From: Candidatus Hepatoplasma crinochetorum
Lineage (GTDB): Bacteria; Bacillota_I; Bacilli_A; Mycoplasmatales; Hepatoplasmataceae
Assembly (NCBI GenBank): GCA_001179805.1
Contig: CWGI01000001.1
Location: forward strand, 62,001-126,000
Direction of reading: 5' to 3'
DNA length: 64,000 nucleotides
This document shows, one piece after another, positions 1 through 64,000 of the stretch. Position 1 is the stretch's first letter. Each line of letters starts with the position of its first letter. Under the pieces are notes generated by a model that saw nothing but the letters and a program-made list of their open reading frames with translations, did not search any database and was not told the origin of the DNA. A program made the position numbers and the translations under genes.

Positions 1-35
1 ATATTAGTTTTTTCTTTTACGCTTATATTATTCAT
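1..35 (-). CDS. possible 5' end of a gene running off the left edge
   Basis: An ATG at 33-35 on the minus strand opens a frame reading MNNISVKEKTN up to the window edge, preceded by an A/G-rich stretch (AAGAAAAG) that could be a weak Shine-Dalgarno. Eleven codons are too few to identify a product. It lies just downstream of plsY on the same strand, so an operon partner is possible. It may equally be chance. Confidence 0.25.
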   Translation of the reverse strand, partial: MNNISVKEKTN

Positions 36-93
36 AATTTCTTTTCTTGATTTTTTAATTTATAACAATTTTAAAGACTTTTATAATCAAAAT

Positions 94-792
94 TTATTTT
101 TTTGTTGCTTTTTGATTTTCCTTATCAATTTTATGCTTTTTATATTCATTATAAAGAAGAATTAAATTTCCACGATGTCTATAAACTATAAGGATGAAAG
201 AAAATCATAAAATAACAACAGCAGTTGTTGTTTGTGATCATATAAATAATGGTCAACCATCACTTAAATAAGGATTAAATGTACCTAAAAAAGCAATTGA
301 AAATACTGCCCCAAGAGAAGCAATGGTAACTTTATGTTTTGTACTAAAAAATAATATTAAAAATACTATTCCTCCAATTCCACAGAAAATTCAATTTATT
401 GCAAGCATAAAACCAAAAGTAGTTGCAACCCCTTTTCCGCCTTTAAATTTAAATCAAATAGGCCATACATGTCCTATTACAACAAAAAAAACCGCAATCG
501 CAATATAATCTTCTACGGCATTAAAAATATTATCATCGCCATTATAATTTAAATTTGCAGATAATTCTGTAAAAACAATCGCAACTAAAAAAGCTTTTAG
601 AAAATCAAAAAGAAAAACGAGTATAAATGCTCCTTTTCCAAATGTTCTTCCGGCGTTTGTTGCTCCATAATTTTTTGAACCTATCTTACCTAAATCAACT
701 TTTTTATACCTAGAAATTAATTGTCCTGCATTCATTGATCCAACAAGATAAGCTATAGTAGAATATAGGAGTAATCCTAAAAATATATCCAT
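94..792 (-). CDS. plsY: glycerol-3-phosphate acyltransferase PlsY
   Basis: PlsY transfers an acyl group from acyl-phosphate to glycerol-3-phosphate, the first step of phospholipid synthesis, in the membrane. The 232-residue protein starts with a membrane segment (MDIFLGLLLYSTIAYLVGSM) and carries the family motifs GSKNYGATNAGR (glycerophosphate site), the GGKG motif near the middle, and YRHRGNL close to the C-terminus; several membrane helices lie between. Two TGA codons are read as Trp, one at 454-456. The start is uncertain: ATG at 790-792 gives the usual N-terminus, but a TTG at 808-810 is in frame and sits 8 bases after a TATAAT box. A Lys-rich tail ends at TAA 94-96. The family call is secure. 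Confidence 0.93.
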
Positions 793-818
793 TTTGCTAA
801 ATAAATTCAATTATTTAT

Positions 819-824
819 ATTATA
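819..824 (-). promoter_or_regulatory. -10 box of plsY
   Basis: Minus-strand TATAAT at 819-824, 8 bases before the TTG at 810 and 26 before the ATG at 792. Transcription would start about at the TTG, so the leader is absent or about 20 bases. No Shine-Dalgarno is visible before either start. Confidence 0.5.
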
Positions 825-935
825 TATTAATATAAACATATTATTAATATCAGAATACTTATTGCTAAAATTGTGTAAAATTATACTTATATATTGATTT
901 TTATTAAATTAGGTTAAAGAAAGGCATTTTTTATA

Positions 936-1847
936 ATGAGTAAAACAGTAGTTAAAGATGATAATAATAGCAATAAAAATAAAAGAAAAAATTATTGAGA
1001 TTTAATTGCAATTAATAAAAAATATCGTAATTGAAAGACAATTTTATTAGCAGAATTAATTGGGACATATTTATTAACACTTTGAATCATTCTTCCTTCA
1101 TCTGTTGGTTTTGATAGTATGAATAATTGATGAGGATATATTTGAACTTTAATGATTATGAAAGCACTTTGAGTAGCAGGATTTATCGTATTTATTGTTT
1201 ATGTTTTGAGGTATATATCAGTAAATTTAAATCCTGCTGTTACGATTGCAGAAATTGCAAAGGGAAATGATAAATTACCAATCGGACTTGCAAAAATAAA
1301 TATTCAATTTGCAGGTGGAATAATGGCTGGATTTACAGCCTTAGGTTTAGCTGTTTTAACAGATAATAATACTTCAAATTTAGATGCTATTAGTCCACTT
1401 GTCAGACATTATGATTTTAATAATCTTGGATCAGGTGTGTGATATGATAATCCAATTTTATCTAAATCATATAATGATTTTAATGGAGGACAAGGAATAT
1501 TTGTTATGTCAAGTATGATTTTAGAATTTGTTTATACATATGCTTTACTTGCAAGTGTTTTTTATTGACAAAAAAAAGTAAGTCATAACATGAGACCAAT
1601 TGTGATCGGTCTTATTGTATGATTGGCTGTTACTTTGGGATTAAGAACAAATAATATCGCTTTAAATCCCGCAAGATTAATCGGTCCAGCGATTGCACAA
1701 TCAGTAGGAATAAATTCAGGAATTTTAATTTCTTCTAGTCCAATTAATTATACAGATTGAATGTGAGTATATTTAATTAGCGAACTTTCTGCAGCATCTA
1801 TATTTGCAATGATTGAATTAAACAAAAGAAAAAAATTGGAAATATAA
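936..1847 (+). CDS. glpF: MIP-family channel, probable glycerol facilitator/aquaporin
   Basis: A membrane channel of the major intrinsic protein family, passing glycerol or water; 303 residues. Both half-helix signatures are present: NPA at residues 99-101 (NLNPAVT) and NPA at 244-246 followed by Arg247 (NPARLIGP). Six membrane segments flank them, with a Lys/Asn-rich N-terminus of about 35 residues and several TGA-coded Trp. The residue after the filter Arg is Leu, where glycerol facilitators normally have Asp and aquaporins Ser, so substrate choice cannot be read directly. The gene is monocistronic, with AAAGG about 12 bases before ATG and a strong terminator behind it. Proximity to plsY fits glycerol use for lipids, but this is inference. 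Confidence 0.88.
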
Positions 1848-1908
1848 AAAAGGATTATCAAAAAATAAAAATCTAGCAATTTGTGTTGTTAGATTTTTTA
1901 TCCTTTTT
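1847..1908 (+). terminator. rho-independent terminator of glpF
   Basis: Nested inverted repeat: outer arms AAAAAGGAT (1847-1855) and ATCCTTTTT (1900-1908), inner arms AAATCTAGCAA and TTGTTAGATTT with a G-T wobble, ending in a T run. It starts at the glpF stop codon and separates it from the AAA ATPase gene. Confidence 0.8.
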
Positions 1909-1977
1909 CTTATAAAATGAGAAAATTATATCGTACAAGGGTTTAATATTGCAAAGAATAATTTCAAGAAGGGAAAG

Positions 1978-3561
1978 ATGAAACTAGCGAAAATTCATAT
2001 TAAGAAATTTAAAAATATAGAAAATTTAGAAATAAATTTTGAAAAATATAAGAATCTAATAAGTATCATCGGTTTAAATAACATTGGAAAGACAAATATT
2101 TTAGAAGCAATATATTTTTTTGAAACTTTAAAAATTAAAAGACTTCGTAAGAATGAAGAAAAATTACAAAACGTAAGTTTTTATTATAAATTAGATCAAG
2201 AAGATCAAAATAAGTTTTTTAATTATTATTTTGAAGAAATGAGATTGATTGAGCAAACTAAAAATAAAAAAATTGAAAAATACTTAAATGAAAAGCATCA
2301 AAAGAAATTTGATGAAACATATCAAAAAAGTAAAATTAATTGAGAAAAATTAACAGAATTTGAAATAAATGTAAGTTGAGATGAAGAAAAAGAGGAGTAT
2401 ATAAGATTTTTTCCAGAAGAAATTGTCGATTCCAAATATTTTTATAAAAATATTTACGAAAAAAATCGTTTTAAAGTATTTTATTTTGACAAAACCGTAA
2501 AGAAAGATTTTTTAGAAAATCAATTCTTTCTTAAAAATAAAGTCTTTCGACAGATTTTAACAAATATAGGATATAAAGATTTTATCGTAAATTTTTATAT
2601 CTATAATAATATTGAATTAGATTATAAGATTGAGAAAATTGAAAAAGCAATTGGGAATTTTTTATTTGACAATTGAAATGATCTTAAAAATATAAAATAT
2701 ATTGTAAAACTTATTTTATTAGATCGAAAGGAAGGAAAATTTTCTTTAATAATAAGTAATAAAAATAACAAAAAAGGAAATTTTCAATTAGAAGAGAGTA
2801 GTGATGGATTAACTTCAATTATTCTTATGAAATTATCAATAGGTGAAACATTTTCTAAAAGATTAATTTTAATAGATGAACCGAATACATTTTTACATTC
2901 CTCCGCTCAAATTAAATTATTAAATTATTTCAAAAAAATTGTAACTAATAATAATTGTAAATTAATTTATACCACTCACTCCGAACATCTCGTTGATTCA
3001 GAAATTCCTGTAATTTATAAAGGAAAGAGTAATTGAGAAATAAAAATAATTAATGATATAAAGGAATATCAAAATATTCAATTAAAAGTATTAGCTAATA
3101 ATTTACTTATTAATAATCCAATTAATTTAATTTTAAGAAAGGAAAAAGATTTTTATAAATTTATTGAATTTTATAATAAAAAAGAATATAAAATGTCTCT
3201 TACTTATATTCATACTCTTTTAGAAAAAGAATTAAATCTATTTATTTATAGATTGAAATTAAAGGACAAAATTACAAATAAAAGCAATATGTATGATAAG
3301 GTAAAATTAATTTTAGAAAAAATAGAACTAGAGAATTTAAAGTTAAATCTGCCTGCAGAAAAGCAATTAATTGAAATTATTAAAAATAATTTTAAAAATA
3401 CTTTATATTTATCTTCTTTTAGAAATAAAGCAAGTTATGCTCATACTAACAAAATAAGAGATAAGGATCTTGAAAATGTGATTCCAATCATTATTTTTAC
3501 TTATCTTGCAAATATTGAATTTCTAAGAAGATTTACAGAAATTATAATTGAGAGGAAATAA
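1978..3561 (+). CDS. AAA/ABC-type ATPase with HEPN-like C-terminal domain, putative defence protein
   Basis: A 527-residue protein not belonging to the core Mollicute set. The N-terminal half is an SMC/RecF/OLD-type ATPase: KFKNI start, Walker A GLNNIGKTN at residues 32-40, a signature-like SSDGLTS near 272, Walker B ILIDEP with Asp300-Glu301, and a switch His334 in TTHSEH. A Lys/Glu-rich helical insert fills residues 70-270. The last 120 residues are a separate helical domain with RNKASYAH (Arg482 to His489), matching the R-X4-6-H motif of HEPN RNases and the abortive-infection C-terminal domain. Four TGA codons are Trp. The start has AAGAAGGGAAAG just upstream. No toxin, nuclease or methylase gene adjoins it; it overlaps holA tail-to-tail by 20 bases. 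Defence function is inference. Confidence 0.8.
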
Positions 3562-4492
3562 GAACAATTTTAGAAATAAATAATTGATAGGTCGATGAGC
3601 TTGAATTTGATTTAAAAAGAATTAAAGCTTTTATAAGTTTAATAATAATATTTTCAATATATTCATAATTATAGATATTTGCATTATCGTACATCTTTTT
3701 TAATCTATAACTATTTAATTTTAATTCTAAAAAAGAAGTCTTTTCTTTTAAATTTAAATTATTATAATTTTTTATCAAAAGTAAATATTGTAATTCTTTT
3801 ATTAAATACTCAATAATGAAAATAGGAGAAATATTTTTAATTCTTAAAGAATTTAAAATATTATTTAAATTAAAAGTATTTTTTTCAAGCAAAGCATCAT
3901 ATAATTGAAAAATATTTTCACCGACATAATCATAAATAATTTGATCAATATTTTTCTGATTTAATTCTTTTTTTGATAAAAAAAATTTTTCTAATTCATT
4001 TTTTAAAATATCATAATCATATTTTGTATATCTTAATATTTTTTTAATTGTGTATGAATCTAAAAAAAAATTATTCTTTTTGATTTCATTTTTTAAAAAA
4101 TTAGTAATTTCAAAACGACTTGGTTTTTCCTTTGTTATTAATTCAATTTTTTTACTTTTTATTGCTTCATTTAATAATTTATTATTCTTACTAAAATTAT
4201 TGTTTTTAAATATTAAATAATTTTCAATATTTGTATTTATAATAATTTCTAATTTTTTAATAAGATTTTTATCTAAGATTTTTTTTTCTAAAAAAAGACA
4301 ATTATTAAGGATAACTAATTTTTTCTCCCCAAAAATTGAAGTACTTAAATATTGATTCAAAGATTCTAAAAATTGATTTTCAGCATAATCAAAAATAAAA
4401 ATTTGTTCCTTTTTGATATTTATGAATTTAATAATTTTTTCAACTTCTTCTTTTTTAATAAAAAAACTTTCTGATTGAATGATATATTTCAT
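3542..4492 (-). CDS. holA: DNA polymerase III delta subunit
   Basis: HolA is the clamp-loader subunit that opens the sliding clamp. The 316-residue product has the expected length and layout: an N-terminal segment (MKYIIQSESFFIKKEEVEKI) matching the family start, STSIFGEKKLVIL in domain I, a region of charged helices, and a helical C-terminal collar domain. Sequence is very Asn/Lys/Ile rich. The stop overlaps the end of the convergent ATPase gene by 20 bases. The ATG lies 9 bases after a TATAAT box with no Shine-Dalgarno, so the mRNA is probably almost leaderless. Confidence 0.85.
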   Translation of the reverse strand: MKYIIQSESFFIKKEEVEKIIKFINIKKEQIFIFDYAENQFLESLNQYLSTSIFGEKKLVILNNCLFLEKKILDKNLIKKLEIIINTNIENYLIFKNNNFSKNNKLLNEAIKSKKIELITKEKPSRFEITNFLKNEIKKNNFFLDSYTIKKILRYTKYDYDILKNELEKFFLSKKELNQKNIDQIIYDYVGENIFQLYDALLEKNTFNLNNILNSLRIKNISPIFIIEYLIKELQYLLLIKNYNNLNLKEKTSFLELKLNSYRLKKMYDNANIYNYEYIENIIIKLIKALILFKSNSSSSTYQLFISKIVLISSQL

Positions 4493-4501
4493 ATTAGTAG
4501 T

Positions 4502-4507
4502 ATTATA
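4502..4507 (-). promoter_or_regulatory. -10 box of holA
   Basis: Minus-strand TATAAT ending 9 bases before the holA ATG (4492). The predicted transcript starts within about two bases of the start codon. The 52-base holA-dinB gap also holds a plus-strand TATAAT near 4515 for dinB. Confidence 0.55.
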
Positions 4508-4544
4508 AATTATTTATAATTTATAAAAGCAATTAAGATTCATT

Positions 4545-5864
4545 ATGGAAAAAACAATTTTAACAATCGATGTTGATGCATTTTTTGCACAAGTAGAAGA
4601 ATTAAAAAATCCTAAATATAAAAATAAAGCAATTGCAATTGGAAATAAAATTGAAGGAAAAGGAGTAATAAGTACTTGCAATTATATTGCTCGTAAGTAT
4701 AATGTTTACTCTGGACAGCCAATTTTTAAAGCATTAAAAATTTGTCCTCATTTGATATTAATTGAACCAAATTTTGATGATTATATTTCTTATTCAGAAA
4801 AAATATTCAAAATTATAAATAGCTTTTCTAATATTTTAGAGATTTCATCGATTGATGAATGTTTTGTTGATATTACAAAATTAATCAGAAGCGATCAAGA
4901 TGCTTTTTTTTGAGCTAAGAAAATTCAAAATAAGATCTTTATTGATCTTAAAATAACAGTTTCAATTGGAATTTCAAATCGTAAAATTCTTGCTAAAATA
5001 GCATCAAAAATAAAAAAACCATTTGGCATTTATTCTATCTATCAAAATGAAATAAAAGAAAAATTATGACCACTCCCAATTGGAGAATTTCATGGAATTG
5101 GATTACAAACAGAGCGTAAATTTAGAGAATTAAATTTAACAAAAATCGAAGACCTTGCAAAATTAGAAAAAAAAGATCAATATCCTATATTACGAAATGC
5201 AATTGGAAAAAACTTAGATCTTTTAATTTATGAAGCGAATGGAATCGGAAAAGATAATCTAAAGATCAAAAAAGAAGAATTAAAATCTATTTCTGTTCAT
5301 AAAACATTTAAGGATTCAATTTCTGATTATGAAGTTCTTATTGATGAATTAAAAAACCTTACAATTAAAGCTGTAGGTAAGCTTAATTATCGAAATCTTA
5401 CAGCAAGAGTTGTATTTCTTGTTACCAAAGATAAAAAAAGTTTTGTTAATACTGAAGATACGATTGAAAAATCAATTCTTCTACGCAAGATTCAGAGCAA
5501 GAGAATTCTCTTGGATCAATATGAAGATCAATTTGAAATTATTTATTCTAATGTAATTAAGTTATTTGATAATTATTATCAAGAAAAAAATATTAATTTC
5601 TTAGGGGTTGGAGTAGGGGAACTTAAGGATAAAACTTTTGTAAAAAAACAATTAAAATTTGATCAAGATTTAAATGATTTTTTTATCCAAAAAGAAAATA
5701 ACTTTAAAATTAATTCTAATTTAGATGATTTAATATTAAATATAAATAGTTTTTTTAATAATAAAATTTTAATTAAAGGAAGTTATCTTTTAAATGGAAA
5801 TAAATATTTAGATCAAAAATTTTCCAATCGTGATCAGATAAAATTTAAAGTATGAGGAAAGTAA
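4545..5864 (+). CDS. dinB: DNA polymerase IV (Y-family, translesion)
   Basis: An error-prone polymerase that copies past damaged bases. The 439-residue protein has the metal-binding residues of the family: Asp9 in TIDVDAFF and Asp104-Glu105 in SSIDECFVDI, then the finger motif IARKYNVYSG, a helix-hairpin-helix region (GIGLQTERKF) and a little-finger domain. Three TGA codons, including the third-last sense codon, are Trp. No clear Shine-Dalgarno precedes the ATG; the leader after the TATAAT near 4515 is about 20 bases. A beta-clamp peptide is not obvious at the C-terminus. It ends one base before the convergent nadE stop. Confidence 0.93.
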
Positions 5865-5865
5865 A

Positions 5866-6594
5866 TTAAAAATTAAAACTATTTAAATTTGCACTTCTTT
5901 TATGTTCGCTATTTTTATGGCAGGTATTTATTTTTTTGATTATCTTTTGATCTAAATTAGCATCATTTGCAAAATATCTTTCAAGATCGCTGTATTTAAA
6001 TCCTAATTCTTTTTCATCGGTCTGTCCACATCAAAGATCAGCTGTTGGTTTTTGTATAATTACTTTTTGATCTAAATTAAAAAATGATGCTAGTTGATAA
6101 ATTTCTGATTTTTTAAATTTTGCAATAGGATATATATCAGCAGCACCATCACCTCATTTTGTAAAGTATCCTAAATATATTTCCGAATAATTTGATGTTC
6201 CGATTACTAAATAATTTTTAATATTTGCATAAGCATATAAAGCATTCATTCTCAATCTTGATTTAATATTACCTTGTGCTACAAGATCATTTTCTTTTAT
6301 AAAATTTAAATCTTTTAAAATAGAATTAAAACTATTTTTAAGATTTATGATTTTGTGATTGATGTTTAATGATTTAACAATAGATTTGAAATTATCTAAG
6401 GATTGAGGAGAAGAATCGATATCAAAAAAAATTCCATCAGTATTATTGGGAAAAGCGAGTTTTGCTAATCCAGCGCAGACAGCACTATCTATCCCCCCCG
6501 AAATTGCAATACAGACCCCATTTGCATGTGCTCTTTCTGTTTCATTCTTTATTCAATCTCTTATTTGATTAATTGTTTTTTCTGTTATCTTCAT
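5866..6594 (-). CDS. nadE: NH3-dependent NAD+ synthetase
   Basis: Amidates nicotinic acid adenine dinucleotide to NAD+ using ATP and ammonia. The 242-residue protein shows the PP-loop ISGGIDSAV near residue 30, FFDID, and the conserved stretch GTSNYSEIYLGYFTKWGDGA followed by YPIAKFKKSEI. No glutaminase domain is present, so it is the short ammonia-dependent form. Several TGA codons are Trp. Its ATG lies inside the end of the upstream coiled-coil gene (26-base overlap), indicating coupled translation. Two PnuC-like genes elsewhere in the window could supply precursor. Confidence 0.93.
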
Positions 6595-7318
6595 TAGTTT
6601 GATTTTTTTCAATAGCTCTTTCTGTTTTTCTATTAATATCAACTTTTAATTTAACATTACCTGTTGCTACTTTTTTCTCTTTTTTATGATTTGTTGTTTT
6701 TACTTCTTTTGCTTCTTTTTCATTTTCTTTTAAAATTTTAATAATTTTTTTTAATTCATTATTTTCAATTTTTAAAGTTTTTTGTATTGCTCTTGTTTTT
6801 TTAAGAGTATTCTTATTTTTTTGATATTTATTTTCAAGATCAAAAAGTTTTTTTTCTAAAAGCGGAAACTCTTCTTCAATTTTTTTATTTTTTTTATAAT
6901 TGAATTCTATTTTTTTTAATTTTTCTTTTAATTGCGTAATTTCTGTTATCTGTAAGCTAATTTCTTCTGCTTGCTTTGTTGTTTTTTCTTTTATTTTATT
7001 TATTCTTGTTTTAAAAAAGTTTGATTCTAATAATTGATTTTTATCGATCATATTAGAATCAAGAAAATAAAAATAAAATAAACTTGTTGCATCAGTAATG
7101 CATCTTTTAATCTCTTTTTCTTGCTCTAAAAGATCTTCTAAATTTTCAATTTTTAAAAATTGATGAATAGATTTTTCAATTGTGTAAACTATAATTTTTA
7201 AATTATAGTTTGGATTTTTTTCAAAATTATTGTTTTCTAAAATTATCTTTAGTAAATCTTTAATTTCTTTAAGATGATTTAGTAATTTTTCATTATCAAG
7301 TTTATCTTTATTTGTCAT
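6569..7318 (-). CDS. hypothetical coiled-coil protein upstream of nadE
   Basis: I do not recognise this 249-residue protein. It has no signal peptide or membrane segment. Residues 1-100 are helical and rich in Lys/Glu/Asn; residues about 105-215 form a long heptad-like coiled coil (Leu/Ile/Lys/Glu repeats); the tail is basic and hydrophilic. It overlaps nadE by 26 bases and follows a second, membrane-anchored coiled-coil gene and ftsZ on the same strand. A cytoskeletal or division-related role is possible from context only. Upstream, AAGGGA is 13-15 bases from the ATG and a TATATA box lies between, so the start mechanism is unclear. Confidence 0.7.
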   Translation of the reverse strand: MTNKDKLDNEKLLNHLKEIKDLLKIILENNNFEKNPNYNLKIIVYTIEKSIHQFLKIENLEDLLEQEKEIKRCITDATSLFYFYFLDSNMIDKNQLLESNFFKTRINKIKEKTTKQAEEISLQITEITQLKEKLKKIEFNYKKNKKIEEEFPLLEKKLFDLENKYQKNKNTLKKTRAIQKTLKIENNELKKIIKILKENEKEAKEVKTTNHKKEKKVATGNVKLKVDINRKTERAIEKNQTNEDNRKNN

Positions 7319-7387
7319 AATAATATATATATCCCTTGGAAATTTATAAAATAAAAATAGACAATTATGATGTCTAAATTTTAGATA

Positions 7388-9010
7388 TTATTTTTTCTTT
7401 TTGCTTAAAATATCATTAATCTCATTTAATTCTTGTTGGATTGTTTTAATTATTTCATCATCTTCATCATAATTATCAAATCTTTTATTTCTTTTACTTC
7501 TGCTATTTTCTTTTAGATATTCACTTTCATCTTTAATTTCATTTTCAATCTTACTTACTTTTCTTGCAAGTTTTTCAATTTCGGATTCGACCGAAAGAAG
7601 AATATTTTCAATTCGATCATTTTTATTAAACGATTGATTATTCAAATTATTTTGCATTACTCCATATTTTTCTTTATATTTTTCTTCAATTTCTCGTTCA
7701 AGCTGTTGTCTTGCAATTTGTTCTGAATTTTGTCTTGCTAATTTCAAATTTTCTTCTTGCATTTTTTTTAAGCTTTCAAATTCATGATCAAGTGCGTGTT
7801 TAAAATAATAATCATCATTTACTGAATATTTGTCTTTGCTATTACTATTATTTTGATTTTGATAAAAATTATTGTCATAATAATTTTCTCTTTGATATCT
7901 CAAACGATTTAATTCTTCATTCTCTCTTTTAAGACGTTCAAGCTCGTTTTTTTCACGCATCATTTTTAAATATCTTAAATGATTTTCTTCTTCATCTAAT
8001 TCGCTATCATGAAAACGACGATTCTTTTTAACTAAATTATCTTTTTCATTTTTTAATCCATTAAGCTCATTTTTGAGAGAATCTCTTTCATTTTTGAGAA
8101 GATATATCAATTCACGCTCTTTTTTTAATTGTTCTAATTCTTCTTTTCTTGATTCTAAATTATCAATATTAACTTCTTTTGTTTCCTGTAAATTATTAAC
8201 GTTATTATCATTTTGAGCAAATTTATTTAATGATTCATTTTCTGCTTGTTGTTTTGCTAATTCTAAACGTTTTCTTTCAATATCTAATTTTTCTTGTTCT
8301 AATTTTATTTTTGCTTTTTCAATTCTGAATTGTTCTGAATCTTCTTTCATTACATTATTATTAGCATCTTCAATAACTTTTTCTTTTTTATCACTTGTAA
8401 TTTCTACTTCATTATCTTCTGTTTCAATAATTTTTGCTTTTGCTTCTTCTTTTATTAATTCAAGATTTTGGTCATTTTCAAAAGTTTTTTCTACTTTTAC
8501 AGGATTAATTACAGTAATTTCATTTTTCTTGTTTTCAGAAATTTCAGAAGGCATTCTTTCTTCTTTCATTTCCTTTAACATAATTAATTGCTCAAGACGA
8601 TTAATAGAATATTGTGTTGGATTTTCTATTCCAAGATTCTTAGCTTTTTCGATAATTTGTGAATTTTCTCCAAGCGTTTCATCTTCTAATAACGAAGCTT
8701 TTGCTTCTTCCTGTTCAATTTTTTGTCTTTCTAATTTTTGTTTTTCTTTTTTAGAAAGTTTTGTTTTTTTATCTTTACCTTTAGTTTTTGATTGAGATGA
8801 TTTTGAGTTTACTTGGCCATTAATTATTTTTTTTCTCAATTTACGATTTTTGTAAAATATAATAAATAATAAAATTAAGAACAACAAAAAAAAAGAAACC
8901 AATACGATTAAAGCAATTAATATTGCCATATTGTTTTCTCATACATTTTGTCAATCAACTCCAACTTTTGTTTGAACAAAATTTTCCAGTTTTGTTATAT
9001 TTCAATTCAT
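7388..9010 (-). CDS. membrane-anchored coiled-coil protein downstream of ftsZ
   Basis: A 540-residue protein with no family I can name. Starting at ATG 9008-9010 it has 27 polar residues containing three TGA-coded Trp, one strong membrane helix (AILIALIVLVSFFLLFLILL), a basic stop-transfer run, and then nearly 480 residues of charged coiled coil rich in Glu, Lys, Gln and Asn, including a region dominated by E/R/Q repeats near 280-420. The topology resembles EzrA or ZipA (one N-terminal anchor, large cytoplasmic part) but sequence similarity is not evident. An internal ATG at 8927-8929 would drop the 27 residues. Its own TATAAT promoter 7 bases before the ATG and a terminator behind ftsZ make it a separate transcript. 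Confidence 0.75.
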
Positions 9011-9017
9011 AATATCT

Positions 9018-9023
9018 ATTATA
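9018..9023 (-). promoter_or_regulatory. extended -10 promoter of the coiled-coil membrane gene
   Basis: Minus-strand TGATATAAT (extended -10) with TATAAT at 9018-9023, only 7 bases from the ATG at 9010. The expected transcription start is at or next to the A of the ATG, giving a leaderless mRNA. No Shine-Dalgarno lies between. Confidence 0.6.
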
Positions 9024-9072
9024 TCACGCAATTATTTTAATAAAATAACTTTTTTTCTTCTAGAATAATAAT

Positions 9073-9100
9073 AAAAAGTTAATGAAGTCATTAACTTTTT
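9073..9100 (-). terminator. terminator after ftsZ
   Basis: Perfect 13-base arms, AAAAAGTTAATGA at 9073-9085 and TCATTAACTTTTT at 9088-9100, nearly without loop, directly after the ftsZ stop codon and followed by a T-rich stretch on the minus strand. Confidence 0.8.
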
Positions 9101-9111
9101 ATCTTATTTTC

Positions 9112-10170
9112 TTAATTTGCAAAATATTTTTCTTCTATATCTTTTACATCATCAGTAAGAACGATTTTATCCATTCCTGTCAATATAAGAGAAATTTTAA
9201 CATTATCTTCTAATGCTGGATTATTTGTAACACCAAATATAATATCTAAATCATGACTTACAGTTGCCAATATTTTATTAACAATAAATCTAACATATTC
9301 CATTTTTAAAATATTAGGTGAACCTGAAATACTTAACAATGCTTTTGTCGCTGTTTTTACATCAGAAGGAATAAAGGTAAGATCAAATAAACTAGAAATT
9401 GCTTTTTCAAATTTTTCTTTATTACTATCTAATCCACTTTCGTCAATTCCTTTTGCAAAAGCAATATTAATAAATCCGCCCCCTGAATCTTTTACAACTT
9501 TACGAATATCAGCAAGATCAAGATTAATTAAAGCATCTTCAAGCAATAAATTTAAAACAGTAATAATTCCATCTCCTAAATATTTATCAGCTTTTACAAA
9601 TGTATGTTCAACTGTATCTGAAGAATGTTTTTTAAATAAATCGTTATTATTAATAACAATAGAAAGATCAGCGTATTTTTCCATTGTTTTTAAACCTGTC
9701 AAAGCATTATCCATTCTTTCTTTTCCTTCAAAAAGAAATGGTAGTGTTGAAACACCGATAGTTAAAATTCCCATATTTTTCGCAAGTCTTGCGATATATG
9801 GTCCTGCTCCGGTTCCTGATCCTCCACCCATTCCAGTTGCGATGAAAACAAGTTTTTTATCAGATAATCATTTTTCAATTCATTCACGATCTTCGGCTGC
9901 TGCTTTTCATCCAATATCAGGATTTGAACCCGCTCCTAGACCTCTTGTTAAACGACGTCCTATTAATTTACGTTCAAAAAATTTTGAGTTATCTTTTTTT
10001 GAACCTTTTTTCTGTTTTTCTAATGCTTGAATATCTGTATTTATTGCTAAGAAACTAACATCAAAAGGTACAAATTTATGTGCATTATTGGCAATGGCAT
10101 TTGTTCCTCCGCCTCCAGCTCCAATGATTCCTATTTTTATTTTTCTGATTGGTTTTTTACTTTCAGCCAT
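9112..10170 (-). CDS. ftsZ: cell division protein FtsZ
   Basis: The tubulin-like GTPase of the division ring. The 352-residue protein has the N-terminal GIIGAGGGGTNAI, the tubulin signature GGGSGTGA at residues 115-122, and the T7 loop NLDLADIRKVV. One TGA-coded Trp lies in PDIGW. The core ends about residue 330 (SLILTGM) and only some 20 residues follow, ending KYFAN: the usual linker and conserved C-terminal peptide that binds FtsA/ZipA are absent. AAGGA lies 11 bases before the ATG. It is followed by a terminator and then a membrane-anchored coiled-coil gene. No mraZ, mraW or ftsA is in the window, so this is not a typical dcw cluster. Confidence 0.95.
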
Positions 10171-10333
10171 AAAATTTATTTTTCCTTTTTTTTGTGTACT
10201 CTAACAAAAGAGTTTTTTAACTTTTAAAATTACTATTTATCTTAAATACAAATAACATTATAACAAATAAATAAAATATAAAATATTTTTGCCTTTTTTT
10301 AATTAAAAAAAGAAAAAATGTATTTTTTTGTTT

Positions 10334-12184
10334 TTATATTACGGTGAGAACGGGAATTACAAGTATTAAAGTTAAAACAAAAAGAATTGAAACATAAGGA
10401 TAAATTGATTTTATATATTCTTTATATGAAACTCCGGCCGAATCAAGCGAAGTAAGAACAACAGCTTGAGTTGGGGTAATCATATTTGCAATTCCTTCTG
10501 CAATTACAAACATAAATACCGTTCCTCCAAGAATTTGAATCGTATTAGGATCAGGTGAACTTCCGCTTGTAATATTAAATGCTTGGGCGATGATTGGAAA
10601 TCAAAGCACAGCGAGTGAACTTGTAGAAGGAATGATCATTGAAAAAGCAAAGAATAATAAAAACATTATCAAGTAATAAAGATAAAGATTATTTTGTCCG
10701 GGAATTGAATCTGGATTTATAAATGTGTATATCAGTCCTGAATAAATAATTACGATTGAAACGGCACGAGCGATCGCAATTACGACAACAAGACTTATCA
10801 TTCCTTTCATTCCATCAAAAACATATTTTGATCAATCTTTTACTTTTAATCGATTAATTAATATTAATAAAAATATTCCAAAAAAGAATAATCCGGCTGT
10901 TTCATAAAAACCTCATAGACCAAAAGGAGTTATGATTGTTGAAAAAACAAAGAAATAATTTTGGAAGAAATTATTCCAGTTATCAATATAAGTTTGCTCA
11001 TCTAATCCCAAAAGATCAACTCAAGGAATAAATCCTAAAATCATAATAAAAATAATAACGACGAAAACAATTAAAGAATAAAATTGTTTTCGATTCATTT
11101 TATTGTAATTTTGTAGATCGGTCTCTAAGTTTTGTTCAATTTTTTTAATTTCATTATTATGCATATCTTCTTCAATTTTTTTAGGATCTTTTCTTGTTTT
11201 TAAAGCAAAAAAAGTTACGAAGAAGGTTCCAATTGCTGTGATTATAAATCAATAGGAAAGACGGAAGAAAAATAATGTTCCGGATGAAATTCCGACAGCA
11301 TCAGAAGCAATTCCTGTTGCAAACGGATTTATTACCGAAGCCGCCATCCCTGTTGTATTACCGACCATCATAATCATTACGGCAACTATCGGTTCAAATC
11401 CTATCAAAACCATTAATGGAGTTATGATTGAATAATAAGCAAGAGATTCCTCTTGCATTCCCCATATTGTTCCAAAAGCAGAAAAGGAAATAAATAAGAT
11501 TGGGACAATATAAATTTGTTTTGCTTTTAATTTATAAAGTAATGATCCAATCATCGCATCAAAAGTTTTAGTTTGAATTACAACTTCAATAAAAGCTCCC
11601 AATGCAAATAAATAAAGAATAATTGGAAAAGCTTGTAAAAATCCTCCCGCTATCAAAAGAAAGATATCATAAAGACCATAAAATCCATCTTTGGGAGCGA
11701 TTGCTGAGAAATTATCACTGTCAGATATAATTTGATCTAGTTGTTCTTGATAACCATTATTAATAAGAAACTGATTTATATTAAATCCTTCTGGCAGATT
11801 TCCGGTTTCAATTAATGTATTAACAAAATCATTTAATGTACCTTGATCGATAAAATAATTTTGAAAAATATAAATATTTTGTTCTTGATAATCTCATCAA
11901 GAATCATGAGGAACAACTCAAGTAAGAAAGATAAAAATAAATAATAAAGAAATTACGATGATAATAGATTGTAAAGTAAATTTTTTTTTCTTTTTTTCTT
12001 TTTTTTCATCTTTTGGTTCTTGATCAAGATATATTATAGTGTTATCGGATTTATTTTTATCAGTAAGAATATCACTATCTGTATTAATTTTTGAATTTAT
12101 TTCTATTTCGTTTTTTTCTTTTAAAATTAAAAAAAGATTATCCGAAAACGAATCATTGTCTTCGGAAAAAGAATTTTCTAACAT
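10334..12184 (-). CDS. YfcC/DcuC-family transporter (possible arginine-ornithine or dicarboxylate carrier)
   Basis: A 616-residue secondary transporter. The conserved family region is clear: FGTIWGMQEESLAYY, then GFEPIVAVMIMMVGNTTG and INPFATGIASDAVG, with a matching C-terminal half (IPSTSSLAV, GIANMITPTQAV). About a dozen membrane helices are seen, with several TGA-coded Trp. The first 70 residues are an unusual soluble, acidic then Lys-rich leader, followed by the first helix near 70-88. A large polar loop follows helix 1. In related Mollicutes, members are often called YfcC and suspected to carry amino acids; the substrate cannot be read here. It stands alone between ftsZ and rpmA. Confidence 0.85.
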
Positions 12185-12214
12185 TTTATCTTAAAGAATA
12201 GTAAATTTTTAATT

Positions 12215-12526
12215 CTATCCTTTTTTTTCACCGCCTTCTGTTATTGGAACTACATTAACAATCAATTTATTATCTTTTCTTTGGTATTTTACAATTCCAT
12301 TAATAATTGCAAATAACGTATCATCTTTTCCCTTTTTAACATTTAATCCAGGATGAACTTTTGTACCACGTTGGCGATAAATTATCGCTCCGCTTTTTGC
12401 AATTTGTCCATCAGATAATTTTTGTCCTAATCTTTGACTATGAGAATCTCTTCCATTTTTAGAAGAACCCGCTCCCTTTTTATGAGCAAAAAATTGTAAA
12501 TCTAATTTATATTTTAATTTAAGCAT
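12215..12526 (-). CDS. rpmA: ribosomal protein L27 (precursor)
   Basis: Large-subunit protein next to the peptidyl-transferase centre. The 103-residue product begins [13 protein letters not shown] then AHKKGAGSS. The first 13 residues match the Firmicutes/Mollicutes leader that is removed by the Prp protease before assembly, with the expected FF-A junction. [10 protein letters not shown] and GRDS motifs are typical. The start ATG at 12524-12526 is chosen because it gives the canonical N-terminus; AAAGG lies upstream. It follows prp by 4 bases in the rplU-prp-rpmA order. Confidence 0.96.
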
Positions 12527-12530
12527 TTTA

Positions 12531-12857
12531 TTATATCTGCCTTTCTGTTTGCATTTTAATATTATTTTTATCTTGATTTCTAATTGTAACAAGAGAATAA
12601 TATAATCCTTTTAATAAAATTTGATTTTCCTCTGTTATTTTCAAAATCTTTATTATTATTAAATTATCTTTAATCAAGATTTTATGATTATTTTTATCTA
12701 ATTGATTTAAACTATTAATAATCCCAAATACGATAGCAGAGCATCCGGCGCAAATAAGCTTATTATTGAAATCATTATTGTCATTATCTGCGTGCCCTTT
12801 GATATTAAATTTAATAAATTCTTTATTTTTATTAGTTTCAAAATTTATTAAAATCAT
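12531..12857 (-). CDS. prp: ribosomal-processing cysteine protease Prp
   Basis: Cleaves the N-terminal leader of L27. The 108-residue protein has the family's catalytic pair: His22 in the KGHAD motif and Cys36 in [13 protein letters not shown]. It lies between rplU and rpmA with gaps of 2 and 4 bases, the conserved order in Firmicutes. The substrate leader is present on the neighbouring L27, which supports function. Confidence 0.93.
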
Positions 12858-12859
12858 TT

Positions 12860-13330
12860 TTATTTGTTTATTTGATCATTTGCTTTGATCAATTTATCAT
12901 TTTTTAAATTATTACTTTTTAATTCTTTTGTTTCTTTGTTATCTTTATGCGTATCTTTTTCTAATAAATTTTTATTAGTTAAACTTGGATCAACATACTT
13001 ATCAATAACTTTATTTTTATAAATAATTTCTTCTACTAAAAGCCTTGTATATGGTTGTCGATGGCCTTGTTTTCTTTTTCAATTTGATTTTTGCTTTGTT
13101 CGAAAAATGATAAGTTTCTTATTCTTTCCTTGTTTTTGAACTCTAGCTTTAATTTTAGCATCAATTTTTGGTGTTCCTGCTATTAAACTATTTCCATCAT
13201 AAATTGCAAGTACATCTGTAAAAAAATATTCATTTCCAACTTCTGAATTTAGTTTTTCAACTCAAATTGCAGAACCAACGTTTACTTTAATCTGTTTTCC
13301 GCCTGTTTTTATTATTGCGTATTTCAACAT
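12860..13330 (-). CDS. rplU: ribosomal protein L21 with long charged tail
   Basis: Large-subunit protein. The conserved part starts MKYAIIKTGGKQ and includes KRKQGHRQPYTR, with one TGA-coded Trp. At 156 residues it is about 50 longer than usual; the extra C-terminal part is Lys/Asn/Asp-rich and low complexity, so it is probably disordered. A GGAGG Shine-Dalgarno is 5 bases before the ATG and lies partly in a hairpin (see leader entry). Confidence 0.95.
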
Positions 13331-13390
13331 TTCTTCCTCCAAAGACTCACCCTTTTTGGTAGCTTTGCTTTTAAAACCTAAAGGAGTGGT
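13331..13390 (-). ncRNA. rplU leader (L21-leader-like element)
   Basis: The 60 bases before rplU on the minus strand hold GGTGAGTC and a hairpin with arms CCAAA (13355-13359) and TTTGG (13339-13343), whose 3' arm includes the first two G of the GGAGG Shine-Dalgarno (13336-13340). An upstream CTCC at 13383-13386 could pair instead with the GGAG. This resembles the L21 leader known from Firmicutes, thought to let L21 control its own operon. The match is by eye. Confidence 0.5.
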
Positions 13391-13506
13391 TGTTGTAAGT
13401 TAATTTAAATTAATAAATAATTTAAAATTTCTTCAGTGAATTTTTAAACTTAAATTAATTTTATCTTAATTTAAACTCAAAAAATAATAATTTTAAATTA
13501 TTTAAA

Positions 13507-14022
13507 TTAATTTTTTACAGAAATAATTTTAATTTCGTAATTACCAATAGGAGTAATAACAGTTACTTTATTTCCTTTTTTTTGATTTAGTAATGATTTT
13601 GCAAAAGGAGAATCATTACCGATCTGAGGAATATTTAAAAGTGAATTAGCTTCAATTGAACCTACAATTTGCACTTTTCTTGTCTTTTTTTCACTTTCTT
13701 TTTGATATTCAACGATTGATCCCAATTGAATATATTCACTTTTTTTAATATCGACTATTTTTGCTTTTGATAATATGTCTTCTAATTCATAAATTTCAGC
13801 TTCTATTTTAGCCTGTTTATTTTTTGCAGTATCATAATCTGCATTTTCACTTAAATCGCCTTGTTCTCTTGCCGCACTTAATTCTTTTAAAATTTGTGGA
13901 CGAATTACATTTACTAATTCTTTTAGACGATTTTTTTTGTCTTCATATCCGGTTCTTGTTAATAAGATTTTTTCACCTGTCATGTCTTTTCCAACATTCA
14001 AATCTTCTCTTTTTTTATTCAT
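13507..14022 (-). CDS. greA: transcription elongation factor GreA
   Basis: Rescues backtracked RNA polymerase by stimulating transcript cleavage. The 171-residue protein has the N-terminal coiled coil with the diagnostic LSAAREQGDLSENADYD, including the acidic tip residues Asp and Glu, and the C-terminal FKBP-like half with GNDSPFAKSLL. The first 18 residues before MTGEKILL are an extra polar leader. ATG at 14020-14022 is chosen because AGGGA is 6 bases upstream; ATG at 13981-13983 is an alternative. Confidence 0.95.
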   Translation of the reverse strand: MNKKREDLNVGKDMTGEKILLTRTGYEDKKNRLKELVNVIRPQILKELSAAREQGDLSENADYDTAKNKQAKIEAEIYELEDILSKAKIVDIKKSEYIQLGSIVEYQKESEKKTRKVQIVGSIEANSLLNIPQIGNDSPFAKSLLNQKKGNKVTVITPIGNYEIKIISVKN

Positions 14023-14120
14023 AATTTTCCCTATCAATATTTTTTTTAATCAAAAGGCCTAAAAAAAATTAACATATAAATAATATCATTATTTAAAAGA
14101 TAAAGTTTATTTAATTTAAT

Positions 14121-14780
14121 TTAATTATCATTATTTAGTAAATTAAAAATTTCTTGTGCTTTTTTATCAATATCAATTTGTCTCTCGCTATTATTCAAAA
14201 TTATATAATCTGCTTTATTTCGATCTTTTTCAAGATATTTTTTAAACATCGGATATATTTGTTGCTCTCATCTATCGATAAAATCGTTACAATTAAATAA
14301 AGTTTTATTTCGATAATCACGATCTCTTTTATATCTTCTTATCAATCGTAAATCACTATCTGCTTCAATATAAATTTTCTTATAAGCTTTTTTGATTAAA
14401 TTCTGATTGAAGAAAGCAAATATTCCTTCGATAATAATATATTCAGTCGGTTCTATTTTAAAAGTTTTTTCTAAATCGTAATTGCAAGTTTCAAAATTAT
14501 AAATTTTTCTTTCTAAATCTTCACCAGCAAATATTTTTTTTAAATCACTATTAAATTCTTTTCAATTAATTGTATTTGGATCATCAAAATTAATTTTTCT
14601 AAGATCATTAACTTTAAAAATTTCTTTAATTTCTTTTTGATCGTAATAATAATTATCAATGCTAAGAAAGGATATATTTATTTTCTTTTTCAAAAAAATA
14701 GCAGCAAGAGATATTGAAATTTTGCTTTTTCCCGAGGCTGTTCCACCAGATATTAAAATAATTTTATTGTCTTTTTTCAT
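14121..14780 (-). CDS. udk: uridine kinase
   Basis: Phosphorylates uridine and cytidine for nucleotide salvage. The 219-residue protein has the P-loop SGGTASGKSK at its N-terminus, SIDNYYYD, NFDDPNTINW, and IIIEGIFAF, all typical for Udk, and the lid-like RRYKRDRD. Two TGA codons are Trp. The start overlaps the end of the upstream membrane-protein gene by 17 bases, so they are translationally linked; an ATG 9 bases further upstream is also possible. Confidence 0.93.
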
Positions 14781-15159
14781 TTTCAGCATCTTTTAATTTT
14801 TCTAATAAAAGGAAAATAAGTTCCTCTTTTGACTTTTCTTCATTAAAATTTATTTCTAAATTTATTAAAGCTTTTTTTAAATCATTTAATGATAATAAAT
14901 TAAAGTAATCATAATAATCTTTTTCTTCTTTAAGGATAAATTGATTATCAATATTTTTATTTATAATACTATTTTTTTCAATATTTAAGTTATCTTTTTT
15001 ATTTTCTTTTAAATTTTTAGAATCTATATCAATATTATCTTTTTTTGTACTATATTTTTTTCTTATTAAAAATATCCTTACATTTACAACTATTAAAATT
15101 AATATTGTCAAAACTGAAATTACTATCAATGATATAACTAACGCTGTTGCTGTATCCAT
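14764..15159 (-). CDS. single-helix membrane protein with SAP/HeH-like tail
   Basis: A 131-residue protein of unknown function. An N-terminal helix (residues 5-32) is followed by a basic stop-transfer run, a low-complexity Lys/Asn/Asp spacer (35-80) and a C-terminal segment (88-125) with SLNDLKKALINLEI, a short loop and SKEELIFLLLEKL. That helix-loop-helix resembles a SAP/HeH motif, often a nucleic-acid binder. It lies between ruvX and udk with overlaps or gaps of a few bases. ATG at 15157-15159 is chosen because it follows the ruvX stop and starts the membrane helix. Confidence 0.65.
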   Translation of the reverse strand: MDTATALVISLIVISVLTILILIVVNVRIFLIRKKYSTKKDNIDIDSKNLKENKKDNLNIEKNSIINKNIDNQFILKEEKDYYDYFNLLSLNDLKKALINLEINFNEEKSKEELIFLLLEKLKDAENEKRQ

Positions 15160-15163
15160 AATA

Positions 15164-15580
15164 TTAAACTTTCTGAAGTAAATAATCACTTAAAATTAAG
15201 TATGCCGCAAAAAGATCTTTATTTTTTTTGATATCTAATTTCTTTTCCTTAATTAATTCCTCTGCTCTTTTGGTAGTAAATCTTTCATCAAAAAGAACTA
15301 TTTTTATTTTACTATCTATTTTTGTTTCAAATATTTCAAGAAATCTTTCAACATTAAATGTTGCATCACTTTTTTTATTATCGGTTCTTCTTGGATAACC
15401 GATAATAATAGTATCAATATCTTGATATTTATCTAAAAGTTTTAAAACAAGAGCAACCGCTTCTTTAAAATTAAATCTTTCAAAGAAATAATTTTTAATT
15501 GGAATTGCAATAATATTCTCTTGGTCACTAATACACACACCAAGACTTTTTTCGCCAAGATCAATCGCTAATTTTCGCAT
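15164..15580 (-). CDS. ruvX: RuvX/YqgF pre-16S rRNA nuclease
   Basis: A RNase H-fold nuclease for 16S rRNA 5'-end maturation. The 138-residue product shows the family start LAIDLGEKSLGVCISD, IIIGYPRRTD, and the C-terminal FDERFTT with its catalytic Asp/Glu and DLFAAYLIL. It follows alaS with TAA, one base, ATG, the order usual in Firmicutes. Confidence 0.93.
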   Translation of the reverse strand: MRKLAIDLGEKSLGVCISDQENIIAIPIKNYFFERFNFKEAVALVLKLLDKYQDIDTIIIGYPRRTDNKKSDATFNVERFLEIFETKIDSKIKIVLFDERFTTKRAEELIKEKKLDIKKNKDLFAAYLILSDYLLQKV

Positions 15581-15581
15581 A

Positions 15582-18278
15582 TTATTTTTCCTCTAAAAAA
15601 GAATTAATTATATTTTTAATTTTTTTTGCATCGTTTATTTTTCCTCCAAAAATATACAATTGATTCTTTCCTCCTCCTCTTAAATTAATTTGATTTAATC
15701 TATTTTGTAAAGAAAATATTTTATCTTTAAATTTTGCTTCTTTTCCAATAAATACAAATAAAGTATATTTTTTTTGATCAATCTGAGCAAGGAAAAGAGT
15801 TTTATTTTTGTTATTACTTTCATTTATTAATTTTAAAGTAATTGTAATTAATTTTTTTTGATCAATTTTATCAATTAAAGAATAAATAATATCATCTTTT
15901 TTAGCAAGCAGATTTTTTAAAATCAATCTTAAATTATCATTTTTTTGATTAGATATTATATTAAATAATTCCTTACTTTCATCAATTAATTTTTGTAAAA
16001 TTTGCTCAAATTCTTTATTATCAAAATCTAAATTATTTAATTTAACTTTTAAATTATTTAATAAAATAATTTTATCTTTATTTAAAATATTTTCATTTTC
16101 TAAAATTATATTATCAATATTTTTAATTAAGGGATTTACTATTTTAAGAAATTTGTCTTTATTTTCATTTTCGAGATATTTTTTTATATTTAAAATTCCT
16201 GTAATTGCTTGTAAACGATAAACTCCTGATCCTTTTTTTTCTAGTTTTATAATTTTTAGCTTTTCAATTTCCTTAATATTATCAACGTGTGTCCCTCCAC
16301 AGAGATCGATTGTCTGATCATTCAATTTTACGACACGAACATAATCTTTATAATTTTTACCTTCAAGATAACTAGGATTTAATTTTAAAGCATCTTTTAA
16401 TTCTAAAGTTTTAATTTCAGATTTGAAACCTTTTTTAATTCAATCGTTTGCTAAATTTTCTGCTTGCAATAAATTTTCTTTTGTAATCTCTTTTTGGTAG
16501 GAAAAATCAAATCTTAAATAACCATGATCAACTTTTGAACCCGCTTGCTTTAAATCCTGTAATAAAACAATCTCTAGTGCTTTAAAAAGTAAATGTGTTG
16601 CTGAATGATTATGTGTTAATTCTTTTCTTCTTAACAAATCAATTTTTAATTCTACTTGCTGTCCGACTTTAAAAGGATTCTCTTCTAATAGATGAACAAT
16701 TAAATCATTTTCTGTTTTAAAAACGGAAAGAACATTTATCATATCAATTGTTCCAAGATCAGATTCTTGTCCTCCCGAAGTAGGATAAAAAATTGTTTTA
16801 TCACATACTAAATAATTTTCTTCAATCGCAATAACTTTTGCTTTAAGGCTTTTCTTATAATTTGTATAACCCAAAAAAATTGTTTCTTTTAAATGAGGAA
16901 AAATTTTTTTCTGAATTTCCATTCCTTTTGTAAAATTAATATTTTGTTTTGATTTTAATTTAAACTCTTGATTTAAAATTAATAATTTTTCATAGTCAAT
17001 ATTTATTTGATATTTTTCAGCTATTTTTTTTATATAACTTAAATTTAATGGTAATCCATAAGTTTCATGCAATTTAAAAATTTGTTTAGTATCTAATTTA
17101 TTTTCATTTTTATATTTTAAAAGCATATTTGAAGCTTGGATATACGTTTTATTGAATTTAATACTTTCTAAAATTATTAAATTCAAAATTTTTGCTTGAT
17201 TTAAAATTAAATGTGGATAAATTTTTTCTTCATTTTTGCAGATGATCGGAACAATTTTTTCAAAAAAATTAAAATTTATTCCTAATTGTTCAGCTATAAT
17301 TATTGATTCTCTTAACAATCTTCGAATTACATATCCTCTTCCATTAGAACTAAAATTAGCTTGATCAGCTAGCATAAAAATAATAGCACGAGAAAAATCC
17401 GCTATTTTTTTGAAATCACTATTTATTTCTGCTTGTTTTTTATTTTCTTTTAAAAGTTTTGTTGAATGGTAATCTCAAAGATATTGATAAGAAGATAATT
17501 TTTCTAATTCCTCAATAATATTTTTAAAAATATCAGTTTCAAAATTAGTTGGAGTATTTTGAAAAATCATCGTTAATCTTTCAAGACCTGCGCCGGTATC
17601 AATATTTTTTTGTGGTAATTCTTGATAATTATTATTTCCATCATTATTAAACTCGGAAAAAACAATATTTCAAATTTCAATAAAACGATCATTTTCAATA
17701 TCATCTTTAATTAAAGTATTAGATTCTCTCAAATCATATTTTTTACCTCGATCGTAAAATATTTCTGTTGATGGACCACAAGGACCTTTCCCGACATCCC
17801 AAAAATTAGTTTCTCTTCCCATTTTAAAAAGATGATTTTTTAAAATTCCTTTTTTTAATCAAAAATCATAAGCTTCTTGATCTTTTTCATAAACAGTAAT
17901 ATAAATATTTTCTTTTGCAAAAGCAAAATATTTTTTCGAAAAAAGTAATTCATAAGCATAATCAATAGCTTCTTTTTTGAAATAGTCGCCGATTGAAAAA
18001 TTACCAAGCATTTCAAAAAAAGTTTGGTGACGAGCAGTTATACCGATTTTATCAATATCTCCTGTTCGGATTGATCTTTGATAATTTACAAGTCTTTTGC
18101 TTGGCGGTTTTTTTTCTGCACTAAAATATTTCTTTAAAGTTGCAACTCCAGAATTTATTCATAATAAAGAATTATCATCTTTTGGAATTAAGGAAGAAGG
18201 AGAAATTAATAAATGATTTTTTTCTTTAAAAAAATCAATTCATAATTCTCTAATCTGATTTGAATTTAATTTTTTCAT
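15582..18278 (-). CDS. alaS: alanyl-tRNA synthetase
   Basis: Charges tRNA-Ala. The 898-residue protein is full length: N-terminal catalytic motifs ([36 protein letters not shown]), tRNA-recognition part, editing domain with HNHSATHLL and the Cys-His motif in [10 protein letters not shown], and a C-Ala domain ending with [14 protein letters not shown]. Many TGA codons are Trp. So Ser/Gly editing appears intact, in contrast to LeuRS in this window. A TATAAT box is 8 bases before the ATG and no Shine-Dalgarno is seen, suggesting a leaderless mRNA that continues into ruvX and udk. Confidence 0.97.
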
Positions 18279-18286
18279 ATAAAAAA

Positions 18287-18292
18287 ATTATA
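18287..18292 (-). promoter_or_regulatory. -10 box of alaS
   Basis: Minus-strand TATAAT at 18287-18292, 8 bases from the alaS ATG at 18278; the gap is all T and A with no Shine-Dalgarno. Transcription should begin at or beside the start codon. Confidence 0.6.
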
Positions 18293-18319
18293 TCTAAATA
18301 AATTAAAATGTTTAAAATA

Positions 18320-18354
18320 AAAAACTATTTAATATTTTAATTTAAATAGTTTTT
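18320..18354 (-). terminator. terminator between the membrane-protein triplet and alaS
   Basis: Inverted repeat with 12-base arms AAAACTATTTAA (18321-18332) and TTAAATAGTTTT (18342-18353), loop of nine, followed on the minus strand by TTATTTT. It lies 10 bases after the stop of the first membrane-protein gene. Confidence 0.65.
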
Positions 18355-18363
18355 CAATTATAT

Positions 18364-19404
18364 TTATTCATTATATTTTTTTTTCTTATTGGTAATAAAA
18401 ATTCCCAAAAATCCATAAAACAAAATAAATATGTAAGGAGAAAATATAAGAGAAGATCAAAATAAGCTCACAAATGAAAACATTATATAATGATATTGTA
18501 CTCATGTAGTCGGATCGACTTCATCTATAATAATTTGATTTTCGCCAAGAACTAATGTTGTAGTTCGATAATGTTCGATAAAAATATCAAATTGTCCTCA
18601 TGTTGTAATGTAATAATAAGGATTTATCATCTCTAAAAAACTACGAAAAGAAAAATCATCGAAGAATTTTTTATGGTACTCAGGATTTTTACGATCAAAA
18701 TATGGTTTAAAAGTTAAGACTTGTGTATCTTGGTTATAGCTATATAAAGAACTATTGTCAGGAGGAGTAATAAAAGTTGATGTAATTTTCAATGTTCCGG
18801 AAAAAACACTGACTAAAATAAAAATAATCATTACTAATAAAAAATAAGAACTAAATTTTTTACTTAAAGTTTGTAATAAAAAAGCAAGAATAAAAGTAAT
18901 TAAAAATGTAAGAGAAATATAATAAATTAAAAGTCCTCATCGATAGTCTACGATTTTCCTAACTTGATAAAAATAATTATTCGAATAACTTCAATCACTA
19001 AATATTAATCAATCTAATTTTTCAAAAATAAAGATAAAAAGTAAAGAAAAAAGAAAAGTAAGAAAAGCGATTATTATCAAATTAAAAAATATCGGAAGAT
19101 AAATCATAATTTTTTTATTATTAAATTTTTGGTTAACTAAGATATAAAAATGTGATCTACGAAAATTAAAAAAGATAATTCCATAAAAAAAGAAAGTATT
19201 GAATATTATTGGAGATGAAATAACACTATCTATTGTTAAAAAAGCCGGTAATTGCGTTAAAAAAAATAAACAAAACAAAAAAGGGATTAATATTATCCCT
19301 AAATAAAATCAATACGAACTAACAATTTTTTTAAAATAAAAAATTGTTAGTTCAAAAATTAAATTATCTTGTAAATAATTCTTATTTTCTTTTTTAGTAT
19401 TCAT
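18364..19404 (-). CDS. six-helix membrane protein, tandem paralogue A
   Basis: A 346-residue membrane protein, third in transcription order of three tandem paralogues. Layout: about 40 polar residues, helix 1 (SYWFYLGIILIPFLFCLFF), helix 2 ending in the basic FNFRRSHFY, helices 3 to 5, a large polar loop with YSYNQDTQVLTFKPYF and NPYYYITTWGQFDIFIEHYR, a last helix pair (YGFLGIF) and a Lys-rich tail. The topology is like ABC-2 permeases, but no ATPase gene is adjacent and I recognise no family motif. Its start overlaps the stop of paralogue B by 11 bases. Confidence 0.8.
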
Positions 19405-20470
19405 TTTTTCTTCGTTTATCTATAAATATTACTAAAAAAACATAAAATAAGATAAATATATAAGGAGAAAATATATAAGATGATCATAATCAATTTGTAA
19501 ATGAAAACATTACATAATGATATTGTACTCATGTACTTGGGTCAGTTTCATCTATAATAATTTGATTTCCATTGTTTGGATCAATACCATCAAGAACCAA
19601 TGTTGTAGTTCGATAATGTTCGATAAAAATATCAAATTGTCCTCATGTTGTAATGTAATAATAAGGATTTATCATTTGCAAGAATTTACGAATTGAGAAA
19701 TTACTAAAGAAACTCTTTCCGGCTAAATTGGGATCATTTTTATCAAAATATGGTTTAAAAGTTAAAACATGTGTATCTTGATTATAGCTATATAAAAGAT
19801 TATCAGAATGATTCGAATAAGGATTAACAAAAGTTGTAAAATTTACGGTCCCTGAGAAAAATATAATTAAAATAAGCAAAATAATTGTTAACAAAAGATA
19901 AGAATTAAATTTTAAACTTAAAGTTTGCAATAAAATCGCAATCATAAAGGTAACTAAAAATGTGATCGTAATATAATAAATTAAAAGTCCTCATCGATAA
20001 TCTACAATTTTACTAATTTGATAATAATAGCTATCAGCATAACTTCAATCTTCGAGGGCTAATCAATCTAATTTTTCAAAAAGAAAAATAAAAAAAAGCG
20101 AAAAAACGAAGGTAAGAAAAGCAATTATTATCAAATTAAAAAATATCGGAAGATAAATCATAATTTTTTTATTATTAAATTTTTGGTTAACCAAGATATA
20201 AAAATGTGATCTACGAAAGTTGAAAAAGATGATTCCATAAAAAAACAAAATATTAAATATCAAAGGAAAAGCTATTGTACTATCTACCAATAAAAATGAT
20301 GGTAATTGTGTTAAAAAACAGAGACAAAATAAAAAAGGAATTAATATTACTCCTAAATAAAATCAATATGAGAAAATAATTTTTTTAAAATAAAAAAACG
20401 TTAATTCTAAAACATAATTATCTTGTAAAAAATTTCTTTTCTTTTTTTCTATATGATTATTCACTTTCAT
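19394..20470 (-). CDS. six-helix membrane protein, tandem paralogue B
   Basis: A 358-residue protein clearly homologous to its two neighbours over the whole length: FYLGVILIPFLFC, FNFRRSHFYILVNQKFNNKK, YSYNQDTHVLTFKPYF and NPYYYITTWGQFDIF recur. It is closest to paralogue A (long runs identical even at DNA level around 19085-19190 and 20120-20230). The stop overlaps the next gene's ATG by 11 bases and its own ATG overlaps the stop of paralogue C by 14 bases, so all three are translated as a coupled unit. Function unknown. Confidence 0.8.
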
Positions 20471-21509
20471 TCCTTTTTTTCAAAAATATTCCTAAAAATC
20501 CATAAAATATAATAAATATATAGGGACAAAAAATATAAGAAGATCATAATCAATTTGTAAATGAAAACATCTCATAATTGTATTTAACTCATGTACTTGG
20601 ATCATTTTGAATAATAATTATCGGATCGATTCCAGGAAGAATAATTGAAGTTGTACGATAAAAATCAATAAAAATATCAAATTGACCTCAAGCTGTAATG
20701 TAATAATAAGGATTTAAAGTTTGAAAAAATCTAAAAATAGAAAAATCTTTAAAAAATCTTTTTTCGATAAATTCAGGATCATTACGATTATAATATGGTT
20801 TAAAACTTAAAACTTGTGTATCTTGATTATAACTATATAATAATTTATCACTATTATTTGATCTTGGTGTATCAAAAGCTGATACTATTCCATAAGTGCC
20901 AGAAAAAAGAATTACAATTACAATTACAAACAATGAAAATATTAAAAATGAACTCAAATTTTTGCTTAAATTTTGTAGTAAAAAAGCCAATACAAAAGTG
21001 ATTATAAAAATAATTAAAAAATAATAAATTAAAAGTCCTCATCGAAAATCTTTGATACTTTTTACACTATAAAAATAATTTTCAGTATTGCTTCAAGTTT
21101 GAAAAACAAGTCAACTTGTATTCATAAAAATATAAAAAAACAAAATTGAAAAGAAAATTGTAAATATAGCGACTATTATTAAATTAAGAAATATTGGAAG
21201 ATAAATCAAACTTTTCTTATTATTAAATTCTAAATTTACTGTTTTATAAAAATGTGATTTTCTAAAATTAAAAAATAAAATTCCATAAAAAAGTAAAGTA
21301 TTTAGTATTAAAGCAAAAGCAAAAGTACTATCTATTACTAAAAAAACGGGAGTTTGAGTAAGAAAAGAGAAATCAAATAAAAAAGGAACAAGAATTATTA
21401 ACAAATAAAATCAATAAGAAGAAACCATTTTCTTAAAAAATAAGAAAAATAATTTATCAAAATTTTGATACATATTAATATTAATTATTGAATTCTTTTC
21501 TACTTTCAT
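20457..21509 (-). CDS. six-helix membrane protein, tandem paralogue C
   Basis: A 350-residue member of the same triplet, first in transcription order and the most divergent copy (FNFRKSHFYKTVNLEFNNKK, YSYNQDTQVLSFKPYY, NPYYYITAWGQFDIFI). Same six-helix plan with a large loop between helices 5 and 6. The ATG at 21507-21509 is preceded by about 30 AT-rich bases after nrdF. The repeated loop motifs suggest a common ligand or partner. Confidence 0.8.
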
Positions 21510-21539
21510 TTTTCATCTTTATACTAACTTTAAATCTTA

Positions 21540-22523
21540 TTAAAAATCTTCAAAATCTTCATCGCTTAATTCTTCATGAATAATCGGTTTTATATATCCA
21601 TTACCCTTAGTGGAAAAAAAATCATGTGTTTTTGTTTCGGTATCTAATCCATTTAAAATAATTGGATTTATATCTTTATCTTCTATATTAAAATAAGGAT
21701 CAAAACCAAAATTCATCAAAGCCTTATCAGCATTATATTGAATAAATTTAATTACATCATCTGTTAAATTAACTTTATCATAAAGTTCTTTTGTATATTC
21801 AAATTCATTTTGATAAAGATCTAACATTAAATCATAGACTTTTTTACGCAATTTTTCTTTTGTTTCTTGATCAAATTTTTTAAAGATATTTTGCGCGATT
21901 AAACCAACAAATGTTCCATGAACAGATTCATCACGAATAATGAGATTAATAATTTCTCCTGAACCGACTAATTTTCCTTGTCCTGAAAATCACAATGGAT
22001 AAAAAAATCCTGAATAAAACAAAAATGTTTCAAGAAGAACAGAAGTTATAAGAGCAAAATATAATTCTTCCTCATTATTAATTTTACGATAATATTTATC
22101 AATTTTCTTAACTTTATATTGTAAATATTTATTTTTCTCAACTCAATCAAAAAGTTCACTTATTTTTTCAGAGCTTGAAAATGTAGAAAAAATAGTAGAA
22201 TAAGATTTTGCATGCATCTGTTCCATCGCTCCCATAAAAGCAAAAACCGCTTTTACATGTAAATCTTCAATTTTATCTAATATTAGTGGCATCCCCACTC
22301 CACCTTGTTCTGTGTCTAGTAAAGTAAGTCCAGCTAAGATTTTTTCATAAGTATCTTTTTGCTCTTTTGTTAATTTATCTCAATGTTTTCGATCTTCTAC
22401 TAAAGAAATTTCTTCATCAACTCAAAATTGTCTAATATTTTGATCTCAAAATAATTTCACAAAATTATTATCTATTTTATTTCAATTAATTGCTTTTATT
22501 GCTTTTTCTTTTTTATTAAGCAT
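21540..22523 (-). CDS. nrdF: ribonucleotide reductase class Ib, beta subunit
   Basis: Carries the metal-tyrosyl radical for deoxynucleotide synthesis. The 327-residue protein keeps all canonical ligands: Asp in LTLLDTEQ, Glu and His in MEQMHAKSY with the radical Tyr, Glu in LLETFLFYSGF, and Glu and His in RDESVHG. So it is an ordinary class Ib enzyme. Several TGA codons are Trp. The ATG overlaps the nrdE stop by 8 bases. Order is nrdI-nrdE-nrdF. Confidence 0.96.
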
Positions 22524-24624
22524 GGCAAGATTCACACTCCTCAATTTTTAAATTTTTTGTTCGCGTATAATATAGAGCTTTTAAACCTTTTCTATTTGCA
22601 TAAATATATAATTTAGCAAGATCTTTTGTTGAAATAGAGCTATCAACATAAAGAATTGTTGAAATTCCTTGATCAATATGTTCTTGAATAGTTGCTACCA
22701 TATCGATAATTTTTTTCTGATCCATATTATAAGCTGTTTTATAAAATAAAATATTATCTCTTTTAAGATAAGGCATTGGATAATAAGTTACAGAATTTGC
22801 ATATGTTCTTGCTTCAATTATTGAAGTAATAGGCATCACCGAAGGAGTGGCATTTGCGATATAAGCTGTCGATTGATTAGGAGCAATTGCTAATCTATAT
22901 CCATGATAAAGACCGTATTTTTTTACATCCTCTGCTAATTTTTTTCAATCTTCAATTTGTGGTAATTTAATACCTTGAAAAAGTTCTTTTATTTTTAAAT
23001 CTTTCGGTAAAAATTCTTTTGTAAAATATTTTTTAAAATAATTACCATTTGCATATTCAGATTTATCAAAATCAATAAAAGTTGCATTTTCTCTTTTTGC
23101 AATCTCCATAGATTTTTTAATTGAATAAAAATTTACAGCACTAAAAAAAACACTAGCAAATTCACGTGCTTCATCAGATTCATATCTAATTCTATTTTTA
23201 GCAAGATAACCATGTAAATTTAAAGCTCCCAATCCAACGGCGTGTAATTCTTTGTTTGCTTTATTTATTCCAGGAGCAAATTTTAAATCCGACAATTCAA
23301 CAACAGATGTCAATGCTTCCATCGCAATTGATACCGTATATTCAATATCTTTATGTTCCATAATTTTTGCAATATTTAAAGAACCTAAATTACATAATAC
23401 ATCTCTTTTAATTTGATCTTTCTGATCATAATTATTGATAATCGATGTCTCTTGTAATTGAAATATCTCTGTACATAAATTACTCATTTTAATTTGTCCA
23501 ATATTTTTTAAAGGATGAACTCTATTTGCATTATCTTTATAAATAATATAAGGATAACCAGATTCAAGTTGTGTTTTAGCAATTTTTAAAAGTAATTTAC
23601 GAGCAGAGATATAATCTTTATTTATTCTTTTATCTTCCAATAGAGTTTGATAATATTTATTGATATCAAGATCATCTAAATCTTTTTGATAATATTTTTT
23701 GACATCATAAGGAGAAAATATCGCCATTATTTTATTCTCTCTTGCGAGTTCAAATACTTTATCACTTACAATAAGTCCTAAAGAAAGAAATTGAATTCGA
23801 TGTTTTTCATCTGCATTAATTTTTTTAGTATCTAAAAATTCCATTACATCTTTATGAAAAATATTTAAATAAGCCGCTCCCGCTCCGTTTCTTTGATCTA
23901 ATTTATTTGCAAATGAAAAACCATCTTCTAATAATTTTAAAATTGGCATTACTCCTGCTGTGATATTTCTAACTCCCCTTAGAGAAGAACCTCTTGAACG
24001 AATTTTAGAAAGATTAATAGCGACACCACCCCCAATTTTTGAAAGATGCATTGAAGTTCCTAAAATATAATTGATTGAATTTAGAGTATCATCCATTTCT
24101 AATAAAAAACAAGAAATCATCTCACCTGAATTTATTCTACCTGCATCTTGCATTGTCGGTGTTGCAGGTTGGTAACGTCCACTTATAACTTCTGTTGCAA
24201 TTTCATTTGCAATTTTATAATTACCGCGACCAAGATATAAAGCTAAAATTAAAACACGATCAATATAGTCTTCATAATTTATATTTTTATCAGTTGATTT
24301 TAACGTATATTCATTTAGAAATTTTTTTGCTGCCATATATGAATCAAAAAGATGATTTTTACCGAGAAGAAAATCATATAAATCATTAATTTCTTTTTCT
24401 GAATATCATTTTAAAACAAGTGGATTATAAAGTTTAAGATCTACTAATTCTTTAATTTTTTGATAACCATTTTCACTAAATTGATAATCTTTATAAAAAT
24501 TTGCAAGGAAAATATCTCTTGCAATCTTATCTTTTTCTAATTGATAAAAATCTGTTTTATCTTTTACTTTGATTTGATTATTTAATTTTATATCGATTAA
24601 ATGCTCATGATAATTAATTTCCAT
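22516..24624 (-). CDS. nrdE: ribonucleotide reductase class Ib, alpha subunit
   Basis: The catalytic subunit that reduces ribonucleoside diphosphates. The 702-residue protein has PATPTMQDAGR, the first active-site Cys in MISCFLLEMDD, GGGVAINLSKIR, NLCTEIFQ and CNLGSLN with the radical Cys region, and ends in CESC, the C-terminal pair re-reduced by a glutaredoxin-like donor. Length is normal for NrdE. ATG at 24622-24624 is chosen as it gives the usual N-terminus and overlaps the nrdI stop by 11 bases. Confidence 0.96.
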
Positions 24625-24982
24625 TATCCAAAAACTCCAAAATATTTTTTTTGCATTCTTCAATCTGATTATTTGTTCCTGCTAATTCAATACTTGCAAA
24701 ATATTTAACATCATAATCCTTTGAAATTGTTTTTGCTGCTTTACAATAACTTTGACCTCAATTTCTATTTCCTGATCCAATTACACCGATCATTTTTTCA
24801 CTATTGCTTTCTAAAAAAGATTTAACTTCTGGTTGAATTTGACCAAACCCAACTGAAGAAGCAATAAGGATGTATTTATCATCGATTATTAAATTTTTTT
24901 TAATCTCTTCAATTGGGAATAAATTTAATTTTTCAGCTATTTTTTTTGTATTTCCGGTTAAAGAAAAGTAGACAAATTTCAT
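24614..24982 (-). CDS. nrdI: flavodoxin-like NrdI
   Basis: A small flavoprotein that supplies oxidant for the NrdF manganese-tyrosyl cofactor. The 122-residue protein shows the FMN-binding start FVYFSLTGNTKKIAEKL, ASSVGFGQ and GVIGSGNRNWGQSYCKAA (Trp from TGA). It is the first gene of the nrd operon. Its start is preceded by AAGGATG about 15 bases upstream, an unusually long spacing. Confidence 0.94.
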
Positions 24983-25019
24983 TGTTTGTTATATTACATC
25001 CTTTTTTGTTTTTTATCCC

Positions 25020-25047
25020 TTTCCTAATTAAAATATTAATTAGGAAA
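25020..25047. repeat. 12-base inverted repeat between leuS and nrdI
   Basis: Arms TTTCCTAATTAA (25020-25031) and TTAATTAGGAAA (25036-25047), loop AATA. On the minus strand the bases that follow are A-rich, not T-rich, so it is not a standard terminator for leuS. It sits about 40 bases before the nrdI start and could be an operator or an RNA hairpin. Confidence 0.6.
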
Positions 25048-25072
25048 TTTGTAGAATTATTATAATACTTTT

Positions 25073-26989
25073 TTAAAATTCTATTAAGATAATTTTATCT
25101 TTAATTATTTTCAATCTATAATTAATTTTATTTTGTAAGTATTTTTTAAAATTTCTATTTAAATATTCTCTTAATTTACCATCATCTCTAATATCTAGAT
25201 CATTAATTTCTAAGATTTTACCTCTAAATTTACCATTTATTTGCACAATGTAAATTCTATTTCCTCTTTTCTCCTCTATTGTATATTTTTTAGGTCAAGA
25301 TTTAGTAAAAAAATTAATAATTTTTTTCTCTTTTAAAAAAGCAATTTCTTCTGCAATATGAGGGGCATAACAAGATAAAATTTGTAAAAAAGAAAGAGTT
25401 ATTTTCTTTGTAATTTCTCTTTCTTTATAAAGAAAATTTATAAATATCATCATTTGTGAAATTGCGGTATTAAATTTTAAATTTGTAAAATCTTTTTCAA
25501 TTTTATCTAATAACTTATTAAAATTAATTTTTAATTGATAATTAGGATTCTCAACAATTTTTAAATTACCTTCTACAATAAATAAACGATATACTCGTTG
25601 TAATCAATTATAAATTCCATTGATTGATTTATCAGATCAAGCTTTTTTTTCATCCAAAGGACCCATAAACATTAGATAAAGTCTTAATGTATCTGCTCCA
25701 TATTTTTCAATTATTTGATCAGGATTTATTACATTTCCTTTTGATTTAGACATTTTTTGTCCATCAGGACCTAAAATCATTCCTTGATTAAACAAGCGAA
25801 TGAATGGTTCCTCAATTGAAGTTATTTTTAAATCATATAAAAATAGATGTCAAAATCTAGCATATAATAAATGTAAAACAGCATGTTCTTGCCCGCCAAT
25901 ATAAAGATCAACCGGTAATCACTTATCGATTAATTCTTTTGCTTTATTACTATCAATATCAAGATATGTTCCATTATCTTGTTTCAATAAATAAGCAATA
26001 TAATATCAACAAGAACCAGCTCATTGAGGCATTGTATTTAAATCTCTTATTCCTTTTTTTCCATTAATTTCAACATTTATTCAATTTTTAGCATGACTAA
26101 GAGCAGGTTTACCATCTTGTGAAAAATGATAATTTTTGATCTCTGGTAATTTAATTGGATATTCTTCTTCTGGAATTAAGTAAATTTCACCATTTTCAAA
26201 GTGAATAATTGGAAAAGGTTCTCCTCAATATCGTTGTCTTGCAAATATTCAATCTTTCAAATGCAATTTATCTGTAAAATTATTATTATGATCTTTTAAA
26301 TAAATTCAATTTTTTTGTAAATTTTTTACAGATTCAGGTCAGTTTAACTTATCCAAACCTTTAAATAATCGATCAGCATATTTAGTGATTTTTAAAACTC
26401 ACTGTTGCATCTTTTTTTTATAAACAGGAAGATCATCACGTTCTGCTACTCTTTTTCCTTCTTTATTTAAAATTATCTCTTCATTTGCAAGGACTGTATT
26501 TAACGAGGGAGATCAGTTGACTTCAATTTCTTTAAGTTCTGCTAATCCATTTTTATAAAGTCTTGCAAAAATTATCTGTGTGATTTTAAAATAATTTCTA
26601 TCGGTTGTATTAACTTCTTTTTTTCAGTCAAAAGCAAAAGCTAATTTTTTTAATTGGATTCTAAAATTAATGATATTTTTTTCTGTAAATTTTGCAGGCG
26701 AATTTCCTGTTTTAATTGCATATTGCTCAGCAGGTAATCCAAAAGCATCAAAACCGATTGGATGTAAAACTTCATATCCTTGCATCTTTTTCATTCGAGC
26801 GATAATGTCTGTTGCTGTATATCCTTCTGGATGACCGACATGTAATCCTGATCCAGATGGATAAGGAAACATATCTAATACATAATATTTTTTCTTATTT
26901 GTATTCAAATTAGTATAGAAAATGTTATTTTTTTCTCAATAATTTTGTCATTTTTTTTCAATTGATAAATGATTATATTTTTCGATCAT
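25073..26989 (-). CDS. leuS: leucyl-tRNA synthetase lacking the CP1 editing domain
   Basis: Charges tRNA-Leu. The catalytic core is intact: [12 protein letters not shown] (HIGH class), [29 protein letters not shown] and KMSKSKGNV. The protein is only 638 residues where about 800 is usual. The missing part is the CP1 editing domain: NWI near residue 227 is followed by only some 17 residues before KDWIFARQRYW (245-255), with none of the TTRPDT or editing-pocket motifs. Mycoplasma mobile LeuRS is known for the same natural loss. Many TGA codons are Trp. GGAGAG lies 5-6 bases before the ATG. Reading frame is unbroken, so this is not a degraded gene. Confidence 0.96.
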
Positions 26990-27147
26990 TTCTCTCTCCA
27001 ATATTTTTTCTTAATCCAAATTTTCAAAATAATAAATTATTTTAAAAATTAAATCATAAGAAGCAAAAAGATTATATACAAAATTTATATTATAATTTAT
27101 AAAAATTAAGTAAATAATTCAAAAAAACAAGGTGGAAATTTATTTAG

Positions 27148-28272
27148 ATGAAAAAAACAATTACAGGTTATGATTATAAAAACAGAAAAATTAAAATAAT
27201 AATTGATAATGGTAAAATTATGAGTACTAGATTCTTAAAAAAAATGGAATACGCTGATGATTTTTTAGTTATTCCGGGATTCATTGATATTCATACTTAT
27301 GGGGGTTATGGATTTGATTGATTAAATGGAAAAGAGGAAAATGTTTTAAAATATCTAAAAGATATTGCTATTAAAGAGGGAGTAACTAGTGTAACTGGAA
27401 CGTTACCAACATTAGATGTACAAAGTTTAAGAAATTCTTTTAAAAATCTTTCTAATTTAATCGGAGAAAAAGTAGATGGTGCTAATTTTTTGGGATGAAA
27501 TATTGAAGGTCCTTTTATTGATGAAAATAAACTTGGAAGTTTTTTTGATAGATTAACTGTAAGAAAATTAACTATTTATAATATTGATCGTTATTTTAAA
27601 AATTTTATTAATACAATTAAAATTATGACAATTGATCCAAAAGACGCGAGTCAAGAGATAATAGATATTTTAAAATCTAATGGAGTTAAAATATTTGCTG
27701 GACATACAAAAGCAGAAAAAAAAGACATAATGGGAAAAGCGGTTGATGGAATTACCCATTTTAATCATGAAATGATTAAAATGGGTGAAAAACAAGATAG
27801 TCTTGCAAAATATGCTTTAAAAAGCAATGATCTTTATATTGAATTTATAAATGATAGAATTCATCATAATTTAAAAGAATCAAAAAAAATATATAAAAAA
27901 AAGAATGCAAAATATTTAATTTTAATTACTGATTCTTTACCGGTGAAAGGATTAAAAAATGGCGAATATGTTATTTTTAATCGCTATTTTGAAAAAAAAG
28001 ATCAAGCTGTTTATAATAATAAAGGTGAAATTGTAGGGTCTGTTCATACGATGCTAAATGCATTTAAATATTGACATCATCTTGGAGCATCACTTAGAGA
28101 ATGTGTGCTCGCAACATCAACAAATGCTGCAAAACTTTTAAATTTAAATAAAGGTAAATTAAGCCGTGGATACGATGCCGATATTTTAATTTTAGATCGA
28201 AAAAAATTTAAAATTAAAAAAGTTTATATAAATGGAGAAGAATTGGAAGAAAATAAAGAAGAAGAAAAATAG
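27148..28272 (+). CDS. nagA: N-acetylglucosamine-6-phosphate deacetylase
   Basis: An amidohydrolase that deacetylates GlcNAc-6-phosphate. The 374-residue protein follows the family: PGFIDIHTYGGYGFDW, GWNIEGPFID with the metal Glu, AGHTKAE, ITHFNHEM, IELITDS-type ITDSLPVKG with the catalytic Asp, and GYDADILILDR at the end. It differs from consensus at HTYG (often HVHG) and FNHEM (often FNAM). Three TGA codons are Trp. AAGGTGG lies about 15 bases before ATG. The next gene is a degenerate nagB-like ORF. No PTS gene is in the window. Confidence 0.88.
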
Positions 28273-28311
28273 ATATTAAAGTAAAATTTTAATATTAAAA
28301 TCAAAAAGCAA

Positions 28312-28983
28312 ATGAAAATAATAAGAAAAAATAGAACAGAAATTTTAAATCTTATTTCTAATCAAATTATAAATTTAATAAAAGAGCAGGAAAATCCTTC
28401 TTTTCTTATCCCTTCTGATCAAAATTTAATTGATCTTTATCAAAAAATTGTTGAAAAATATCATAATAAAACAATAAGTTTTGTCGAAAGTAAAATATTT
28501 ACTTTAAGTGAATATATAAATTCAGAAAAAAATAGAATAGAATCTCTTAATCAAATTATTGATAATAATTTAATTAAAAAAATAGATCTTAAAAAAGAAA
28601 ATTTTTATTATCCAAAAGATGTTTCTTCTTATAATCAGCTTTTAGATAGTATTTTTAAATTTAATTTTACTTTATTATATCTTGATAATGATTTCGAAAT
28701 ATCTTTTAATAGCATTAAAGGAAAACTAATTAATCGTACTAAAATTATTGGGTTATCTGATATTTTAATTAAAGATAGATTTAAAGATCAAAAAAATCAT
28801 CCTCAATTAGCAATCACATTAGGAATAAAAGATATCTTCGAAAAAAGTGAAAATATATATCTTTTAATATTGGGAGAAGATAAGAAAAATATCATCAATA
28901 AAATTGAAGATAAGAATGATTTTTTCTTTCTTAAATTATTGCTAATGCATAAAAATATTACAATTCTTACAGATAATTTATAA
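28312..28983 (+). CDS. degenerate NagB-like protein
   Basis: A 223-residue relative of glucosamine-6-phosphate deaminase, recognisable from the order of blocks: SFVESKIFTLSEYI (normally ending LDEY), LAITLGIKDIFEKS (normally ALTMGIGTI), ILGEDKKNII, and the end LMHKNITILTDNL. The phosphate loop TGSTP has become IPSDQN, the catalytic Asp of DEY is Ser, and the GDGHIAFNEP block reads DNDFEISFNSI, losing the catalytic His and Glu. It should not be an active deaminase unless the chemistry differs. The frame is intact over the full length, arguing for a retained, perhaps regulatory role. It follows nagA by 39 bases. Confidence 0.7.
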   Translation: MKIIRKNRTEILNLISNQIINLIKEQENPSFLIPSDQNLIDLYQKIVEKYHNKTISFVESKIFTLSEYINSEKNRIESLNQIIDNNLIKKIDLKKENFYYPKDVSSYNQLLDSIFKFNFTLLYLDNDFEISFNSIKGKLINRTKIIGLSDILIKDRFKDQKNHPQLAITLGIKDIFEKSENIYLLILGEDKKNIINKIEDKNDFFFLKLLLMHKNITILTDNL

Positions 28984-29009
28984 TAAATCTAGTAAATAAT
29001 GAAGAATAA

Positions 29010-29180
29010 GAAAATTGAAATTGCAAATTAGAATATGAACATGATAATTATGGAGAAAGAATAGGGAATTGTGAGTATCGTTGTGATTGTGGAGAATTAA
29101 TTTATTTTGAAGATCATAATGATATTCCTGGTTCTAGAAGTCATAATAGAATATTATATGGTGAATTATTAGAACAATAA
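29010..29180 (+). pseudogene. remnant ORF with CDCG zinc-ribbon-like motif
   Basis: An open stretch of 56 codons without a usable start, beginning after a TAA at 29007. It reads ENWNCKLEYEHDNYGERIG, then NCEYRCDCGELIYF and DIPGSRSHNRILYGELLEQ before TAA. GERIG followed by RCDCG resembles the Cys-rich start of phage-type HNH/AP2 proteins, but the second Cys pair is missing. The upstream ATG at 28999 is out of frame and stops after ten codons. Probably a decayed gene; a terminator follows immediately. Confidence 0.45.
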
Positions 29181-29185
29181 AACAA

Positions 29186-29219
29186 TAAAAAAATCGTTCT
29201 TAAATGAGCGGTTTTTTTA
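29186..29219 (+). terminator. rho-independent terminator after the nag region
   Basis: Stem AAAATCGTTC against GAGCGGTTTT with G-T pairs, loop TTAAAT, followed by TTTTTTTAT. It closes the plus-strand nagA transcript region, 6 bases after the remnant ORF. Confidence 0.75.
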
Positions 29220-29311
29220 TATTAATACAATCAAATTAATCATTTTTAATTATTTTTAAAAATTATAACTATAATTCAAAATATTTTATACTTATAAAAA
29301 GGAAGATTTAA

Positions 29312-30442
29312 ATGAATAAAAAAGAAATAATAGATGAAATTAACAATTACTTAGATAAATCAATCTTATATAGAATTTTTAATAATAAAAAAATACTATA
29401 TAAAATTTTAAATGATTTAAATAAAGAATCACAAACAGAAAATTATTATGATAAATTTATAGAAATTAAAGGCGAAAATAAAAATTTAATTGAAAGTTAT
29501 AATAAAATAAATGAAAATTATATTGAAGCAAAAACAATTTGAAATCAAAAAATTGAAACAATTGATATTTTAAAAGAACAAAAGGAAAAATTAGAAAAGG
29601 AAATTAATGATTTAAAAAGCAAAATTGCTTTAATTGATAGAGATAAGGAAAGATTAAATCAAGATTTAATTAATCAAAAAGATATTAATAAAGAAATGAA
29701 TAATAAATTAGATTTATTTTCAGAAAAAATCAACAAAAATACTGAAAATACTGAAAATTTAACAAAACTATTTAAAGGTTCTCCAGCAAGTAAAGGAAAA
29801 ATTGCAGAAATTCGTTTAAAAGAGATAATTCAAAATTCTATAAGTAATTTAAATTTATATACTTTTAATTTAAAAGTTGGAACAGGAATTGTCGAATTTG
29901 CCGTTCGTGCAAAAGAAACCGATAATTGAATTCCTATTGATAGTAAATTTATTGAACCTAATCTTGATTTAAATCAAGAACCTATTATCGACCAAAAATA
30001 TAAATCAAATGTTTTAAAAAGAGCAAAAGAAATATCAACAAAATATTTAGATAAAAAAATTACAAATATTTTTGGTATATTAGTTTTACAAAATGAATAT
30101 ATTTATGAAAAAATTAGTGAAGATTATGATTTTTTTAACGAAGCCCAAAAATTAAATATATATATATCTTCACCAACAACATTCATTCAATTTTTAAGAA
30201 CTATTAATACCATTTCTTTTAATTTAGAATTATTAAAAGATGTTGATATTTTTAAAAAAGATATGAGAATTTTAATAGGAAATATTCAAAATTTCTATAA
30301 TAATACTGAAAAAGGAATTAAATTATTAAATAAAGCATTTGATAATGATTATAAAAAAATTGATAAAAGCAGTGAAATAGTTTTAAATAAAATTAATTTA
30401 ATAAACCAAAAGCAAAATTTAATTGATATTGAAAAAAATTAA
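29312..30442 (+). CDS. rmuC: RmuC-family protein
   Basis: RmuC proteins have a nuclease-like fold and limit inversions or recombination at repeats. The 376-residue protein has a long N-terminal coiled coil (residues 30-145, with no membrane helix), GSPASKGKIAEIRLKEII matching the family's GKxGE block, then NWIPIDSKF matching the conserved lPIDaKF, with a Trp from TGA, and a helical C-terminus. AGGAAG lies 6 bases before the ATG. It is monocistronic with a terminator behind. RmuC is not universal in Mollicutes. Confidence 0.82.
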
Positions 30443-30455
30443 TCTTGTTAAAAAC

Positions 30456-30483
30456 AAAAATCCCTTTTTAAAAAGGGATTTTA
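30456..30483. terminator. bidirectional terminator between rmuC and rplQ
   Basis: Near-perfect palindrome AAAAATCCCTTTTT (30456-30469) and AAAAAGGGATTTTA (30470-30483), in the gap between two convergent genes, giving T runs on both strands. Confidence 0.8.
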
Positions 30484-30509
30484 TTATAAAACAAGCTATT
30501 TTTTAATTA

Positions 30510-30893
30510 TTATGTAAATAGAATAATAGAAACAGGAGAGTTATCACCTTTTCTATTTCCATATTTTAAAACTCTTGTATATCCACCGTTACGATTTTTA
30601 TATTTAGGTGCAATATCTTCGAATAGTTTTTGAATTACAGTTTTTTCTTTCTTATTTACTGTTACTTTTACGTTACGTAAAACTTTAGCTACTCTTCTTC
30701 TTGCATTTACATCATCTTTTTTTGCGATTGTAATTAAACGATCCATTTTCTTCTGTAAATTTTTTGCTTTTGCATGATTTGTAATTAATTTTTCGTTAAT
30801 GACAAGATCTGTAAGTTGATTTCTTTCAATTCTTTCAGTTCTTGCAAAATCATGAACGTTCGATTGTCTTTGCGCAGGGTTTTTATTAGCCAT
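30510..30893 (-). CDS. rplQ: ribosomal protein L17
   Basis: Large-subunit protein near the exit tunnel; 127 residues. The conserved N-terminal RNA-binding half (here MANKNPAQRQSNVHDFARTE) and the C-terminal GGYTRVLKYGNRKGDNSPV are present. Last gene of the rpmJ-rpsM-rpsK-rpoA-rplQ run, 23 bases after rpoA. Confidence 0.94.
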   Translation of the reverse strand: MANKNPAQRQSNVHDFARTERIERNQLTDLVINEKLITNHAKAKNLQKKMDRLITIAKKDDVNARRRVAKVLRNVKVTVNKKEKTVIQKLFEDIAPKYKNRNGGYTRVLKYGNRKGDNSPVSIILFT

Positions 30894-30916
30894 CTTAAAT
30901 CTAAATAAATTCCTTT

Positions 30917-31897
30917 CTATTCTGATTTAAATGAAAGACCAAGATCTTGAACAGATTGGATAATTTCATTTTTAGATTTGTCACCTAAATTTTTAATTGT
31001 CTGTAATGCAGAAACAGGACGATCAATAAGTTCTTCAATCGTTAATATTCCTGTTGCCTTTAATGCATTTTCTGATCTTACTGAAAGATTTAATGTTTCA
31101 ATCGAAGCTTGTAATTGTGAATCAATCTCTTCTTCTTCAATCTCTTCTACAAAATTTTTTGTAAGATCAACTTCATGCAATTCATCAAAAGATCTAAAAT
31201 AATTTTTTAAAATTGATCCGGCAGCACCGACAACTTTTTCAGGTAAGATATTTCCTTTTGTCTCAACTTCTAACGTCAATCTTTCAAAGACTTTTGATTC
31301 TCCTGGGTTAACATCATCAACTCTAATATTAACTCTTTCAATCGGTGAAAAATTAGAATCAATTGCAATAACATTACTTATTCCACCTAATTTATCTTTA
31401 ATAAATAAACGATTTTCCTCAAATGTTTTAAAGCCTTTTGAATAAATAACATAAATTATCATATTCATTTTTGCTTTTTCAATCATATTTGCAATTATTA
31501 AATCTTTATTAATAATTTTAAATCCATTTGGTACTTCAATATCGGCAGCAGTAATTATTTTTTCTCTTTGATTTATATTAAATTTATAAACATCATCAAT
31601 ATCAATTAAATTTTCGTCAACTTCAATTATTAAATTTTTTAAATTTAAAACAATTTCAACAACATCTTCATATGTATCTGAAAATGCTTGAAATTCATGA
31701 TTTACACCCTCAAGATTAATTGCAAAAGAAGCAGCACCAGGAATTGATGATAAAATTGTTCTTCTTAAAGCAACACCAATTGTATTACCAAAACCAGGTT
31801 CTAATTTTTCAACCGTAAAAATTGCAATATTAGAATTATGCTTTTGTTCTTCATTTTTAATAATTTTTTTAAAAGTTGGTTTTAAAAATTTTTCCAT
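30917..31897 (-). CDS. rpoA: RNA polymerase alpha subunit
   Basis: Assembles RNA polymerase and contacts promoter DNA. The 326-residue product has the N-terminal dimer domain (EKLEPGFGNTIGVALRRTIL, GAASF, FQAFSDTYEDV), an acidic linker and a complete C-terminal domain with LNLSVRSENALKATGI and TIKNLGDKSKNEII. The intact C-terminal domain implies UP-element or activator contacts remain possible. It follows rpsK by 11 bases. Confidence 0.97.
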   Translation of the reverse strand: MEKFLKPTFKKIIKNEEQKHNSNIAIFTVEKLEPGFGNTIGVALRRTILSSIPGAASFAINLEGVNHEFQAFSDTYEDVVEIVLNLKNLIIEVDENLIDIDDVYKFNINQREKIITAADIEVPNGFKIINKDLIIANMIEKAKMNMIIYVIYSKGFKTFEENRLFIKDKLGGISNVIAIDSNFSPIERVNIRVDDVNPGESKVFERLTLEVETKGNILPEKVVGAAGSILKNYFRSFDELHEVDLTKNFVEEIEEEEIDSQLQASIETLNLSVRSENALKATGILTIEELIDRPVSALQTIKNLGDKSKNEIIQSVQDLGLSFKSE

Positions 31898-31908
31898 TTT
31901 TTTCCTTA

Positions 31909-32304
31909 CTATCTTCTCCGTAATTTTTTTGGTTTTTTTACACCATTATGAGGAATTGGTGTTACATTTTTAATATCAGAAACCTCAATGTTTGAAGCTT
32001 GGAATTGTCTTAAAGCAGAATCTTTTCCAGGACCAACTCCTTTTATTCGAACAGATAATGTTTTTACACCATTATCAATCGCTGATTTTGTAACAGCTTG
32101 AGCGACAAGTTGTGCTGCATAAGGTGTTGATTTTTTAGCACCTTTAAAACCGATCGCTCCTGCTGAGGATCAACAGATTGTGTCACCTTTTGCATCAGTT
32201 ATTGTAATAATTGTATTATTAAATGTTGAATGAATATTTGCAATTGCAGAAGGAATATTTTTCTTAATTTTTTTTCGTTTTGTAACTTTTTTTGCTTGAG
32301 CCAT
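31909..32304 (-). CDS. rpsK: ribosomal protein S11
   Basis: Small-subunit platform protein; 131 residues. Diagnostic blocks: [41 protein letters not shown] (Trp from TGA), [12 protein letters not shown] and [18 protein letters not shown]. Lies between rpsM and rpoA in the conserved order. Confidence 0.97.
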
Positions 32305-32324
32305 TCTATAAAATATTCTCCTAT

Positions 32325-32699
32325 CTATTTTTTAACTTTCTTTTTATTAGCAACAGTTTTACGAGGACCTTTACGTGTTCTTGCATTTTGTTTTGAAGAT
32401 TGCCCACGTACAGGTAGTCCCTGACGATGTCTCATTCCACGATAAGTTTTAATCTCCATTAAACGTTTAATGTTTAATTGGATTTCTCTTCTTAAATCAC
32501 CTTCTGTAATATATTTTGCTGCTTCCTTACGAATTTTTCTTAATTCCTCTTCTGTTAAATCTTTTACTTTCTTTTCTGGATCAATATTTGCTTCAAGACA
32601 AATTTTCTTTCCAGTTGACATTCCGATTCCAAAAATATATGTAAGCGAAACCCTAACTGCTTTATTGTCAGGAATCTCTATATTTAAAATACGAGCCAT
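32325..32699 (-). CDS. rpsM: ribosomal protein S13
   Basis: Small-subunit head protein; 124 residues. Has [15 protein letters not shown], and the C-terminal [20 protein letters not shown] with the basic tail [11 protein letters not shown]. Twenty bases separate it from rpsK and rpmJ on either side. Confidence 0.97.
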
Positions 32700-32720
32700 T
32701 TATTACCTTTCTTCCTATCT

Positions 32721-32834
32721 TTATCCTTGGCGTTGACGATGCTTTGGATTTTTACAAATAACTTGTAACTTCCCTTTTCTTTTAATAACTTGGCATTGGT
32801 TACAAATTGGCTTGACAGAACTTCTAACTTTCAT
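32721..32834 (-). CDS. rpmJ: ribosomal protein L36
   Basis: Small zinc-ribbon protein of the large subunit; 37 residues: [18 protein letters not shown], then [14 protein letters not shown]-like end with Cys-X2-Cys, Cys and His as zinc ligands. GGAGG lies 6 bases before the ATG. A terminator between infA and rpmJ suggests that transcription restarts here. Confidence 0.95.
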
Positions 32835-32916
32835 CTTATGCCTCCATTTTTAAAACTTTATATTAATAGTTGGATAAATTTATTTAGCCAGTTATCATCA
32901 ACCACTAATATAGTTT

Positions 32917-32950
32917 TAATAAAAAATGTATGTTTAGATCAACATACATT
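32917..32950 (-). terminator. terminator between infA and rpmJ
   Basis: Arms AATGTATGTT (32925-32934) and AACATACATT (32941-32950) with loop TAGATC; the minus strand continues TTTTTTATT. It would end the secY-adk-map-infA transcript. Two further palindromes lie closer to infA: TATTTATCTA/TAGATAAATA at 32983-33002 and GATCAAA/TTTGATC at 33013-33030, the latter over the infA stop. Confidence 0.75.
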
Positions 32951-33019
32951 ATTATTTTATCATAATAAATAAATAATCCTATTATTTATCTATAGATAAA
33001 TAGAGATAAATAGATCAAA

Positions 33020-33238
33020 TTATTTTGATCATCCTCGATAAATAATTACCCCTTTTGTTAGATCATAAGGTGTAATTCTTACCATTACTCGATCTCCATT
33101 TACCATTTTTATGTAATTTGTTCTGATCTTGCCAGATGGACGACAGTGTACAAGATGATTATTTTCTTCTAATCGTACACGAAATTCACCTTTTGGTAAA
33201 ATTGCATCTATATAGCCTTTGACAATAAACTCTTCCAT
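33020..33238 (-). CDS. infA: translation initiation factor IF-1
   Basis: Binds the ribosomal A site during initiation. The 72-residue OB-fold protein has the conserved FRVRLEENN, GKIR, GDRVMVRITPYDLTKGVIIYR. Reading TGA at 33029-33031 as Trp extends the end to RGWSK, giving the usual 72 residues. Starts 3 bases after the map stop. Confidence 0.95.
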
Positions 33239-33241
33239 GTT

Positions 33242-33988
33242 TTAAATTATAATTTTTGCTCCTTTTTCTGTTACTAAGATTGTATGCTCAATATGACAAG
33301 CTTTCCCGTTATGTTTTGTATATACTGTTCAATCATCGAATGGATCAACAAATAATTGATCTTTCCCCACTATTATAACTGGTTCAATACAAAAAGTCAT
33401 TCCTTTTTGTAATCTTAAACCTGTTCCCCTTATTCCTTTATTTGGAAATATCGGTTCTTCTCATAATTTTTCGCCGATAAAATGACCGACATATTGCTCT
33501 GAAATACTATATTTTTTATGCTTATTAAAAAATGTTTCAATTACATTTGCGATATCACCGATTGTTTTATTTGGTTTGATCTCTGCTATTGCCAAATTTA
33601 AAGCTTCATCAGTTAACGAGATCAATTCTTGATCTTTCTTTGAAATATTGCCCACAGCAAATGTTCTTGCGGCATCAACACACATTTTATTATATTTTGC
33701 ACCGACATCGATTGTAATAATATCTCCTTCTACTAATTTTTTATTATTAGGAATTCCATGCACCACAACATTATTAGGAGAAGCACATATTGTATTTGGA
33801 AATCCTTGATGATTTAAAAATAATGGAGTTGCTTTATTTTTAATAATAATATCGTAAGCTAATTTATCGAGTTCAAGCGAAGTAATGCCTGCTTTTAATT
33901 TTTCTTGCACAGCAATAAAAACTTTTTCAACAATTTTACCAGCAATTTCTAAATCTTTTATTTCTTCAATTGTCTTTAATTTTGACAT
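33242..33988 (-). CDS. map: methionine aminopeptidase type I
   Basis: Removes the initiator Met from proteins. The 248-residue protein has the metal ligands in TIDVGAKYNKMCVDAARTF (two Asp), GHFIG (His), CIEPVI (Glu) and HIEHTILVT (Glu), and the substrate His in VVHGIPN. The second substrate His, normally in the GHGIG...HEEP block, is a TGA-coded Trp here (KLWEEP). Start overlaps the adk stop by 13 bases. Confidence 0.95.
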
Positions 33989-34632
33989 ATTTTTAAAACC
34001 TTTTCATATATATTATTTGGTGTATCATTTACATCTAATTCAATTAAGATTCCTTTTTCTGAAAAGTATTCGATTAGTGGTTTTGTTTTTTCATCATAAA
34101 TAACTAATCTTTTTTTAATACTTTTAATTTTGTCATCTTCACGTGTGATTAATTTAGTTTTATCATCATCACAATATCATTCTTTTTTTGGTTTTAATTC
34201 AGGAAAAGTTTTATGATAAATCTTTCCACAAAAAGGACAAATTAATCTATTTGTTAATCTTTCAATAATAATTTTATTTCTCAATTCAAAATTAATAGCA
34301 GAGATTTTAAGATCTTTATGATACCTATTAAAATATTCGAATAATATTTCTGCTTGTTCGATATTACGAGGATATCCATCTAAAATAATATTTTCTTTTT
34401 TAAGATTATATTTTTCAATTTCTTCTAATAAAACTTTAAAAGTAAGTTCATTATTGATTAATTCCCCTTTTTTTAAAATCTCTCGGACTTTTTTTCCTAA
34501 TTTTGTGTTTTTCTTAACTAAATCACGAAAAATATTTCCTGTTGAGATATGTTTATAATTATTTTTTTTATTTAAAAGATAGGATACAGTTCCTTTTCCG
34601 GTTCCTGGGGCACCTAAAAATATATAAATCAT
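33976..34632 (-). CDS. adk: adenylate kinase
   Basis: Interconverts AMP, ADP and ATP. The 218-residue protein starts MIYIFLGAPGTGKGT (P-loop), has HISTGNIFRD, LDGYPRN, NRLICPFCGKIYH, and a lid with three Cys and an Asp in place of the fourth (YCDDDK), as in Bacillus, so it likely binds zinc. ATG at 34630-34632 is chosen because the P-loop follows directly and AAAGGA is upstream. Ends inside map. Confidence 0.96.
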
Positions 34633-34645
34633 GTTTTTCCTTTTT

Positions 34646-36016
34646 TTATAATGATCAATCATCTTCGTTTTTTCTATTTTTTTTATTTTCTGTCTCTTTT
34701 TTAATTTTATAAGATTTATCGACTTTTGCTTTAGTTTTAGCCTGTGCTTTTGTTCTTTCAGCAAGAATTCTTGATTTTATTTGATCGGTTGTGTCTATTC
34801 CGACCGATACTAAAATTATAAGTCCGGTTCCTCCAAGTGCGGCCGATTGGGAGACGCCAAAAAAAGTTAAAATAAACGGCAAGACAGCGATAAAGGCCAG
34901 TAAAAAAGCCCCATATGTTGCAACAGAATTAACAGTTTTAGTAAGATATGTTTCAGTCTCTTTTCCCGGTTTTACTCCGACAATAAATGTCGATGATTTT
35001 TGAAAATTTTTCGCTGTCTCTTCCGGATTTATATTAATTTGCGAATAAAAATAAGTAAAGGCGATTATTAAAAGGCCATACAACGTTAACCCTAAAGCAG
35101 AAGTAAGTGAAAAATTAATAATTACTCATTCTTTGAAACCAGAATCAGGAAAAAATTGTGCAATTGTTGGTGGAAGCGTAATGATTGCAGATGCAAAAAT
35201 TACAGGAACAACTCCAGCAGGATTAATTTTTAAAGGAAGATAAGTCTGTTTATCACTTTCTAAATTAAGTCCTTTCCCTGTTTGTTGAATTGGAATTCTT
35301 CGCTCTGAAATTTCAAAAAATGAAAGTAAAAAAACAAACATTAAAGCGATTGCAAGATAAAATAAAACAAGCATAAAACCAGTAAAAATAAATGAATCAT
35401 CATTTATAAAAGATCCTCAAATATTTTCAAATTTATAAGGAATTCTTGCTACAATTCCTGTTGCAATAAGAAGTGAAGTTCCATTCCCCACTCCTTTCAT
35501 TGTGATTTGATCAGCTATCCAGATTGAGACCATCGACCCAGTTACCATCACAAGAACAGCGAATAAAATCATCGCTCATTCTGAATTAAATAATGTCCCT
35601 TGTTCAATAAAGCCAGAAGAATTCATCGCAAGAACAATTGCAAATGCTTGAATAATAGCGATGAAAATTGTAACTATTCTTGTGATTTTCTCTATTTTTA
35701 TTCTTCCTTTTTCTCCTTGTTTATTAAGTCTTGTAAGATAAGGAATCACATCCGAAGATAGAAGTTGAATAATAATTGAAGCTGTAATATAAGGGGTTAC
35801 ACCTAGTGCGAAGATTGAAAAAGTTAATAAACCACCTCCACCGATAATATTAAGTAGAGAGAGGAATTGTGAATTTGTATCTCCTGCAAAATCTTGATCT
35901 GATAGTGTAACGCCAGGAATTGTAATAAGTGTTCCCAATCGAAAAAGTAAAATGAATATTAATGTATATAATATTCTCTTTAGTATTTTTCGATTTGTAA
36001 AAATTTCTTTTATCAC
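34646..36016 (-). CDS. secY: protein translocase subunit SecY
   Basis: The channel of the Sec translocon. The 456-residue protein has ten membrane helices, FSIFALGVTPYITASIIIQLL, KQGEKGRIKIEKITR, GVGNGTSLLI, RRIPIQQ, and NPAGVVPVIFA. A basic tail (ERTKAQAKTKAK...) of about 50 residues ends in WSL through a TGA-coded Trp. The start is GTG at 36014-36016: a stop lies two codons upstream and no ATG fits. adk follows after 13 bases. The spc ribosomal genes that normally precede secY are absent; a small ORF lies there instead. Confidence 0.97.
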
Positions 36017-36032
36017 ACTAATCTAAATAAAT

Positions 36033-36212
36033 TTAATAAACGATTAGATAATTATTACTATCAAATAATGGGCCTTGATTATTATTTGAATTATTATCCT
36101 TCTCGTCTATTTTTTTCATCACTAAAATAGATGAAAAATCTTTTTCATTCTTTTTCATTTGCAAAAGTTCTTGCTTTGCTTTTAGATGAAGTACTTTATC
36201 TTTTTCATTCAT
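36033..36212 (-). CDS. small charged protein upstream of secY
   Basis: A 59-residue ORF starting MNEKDKVLHLKAKQELLQMK, helical and charged, then an Asn/Asp-rich end. It matches no family I know. It lies 16 bases before secY on the same strand and its ATG is 8 bases after a TATAAT box, so it would be the first gene of the secY operon, translated from a leaderless mRNA. Its reality rests on this context only. Confidence 0.5.
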   Translation of the reverse strand: MNEKDKVLHLKAKQELLQMKKNEKDFSSILVMKKIDEKDNNSNNNQGPLFDSNNYLIVY

Positions 36213-36220
36213 ACATAATA

Positions 36221-36226
36221 ATTATA
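36221..36226 (-). promoter_or_regulatory. -10 box of the small ORF/secY transcript
   Basis: Minus-strand TATAAT at 36221-36226, 8 bases before the ATG at 36212 (another, out-of-frame ATG lies at 36216). Spacing matches the other leaderless starts in the window. Confidence 0.5.
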
Positions 36227-36286
36227 ATAAGAAACTTATTATAATTATATATTATCAAAATTTAGGTGATAAGACCTTAAATATAA

Positions 36287-37054
36287 TTAACAATTATGAT
36301 ATTTATTCTCATATATTTTATAAATTTTTAAGTTTGTTTTCAAATTTTCGAAAAGAAAATTTTCTACTAAATCAACAAATATTTTTTCACTTTGATGACC
36401 AATTTCAAGAATATTAAGTTGATGATCTGAAGCATAAATTCAATGATGATGTTTTAATTCACCGATTATATATAAAACATTACTCTCTTTTACTCTTTCT
36501 AAGATATCTCCTCCGGCACCTGAAACAATGATTATTTTTTTAATCATTTCCTTATTTTCGAAAAATAAATTTGTTTTAAAAGGATCATTTAATAAATCTA
36601 AATTTTTACGAACTAATTTTATAAAATCTAAGAAATTAGTCTCATTTTCAAGTTCACAGCTTATAGCTCTATTATCATCAATTAATTTAATATTTTTACA
36701 ATTCAATTTTTTTGCTTGATAATGAGGAATTGAATCTAAATTAAAATCAATATTTGTATGTAATGCATAAAAATTTATTTGTTCTTTTTTTAAGAATTGA
36801 TATTTTGCTTTTAAAATTGAATCATTTTGTAAAAGCTTTGCTTTTTCACCAAAAAATAAAGGATGATGAGAGATTATTAAATCTATTTTATAATTTTTTA
36901 TTTCCTCTAAAAAATCATTTGTAAAATCAAGCGTTAATAAAATATTTTTAATTTCTTTTTTGCCTTTAATCTGTAAACCAAGAAAATCTTCTTTCATTCC
37001 ATTTTCTTTTTGATACTTTTTTTCAATTATATTTATTATTTTTTCAATTTCCAT
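36287..37054 (-). CDS. Nif3-like dinuclear metal protein (YqfO family)
   Basis: A 255-residue member of the Nif3/YqfO family, a conserved hexameric metal protein of uncertain role (sometimes named GTP cyclohydrolase I type 2). Metal motifs are seen: LIISHHPLFFG and LHTNIDFN in the first half, and ASDHQLNILEIGHQSEK near the end with the last His/Glu ligands; VSGAGGDIL lies between. It follows trmK, as in Bacillus where trmK and yqfO are adjacent behind sigA. Confidence 0.9.
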
Positions 37055-37055
37055 A

Positions 37056-37706
37056 TTACTTTACTAAATTATTACTTAAATATATCTTAGCTAATTCTTT
37101 ATGTTCCTCTTTTTTACTTTTAAGAAAAATATTTTGATAATAGATTCCCTTTTTATAATAATATTCACTAATTAATTTATTGTTTTTTTTTATTAAAATT
37201 GGACCTAATATTAGATCTTTTTTATTATATTTTAGATTTTTATCTTGTTTCTTAGCCTTTATAATAATTGAATAAATATTATTTTCAAATATCAATTTTT
37301 CATCTTCGATTTTAAATTTATTTTCGAATAAAAACTTTCTTAAATTTCCTTCATTATTTGTTGGATTAAGGATAAGATTTGCTTTATCTTTATAATTTTT
37401 TAAGATAAATTCGATTGTTTTTCCTCCGAGTCCAGCAATTATTATATAGTTATAAGAATTAATATCGGGAACACTTATAAATCCATCACTTTTAATAAAA
37501 TTTAAAGTTTCAAGATCTTTATATTCAGAAAGAATATTTTTTGCCTGTAAAAGTGGTTTTGCATTGATATCTGTCGCTGTAATTTTATCTGTTATATTAT
37601 TTTTTAATAAATAAAGAGGAATATAACCATGATCTGTTCCAATATCTAAAACTTTAGCATTTTTCCCGATATAATTAGCAATCTGTAAAATTCTCTCTTT
37701 TAACAC
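37056..37706 (-). CDS. trmK: tRNA (adenine-22-N1)-methyltransferase
   Basis: Methylates A22 of tRNA using SAM. The 216-residue protein shows VLDIGTDHGYIPLYLL (SAM site), TATDINAKPL, and the family's IAGLGGKTIEFIL and NPTNNEGNLRKFL. The start is a GTG at 37704-37706 overlapping the rpoD stop TAG by one base, a coupled arrangement. Order rpoD-trmK-nif3 as in Firmicutes. Confidence 0.93.
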   Translation of the reverse strand: MLKERILQIANYIGKNAKVLDIGTDHGYIPLYLLKNNITDKITATDINAKPLLQAKNILSEYKDLETLNFIKSDGFISVPDINSYNYIIIAGLGGKTIEFILKNYKDKANLILNPTNNEGNLRKFLFENKFKIEDEKLIFENNIYSIIIKAKKQDKNLKYNKKDLILGPILIKKNNKLISEYYYKKGIYYQNIFLKSKKEEHKELAKIYLSNNLVK

Positions 37707-39136
37707 TAATATTCCTTAAAATGTTCAAGATCTTTTTTTGCTTTATCTTTTAATTTCTTCATCGCTTTTGATTCAATCTGTCTAATTCTTTCTCTCGTAA
37801 CACCAAACATTTCGCCGATCTCTTCTAATGTTTTGCGTTGATTAATTTCTTCTGAACCCTTTATTAAACCATTTCTTAACATTATTACTTCAATTTCTCG
37901 TTTATTAAGATATTTTGGTAATATTTCATTTATTTTATGAATGATTTCTTTACTTTTTGCATAATCGTCAGGAGCAATTACTCTTTTATCTTCGATAAAA
38001 TCATATAAAAAAGATTCTCCATCAGAACCAATTGATTTATCAAGAGAAGAAGGATCGATATTTAAAAGTCTGATTTGATTTATTTTATCAGGTGAAATTT
38101 CATTATTCATTGCTTTCGAAATTTCTTTATCAGTTGGTTTTCTTCCATATTCTTGTGTTAATTCTCTTGTAATTTTAGATAATTTATTGATTGTTTCAAC
38201 CATATGAACAGGAATTCGAACTGAACGAGCTTGATCAGCAATTGCGCGTGTAATCGCTTGTCTTATTCATCAAGTTGCATAAGTTGATATTTTATAACCC
38301 TTTTTATATTCAAACTTATTGATTGCTCTTATTAAGCCATTGTTACCTTCTGAAATTAAATCAGCGAATGGAAGTCCTCTTCCTTTATATTTCTTAGCAA
38401 TATTAATTACTAACCTTAAATTATGATTTATAATTCTTTTTCGCGCTTCTTCACCTTCAATTTGTTCTTCTTTACTTGCGTTCTTTTTAAGCCCATTTTC
38501 CATTTGTTTTAAAAGCTCAATCTCTTGATCGGAGGTTAAAAGATCACCATATTTTCCAACTCAACGCATATATCATTTAATATGATCATTAGGTTCACTT
38601 AAATTATTATTTAATTCACTATCAGAATAATTTATTCTTTCTTCTGTTATTTCTTCTGTATTTTCATCAAAAAAATCATCAATTTCAAGCGTTTTATCAT
38701 CTTCTGTTTCTCGACCGATAACTCCTCTTTCAATTAATAATTCAAAAAAATCATTTGTTTCTTTTTCATCAAGATTTATTTTATTTTTATCTAAAAAATT
38801 ATAAATTTCATTTTGTGTTAAATGATCTTTCTTTAATCTTTTTTTTAATTTTTCTAATGCATTAAAAATTGTTTTATACTCATCATAAAGTTTTGTATTT
38901 AATTTCTCACTTTGATTAATAAAATTCTCTTCACTTTGCTCATCTTCGTTGCTTATCGAAATATTTTTGTTTCGATAATAGGCAATTTTTGTTGAATACT
39001 CAATTAGATCGTCTTTTGAATCATTAGAACCATATTTTATATTGTTATAATCTAAATGCTCTCGTAATTCCTTTTTAGTCATCTTGTTTGCGACTTTTTT
39101 GGTAATTTTACCTTTTTTAACTTTTTTATCAGTCAT
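37706..39136 (-). CDS. rpoD: primary sigma factor RpoD/SigA
   Basis: Directs RNA polymerase to promoters. The 476-residue protein has regions 2 to 4: [49 protein letters not shown] (region 2.4, one Trp from TGA), RSVRIPVHM, and the region 4 helix-turn-helix [20 protein letters not shown]. Residues 90-150 look like region 1.1. Residues 19-53 before it ([10 protein letters not shown], then [11 protein letters not shown]) resemble a SAP/HeH motif, an unusual addition. It is followed by trmK with a one-base overlap and preceded by dnaG. Confidence 0.96.
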
Positions 39137-39243
39137 ATTTTATTCCAATAAATATTAATTAATTTCCTTCAATAAATAAAAATGTAATACTTTTATTATA
39201 CTAAAAAACACAAACCAAAAAGGAAAAACAAGCAATAAAAAAC

Positions 39244-41076
39244 TTAAAAGGTCTTAAGTCTCTCAATTAAATAATCAAATTTTTCATCATTATCATTTGT
39301 AGTATCTGTTTCTATAAAGTTTTTCTTATAATTCTCTTTACCTAATATTCTCCATTTATAAGCCAAATTTTTGATCTGATTCTCTATATTTATATTCGCT
39401 AATTCTTTTAACAAATTCTCATTTTTATTAAATTCTTGATAATTAAAAATTAAATTATTAACAATTTTTTTAAAATCATCATTTTCACTATTAATTAATA
39501 AATCATTAAAAAAAGTCTTTGTTTTGTCAAATCCATTAATTAATTCTTTGTTTTGAATTACCAAATTAAATATTTTCATATAAATTTCATTTACAAAGAC
39601 AAAATGATTTTTAATTAAAGTATCAAATAAAATAGGAGATAAAAAACAATTGATCAATAATTTAAATTCTTCTTGATCAAATTTTTTTTCAAATTTATTC
39701 AAATTTTTATTAATATATAAAATATTGACATCATTTTGATTATTTTTATTTGTTAAATTATTTTCAAAAAAGATTTTTCTTTCTGGATTTAATTTAATTT
39801 TATTAGTAAAATTATTTATTAAATCATCACCAAATTTAACTTTTACTTTGTTTAATATAATCTCTTTTTTAATAAAATCTTTTGAAGATAAGATTATTTC
39901 TAGCATTTCTCTTAATTTATTTTCTTGAATTGATTCTAATGTCAATTTTTCAATTACTTTTTGATAATAAAAATCAAGAAAACTAATTTTTCTATCTTCA
40001 AAATAAGATTGATTTATTTTATTATTTTTGCTAATAATTTCATCGATATCTTTTCCATCATCAGACAAATTAATTATTGATAGATTAATATTATGTCTTT
40101 TTAAAATATTATAAGTCTTAATTGTCGTTTCAATTCCCGCTTGATCATTATCAAAAGCGAGTGTGAAATTTTTTGTTAATTTTTTTAATTTTTCAATATG
40201 ATTTATATTAAAAGCTGTTCCCATTGAGGCAACAACATTTTTAATATTAATTTTAAAAAAGGAAATAACATCCATAAATCCTTCAACAATAATAACATTA
40301 TTTTTGAATAATATTTCTTCTGTTGCATTATTAAGATTGTAAAGAATCTTTCCTTTATTGAAGAGTAAATTTTCACTTGAATTTAGATATTTTATCGAAT
40401 TATTGTTATTAATAATGCGACCAGAAAATCCCAAAATTTGATTATCTTGGTCAATAATTGGAAATATTAAACGTTGAAAAAAAAGATCATTCAATCTTCC
40501 GTCTTTATTTTTTACAAGACTTGCTCTTAATATTTCTTCCTCTTTAAAATCTTTTTTAAGTAAAAAATCTTTTAAACTATTATCATTTTTTGCTCAACCA
40601 ATTGAAAATGTTTCTAATAAATCATCTGTTAATTTTCGCTTATTTAAATAATTTTTTAAGTGAGAATTTTTTTCAATTTCGATCCTTAGATTATATTTAT
40701 AAAAATTCAGAGTTTCTAAATTAATTTTTTTAATTTCCTTTATTTTAGGATTTTCAACCACTGATTTTGAATTTGTAAAGTAATCTTTTCAATTTAAATT
40801 AAAATCATCAGCAATAATTTTAATCGCTTCAATAAAACTTACTTTCTTATATTTTTGTACAAAAGTAATTGCATTTCCACCAACATTACAGACAAAACAT
40901 TTAAAAATTTTCTTTGCATTTGAAATCGATAGAGAAGGATTACTGTCTTGATGAAAAGGACAAATAGCGACCGCACTATTACCTTTTCTTTCAACTGTAA
41001 TATAATGACTAATTACATCTTCAATATTCAAATCGTCTGTAATTTTCCCGATTAATTGATCTAAAGTTCTTTCCAT
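39244..41076 (-). CDS. dnaG: DNA primase
   Basis: Makes RNA primers for replication. The 610-residue protein has the zinc ribbon CPFHQDSNPSLSI and FKCFVCNVGGNA (Cys, His, Cys, Cys), the TOPRIM acidic motifs VEGFMDVISF and FDNDQAG, and a low-complexity Asn/Lys-rich C-terminal part that should bind the helicase. It stands between glyQS and rpoD, the macromolecular-synthesis order seen in Firmicutes. Confidence 0.95.
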
Positions 41077-41084
41077 AATTTTAA

Positions 41085-42443
41085 TTAGAGATTAATTTTT
41101 GTTTTTATATAATCTTTTATTTTTGAAATTTCAATTCTTTCTTGTTTTTTAGTATCTCTTTCTCTTATTGTTATTTTATTATCCTTTAATGTCTCAAAAT
41201 CAATCGTAATAATGAAAAAAGTTCCAATTTCATCATGCTTACGATAACGTTTTCCAATCGTTCCTCCTGTTTGTAAAATAATAGGTCCTAAATTTATTTT
41301 CTTTAGTTCTTTTAATAATTTTTCTCCTTCTTGATTGAGTTTATCTGTAAGCGGACAGATTGCAATTTTATAAGGAGCAAGAAAAAAAGGTAATTTTAAA
41401 ATATTTCTTTCTTCTTCTTTTACATATAAATTATCAAAAATAGCCAATAACAATCTTTCTATTCCGATCGAAACTTCAATAATATTAGGAGTAATTCATT
41501 TATTTTCTTTTGTATCAAAATATTGTAAACGTTCTTTTGATATCTGTTGATGTTTTTCTAAATCAAAATTACCACGATTTGCAATCCCTAGCAATTCTTT
41601 TTTACCAAATGAAAAATTATATTCATAATCAATTGTTTTTTTTGAATAATGAGCTAATTTATTTTTTGCTATATTATTTTTACTAAAATCATCATTTTTA
41701 AATCCTAAATTTAATAAAAAAACATCAATTAATTTTAAATATTTTTCAAAATCTTTTGTTGCCTGTTTTTGATAAGTAAAATATTCTAATTCCATCTGCT
41801 CAAATTCTTTTGTTCGAAAGATAAAATTTTTTGGAGTAATTTCATTTCGAAAAGATTTTCCAATTTGACCGATCCCAAATGGTAATTTTAAGTTCATTGA
41901 ATCACAAATATTTTTAAAATTAATAAAAATTCCTTGTGCTGTTTCTGGTCTAAAATAAACATCATTTATTTTATTATCTGTTTTTGAATAATTTGTTTTA
42001 AACATAAGATTAAAATTAGAAATTTTTGATCAGCGAGTTTTATCTTGATATTTTTTTAATTTAATTTGTTCTTGAATTATTTTTTCCGCTTCTAATAAAG
42101 TTAAATCTTCAAAAATATAATCTGTGTACTCTTCCATAAGTTCATCAGCACGATAAATTTTATTATCATTTAAGCATGTTATTATATAATCATTAAATTT
42201 TTTAAGATGTCCTGATACTTCTCATACTTTAGGATTTAAAATAATTGATGAGTCAAAATAGTAATTATTTTCTTGTTCATCTATAAAAAAATGATTAAAA
42301 TAATTTTTTAAATTTATTTTGATCATCGCTCCCAAGGGACCAAAATCTCATGTATTTGCAAGTCCTCCATAAATACTTGAACTAGGATAAACAAATCCTC
42401 TATTTTTTAAAAATGCTATTAAATCATCCATTTTTTTATTCAT
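41085..42443 (-). CDS. glyQS: glycyl-tRNA synthetase (single-chain type)
   Basis: Charges tRNA-Gly; the alpha2 form. The 452-residue protein has [45 protein letters not shown] (motif 2 region), FRNEITPKNFIFR, and SIGIERLLLAI (motif 3). The anticodon domain closes it (LPFFLAPYKIAI). ATG at 42441-42443 is chosen since GAGGA is 5-6 bases upstream; it overlaps the preceding membrane gene by 8 bases. Confidence 0.94.
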
Positions 42444-43269
42444 TTTTTCCTCGCTTGTGAATTAATTTTGAAAACCAATTTTGTATTCTTCCTCTAAATA
42501 ATATATAAATTAAAAAATATAAAAAAGTAAGATAAAAAATAAAGAGAACAAGTCCATAGACTGGAAAATATTGATAACTTAAAATCGTATAAGGATAGAT
42601 TCTAAAATAATCATAATTAATTTGCTGTCCCGGATCATCCCCAATATAGACTTGTGGTAAAATAAAAGCCATCATTTCAACAAAGAATAAATAAAAAAGT
42701 AAATAAATTGAAATTAAAAGTAAATAATTAAATTTTTTCGTAAATTTACCTGAATTTAATTTTTGTTGTTCTTTTTTTGTCATAAAACTAAAATCGATAA
42801 TTAAAAGAATTGGTGTTACAAAATGTAAAATAAATGTTTCAAGACCAGGAACAATAATTGGTTCTGTTTTTCCACTATATCAAGTAGAACCAACATAATC
42901 AGGAAAGGCATCAAAATTAATGACATTTATCCAAGAAAAAAAATAAATTGGAATAAATAAAAATAAAACAGCAAAGAAAACAAATACTAAATATGAATTA
43001 ATCGCAAATCTTAATTTAATATTTGTAATTTTTTGTAATAAATTTTTTCTTTTGAATATCAAAAAAGAAAAAATAAAGCCATAATAAATAAATACCGTTC
43101 AATTTGTTCAAAAAGTAAGGAAAAGATAATAATATTTATAATAAACAGTATATGTTTCTGTAATCGTTCCAATTAATGATAATAAAACTCCAATTCCTGA
43201 AGATATAAAAATCAAAATTCAAATTATTTTTTGTTTTTTTAATATTTTGCTTTGCTTTTTTTCTTCCAT
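42436..43269 (-). CDS. multi-pass membrane protein between recO and glyQS
   Basis: A 277-residue membrane protein with about seven helices and several TGA-coded Trp. Features include YYKYYYLFLTFWTNWTVFIY in helix 2, LHFVTPILLIIDF before the central loop, and FRIYPYTIL near the end. The FTxxTNxxV and HxxxPI pattern recalls the Pr6Pr/AIG1-like membrane family, but I cannot be sure. It ends within the glyQS start (8-base overlap) and follows recO by 31 bases, so it is inserted in an otherwise conserved housekeeping cluster. Confidence 0.72.
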
Positions 43270-43300
43270 AAACTACAAAATTAATTATAAATTTATTTAA

Positions 43301-44011
43301 TTATCTATAAAAATTAATTTTGTATCCTAAAACATCATTAAAAAAACTTGCATATAAGGAAAGTAAAATTTTCTCTTCTGCAAAAGTTAATGAAATATTA
43401 TTTAATCTTTTTAAACTTTTAGTTTTAAATAGAAAAATAATTTTTTTAATTAAATCTGCATTCATTATCTTAATATTTTGATTTAAATGTCTTTTGCATA
43501 CAAGCCCACCCTCATCAAAAGAAAAAGAAGAAATTTCAGAATTACGATTACAAATTACACATTTTTTTAATTCAATATAAACATCTTTTGCAATTAATAT
43601 CTGTGTAAGTAAATAAAAAAGATTTAAATTTCAATTTAAAATTCCAACATCAAAATTAGTAAAAATATAATATATTGTATTGTAAAATTGTTTATTTAAA
43701 TCTCCTTCTGTTAAAATTAATAACTTATTAAATAAATTTAATAAGTTTAAATGACTTTCTTTTTTAATATAATTAAAAGTCATTTTTTCTCCTGTTTTTA
43801 AAATTCCATAATCATTAAGTGGACTTGAAAAATATTCTGTTTTAATAAATGTATTAATTTTAAAACGATGAATATTTTTTGATTCTTCTTTAAAAAATCC
43901 TTTTGCTCTTAATGTTATTTTTTGTCCAGAAGGCCTTAAAAAATAAAGCATTGCTTCATATTCTTTATATTCTTTAATGTAGTACAAATATAAAATTTCC
44001 TTTTTATACAT
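43301..44011 (-). CDS. recO: DNA repair protein RecO
   Basis: Loads RecA onto SSB-coated DNA with RecR. The 236-residue protein has an N-terminal OB-fold (LRPSGQKITLRAKGFFKEES) and a zinc motif CVICNR with CKRH (Cys-X2-Cys and Cys-X2-His) in the helical domain. It follows era with a single base between stop and ATG, as in Firmicutes. Confidence 0.88.
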
Positions 44012-44012
44012 T

Positions 44013-44918
44013 TTAAATATCCTTAATAATTGATTCCTTATTTTGTCAATTTTTTTTCACTTTTACAATTAAATTTAAATAAATTTTTTCATTTTTAAAG
44101 TATTTTTCAAGATTTTTTCTTGCTTTTTCACCAATTTGTTTTAGTTTTTGTCCATTTCTTCCAATTACAATTTTTTTAAGTGAATCACGATTTACAATAA
44201 TTTCCGCTTCAATCAAAATTAAATCTTTTTTTCTTTCTAATGTAATTGTCTTTACAAAAATATTATGTGGAACTTCATTATTCAAAAAAAGCAAAACTTT
44301 TTCTCTTATAATTTCTGAAATATAAAATTCATCATTTATTCCAGTTTGATCTTTTGAATCATAATAAAAAATATTATCAGTAAGATCTTTTTTAATCTCA
44401 TCTAATAAAAGATCAATGTTATAGCCTTTAAGAGAAGAAATTGGTATTATTTTATCAAAAAAATCAAGTTGAGAAATTGATTGAACTAATTCATAAAGAT
44501 TATTATTCTTACTTTTTTTAATTAAATCAATTTTTGAAATTAAACAATATTTTTTCGATGAAATTTGATTTTTTTTCGAATTTAAAAGTGAAATTTTTTC
44601 TAAGTAATCTTTATCCAATTTTTCTCAAAATGGAATTAAAAATAGAATAATATCAACACCCGATAAAGATTGAATTATTCTTTTTTTCATTTCTATATCT
44701 AATTTTGTATTTTTATCTTTATTTAAAAAACCTGGTGTATCAATAAAAACAATTTGTAAATTATCTTTAGTATAAATTCCTCTAATTTGATTTCTTGTTG
44801 TATTTTTACGATGTGTTGCAATTGCAATTTTTTGATCAATAATTGTATTGATAAGAGTCGATTTACCTGAATTTGTTTTTCCAACTATTGTAACAAATCC
44901 GGATTTTTTTTCTTCCAT
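44013..44918 (-). CDS. era: GTPase Era
   Basis: Needed for 16S rRNA maturation and 30S assembly. The 301-residue protein has G1 GKTNSGKST, G3 DTPG in FIDTPGFLN, G4 as SKID (usually NKxD), and a C-terminal KH domain with KIVIGRNGQKLKQIGEKAR. Two TGA-coded Trp, one near the C-terminus, extend the frame past 44046. Start is 17 bases after dgkA. Confidence 0.95.
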
Positions 44919-44935
44919 TTAATTATTTAAATTCC

Positions 44936-45361
44936 TTATATTTTATATTTTAGTAGCAAATAAGACATTTGCATATTTTGTACTGGATCATCAGTAAAAC
45001 TATCTTGAATTGCAGGAATAAATATTATAAGACCGACAATTATGGCAGTTAATGTAATAAAAAGTGTTGCCATTGCTGCAACATCTTTAATTTTTTTTGC
45101 TTTTACATTGTATTCAAAAGAGACAATATCAACAAGATATTCAATTGCAGTATTAAAAATTTCAAATCCAATTACAAGTCCGATCATTGTCACAATGATC
45201 GCTCATTCAATCGTAGAAAGTTCAAATATAAGTCCAAATATTATTACAATAAAAGAGACAAAAAAGTGAATTCAAAGTGAATTCTCTTCTTTAATAATTA
45301 CCCAAAAACCATGTAAAGCATTTATAAATTTACGATAAAGACGCTTAAATCAATTAATCAT
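44936..45361 (-). CDS. dgkA: undecaprenol/diacylglycerol kinase family protein
   Basis: A small integral membrane kinase. The 141-residue protein has about three helices and the family motif EIFNTAIEYLVDIVS with its catalytic Glu and Asp, plus ALHGFW and KIKDVAAMAT. In an organism that appears to lack a wall, diacylglycerol is the likelier substrate. It follows ybeY by one base in the order ybeY-dgkA-era. Confidence 0.92.
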
Positions 45362-45362
45362 T

Positions 45363-45824
45363 TTATCTAATTTTTAATTTTTTAAAAATTTCCTTTTGTC
45401 GATTTATCATTTTCTTTTCATCTTCTATATTAATATGGTCATACCCGATAAGATGTAACAAACCATGCATAAATAAAAACAAAAATTCTGTATCTTGATC
45501 AGAACCAATTGACTTAGCTTGTTCTTCTAGTAATTCGCCGTTAATAAATATATCGCCCAAATCATAAATATTAGCAAATAATTCATTCTGTGGAAAAGAT
45601 AAAACATCTGTTGTTTTATCAACATTACGATATTTATAATTTAAAATCTGCATTTTTTTACCTTTAACAATATTAAGAGAAACAACAAATTGATTTTTGA
45701 GATTCAATTCTTTTGTAATTTCATTTAATAATTGATAAAGTTTTTCTTTATTTTTTTTAAATAAAATTTTTTTATTTAAAACATTATTGAAAAAAGTTAT
45801 TTCAAGATTTTTAAAATCATCCAT
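45363..45824 (-). CDS. ybeY: endoribonuclease YbeY
   Basis: A metal-dependent RNase for 16S 3'-end maturation and ribosome quality control. The 153-residue protein ends with the metal motif HGLLHLIGYDH (His120, His124, His130), and has TTDVLSFPQNE and LGDIFING, all typical. First recognisable gene of the ybeY-dgkA-era-recO cluster. Confidence 0.95.
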   Translation of the reverse strand: MDDFKNLEITFFNNVLNKKILFKKNKEKLYQLLNEITKELNLKNQFVVSLNIVKGKKMQILNYKYRNVDKTTDVLSFPQNELFANIYDLGDIFINGELLEEQAKSIGSDQDTEFLFLFMHGLLHLIGYDHINIEDEKKMINRQKEIFKKLKIR

Positions 45825-45832
45825 AATAAATT

Positions 45833-46099
45833 TTAAATCCTTTTAGAAAAATGAGGAGAATCATTTTTATCCAAATTCGATTGTCAATGCAATGGTTGTA
45901 AATTACTTAAATCATTTGTCCCATCACGAGCGATCGGAATAACATGATCAATAGTTCAACCATATTGACTTCTTCGATTATAATGATCTTCTTTAATCAT
46001 TCTTCCAAATTGATCTTTACAGCTTTTTTTACCTGTACATTTTGGATCACTATTTCATACTTGTTTTCTATCGTTGATTGTAAATTTTATTCTTTCCAT
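45833..46099 (-). CDS. HNH endonuclease-like protein
   Basis: An 88-residue protein with an HNH pattern: YGWTIDHVIPIARDG (Asp51-His52), NLQPLHWQSN (Asn66, His71, Asn75) and Lys78. N-terminal Cys21 and Cys27 precede QFGRMI. The W..C..FG..I..YGW.IDH..P layout matches a compact bacterial HNH family seen in many low-GC genomes; cleavage activity is inferred. It lies between the pnuC-like gene and ybeY and ends 8 bases before the ybeY start. Two or three TGA codons are Trp. Confidence 0.7.
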
Positions 46100-46173
46100 T
46101 TTTAATTTAATTATTCACTGTCTAATAAACTTATTTTATCAAAAATAAAATTTATTTTTAATTTAAAAAATTA

Positions 46174-46935
46174 TTAAATATCTCCTGAAGAAACTTCTTT
46201 ACTTCCTTTATTTCACATAAAAAATCCATACAAGGCATTAAAGAAATAAGTAATTGCAATAATTAAGGAAATAATTAATGTCGTTTTATCTGAACCTTCT
46301 GGTTCTGTAAATGCAAATAAAATTAAGGAAAACATTATGATTTTAACAATATTTAATGATGTATAAAGAAAAAATGTTTCTCGATAACGCATCATTGAAA
46401 AAATATAAGCAATAACCGCAATCGAAGCACTAAATGCATCTAACGCAATTTGATAAGTTGGTACATCATCTTTTCCAATTAAATCTATTACAACATAAGC
46501 AGAGAACGAAGCAAATCCTATTGCAATAATTATAATTAAGCTAACAATAAATAAACCTTGTCAAAAATTTAATTTTCTTGTTTTTACTAAATTTTTATCT
46601 GTAAATCCTTCTCTTTTTCAATTAAGACCGGTCAATATAAGAATAATTGGAATAACAATAACATTTACAATTCCAAGAGAATAATTTCCTGTTGCAAACA
46701 TTACCGAACCATAAAAACATGCATCTATTAATAAAAGAATTCAAGCATAACGATATCTTTTTGATAAAGCAAGCGCAGCAATAACTCCAATAAAGATATC
46801 AGCATAAATTAAATATGTATCTCACTCATTTGTATCAATATTTGTAAAAATAAAATAACTAGAAAGAATTGTGCAAAAAAGAAAAAGAATAATTTCAATT
46901 CAATTAATATTTATTTTTTTAATATTATTATTCAT
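46174..46935 (-). CDS. pnuC: PnuC-like nicotinamide riboside/vitamin transporter
   Basis: A 253-residue membrane protein with about seven helices. The second half matches PnuC: QIALDAFSASIAVIAYIFSM, RYRETFFLYTSLNIVKIIMF, ITYFFNALYGFFMWNK (Trp from TGA). PnuC proteins take up nicotinamide riboside or related vitamins by facilitated diffusion. AAAGGAAAG lies about 10 bases before the ATG. The substrate is inferred; nadE in this window would fit NAD salvage. Confidence 0.75.
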
Positions 46936-46967
46936 CAAATACCACTTTCCTTTCTTGTAAATTTTAA

Positions 46968-47612
46968 TTATAATAATTCGTATTTGTCTAAATTATCATT
47001 ATTTTGATAATTTGGTTTTGTTGTAATTAAATTTTCCCTTGATAATCGCTTAAAAACCTTTTTTTCTGTAAAACTTAAAATTTTATTCATAAATTTTTCA
47101 GGTTCTAAAAGAGGAGGAACCAAAATTGAATTTATTCTTAAAATATTAGCGACAAAAATATCGGTAATAATCATATCTCCAATTATTACAATTTCTGAAT
47201 TTTTATATTTTCCTTGAAATTTTTCTTCAAGAAATTTCTTTGTTTTTTTTGGAAAAGGTTTTTTTGCATTCGCAATATAATCTTCTTTGATTCCTAATTT
47301 TTCTGCAAAAAACTTAACTCTTTTTTCGGTGTTATTTGAAATTATGACAAATTTAAATTGATGATCTTTTACATTTTCAATAAATTTAATCGAAGAATTT
47401 GTTGGAAATTTACGAAAATGAGGAACCAAAGTATTATCGAGATCACAGATAATTAATTTAATTCCTTGATTTTTTAATTCATCAAGATCGATATCTAAAA
47501 TTGAATTAACATAGGTTGATGGTTTAAAATAATCAATAAAAAAACTTAAAAGAAAAGAAGAATTCTTTTTTTTAAGTTTATCATCAATATTTTTATTTTT
47601 TTTTGTTTTCAA
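46968..47612 (-). CDS. YqeG-family HAD phosphatase
   Basis: A 214-residue HAD-superfamily (IIIA) phosphatase. Motif I is CDLDNTLVPH, motif II VIISNNTEKR, motif III region AKKPFPKKT, and motif IV GDMIITDIFVAN. YqeG relatives act on phosphatidylglycerophosphate or small substrates. An N-terminal 40-residue basic segment precedes the domain. The only start that fits is TTG at 47610-47612; a stop lies three codons upstream. Confidence 0.85.
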   Translation of the reverse strand: MKTKKNKNIDDKLKKKNSSFLLSFFIDYFKPSTYVNSILDIDLDELKNQGIKLIICDLDNTLVPHFRKFPTNSSIKFIENVKDHQFKFVIISNNTEKRVKFFAEKLGIKEDYIANAKKPFPKKTKKFLEEKFQGKYKNSEIVIIGDMIITDIFVANILRINSILVPPLLEPEKFMNKILSFTEKKVFKRLSRENLITTKPNYQNNDNLDKYELL

Positions 47613-47644
47613 TATAATAAATTATTAATATTAGTATATAAAAA

Positions 47645-47803
47645 TTATTTTAATTTTGTTTTTTCTTTATGGATTGTGTATTGATTACACTTTTTGCAAA
47701 ATTTTCTATATTCTTCTTTTTCAGGATGTTTTGTTTTGTTCTTATCAATTAAGTAATTTAAATTGTTACATTTTGAACATTGTAATAAAATTTTTGTACG
47801 CAT
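47645..47803 (-). CDS. rpmG: ribosomal protein L33
   Basis: Zinc-binding large-subunit protein; 52 residues starting MRTKILLQCSKCNNLNY, with the second Cys pair in FCKKCNQYTIHKEKTK. AGGAGA is 7-8 bases before the ATG. It follows rpsD by 17 bases. Confidence 0.93.
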   Translation of the reverse strand: MRTKILLQCSKCNNLNYLIDKNKTKHPEKEEYRKFCKKCNQYTIHKEKTKLK

Positions 47804-47820
47804 AATAAAATCTCCTAATT

Positions 47821-48426
47821 TTAACGGTTGTAAAATTCAACAACAAGCGATTCATTAAGTTGACCAGAAATTTCATTTCTTTTCGGTAAACGTAAATATT
47901 CACCACTTAAATTTTTTGAATCAACTTTTACAAAAGGAGCAATTCTTGTAATTTCTAAATTACCTTTAATAAAATCTAATTTTTTACTTTTTTCTTTTAA
48001 TTCAATTTTACTTCCAGGATTTACAACATAAGAAGGAATATCAACTTTATGATCATTTACACGAACATGCCCATGATTTACAAGCTGTCTAGCCTGTCTT
48101 CTTGTAGATGCAAATCCCATACGGTAAATTAAATTATCTAAACGAGATTCTAATAAAAATAAGAAATTTTCTCCCAAAACACCTTTCATTTTTGTTGCTT
48201 TTTCAAATGTTCTTTGCATTTGTTTTTCACTTAAACCATACATATAACGAACTTTTTGTTTTTCATAAAGGTGTTCACCATAGTTTGATAATTTTTGGTT
48301 TTTAGCCCCATGTTGTCCAGGAATTGAAGTTTTTTTCTTTCCTTTTAAAAATTCTTTATTATTTTCAAGAATTGAATATTTATATCTTCTTGCTTTTTTA
48401 TTATTTGGACCTGTATATCTAGACAA
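47821..48426 (-). CDS. rpsD: ribosomal protein S4
   Basis: Small-subunit assembly protein; 201 residues. Has MSRYTGPNNKKARRY, SIPGQHGAKNQKLSNYG, the S4 RNA-binding domain (LESRLDNLIYRMGFASTRRQ and NHGHVRVN) and LPKRNEISGQLNE. The start is TTG at 48424-48426, with AGAGG 7 bases upstream. Confidence 0.96.
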   Translation of the reverse strand: MSRYTGPNNKKARRYKYSILENNKEFLKGKKKTSIPGQHGAKNQKLSNYGEHLYEKQKVRYMYGLSEKQMQRTFEKATKMKGVLGENFLFLLESRLDNLIYRMGFASTRRQARQLVNHGHVRVNDHKVDIPSYVVNPGSKIELKEKSKKLDFIKGNLEITRIAPFVKVDSKNLSGEYLRLPKRNEISGQLNESLVVEFYNR

Positions 48427-48652
48427 AATAATACCTCTTTTCTTATTATTTTTTTAAGATACAATCATTTAATTAGTTATAAAATTTTTAAATTATAAAA
48501 ACATTTCTTTTAATTTTAAAAAATATTAATACTTTCAAATTCACAGCTTATCTACTTGTAAAACTTAGGTTATTTTTTAATAAATTAAAATAATGTTTGC
48601 TGACTGTACTTTTAAATTATAACATCTTTTACAAAACTGGCAATTAAAAATG

Positions 48653-48672
48653 GTGTTAACTATAGTTAACAC
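48653..48672. repeat. perfect 20-base palindrome in the infC leader
   Basis: GTGTTAACTA followed by TAGTTAACAC. It lies about 30 bases after the candidate infC -10 box. It is followed by TAAAAAATAAA rather than a T run, so as a plus-strand terminator it is poor; an operator or RNA stem is possible. Confidence 0.7.
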
Positions 48673-48748
48673 TAAAAAATAAAAAATAATAAAAATAATA
48701 AAAATGTTAAAATAATATTGTTTTAATTAAAGAAAAGATACTTCTTTC

Positions 48749-48799
48749 ACCTAAAAAGAATAGGTATATGATAATAATTTACTATTTTTCATTTTAGGT
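48749..48799 (+). promoter_or_regulatory. leader hairpin before infC-rpmI-rplT
   Basis: Outer arms ACCTAAAA (48749-48756) and TTTTAGGT (48792-48799), inner AATAG (48759-48763) with CTATT (48782-48786). In Firmicutes, L20 represses this operon by binding its leader; this could be that site, but the conserved L20-binding sequence was not verified. Confidence 0.4.
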
Positions 48800-48853
48800 A
48801 ATAAAAATAAAATTTAAGAATAATTCATCAAGAATTATTTGCGGAGGTTTAAA

Positions 48854-49417
48854 ATAGCAATTAGAATCAAAAAGAGATATCAAGGACGTCAACGCGATAG
48901 TCACCAAGATTTAATAAACGAAAGAATTCCATATGGTTTTAAAAGAATTTTGGTAATTGGTAGTGACGGAAAAAAAATTGGTATTTTAAGTAGACAAGAA
49001 GCTCTAAATAAATCTGTACAAGAAGAACTTGATCTTGTAATAATTTCTAAAAATGGCGAAGTTCCTGTTGCCAAAATTATTGACTATGGAAAATTTCGTT
49101 ACGAAAGAAAAAAACGAGAACAAGAAAATAAAAGAAATTCCAAAACTATTGATCAAAAAGAAATTAGAATAAGTGCAAATATTGGAATGAATGATTTACT
49201 AGTAAAAGTAAAATCTGCTCGTAAATTTATTGAAAAAGGAAATAATATTAAAATTTCTTTAGCTTTTAAAGGAAGACAAATCGTAAGCAAGGATATTGGT
49301 TTTGCAAAAATGAATCAATTCATTGAGGACTTAGCAGATATTGCACAAGTTGATAAAAAACCTCAATTATATGGAAGATTTTATGATGCTTACTTATCAC
49401 CTATTAAAAAAAAATAA
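48854..49417 (+). CDS. infC: translation initiation factor IF-3 (AUA start)
   Basis: Keeps subunits apart and checks start codons. The 187-residue protein has NERIPYGFKRILVIGSDGKK, SRQEALNKS, KIIDYGKFRYERKK and the C-terminal half KIRISANIG-like (EIRISANIGMNDL, SLAFKGRQ). No ATG, GTG or TTG fits: GGAGG at 48843-48847 is 6 bases before ATA at 48854, while the TTG at 48839 lies before that site. IF-3 genes commonly use AUU, AUC or AUA, which lets IF-3 repress its own translation. Followed 15 bases later by rpmI. Confidence 0.93.
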   Translation: MAIRIKKRYQGRQRDSHQDLINERIPYGFKRILVIGSDGKKIGILSRQEALNKSVQEELDLVIISKNGEVPVAKIIDYGKFRYERKKREQENKRNSKTIDQKEIRISANIGMNDLLVKVKSARKFIEKGNNIKISLAFKGRQIVSKDIGFAKMNQFIEDLADIAQVDKKPQLYGRFYDAYLSPIKKK

Positions 49418-49432
49418 ATAAGGAGAATACTA

Positions 49433-49621
49433 ATGCCTAAACAGAAATCAAAAAGTTCTCTCAATAAGAGAATCAAGGTGAGAAAATCAGGCTCAATAAA
49501 AAGAGGAAAAGCAAAAACTTCACATCTTTTTGCAAATAAATCAACAAAGAATAAAAGACAAGCTCGAAAAGGTACTAATATGTCCGATGCTGATAAAAAA
49601 AGATATAAGGATCTAATATAG
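49433..49621 (+). CDS. rpmI: ribosomal protein L35
   Basis: Large-subunit protein; 62 residues: [44 protein letters not shown] precedes the ATG by 8 bases. Middle gene of infC-rpmI-rplT. Confidence 0.95.
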
Positions 49622-49624
49622 AAA

Positions 49625-49996
49625 ATGGCAAGAGCAAAATCAGCTGTAACTAAGCATAGAAGACATCGTAAGATAATAAAGCAAGCAAAAGGGTACTACG
49701 GACATAAAAGTATTGGTTTTAAATCAGCAAAAGAACAGATTCGTAAATCAAATGAATATGCTTTTCGTGATCGTAAACAAGTAAAAAGAGAATTTCGTAA
49801 AATTTGAATTAAAAGAATTAATGCTGCTGCAAGAATAAATGGATTATCTTATTCTCAATTCATAAATGGACTTAAGAAGGCGGAGATTGATCTTGACCGT
49901 AAGATGCTTGCAGATATTGCTTTGAATAGTCCAAAAGAATTCTCTTCACTTGCAGATATTGCAAAAAAAGAATTAACAAAAAATATAAAAAACTAA
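49625..49996 (+). CDS. rplT: ribosomal protein L20
   Basis: Large-subunit assembly protein and probable repressor of this operon; 123 residues. [47 protein letters not shown] (Trp from TGA), [14 protein letters not shown] and LADIA are typical. ATG is 3 bases after the rpmI stop. Confidence 0.96.
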
Positions 49997-50029
49997 ATTT
50001 TTTATTACAATTATCTAAGTTATAGTCTT

Positions 50030-50689
50030 ATGTCTAAAATAATTAATAAAGACCGGTTTGTATATAGAATAGTAATGGCAATTCTATTTACAATCGGTTT
50101 TTTCTTTTGAACAATAATTCTTTTTCTTCCGGACGATATTTTAAATATTGGAATGAACAATACGTATTGAGCTTGATTTAGTTTAAATACTTTGTTTTTT
50201 ATCGAAAGATGATTTTTAATTATTCCGAATGAAAGAAATTTTAAATTTGAAAATATTGAAGGAAAAAGAAAAAAAGAAATAATAAGAATTGAATTACCAA
50301 TTGCTATTATTTCTACTATTTTAGTTTTATTTTGATTTTTAATTCAATTATCACAAAGTTTTAATAATCCTTGAATATTTGAAAAGGGTGAGATTGCTTC
50401 GTGAGCAAGTTTAACTTTTTCTGCAATTATTTTATATAAAAGATGATCAATAATTTTAGATTATAGTACAAATTTAGAACATATAAGAAGAGTAAGATTA
50501 ATTGTAAATATCCTATTTACAATCGCTTTTTGTTTTTGAAGTGGACAATTAATTGCCTATGAATTAACAGATTATGATAAATTAGGAGCAGGATTTTATC
50601 CTTGAACTCTTACAACTTCGTTTATTACTTTACTCGAAAATATTGGAATCTATTGAATAGATTATAAAAAAGATAATAAAAAACGATAG
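50030..50689 (+). CDS. hypothetical six-helix membrane protein
   Basis: A 219-residue, Trp-rich (mostly TGA) membrane protein with about six helices: ILFTIGFFFWTIILFLP, WAWFSLNTLFFIERWF, IISTILVLFWFLIQL, SLTFSAIILY, IVNILFTIAFCFWSGQL, TTSFITLLENIGIYW. I recognise no family. It starts 33 bases after rplT and may belong to that transcript. It ends inside a terminator hairpin shared with the convergent gene. Confidence 0.7.
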
Positions 50690-50709
50690 TTTATTTTTCA
50701 CTATCGTTT
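50681..50709. terminator. bidirectional terminator
   Basis: Arms AAACGATAGT (50681-50690) and ACTATCGTTT (50700-50709), loop of nine bases rich in T. Both flanking genes end within it (stops at 50687-50689 and 50691-50693). Confidence 0.8.
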
Positions 50710-50873
50710 ATATTTAAGCTCAAGATTTCATTTTCTAATTGCTTATCAATATCACTCAATTTTATCTCTTTTTTTCAATCAAAATCTACTTCTTTTGTTT
50801 CTTCTAGTGCAAGTAATTCAAGAATTTCTCTTTTTCTTTTTTTACTATAAAAAATATTTTTAAAATACGACAT
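50691..50873 (-). CDS. small hypothetical charged protein
   Basis: A 60-residue ORF: MSYFKNIFYSKKRKREILEL, an acidic helical middle with one TGA-coded Trp, ending LNINDSEK. AAAGG lies 7-8 bases before the ATG, which supports translation. It follows dnaJ by 50 bases on the same strand and ends in the shared terminator, so it is likely the last gene of the hrcA-grpE-dnaK transcript. Function unknown. Confidence 0.6.
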
Positions 50874-50923
50874 TTAATCAACCTTTAATTCAATTTGAAT
50901 TAACAAAAGAATTATAGCACACT

Positions 50924-51817
50924 TTAATATCTTATTTCATTTTGTAAATTTTCAATATTTTTGCGACCTGTGCGGGTAATTTTTTTAGGCATTTTCAAAT
51001 TTAATTGAATATAAAGATTCCCTCTTCCTCTTCCTCTTAGAATTGTAAATCCTTTATTTTTTATTCTTATTAATGATTTTGGATTTGAAAATTCAGGAAT
51101 TAAAAAGACAATTTTCTCACCATCTATTCCATCTATCTGATAATTTTTTTTGATCAATAAATCAAGATAATTTATATCGAGCGTATAAAATAAATCATTA
51201 TTTTTACGAACAAATTTTGTATTATTAACAATATAAAATTTTAATAATAAATCACCATTTGGTCCACCATTTATCCCTGGTTTACCTTCATTAGTAAGTC
51301 TTAAAGTAGTATCTTCGCTTATTCCGGCTGGAATATCAATCTCTTTAATCTGACCGTTACGTAATCTTAATTTTATTTTTTTACCTGTAAAAGCATCTTT
51401 TATATCAATTGAAATCTGTTGAACTATACTTGCTCCTTTTTGTCTTGCATTTGCAAAACCACCTGAAAATCCAGCAAAACCACCAAAAGGATTACCACCG
51501 AAGAAATCATCAAAAATTGAATTTAAATCATCTGGATTAAAATTAGCTCCTTGAAAACCTGAAAATCCTCCTCCAGCTTGTCCGCCATTAATGCCGGCAT
51601 GACCATAATTATCATAAATTTTTCGTTTATTTTTATCAAGCAAAATTTCTTTTGCTTCATTTATTTCCTTAAATTTACTTTCTGCTACTTTTTGATCCGT
51701 TAAATTACGATCAGGATGATATTTCATCGCTAATTTTCGATATGATTTTTTAATTTCTTCCTCTGATGCATCTTTTCTTACACCTAAAATTTCATAATAA
51801 TCTCTTTTTGTCGCCAT
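50924..51817 (-). CDS. dnaJ: DnaJ-type co-chaperone without zinc domain
   Basis: Stimulates the DnaK ATPase. The 297-residue protein starts with a J domain containing the HPD motif (MKYHPDRNL), then a Gly/Phe-rich linker (residues 77-125) and two substrate-binding beta domains. The CXXCXGXG zinc repeats of classical DnaJ are absent: the region reads straight from [15 protein letters not shown] to the next strand. It is therefore a class B protein, more like CbpA, although it occupies the dnaJ position behind dnaK. Confidence 0.9.
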
Positions 51818-51821
51818 TTTT

Positions 51822-52517
51822 TTATTTAATTATAAATTTTTCCTTAATATCAATACGAATTTGTCCTTTTCCAATTGTTGGATGTTTTGTATCGTCTATA
51901 TAACCCATTAAAAGACAAACTGCTACCGATTCATCTTCGGAAATTAAATTTTCTTTAATTAGTAATTTTGTTAGATCGATTGTAAATCCTTCCATCGGTG
52001 TTGAGTGAATATCTTTTGAACTTGCAGCAACTAAAGCATAACCTAGTGCAATATAAGCCTGTCTTTTTGATCATTCAGTAATATCATCTACCAAAACATT
52101 AAGATTTTTTCCAGTTCTTAAAGATTCGATTTCAAGATTAATTTTTTCTAAAATTTCTCCTTCAGATGATTTTAATTTGAATTCTTTTACAAACGCTTCG
52201 CTTTTTCTTCTGATAAGATCAGTTAATTTTGCTTGGTTTTTTGGATTTAAAAACCATGTTTTATTTTTTGTAATAAAAATTAAAGCATCGGAACTATCAA
52301 GAAATTTTTGCTTATTTCCTTCCATAAAACCAGGAAGAATTCTTTTTCGTAAATCTTTATCTTTTATATCAATCAATCTTCAATGTTCAACTCCCATTGA
52401 AGTAGGAGCAGTATTAATAAATTCAAAAATATATTTTAATGTTTTTTGATCTATTTTTTCAGTAGAATTATATGCTTTTGTTGCTTTGCGATTTTTTAGT
52501 TGATTTAGTAAATTCAT
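51822..52517 (-). CDS. nitroreductase family protein
   Basis: A 231-residue FMN-dependent oxidoreductase. The N-terminus [16 protein letters not shown], the block [17 protein letters not shown] (Trp from TGA) and the C-terminal [20 protein letters not shown] followed by STPMEGF match NAD(P)H nitroreductases. It sits between dnaK and dnaJ, 51 bases after dnaK and 4 bases before dnaJ, so it is probably made with the heat-shock genes. The natural substrate is unknown. Confidence 0.85.
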
Positions 52518-52568
52518 AATTAACTTTCAATAATATTTTTTGTCTAAAATTAAAATAATTTTAACTTA

Positions 52569-54422
<1,854 letters not shown>

Positions 54423-54453
54423 TTATTAATGTAGATAATTTAATAATTTATTA

Positions 54454-55050
54454 TTATTCCTTAATTTCTCTTTCTTCTGTCAGTTCAATTCCTTTTGAGA
54501 CAACAACAGAAGCTGGACGAATCAAACGATCATTTAATAAATATCCAGTTTGATTTACTTCTAAAATATAATCTTTTGCAATCTTGTCTGAATATTTTGC
54601 ATCAATTGCTTCATGATATTTAGGATTATATTCATCGCCGACTTTTACTTCGATTTTTTTAACACCGATCGCTTCTAAGATTTGATCAAAATTATTTTTA
54701 ATCATTTCAAATCCTAACAATCAATTTTTTATCTCAGGAGAAATATTTTTTGCACTAAGTGCTTTTTTAAACATATCAATTGTAGGGATTAATTCTTGTA
54801 AAAGGGCGACATTACTAAAATTAATAATTTCTTTGCGCTCTTTTTCCAATCTTTTTTTTAAATTTTCCATTTCAGCGAGTAAACTTAAATTTTTAAATTG
54901 TAATTCATCTAAGTTTTTTTGCAGTGATTTTATTTTTCTTTCACTCTTCGCTGATTTTAATTCTGTTTTTTCCGCTTTAAAATTTTTATAATGCGGAGTA
55001 TCATTTTCAGTTTGAATTGTCTTTTCTAAATTTTGCTCATCATTTTTCAT
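54454..55050 (-). CDS. grpE: nucleotide exchange factor GrpE
   Basis: Releases ADP from DnaK. The 198-residue protein has a long N-terminal coiled coil (residues 30-80), a middle helix pair, and the C-terminal beta domain NPKYHEAI with VVVSKGIEL. A TGA-coded Trp at 54721-54723 joins the two halves. Its ATG is 12 bases after the hrcA stop. Confidence 0.94.
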
Positions 55051-55062
55051 TTTGTTTTGTTT

Positions 55063-56073
55063 TTAATTTTTAATATTTTCATCTAGAATATTAATCATTG
55101 CTAAGATCTTTTTATAATCTTGATTTTTAGGACCAATTATTGTTACCTTTTTAAAATCATTATTATCCAATTTTAAAATTTTACTAATAATAGAGATATC
55201 TTTTAATTGATCAAAATCAAATGAAATTGTTAAATTTTTTTCCTTATTTTTTATTAATGTCTCCGAATGAGAATCTAAAAGATCTCAAATTGTTTTATTT
55301 TCGATCATTTCAAAAATTTTTTCTAATTGTGCTTTTTCTTTTAAAGTTGAAACATTAACAAGTGAATTAATTCCGTAGTATTTTTCTTCATTTGGAAATA
55401 AACTCATAATTAAATTTTCAATAAAGACTTTAAATTTTTCTTCTACGAATCGTAATTTTTTAATTACAAGTTCAGAAATTAAAGATGACTTTTCCTTAAC
55501 TTCACTAATTCTTGTTCCAATAAGCCTTTGCGAAATTATTTTAAAAGAGTTTTCAATATTTTTAAAAGAAAAATTTTCAATGTTTATTTCTTCATTATAA
55601 AGTTTTCCTGAAGAAGAAACCGCAACTATCATCGCTTTTTTTTTATTTATTTTGTAAAGTTTTAAATCCTCAACAAAATAATTATTATTTTCTTCTTTCG
55701 TTATCAAAAAAGTATTTGTCGCTTTATTAATAATTTTCAAAGCACCTTCAATCATTTCTTCAATATTTATTGATCTTTTTGAAAATATTTTATCTATTTT
55801 ATCACGAATAGTTGTAAGTGAATAATCATCAATTGAAAAATTTTCAATGTAAAATTTATAACCTTTAGTAGTGGGAATTCTTCCCGCTGATTTATAAGCT
55901 TTTTCAATATATCTCTCATTTTCAAGCTTAACCATTTCATTTCGAATTGTCGCTGATGAAATATTTAAATCAGGATATTTTGTAAAGATTAAATCTGATG
56001 AAATTGCATTCCCTGTATTTATATATTCATCAACTATTGATAATAAGATTTTAAATTTCCGATCTTCTATAAT
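55063..56073 (-). CDS. hrcA: heat-inducible repressor HrcA (probable AUU start)
   Basis: Represses heat-shock genes by binding CIRCE. The 336-residue protein has the N-terminal winged-helix part (EDRKFKILLSIVDEYINTG, SSATIRNEMVKLE, GRIPTTKGYKFY) and a GAF-like dimer domain. The start is unusual: a perfect Shine-Dalgarno AAGGAGGTGA (56076-56085) is 5 bases before ATT at 56071-56073, whose position matches the usual HrcA Met. The GTG at 56077-56079 is in frame but lies inside the Shine-Dalgarno. The gene controls its own operon hrcA-grpE-dnaK-nitroreductase-dnaJ. Confidence 0.93.
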
Positions 56074-56083
56074 ATTCACCTCC

Positions 56084-56110
56084 TTAGCAAACAACAATCT
56101 ACTCTGCTAA
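56084..56110. promoter_or_regulatory. degenerate CIRCE-like operator near the hrcA transcription start
   Basis: A 27-base element with TTAGCA at 56084-56089 and TGCTAA at 56105-56110, the exact CIRCE length (9-9-9), but only six of nine arm bases pair. It covers the predicted +1 of hrcA and overlaps the Shine-Dalgarno at its right end. Confidence 0.6.
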
Positions 56111-56111
56111 T

Positions 56112-56140
56112 ATGATAATACATTAATTAGCAAAAGTCAA
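56112..56140 (-). promoter_or_regulatory. hrcA operon promoter
   Basis: On the minus strand: -35 TTGACT at 56135-56140, 17-base spacer, -10 TATCAT at 56112-56117. The -35 box lies in the loop of the upstream CIRCE-like element and the downstream element begins just after the -10. Confidence 0.65.
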
Positions 56141-56153
56141 TACTTTTTGCTAA
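56127..56153. promoter_or_regulatory. CIRCE-variant operator upstream of hrcA
   Basis: Perfect 9-base arms TTAGCAAAA (56127-56135) and TTTTGCTAA (56145-56153) around a 9-base loop. The geometry is that of CIRCE, but the inner arm bases CTC/GAG of the consensus TTAGCACTC are AAA/TTT. It contains the -35 box of the hrcA promoter. Confidence 0.75.
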
Positions 56154-56175
56154 TTTTTTATTAAATAAAAATATC

Positions 56176-56964
56176 TTAACTTAATTGATTCTTTTTTTGA
56201 ATTGAAAATCAATTATTTATTCCTAAAAAATAAAGAAAAATATAGAAGAAATTACTAAATAAATAAATTCAAGTATGATAATCAATTGATAAGATAATTG
56301 CTGCAACCGTAGATAAAAAATAAAAAAAATACGCTTCAATATATTTTTTGATAAGTAAAAATCATCCTATTAAAAAACTTAAAGTCACAAAAGCATCCAA
56401 ATAAGCTCCTTGATCAGCAAAATTTGTATCATCTAATAAATATTTAATCAGTGCTCCAAAAATAAAAGTAAATAAAATTAAAAACAAGAGGAGAAAAATT
56501 ATTAAATATTTATTTGCAGAAGAAATTTTTTCTTTTTCGTTATTTTTTTTGCCTCAATTTAAATAAGCGAATAAGACTAAAAAAAATACAATTATCTGTT
56601 CAATCGCTTCAAATCATAAAAATAAAATAAGACAACTCAAAAAATAACTAAAAATAAAGATAAAATAAAAAATAAAACATCTTTTATTATTACGATGTAA
56701 AAATATATCTCCCAATATCCCAACAAAAGCAGAGATAAAACTTAAACCAAATCAAAAATAAATAATTCATTCGCTACTATTTTCTTTTCATTCGGCAAAA
56801 TTTTTTCCTTTAATTATTCCTTCCGAAAAGAAAAATTGATAGAAAGATAGTAAAAAAACAACACTTATTACCAAAAAAATAATCAATATAATCAATTTTG
56901 AATAAAGAAACAAAATTGCTTTTTGATTTATTTTTTCGCTTAATCTTATTTTTGTCTCTTCCAT
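56176..56964 (-). CDS. second PnuC-like membrane protein
   Basis: A 262-residue protein with about seven helices and many TGA-coded Trp. The C-terminal half recalls PnuC: GAYLDAFVTLSFLIGWFLLI, KKYIEAYFFYFLSTVAAI, HTWIYLFSNFFYIFLYFLGI. The N-terminal half is more divergent (FAEWKENSSEWIIYFWFGLS). It lies between lplA and hrcA. Import of a vitamin-like compound is likely by family, the compound unknown. Confidence 0.62.
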
Positions 56965-56989
56965 TATCGAAAATAATAAAAATAAGTAA

Positions 56990-57970
56990 TTACATCATAA
57001 TTAAAGAAATTAATTTGTCGCGATTTAAATTATAAAAATAATTTTCAAAATCATCTATTGAATAAACAATATCTCTAATTATATTTTGATCGTACAATTT
57101 ACCGATAAATTTATTTTTTATATCATCTGTATTATGTTTTGAAAAATACTCTCCGAAGATCTCAAATTGAATAATTTTTCCCGCTTCTAAATTAAAATAA
57201 ATTTGAATCGTTCCAAATCCTGAAATATATTCGCTTTTTTTATATTTATATTCATTTCTATTTTCTAATAGAAACTTAATTTTATCTTCTTTTATTTTTG
57301 CTATTTTATTAATTTCTTTTAATTGTTCTACTGTAAATTTGTATTCCTTATCATCTGAAATATTGTCAATTAAAAGACCAATAAACTCCTCTTTTGTAAT
57401 TTTTTGCAATAATTCATCATAAATATTTCCGACTCTTTTTTGGATTGATTTAACACCTTTTGAAAGAATCTTGTCATAATTTGGTGTCAATATTTTATTT
57501 ACATTACTAAAATCAACATTAAAAATTAAAGTTCCATGAAAAATTAAATTATTATTACTAACAAATTGAGCGATCCCTGAAATTTTTTTATCGTTAATTG
57601 AAATATCGTTTCGACCCCCAAATTCAGCATTTAGATGTAATTTATTTTTTAAAAAATTTACAATTGGGCGACTATATTCTTCAAATTTATAGATATCTTT
57701 TGCTTTTCCTTTTAAGACGAAAGAATAATTTACATTTCCTAAGTCTTGATAAACAGCTCCTCCGCCGGAAATTCTTCTTACAAGTAAGATATTATTATCC
57801 TTTAAATATTCAATATTTGTTTCATTAATTGGATCTTGATTTTTACCGATGATTACAGATGGTTTGTTTACATAAACATAAAATAAATCTTCATTTAAAT
57901 TATTAATAATATATTCTTCTGCTGCTAAATTAAAATAAGGATTATTTGTTTTTGATAAAATATATTTCAC
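56990..57970 (-). CDS. lplA: lipoate-protein ligase A
   Basis: Attaches scavenged lipoate to the E2 lipoyl domain. The 326-residue protein has NPYFNLAAEEYI, the RRISGGGAVYQDLGNVNYSF motif, and KKISGIAQ with the catalytic Lys; the C-terminal accessory domain follows. The start is GTG at 57968-57970. It is 32 bases after the PDH E1 stop, consistent with use for that complex. Confidence 0.94.
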   Translation of the reverse strand: MKYILSKTNNPYFNLAAEEYIINNLNEDLFYVYVNKPSVIIGKNQDPINETNIEYLKDNNILLVRRISGGGAVYQDLGNVNYSFVLKGKAKDIYKFEEYSRPIVNFLKNKLHLNAEFGGRNDISINDKKISGIAQFVSNNNLIFHGTLIFNVDFSNVNKILTPNYDKILSKGVKSIQKRVGNIYDELLQKITKEEFIGLLIDNISDDKEYKFTVEQLKEINKIAKIKEDKIKFLLENRNEYKYKKSEYISGFGTIQIYFNLEAGKIIQFEIFGEYFSKHNTDDIKNKFIGKLYDQNIIRDIVYSIDDFENYFYNLNRDKLISLIMM

Positions 57971-58002
57971 TTCTTTTTTCTCTTTTCTTGTTTAATTTGT
58001 AA

Positions 58003-60486
58003 TTAAACACCATATTTTGCTCTTCGTTTATATTCAACCGGTGTATTTATTTTTTTAGCTTGATAATCTTTTAATTTAATAATTTTACCATCAATTGTCG
58101 AAAGAATATCATCAACCTGTGGATAGATATATTTTTCATAATCTGCCCCTGGCATAATTCAATTTCTTGCCCCTAATACTGCTGGAGGAGCATCAAGATA
58201 ATTGAAGGCAAATTCTGTTAGATTTGCTGAAACGGCTTTCATAAAATTCATTCTTTCAAATCCTTCATTTATCAAAATTATCTTTCCTGTTTTTTTAACA
58301 GAATCGATAATAATATCATAATCAAAAGGAACAGCAGATCGCATATCGATAACTTCTGAATTTATATTATATTTTTCTTTTAAAATCTTTGCTGCATCAA
58401 GTGCAGTATAAAGTGCTGCTCCCAAAGTAACAATTGTTAAATCATCTCCCACTTCTCTTATTACTCCTTTTCCAAAAGGAATTTCATAATATTCTTTTGG
58501 CACTCCTTCTTTTACAAAAAACTCACCTTTATCATAAAGTTTTTGTGTTTCAATGAAAAATGTTGGATCTTCTGAATTTAAAGCTGTATTCATAAGTCCT
58601 TTTGCATCATAAGGGGTAACAGGAGCAACCAAATTTATTCCTGTAATTGACGCCAATACTGAAGTATAGTCTTGCGAATGTTGAACACCGTATTGACTTC
58701 CGATATTTGTTCTTACAACAACCGGCAATTTAAGTTGACCTCCTGACATCGCTCTTCATTTTGAAAGTTGATTAGAAAGTTCATCTCCTGCTCGAAAAAG
58801 AAAATCAAAATACTCTAATTCAACAATCGCTTGTCCACCTGCAATTGCATAACCACATGCTGTTCCAACTATAGCAGCCTCAGCAATCGGTGAATTAAAT
58901 AGACGATGATAAGGAAGTGATTCTGTAAGTCCATTATAGACTCCATAAGCTCCTCCTCAATCTCTTAATTCTTCTCCCCATCCTGCAAAAGTTGGTTCTT
59001 TATAATAGTGATCTAAAATAGCTTCAAAAATTCCATCTCTTATCTGATAAGATTTCATTTTTGATAATTGTTTTCCATTTTTATCAATTGCATAACGTTC
59101 TCTTCTTAAAATTCTCTGTACACGTGGATTTTGTTCTTTTTTAATTAAAACTTCGACATCTTTTTCTTTTGTATAAGTAAATTTTTTGCGTGAAAACATT
59201 AAATTATCTAAAACTTGATTATTATTTTCTCAATCTAATTCATTTGTTATTTTTCGATCAATTGATAATTTATAAATTTGATAATAAAAACTTTCAATTT
59301 CTTCTCTGATTTTTTTAATTTCTAAATCATCTTTTATAATATTATTCTCAATTAATTGTTTTGCAAATAAATTAATTGGATCAAATTTTTTTCAAGCAAT
59401 TATCTCTTCTGGAGTACGATATGATTCTAAATCCCCTGAAGAATGTCCATTATAACGATAGGTAACAATTTCATTTAAAACAGGACCATCACCTTTTTCA
59501 ACAATTATTTTTTTCCGACGCATTAAATCGATTGTTGCAAGAACATCTTGTCCATTAACTCGCTCTGAAAACATATTATTTGGGTTAAGTCCTGCGCCAA
59601 TTCGAGCAGGAATTTTATATCCCATCGTTTCCCCGACGGTCTGTCCTCCCATTCCATATTGGTTATTCATTAAATTAATCATAAAAGGTGGACGTTTATT
59701 ATAAGGAGAATTTCATAATTCTTTATATTGATCCATAGTTGCAAAATTCAAAGTCTCTCAAAAAGGTCCGGTTGAAACCCCTCCATCACCGATATTTGCA
59801 ATTGAAATTCCATTTTTTTTCTGTGTTAATTTAAATATGGCCGCCCCTAAAGCAAGTGAAGCAGATGCACCGACGATCGCATTATTCGGATATATTCCAA
59901 AAGGAGTGAAAAAAAGATGCATTGACCCAGCAAGACCTAAGTTAAATCCTTGTTTCATTCCTCAAATTTCAGAAAGAAATCCATACATGAAGAAAAACAC
60001 TGCTTTTTCTTTTATATTTTTAAATTTATAAGTAGTTTTATTAACGGCTTCTAAAATTTTTCCTTCATTATAGTTTTTCATTATCTCTTCTAATTCTTGA
60101 TCGCTCATTTTATAAATTGACGATAATCCTTTTGAGATAACTTCCGCATGATTTCGATGTGTTCCAAAGATAAAATCATCTTTTTCCAATAATCAATGTA
60201 AACCAACAACAGCTCCTTCTTGTCCTGTCGCCATATGAGCCGGTCCATTGTACTGATAAGGTAAACCTTTTCATTCACCTTTTATTTTTATTGTATCTAA
60301 GAATTCTTCACTTACTCTAATTCAAATCATCTCTTTTAAAATTTCTAAAGCATCATCTTTAGTTAATTTTTTGTCTCTAATTTCATCAGCTAGTGTTCCT
60401 TGATATTGAAATTCTAAAATCTTTCCAAGTTCTGTTTCTTTTTTAATATAAACATTTTTTGGATCAATAAATAACTTTTTAACCAT
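58003..60486 (-). CDS. pdhAB: pyruvate dehydrogenase E1, fused alpha and beta subunits
   Basis: Thiamine-diphosphate enzyme that decarboxylates pyruvate (by context) and acetylates the E2 lipoate. One unbroken frame of 827 residues joins both subunits. Residues 1-395 are the alpha part: [36 protein letters not shown]...NN (GDG-NN thiamine motif) and YNGHSSGD. A charged linker (395-475) follows, then the beta part from [74 protein letters not shown]. Scanning 59161-59410 in frame finds no TAA or TAG. Separate pdhA and pdhB genes are usual in Mycoplasma; fused forms are known from some other bacteria. A branched-chain substrate is possible. Confidence 0.9.
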
Positions 60487-60503
60487 AATTTGTTCCTTCT
60501 ATC

Positions 60504-61883
60504 TTATTCAATAATTGCTGTTTTAATAATTTCACCGACTGTGGGATGAGCAAAAACAACATCTTTTAGATATTTTGGGTTATATCTTCTAGTAATTAAA
60601 ATTGATGCAAGATTAATAATCTCTGATGAGTAATTTCCCAATAAGGAAATTCCTATTATTTCCTCTGTATCTTTTTTAAGAACAATTTTAAGCAAACCAT
60701 CAAAATTTTTTCCTGTTAAATTTCCTGATTCAATTACAAATCTTCCAGAATATAACATTGGAATTTTTTTAACTTTTATTTCAATTCCTAATCCCCTTGC
60801 TTTTTCTTCATTAAGTCCGATCTCTCCAACTTCAGGTGTGCAATAAATTACTGATGGTATTTTATCGTAATCAATTTTTATTTTATTACCAAGAATATTT
60901 TCAAGGACAACTTCTCCTTCTCGATAAGCGGTATGAGCTAACATTGATTTACCATTTACATCACCAATTGCATATAAACCAGGAATATTAGTTTTTAAAT
61001 TTTCATCGGTAACAATAGCTCCTCGTTCAATATATACTTTAATATCTTCTAATCCAAATCCTTCGATTTGTGGTTTTCTTCCTGCCGCAACAAGAATTTT
61101 GTCGAAAGGAAGATTTATTTTTTTATCATTTTGATCAATTAAAATAGCTTCATTTTTTAAAATTTCAATAATTTTATGTCCTAATAAAAATTTAATATTT
61201 TTATTTTTTTCTAATTCTTGTTGTAATTTTACAGATATTTCACGATCAAAAGGACCTGCTATTTTTGATGCTAATTCAACAATCGATACCTCTGATCCGA
61301 TTCCTGCAAAAAATGTTCCAAGTTCAAGACCGATTACCCCTCCACCCATAATTACAAGTTTTTTAGGAAGTTCAAGAAGTGCTAATGCTTTAGTAGAATC
61401 TATTACATTTACATCATTTTTATTAAGTCCTTTTATTGGAGGATATAAAATCTCTGATCCTGTTGCAATTACAAGATTTTTAGATTGGATAATCTCTTTA
61501 TCATCAATACTAATTTTAAAATCTTGTGCTTTTGAAGAAGGAATAATTTTACCAAATCCTTTATATATTTTTGCTCCTGATCTTTTTACTTTCATTTCAG
61601 CTGCCTGTGTTAAAAAAGCAACTTTTTGATCTTTATATTTTACTAGTTGTTTTTGATCAAAAGTAATTGAATTTAAGTTAATACCGATATCTCTTCCTTC
61701 TTTTGCTTCTGAAAAAACTTTTTCTGCATGTAAAAAAGCTTTAGAAGGAATACAACCAACTGTAACGCACGTTCCTCCAAATCTACTTTTTTCTATTATA
61801 GCTGTCTTAAGTCCTTTTTTTGATGCATTATAAGCAAGCTCATATCCACCAGGACCTCCACCTAAAATAATTAAATCAAACAT
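60504..61883 (-). CDS. pdhD: dihydrolipoamide dehydrogenase (E3)
   Basis: FAD enzyme that reoxidises the lipoyl arm with NAD+. The 459-residue protein has the FAD site LIILGGGPGGYELAY, the redox disulfide FGGTCVTVGCIPSKAF, NAD site VIMGGGVIGLELGT, YAIGDVNGKSMLAH and the C-terminal HPTVGE. No N-terminal lipoyl domain, unlike some mycoplasmas. It is 15 bases after pdhC. Confidence 0.97.
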   Translation of the reverse strand: MFDLIILGGGPGGYELAYNASKKGLKTAIIEKSRFGGTCVTVGCIPSKAFLHAEKVFSEAKEGRDIGINLNSITFDQKQLVKYKDQKVAFLTQAAEMKVKRSGAKIYKGFGKIIPSSKAQDFKISIDDKEIIQSKNLVIATGSEILYPPIKGLNKNDVNVIDSTKALALLELPKKLVIMGGGVIGLELGTFFAGIGSEVSIVELASKIAGPFDREISVKLQQELEKNKNIKFLLGHKIIEILKNEAILIDQNDKKINLPFDKILVAAGRKPQIEGFGLEDIKVYIERGAIVTDENLKTNIPGLYAIGDVNGKSMLAHTAYREGEVVLENILGNKIKIDYDKIPSVIYCTPEVGEIGLNEEKARGLGIEIKVKKIPMLYSGRFVIESGNLTGKNFDGLLKIVLKKDTEEIIGISLLGNYSSEIINLASILITRRYNPKYLKDVVFAHPTVGEIIKTAIIE

Positions 61884-61898
61884 TTTTCTATAACCTTT

Positions 61899-63149
61899 CT
61901 ATTTAATCTCATCATATGAGATATTTTGTAATCTTTTAATTAATTCTTTTAAAAATTCAGCTCCTTTGGCACCATCAAAAGGACGATGATCCATTGTAAG
62001 TGATAATGTAATTTCATTATATTCAACTATTCCATTTTTAATCATTTTTAAACGCTTAATTGGTGAGCCGAATCCTAAAATTGCAGATTGGGGCGGATTT
62101 AAAATTGGTGTAAATCCACTAACACCAGAAAGACCTAAATTACTAATTGTAAATGTTCCTCCTCTTTGATCTTTGGGGGATAATTTACCTTCTTTTGTTT
62201 TTATAATCAGTTCTTTTGTTTTCGCTGTAAGTTCTGCAATTGATATCTCTGAAGCATTTTTTACAACAGGAACAAATAATCCTTTTGGTGCATCAACAGC
62301 AACAGAAATATGAGCAATATTATAAGCATCATAATAATCTGGACCAATTAAAGAATTTATATGAGGAAAATCAACAAGAGTTCTTGCAAGAACATAAACA
62401 ACAATATCATTAATTGAAGAATCAGCAACATTTTCTTTATTTTCAACTTTATTTTTGATAATAGAACGTACTTTTAAAAGATTTGTTGCATCAAAAGGTG
62501 CCATTAATGTTAATTGTGCTCCATGTTGCAATGAGTTTTCCATCGATGTTGCAATAGCTTTTCTTACTGGTGTAAATTCAGTATGAACAAACTCTGGTTT
62601 TATACCTTCTTTTTCATCCTCGCTATAATAAGTTTTTAAAACATCTTCCTCCATAGCTCGATTCTCAACACCAGAAACATTTTTTATATTTTTAATATCA
62701 ACATCTAGTGATTTCGCAATCATTTTTGCACGTGGAGTTACAAAAATTTTATCCCCTTTTATCTGTTCTTTTAAAACTGTATTTTCTATTTTTGAATTAT
62801 CTTCATTTGAAGAATTTATTTTAGTTTGATCAATCTTTTTTGAATCATTTTTATCAGAAGATTTTATATCTTCTTTTTGCAATTTTTTTTCTCATTCAGA
62901 AATATCATCACCTTTTTTACCGATAATAAGAATCGGTTCTAAAACTTTAACTTCATCTCCCGCTTCATAAAATATCTTTAAAACTTCGCCACTATCTTCT
63001 GATTTAAATTCAGTAGTAGATTTATCTGTTTCATATTCAAATAAGATATCTCCAATTTTTACAATATCTCCAATTTTTACCTTTATATCACCAAGAATTA
63101 TTGATTCTACAGTATTTCCCATTTTTGGTGCTTTTATTGCTTTTGCCAT
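61899..63149 (-). CDS. pdhC: dihydrolipoamide acetyltransferase (E2)
   Basis: Core of the complex; transfers acetyl to CoA. The 416-residue protein has one lipoyl domain (modified Lys43 in YETDKSTTEF), a polar linker crossed by a TGA-coded Trp at 62892-62894, an E3/E1-binding segment (VTPRAKMIAKSLDVDI), and the catalytic domain ending TMDHRPFDGAKGAEFL with its His and Asp. It lies 23 bases after pta. Confidence 0.96.
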
Positions 63150-63172
63150 ATTAAATTATTTAATTTGCTCCC

Positions 63173-64000
<828 letters not shown>

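Follow-up and report, generated by a model that had tools for sequence, protein, structure and literature searches.

The hrcA promoter of Ca. Hepatoplasma crinochetorum carries two candidate operators whose sequences support an assignment to the HrcA/CIRCE type, with the outer core intact and the inner arm CTC replaced. We consider it likely that they are HrcA operators of a lineage, the Hepatoplasmataceae, in which repressor and operator have drifted together, and that they mediate two-site repression of a single promoter. The relevant features are given below in positions of the window, which is the whole 64-kb stretch of DNA that was analyzed.

56127..56153, minus strand: distal candidate HrcA operator, TTAGCAAAA-AGTATTGAC-TTTTGCTAA (56153-56127, read in the hrcA direction)
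56135..56140, minus strand: -35 box TTGACT, within the distal operator; TTGAC invariant in four Hepatoplasma species
56112..56117, minus strand: -10 box TATCAT, 17-nt spacer from the -35 box; invariant in four Hepatoplasma species
56084..56110, minus strand: proximal candidate HrcA operator, TTAGCAGAG-TAGATTGTT-GTTTGCTAA (56110-56084, read in the hrcA direction)
56077..56085, minus strand: Shine-Dalgarno sequence AAGGAGGTG, sharing two bases with the end of the proximal operator
55063..56073, minus strand: hrcA, repressor, genetic code 4; TIGR00331 and PF01628; probable ATT start at 56073-56071
54454..55050, minus strand: grpE; PF01025; 12 nt after hrcA
52569..54398, minus strand: dnaK; identified by open reading frame and sequence
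51822..52499, minus strand: nitroreductase-family gene; PF00881 (E = 8e-13); between dnaK and dnaJ
50924..51814, minus strand: dnaJ-like gene; PF00226 (J domain) and PF01556 (C-terminal domain)

Candidate operators at the hrcA promoter

The first-pass annotation had described two 27-base elements with 9-9-9 spacing, one over the -35 box and one over the transcription start, and both their presence and their placement were confirmed. The distal element is centered on the -35 box of TTGACT-17-TATCAT, the best sigma-70-like promoter match of the region (10 of 12 positions), and the proximal element spans the presumed +1 near 56105 and reaches into the Shine-Dalgarno sequence. Perfect arms, which had been claimed for the outer element, are indeed confined to the distal one (9/9 complementary); those of the proximal element are 7/9 complementary, with inner arms that are asymmetric yet conserved.

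Both elements share with CIRCE the 9-9-9 inverted repeat, the outer core TTAGCA/TGCTAA, and the location at the promoter of heat-shock genes. Their arms lie outside the two or three mismatches at most that would make them canonical, since 6 (distal) and 5 (proximal) of the 18 arm bases deviate from TTAGCACTC/GAGTGCTAA. Full-core matches (TTAGCA...TGCTAA) were found twice in the window, where 0.01 were expected by chance, and none of 100 window shuffles reached two. As far as pattern and family searches cover the whole 621-kb genome, the perfect core occurs only at these two sites, and no canonical CIRCE with up to three mismatches was found. Two further genomic sites that match the core with one mismatch were dismissed as chance matches because both are situated in coding-like sequence.

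Operon structure and reach of the regulon

The five genes from hrcA to dnaJ are separated by 12, 55, 69, and 7 bases, and no terminator-like site was found between them. The nitroreductase-family gene apparently belongs to the heat-shock operon. The encoded DnaJ (296 residues) has no central zinc-finger domain in Pfam and is closer in layout to CbpA-like proteins. A scan of viral contigs for DnaK gave no match.

The hrcA gene has no ATG start. Downstream of AAGGAGGTG, a strong Shine-Dalgarno sequence, the codons run AAT ATT ATA GAA (56071-56085, minus strand), and the position of the ATG in the hrcA of another Hepatoplasma species (G002) is occupied by ATT both in the source genome and in its congener G001. 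This suggests that the repressor may be translated from a rare AUU start.

The first-pass annotation had proposed that the same pattern be sought ahead of clpB, lon, and groE. Upstream of lon, all nine genomes inspected, including the source genome, lacked a site. None of the ten Hepatoplasmataceae genomes yielded GroEL, and none of the four Hepatoplasma genomes yielded ClpB; relatives that retain clpB do carry altered sites at a clpB-hrcA promoter. Therefore, the detectable regulon of Ca. Hepatoplasma crinochetorum is one promoter.

Conservation within the Hepatoplasmataceae

The two sites and their 43-bp spacing are kept in the source genome (G000), in three other Hepatoplasma species (G001, G002, and G003), and in a member of another genus of the family (G006), whose distal site carries the same TTAGCAAAA/TTTTGCTAA arms. 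The three congeners also keep both promoter boxes; in G002 one base of the distal core is changed (TCAGCA). The most informative comparison is that of G000 with G003, whose HrcA proteins are 44% identical: the arms of the proximal site are identical at 18/18 positions, whereas the spacer agrees at 2/9 and the next 30 bases at 9/30 positions. The distal arms are identical at 9/9 and 6/9 positions. This pattern, with the arms conserved and the spacer between them diverged, is expected under a constraint between protein and operator.

Elsewhere in the family, two altered sites were found 47 bp apart at clpB-hrcA (G007), two sites 46 bp apart ahead of hrcA (G009), and altered sites before both clpB and hrcA (G005). 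The AAA/TTT symmetry of the inner arms recurs in several genera, with a chance per site of ~0.003 from base composition. No site was found before hrcA or clpB in G004 and G008, the upstream DNA of the latter being short. The HrcA of G004 (L018, C15:14542-15561) is the most divergent of the family (E = 4e-34), and with no recognizable site before clpB-hrcA this genome possibly represents a real loss. G008 contains a perfect TTAGCAAAA-N9-TTTTGCTAA element away from hrcA (L026, C13:1386-1412), just upstream of a TATAAT-like box; no heat-shock gene was recognized near this site of genus g5.

Canonical and altered CIRCE across the order

CIRCE has been called extremely conserved, and elements with more than two mutations were treated as non-functional in Mycoplasma gallisepticum (PMC5138195, PMC4245973). 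With up to three mismatches, canonical CIRCE was detected in 101 of the 119 genomes of the order, i.e., in 100/109 outside the Hepatoplasmataceae and in 1/10 inside. The one exception, G005, has a borderline element (TTAGCAATC) and was the only family member in which the canonical query found anything; some of the Hepatoplasmataceae sites had been retrieved with a query rich in A.

The inner arms are likewise relaxed in further mollicute lineages (e.g., G104, with TTAGCAAAA/GTTTGCTAA, and G028, G010, and G103) and at some loci of other Firmicutes (L279, L247, and L276). Hence, TTAGCAAAA is not unique, and Hepatoplasma stands at one extreme of a trend and is no isolated case. The altered arm sequence noted in the first-pass annotation is real, but it is common to the family instead of being peculiar to the source genome, and it is similar to the broader loosening of the inner arms in several lineages of mollicutes and in some other Firmicutes.

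Four uncultured Firmicutes (L279, L247, L263, and L276) have VSS-G/T in place of VGS-R/K in HrcA, and inner arms ATT, ATC, and AAT as compared to CTC. A shift of the same kind seems to have taken place there independently.

HrcA and its covariation with CIRCE base 7

The HrcA of Ca. Hepatoplasma crinochetorum is full-length. Its match to TIGR00331 spans residues 4-336 and scores 191.2 bits (E = 3.4e-56), slightly short of the cut-off of 197.2 bits, a shortfall seen in 9 of the 10 Hepatoplasmataceae genomes; the match to PF01628 is above cut-off (E = 2e-20). An AlphaFold2 model (pLDDT 85) has the winged helix and C-terminal part of 1stz, its best PDB match (E = 1.9e-19, TM 0.68); no other HrcA entry was found in that database. 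An HrcA of changed or relaxed DNA specificity had been proposed, and the protein agrees with this in part. The recognition helix SSATIRNEM is unchanged; the correlated changes lie in the helix before it and in the wing. In the model (residue numbers are model numbers minus 3), helix 2, the first helix of the helix-turn-helix, begins at residue 27, which is canonically R/K but D in Hepatoplasma (F in G003), and the canonical His60/Thr61 of the wing loop are replaced by Tyr/Lys.

HrcA alignment columns were tested against the share of CIRCE arms in which position 7 is C (C7), a measure that rests on few sites per genome; phylogenetic contrasts used a tree of the C-terminal part of HrcA only. Within the order (48 genomes, 308 columns), residue 27 led the raw ranking (rho = 0.72), followed there by the wing residues 60 and 61, and took second place in the contrasts (p = 1.5e-4). 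The 76 loci from other Firmicutes again put residue 27 first in the raw ranking (rho = 0.65; contrasts, p = 0.016). The mean C7 in this set was 0.99 for R (35 loci), 0.86 for K (20 loci), and 0.58 for other residues. In the combined set of 124 HrcA proteins residue 27 ranked first by both measures (contrasts, p = 4e-6) and was the only column with family-wise significance (p = 0.022; 2000 sign-and-order permutations of the contrasts). The next column in the contrasts, 194, lies outside the DNA-binding domain and was not significant family-wise. An association of the C-terminal residue 260 was not replicated in the combined analysis.

The combined analysis also led us to demote His60/Thr61 as a specificity determinant, because only residue 27 was significant and because the link with the wing histidine, itself not significant family-wise, has an exception in L220 (Tyr with CTC). 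Thr61 showed no link once the other Firmicutes were added. Loss of C7 thus covaries with residue 27 above all other columns. This relation is correlational and not strict: L264 combines N27 with canonical CTC arms, and G031 and G013 have K27 with few C7. Residue 27 may contact base pair 7 (the G opposite C7).

Alternative explanations and proposed regulation

The altered arms could also have arisen by simple relaxation, in which contacts to the inner-arm bases were lost, AT mutation pressure filled the arms, and HrcA came to read only TTAGCA...TGCTAA. At a genomic GC content of 24%, AT-rich drift could favor A/T inner arms with no change of specificity. The inner arms also vary within the family (AAA, GAG, AAC, AAG, AGT, and ATC), and other mollicutes have mixed arms; the first six bases of the arms are constant. 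On the other hand, the proximal inner arms GAG/GTT are the same in G000 and G003 although spacer and flanks have diverged, and the AAA/TTT symmetry across genera would hardly be expected at its low chance frequency. We regard relaxation as a serious possibility, though not one to be presumed. Much the same standing may be given to a re-specified operator, TTAGCA-purine-A-N, whose readout would depend chiefly on the R/K-to-D exchange at residue 27, assisted by wing residue 60; residue 27 could then also explain the repeated losses of C7 across Firmicutes and mollicutes.

The sites could also be vestiges of a regulation being lost, with HrcA no longer repressing the operon, a view proposed for Spiroplasma melliferum and its degenerate CIRCE copies (PMC5138195). 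Since 5-6 of their 18 arm bases are mismatched, both sites would indeed fail the rule of at most two mismatches applied to M. gallisepticum (PMC5138195, PMC4245973). However, arm-specific conservation is strong at 44% HrcA identity, the 43-bp spacing is fixed in at least five genomes, and HrcA retains its full-length frame and recognition helix, which together make decay unlikely. A role in RNA, in which the repeat would fold into a 5' hairpin and occlude the Shine-Dalgarno sequence, is suggested by the proximal repeat abutting that sequence, and appears very improbable: the distal repeat lies upstream of +1, the presumed +1 takes away most of the left arm, and the leader folded no better than shuffled sequences (z = +0.6 to +0.8), so that this candidate was not supported.

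We therefore return to two-site repression by a co-drifting HrcA as the preferred reading. At normal temperature, HrcA dimers would bind both sites, the distal one over the -35 box and the proximal one over +1, and the distance of 43 bp (about four helical turns) would place them on the same face of the DNA. Cooperatively or additively, bound HrcA would block RNA polymerase at the hrcA-grpE-dnaK-nitroreductase-dnaJ promoter. Inactivation of HrcA by heat or titration would open the operon, and newly made HrcA would reset its own expression. The unchanged recognition helix would still read the outer TTAGCA core, and the inner arms would have shifted from CTC to purine-A-N alongside the replacements at residue 27 (R/K to D) and in the wing (His60/Thr61 to Tyr/Lys). 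HrcA binding, repression, heat induction, and cooperativity at these putative operators are what we infer by analogy with known HrcA systems. The tight double-site control suggested in the first-pass annotation is plausible.

Relation to known systems and biological meaning

The Hepatoplasma system shares with HrcA-CIRCE regulation, as known for dnaK and groE of Bacillus subtilis and for clpB/dnaK/lon/dnaJ of M. gallisepticum, a repressor of the HrcA family encoded in the operon and a 9-9-9 repeat with the TTAGCA...TGCTAA core over the hrcA-grpE-dnaK-dnaJ promoter. It differs from the classical TTAGCACTC-N9-GAGTGCTAA system in that bases 7-9 are replaced (5-6/18), no canonical element is present, the regulon has one promoter, and GroEL and ClpB were not found. 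Spiroplasma melliferum likewise has two copies at one promoter that are mutated relative to the consensus; there the mutations disrupt one repeat and were read as loss (PMC5138195), whereas the altered Hepatoplasma arms are conserved between species. The relaxed CIRCE of other mollicutes (f8 g18, f3 g32/g28, and f2) have the TTAGCA core, A/T-rich inner arms, and usually no R/K27 in common with Hepatoplasma, but their sites are found at several loci and their arms are more mixed.

HrcA, CIRCE, and double CIRCE (e.g., in Spiroplasma) are already known. As far as the literature shows, two findings are new, namely an altered operator that is conserved in the Hepatoplasmataceae and a covariation that links base 7 of CIRCE to residue 27 of HrcA; no description of either was found in a search that left most subscription papers outside. 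The main text of two Hepatoplasma papers (PMC10928387, PMC3942034) mentions neither HrcA nor chaperones. Since CIRCE scans allow at most two mismatches, lineages of this kind would be scored as lacking HrcA control.

In B. subtilis, GroEL modulates HrcA. If GroEL is truly absent from the Hepatoplasmataceae, another input would be needed, or an HrcA that is itself an intrinsic thermosensor like that of Campylobacter jejuni (PMC8533110), which raises the question of how heat is sensed without GroEL.

Hepatoplasma are symbionts in the gut glands of woodlice (isopods). The conserved altered sites suggest that these bacteria have kept control of the operon while the operator changed, and the covariation points to a specific HrcA residue, residue 27. 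With a single promoter detected, two sites at it, and a search for GroEL that gave nothing, they may offer a small and clean case of co-evolution between a repressor and its operator.
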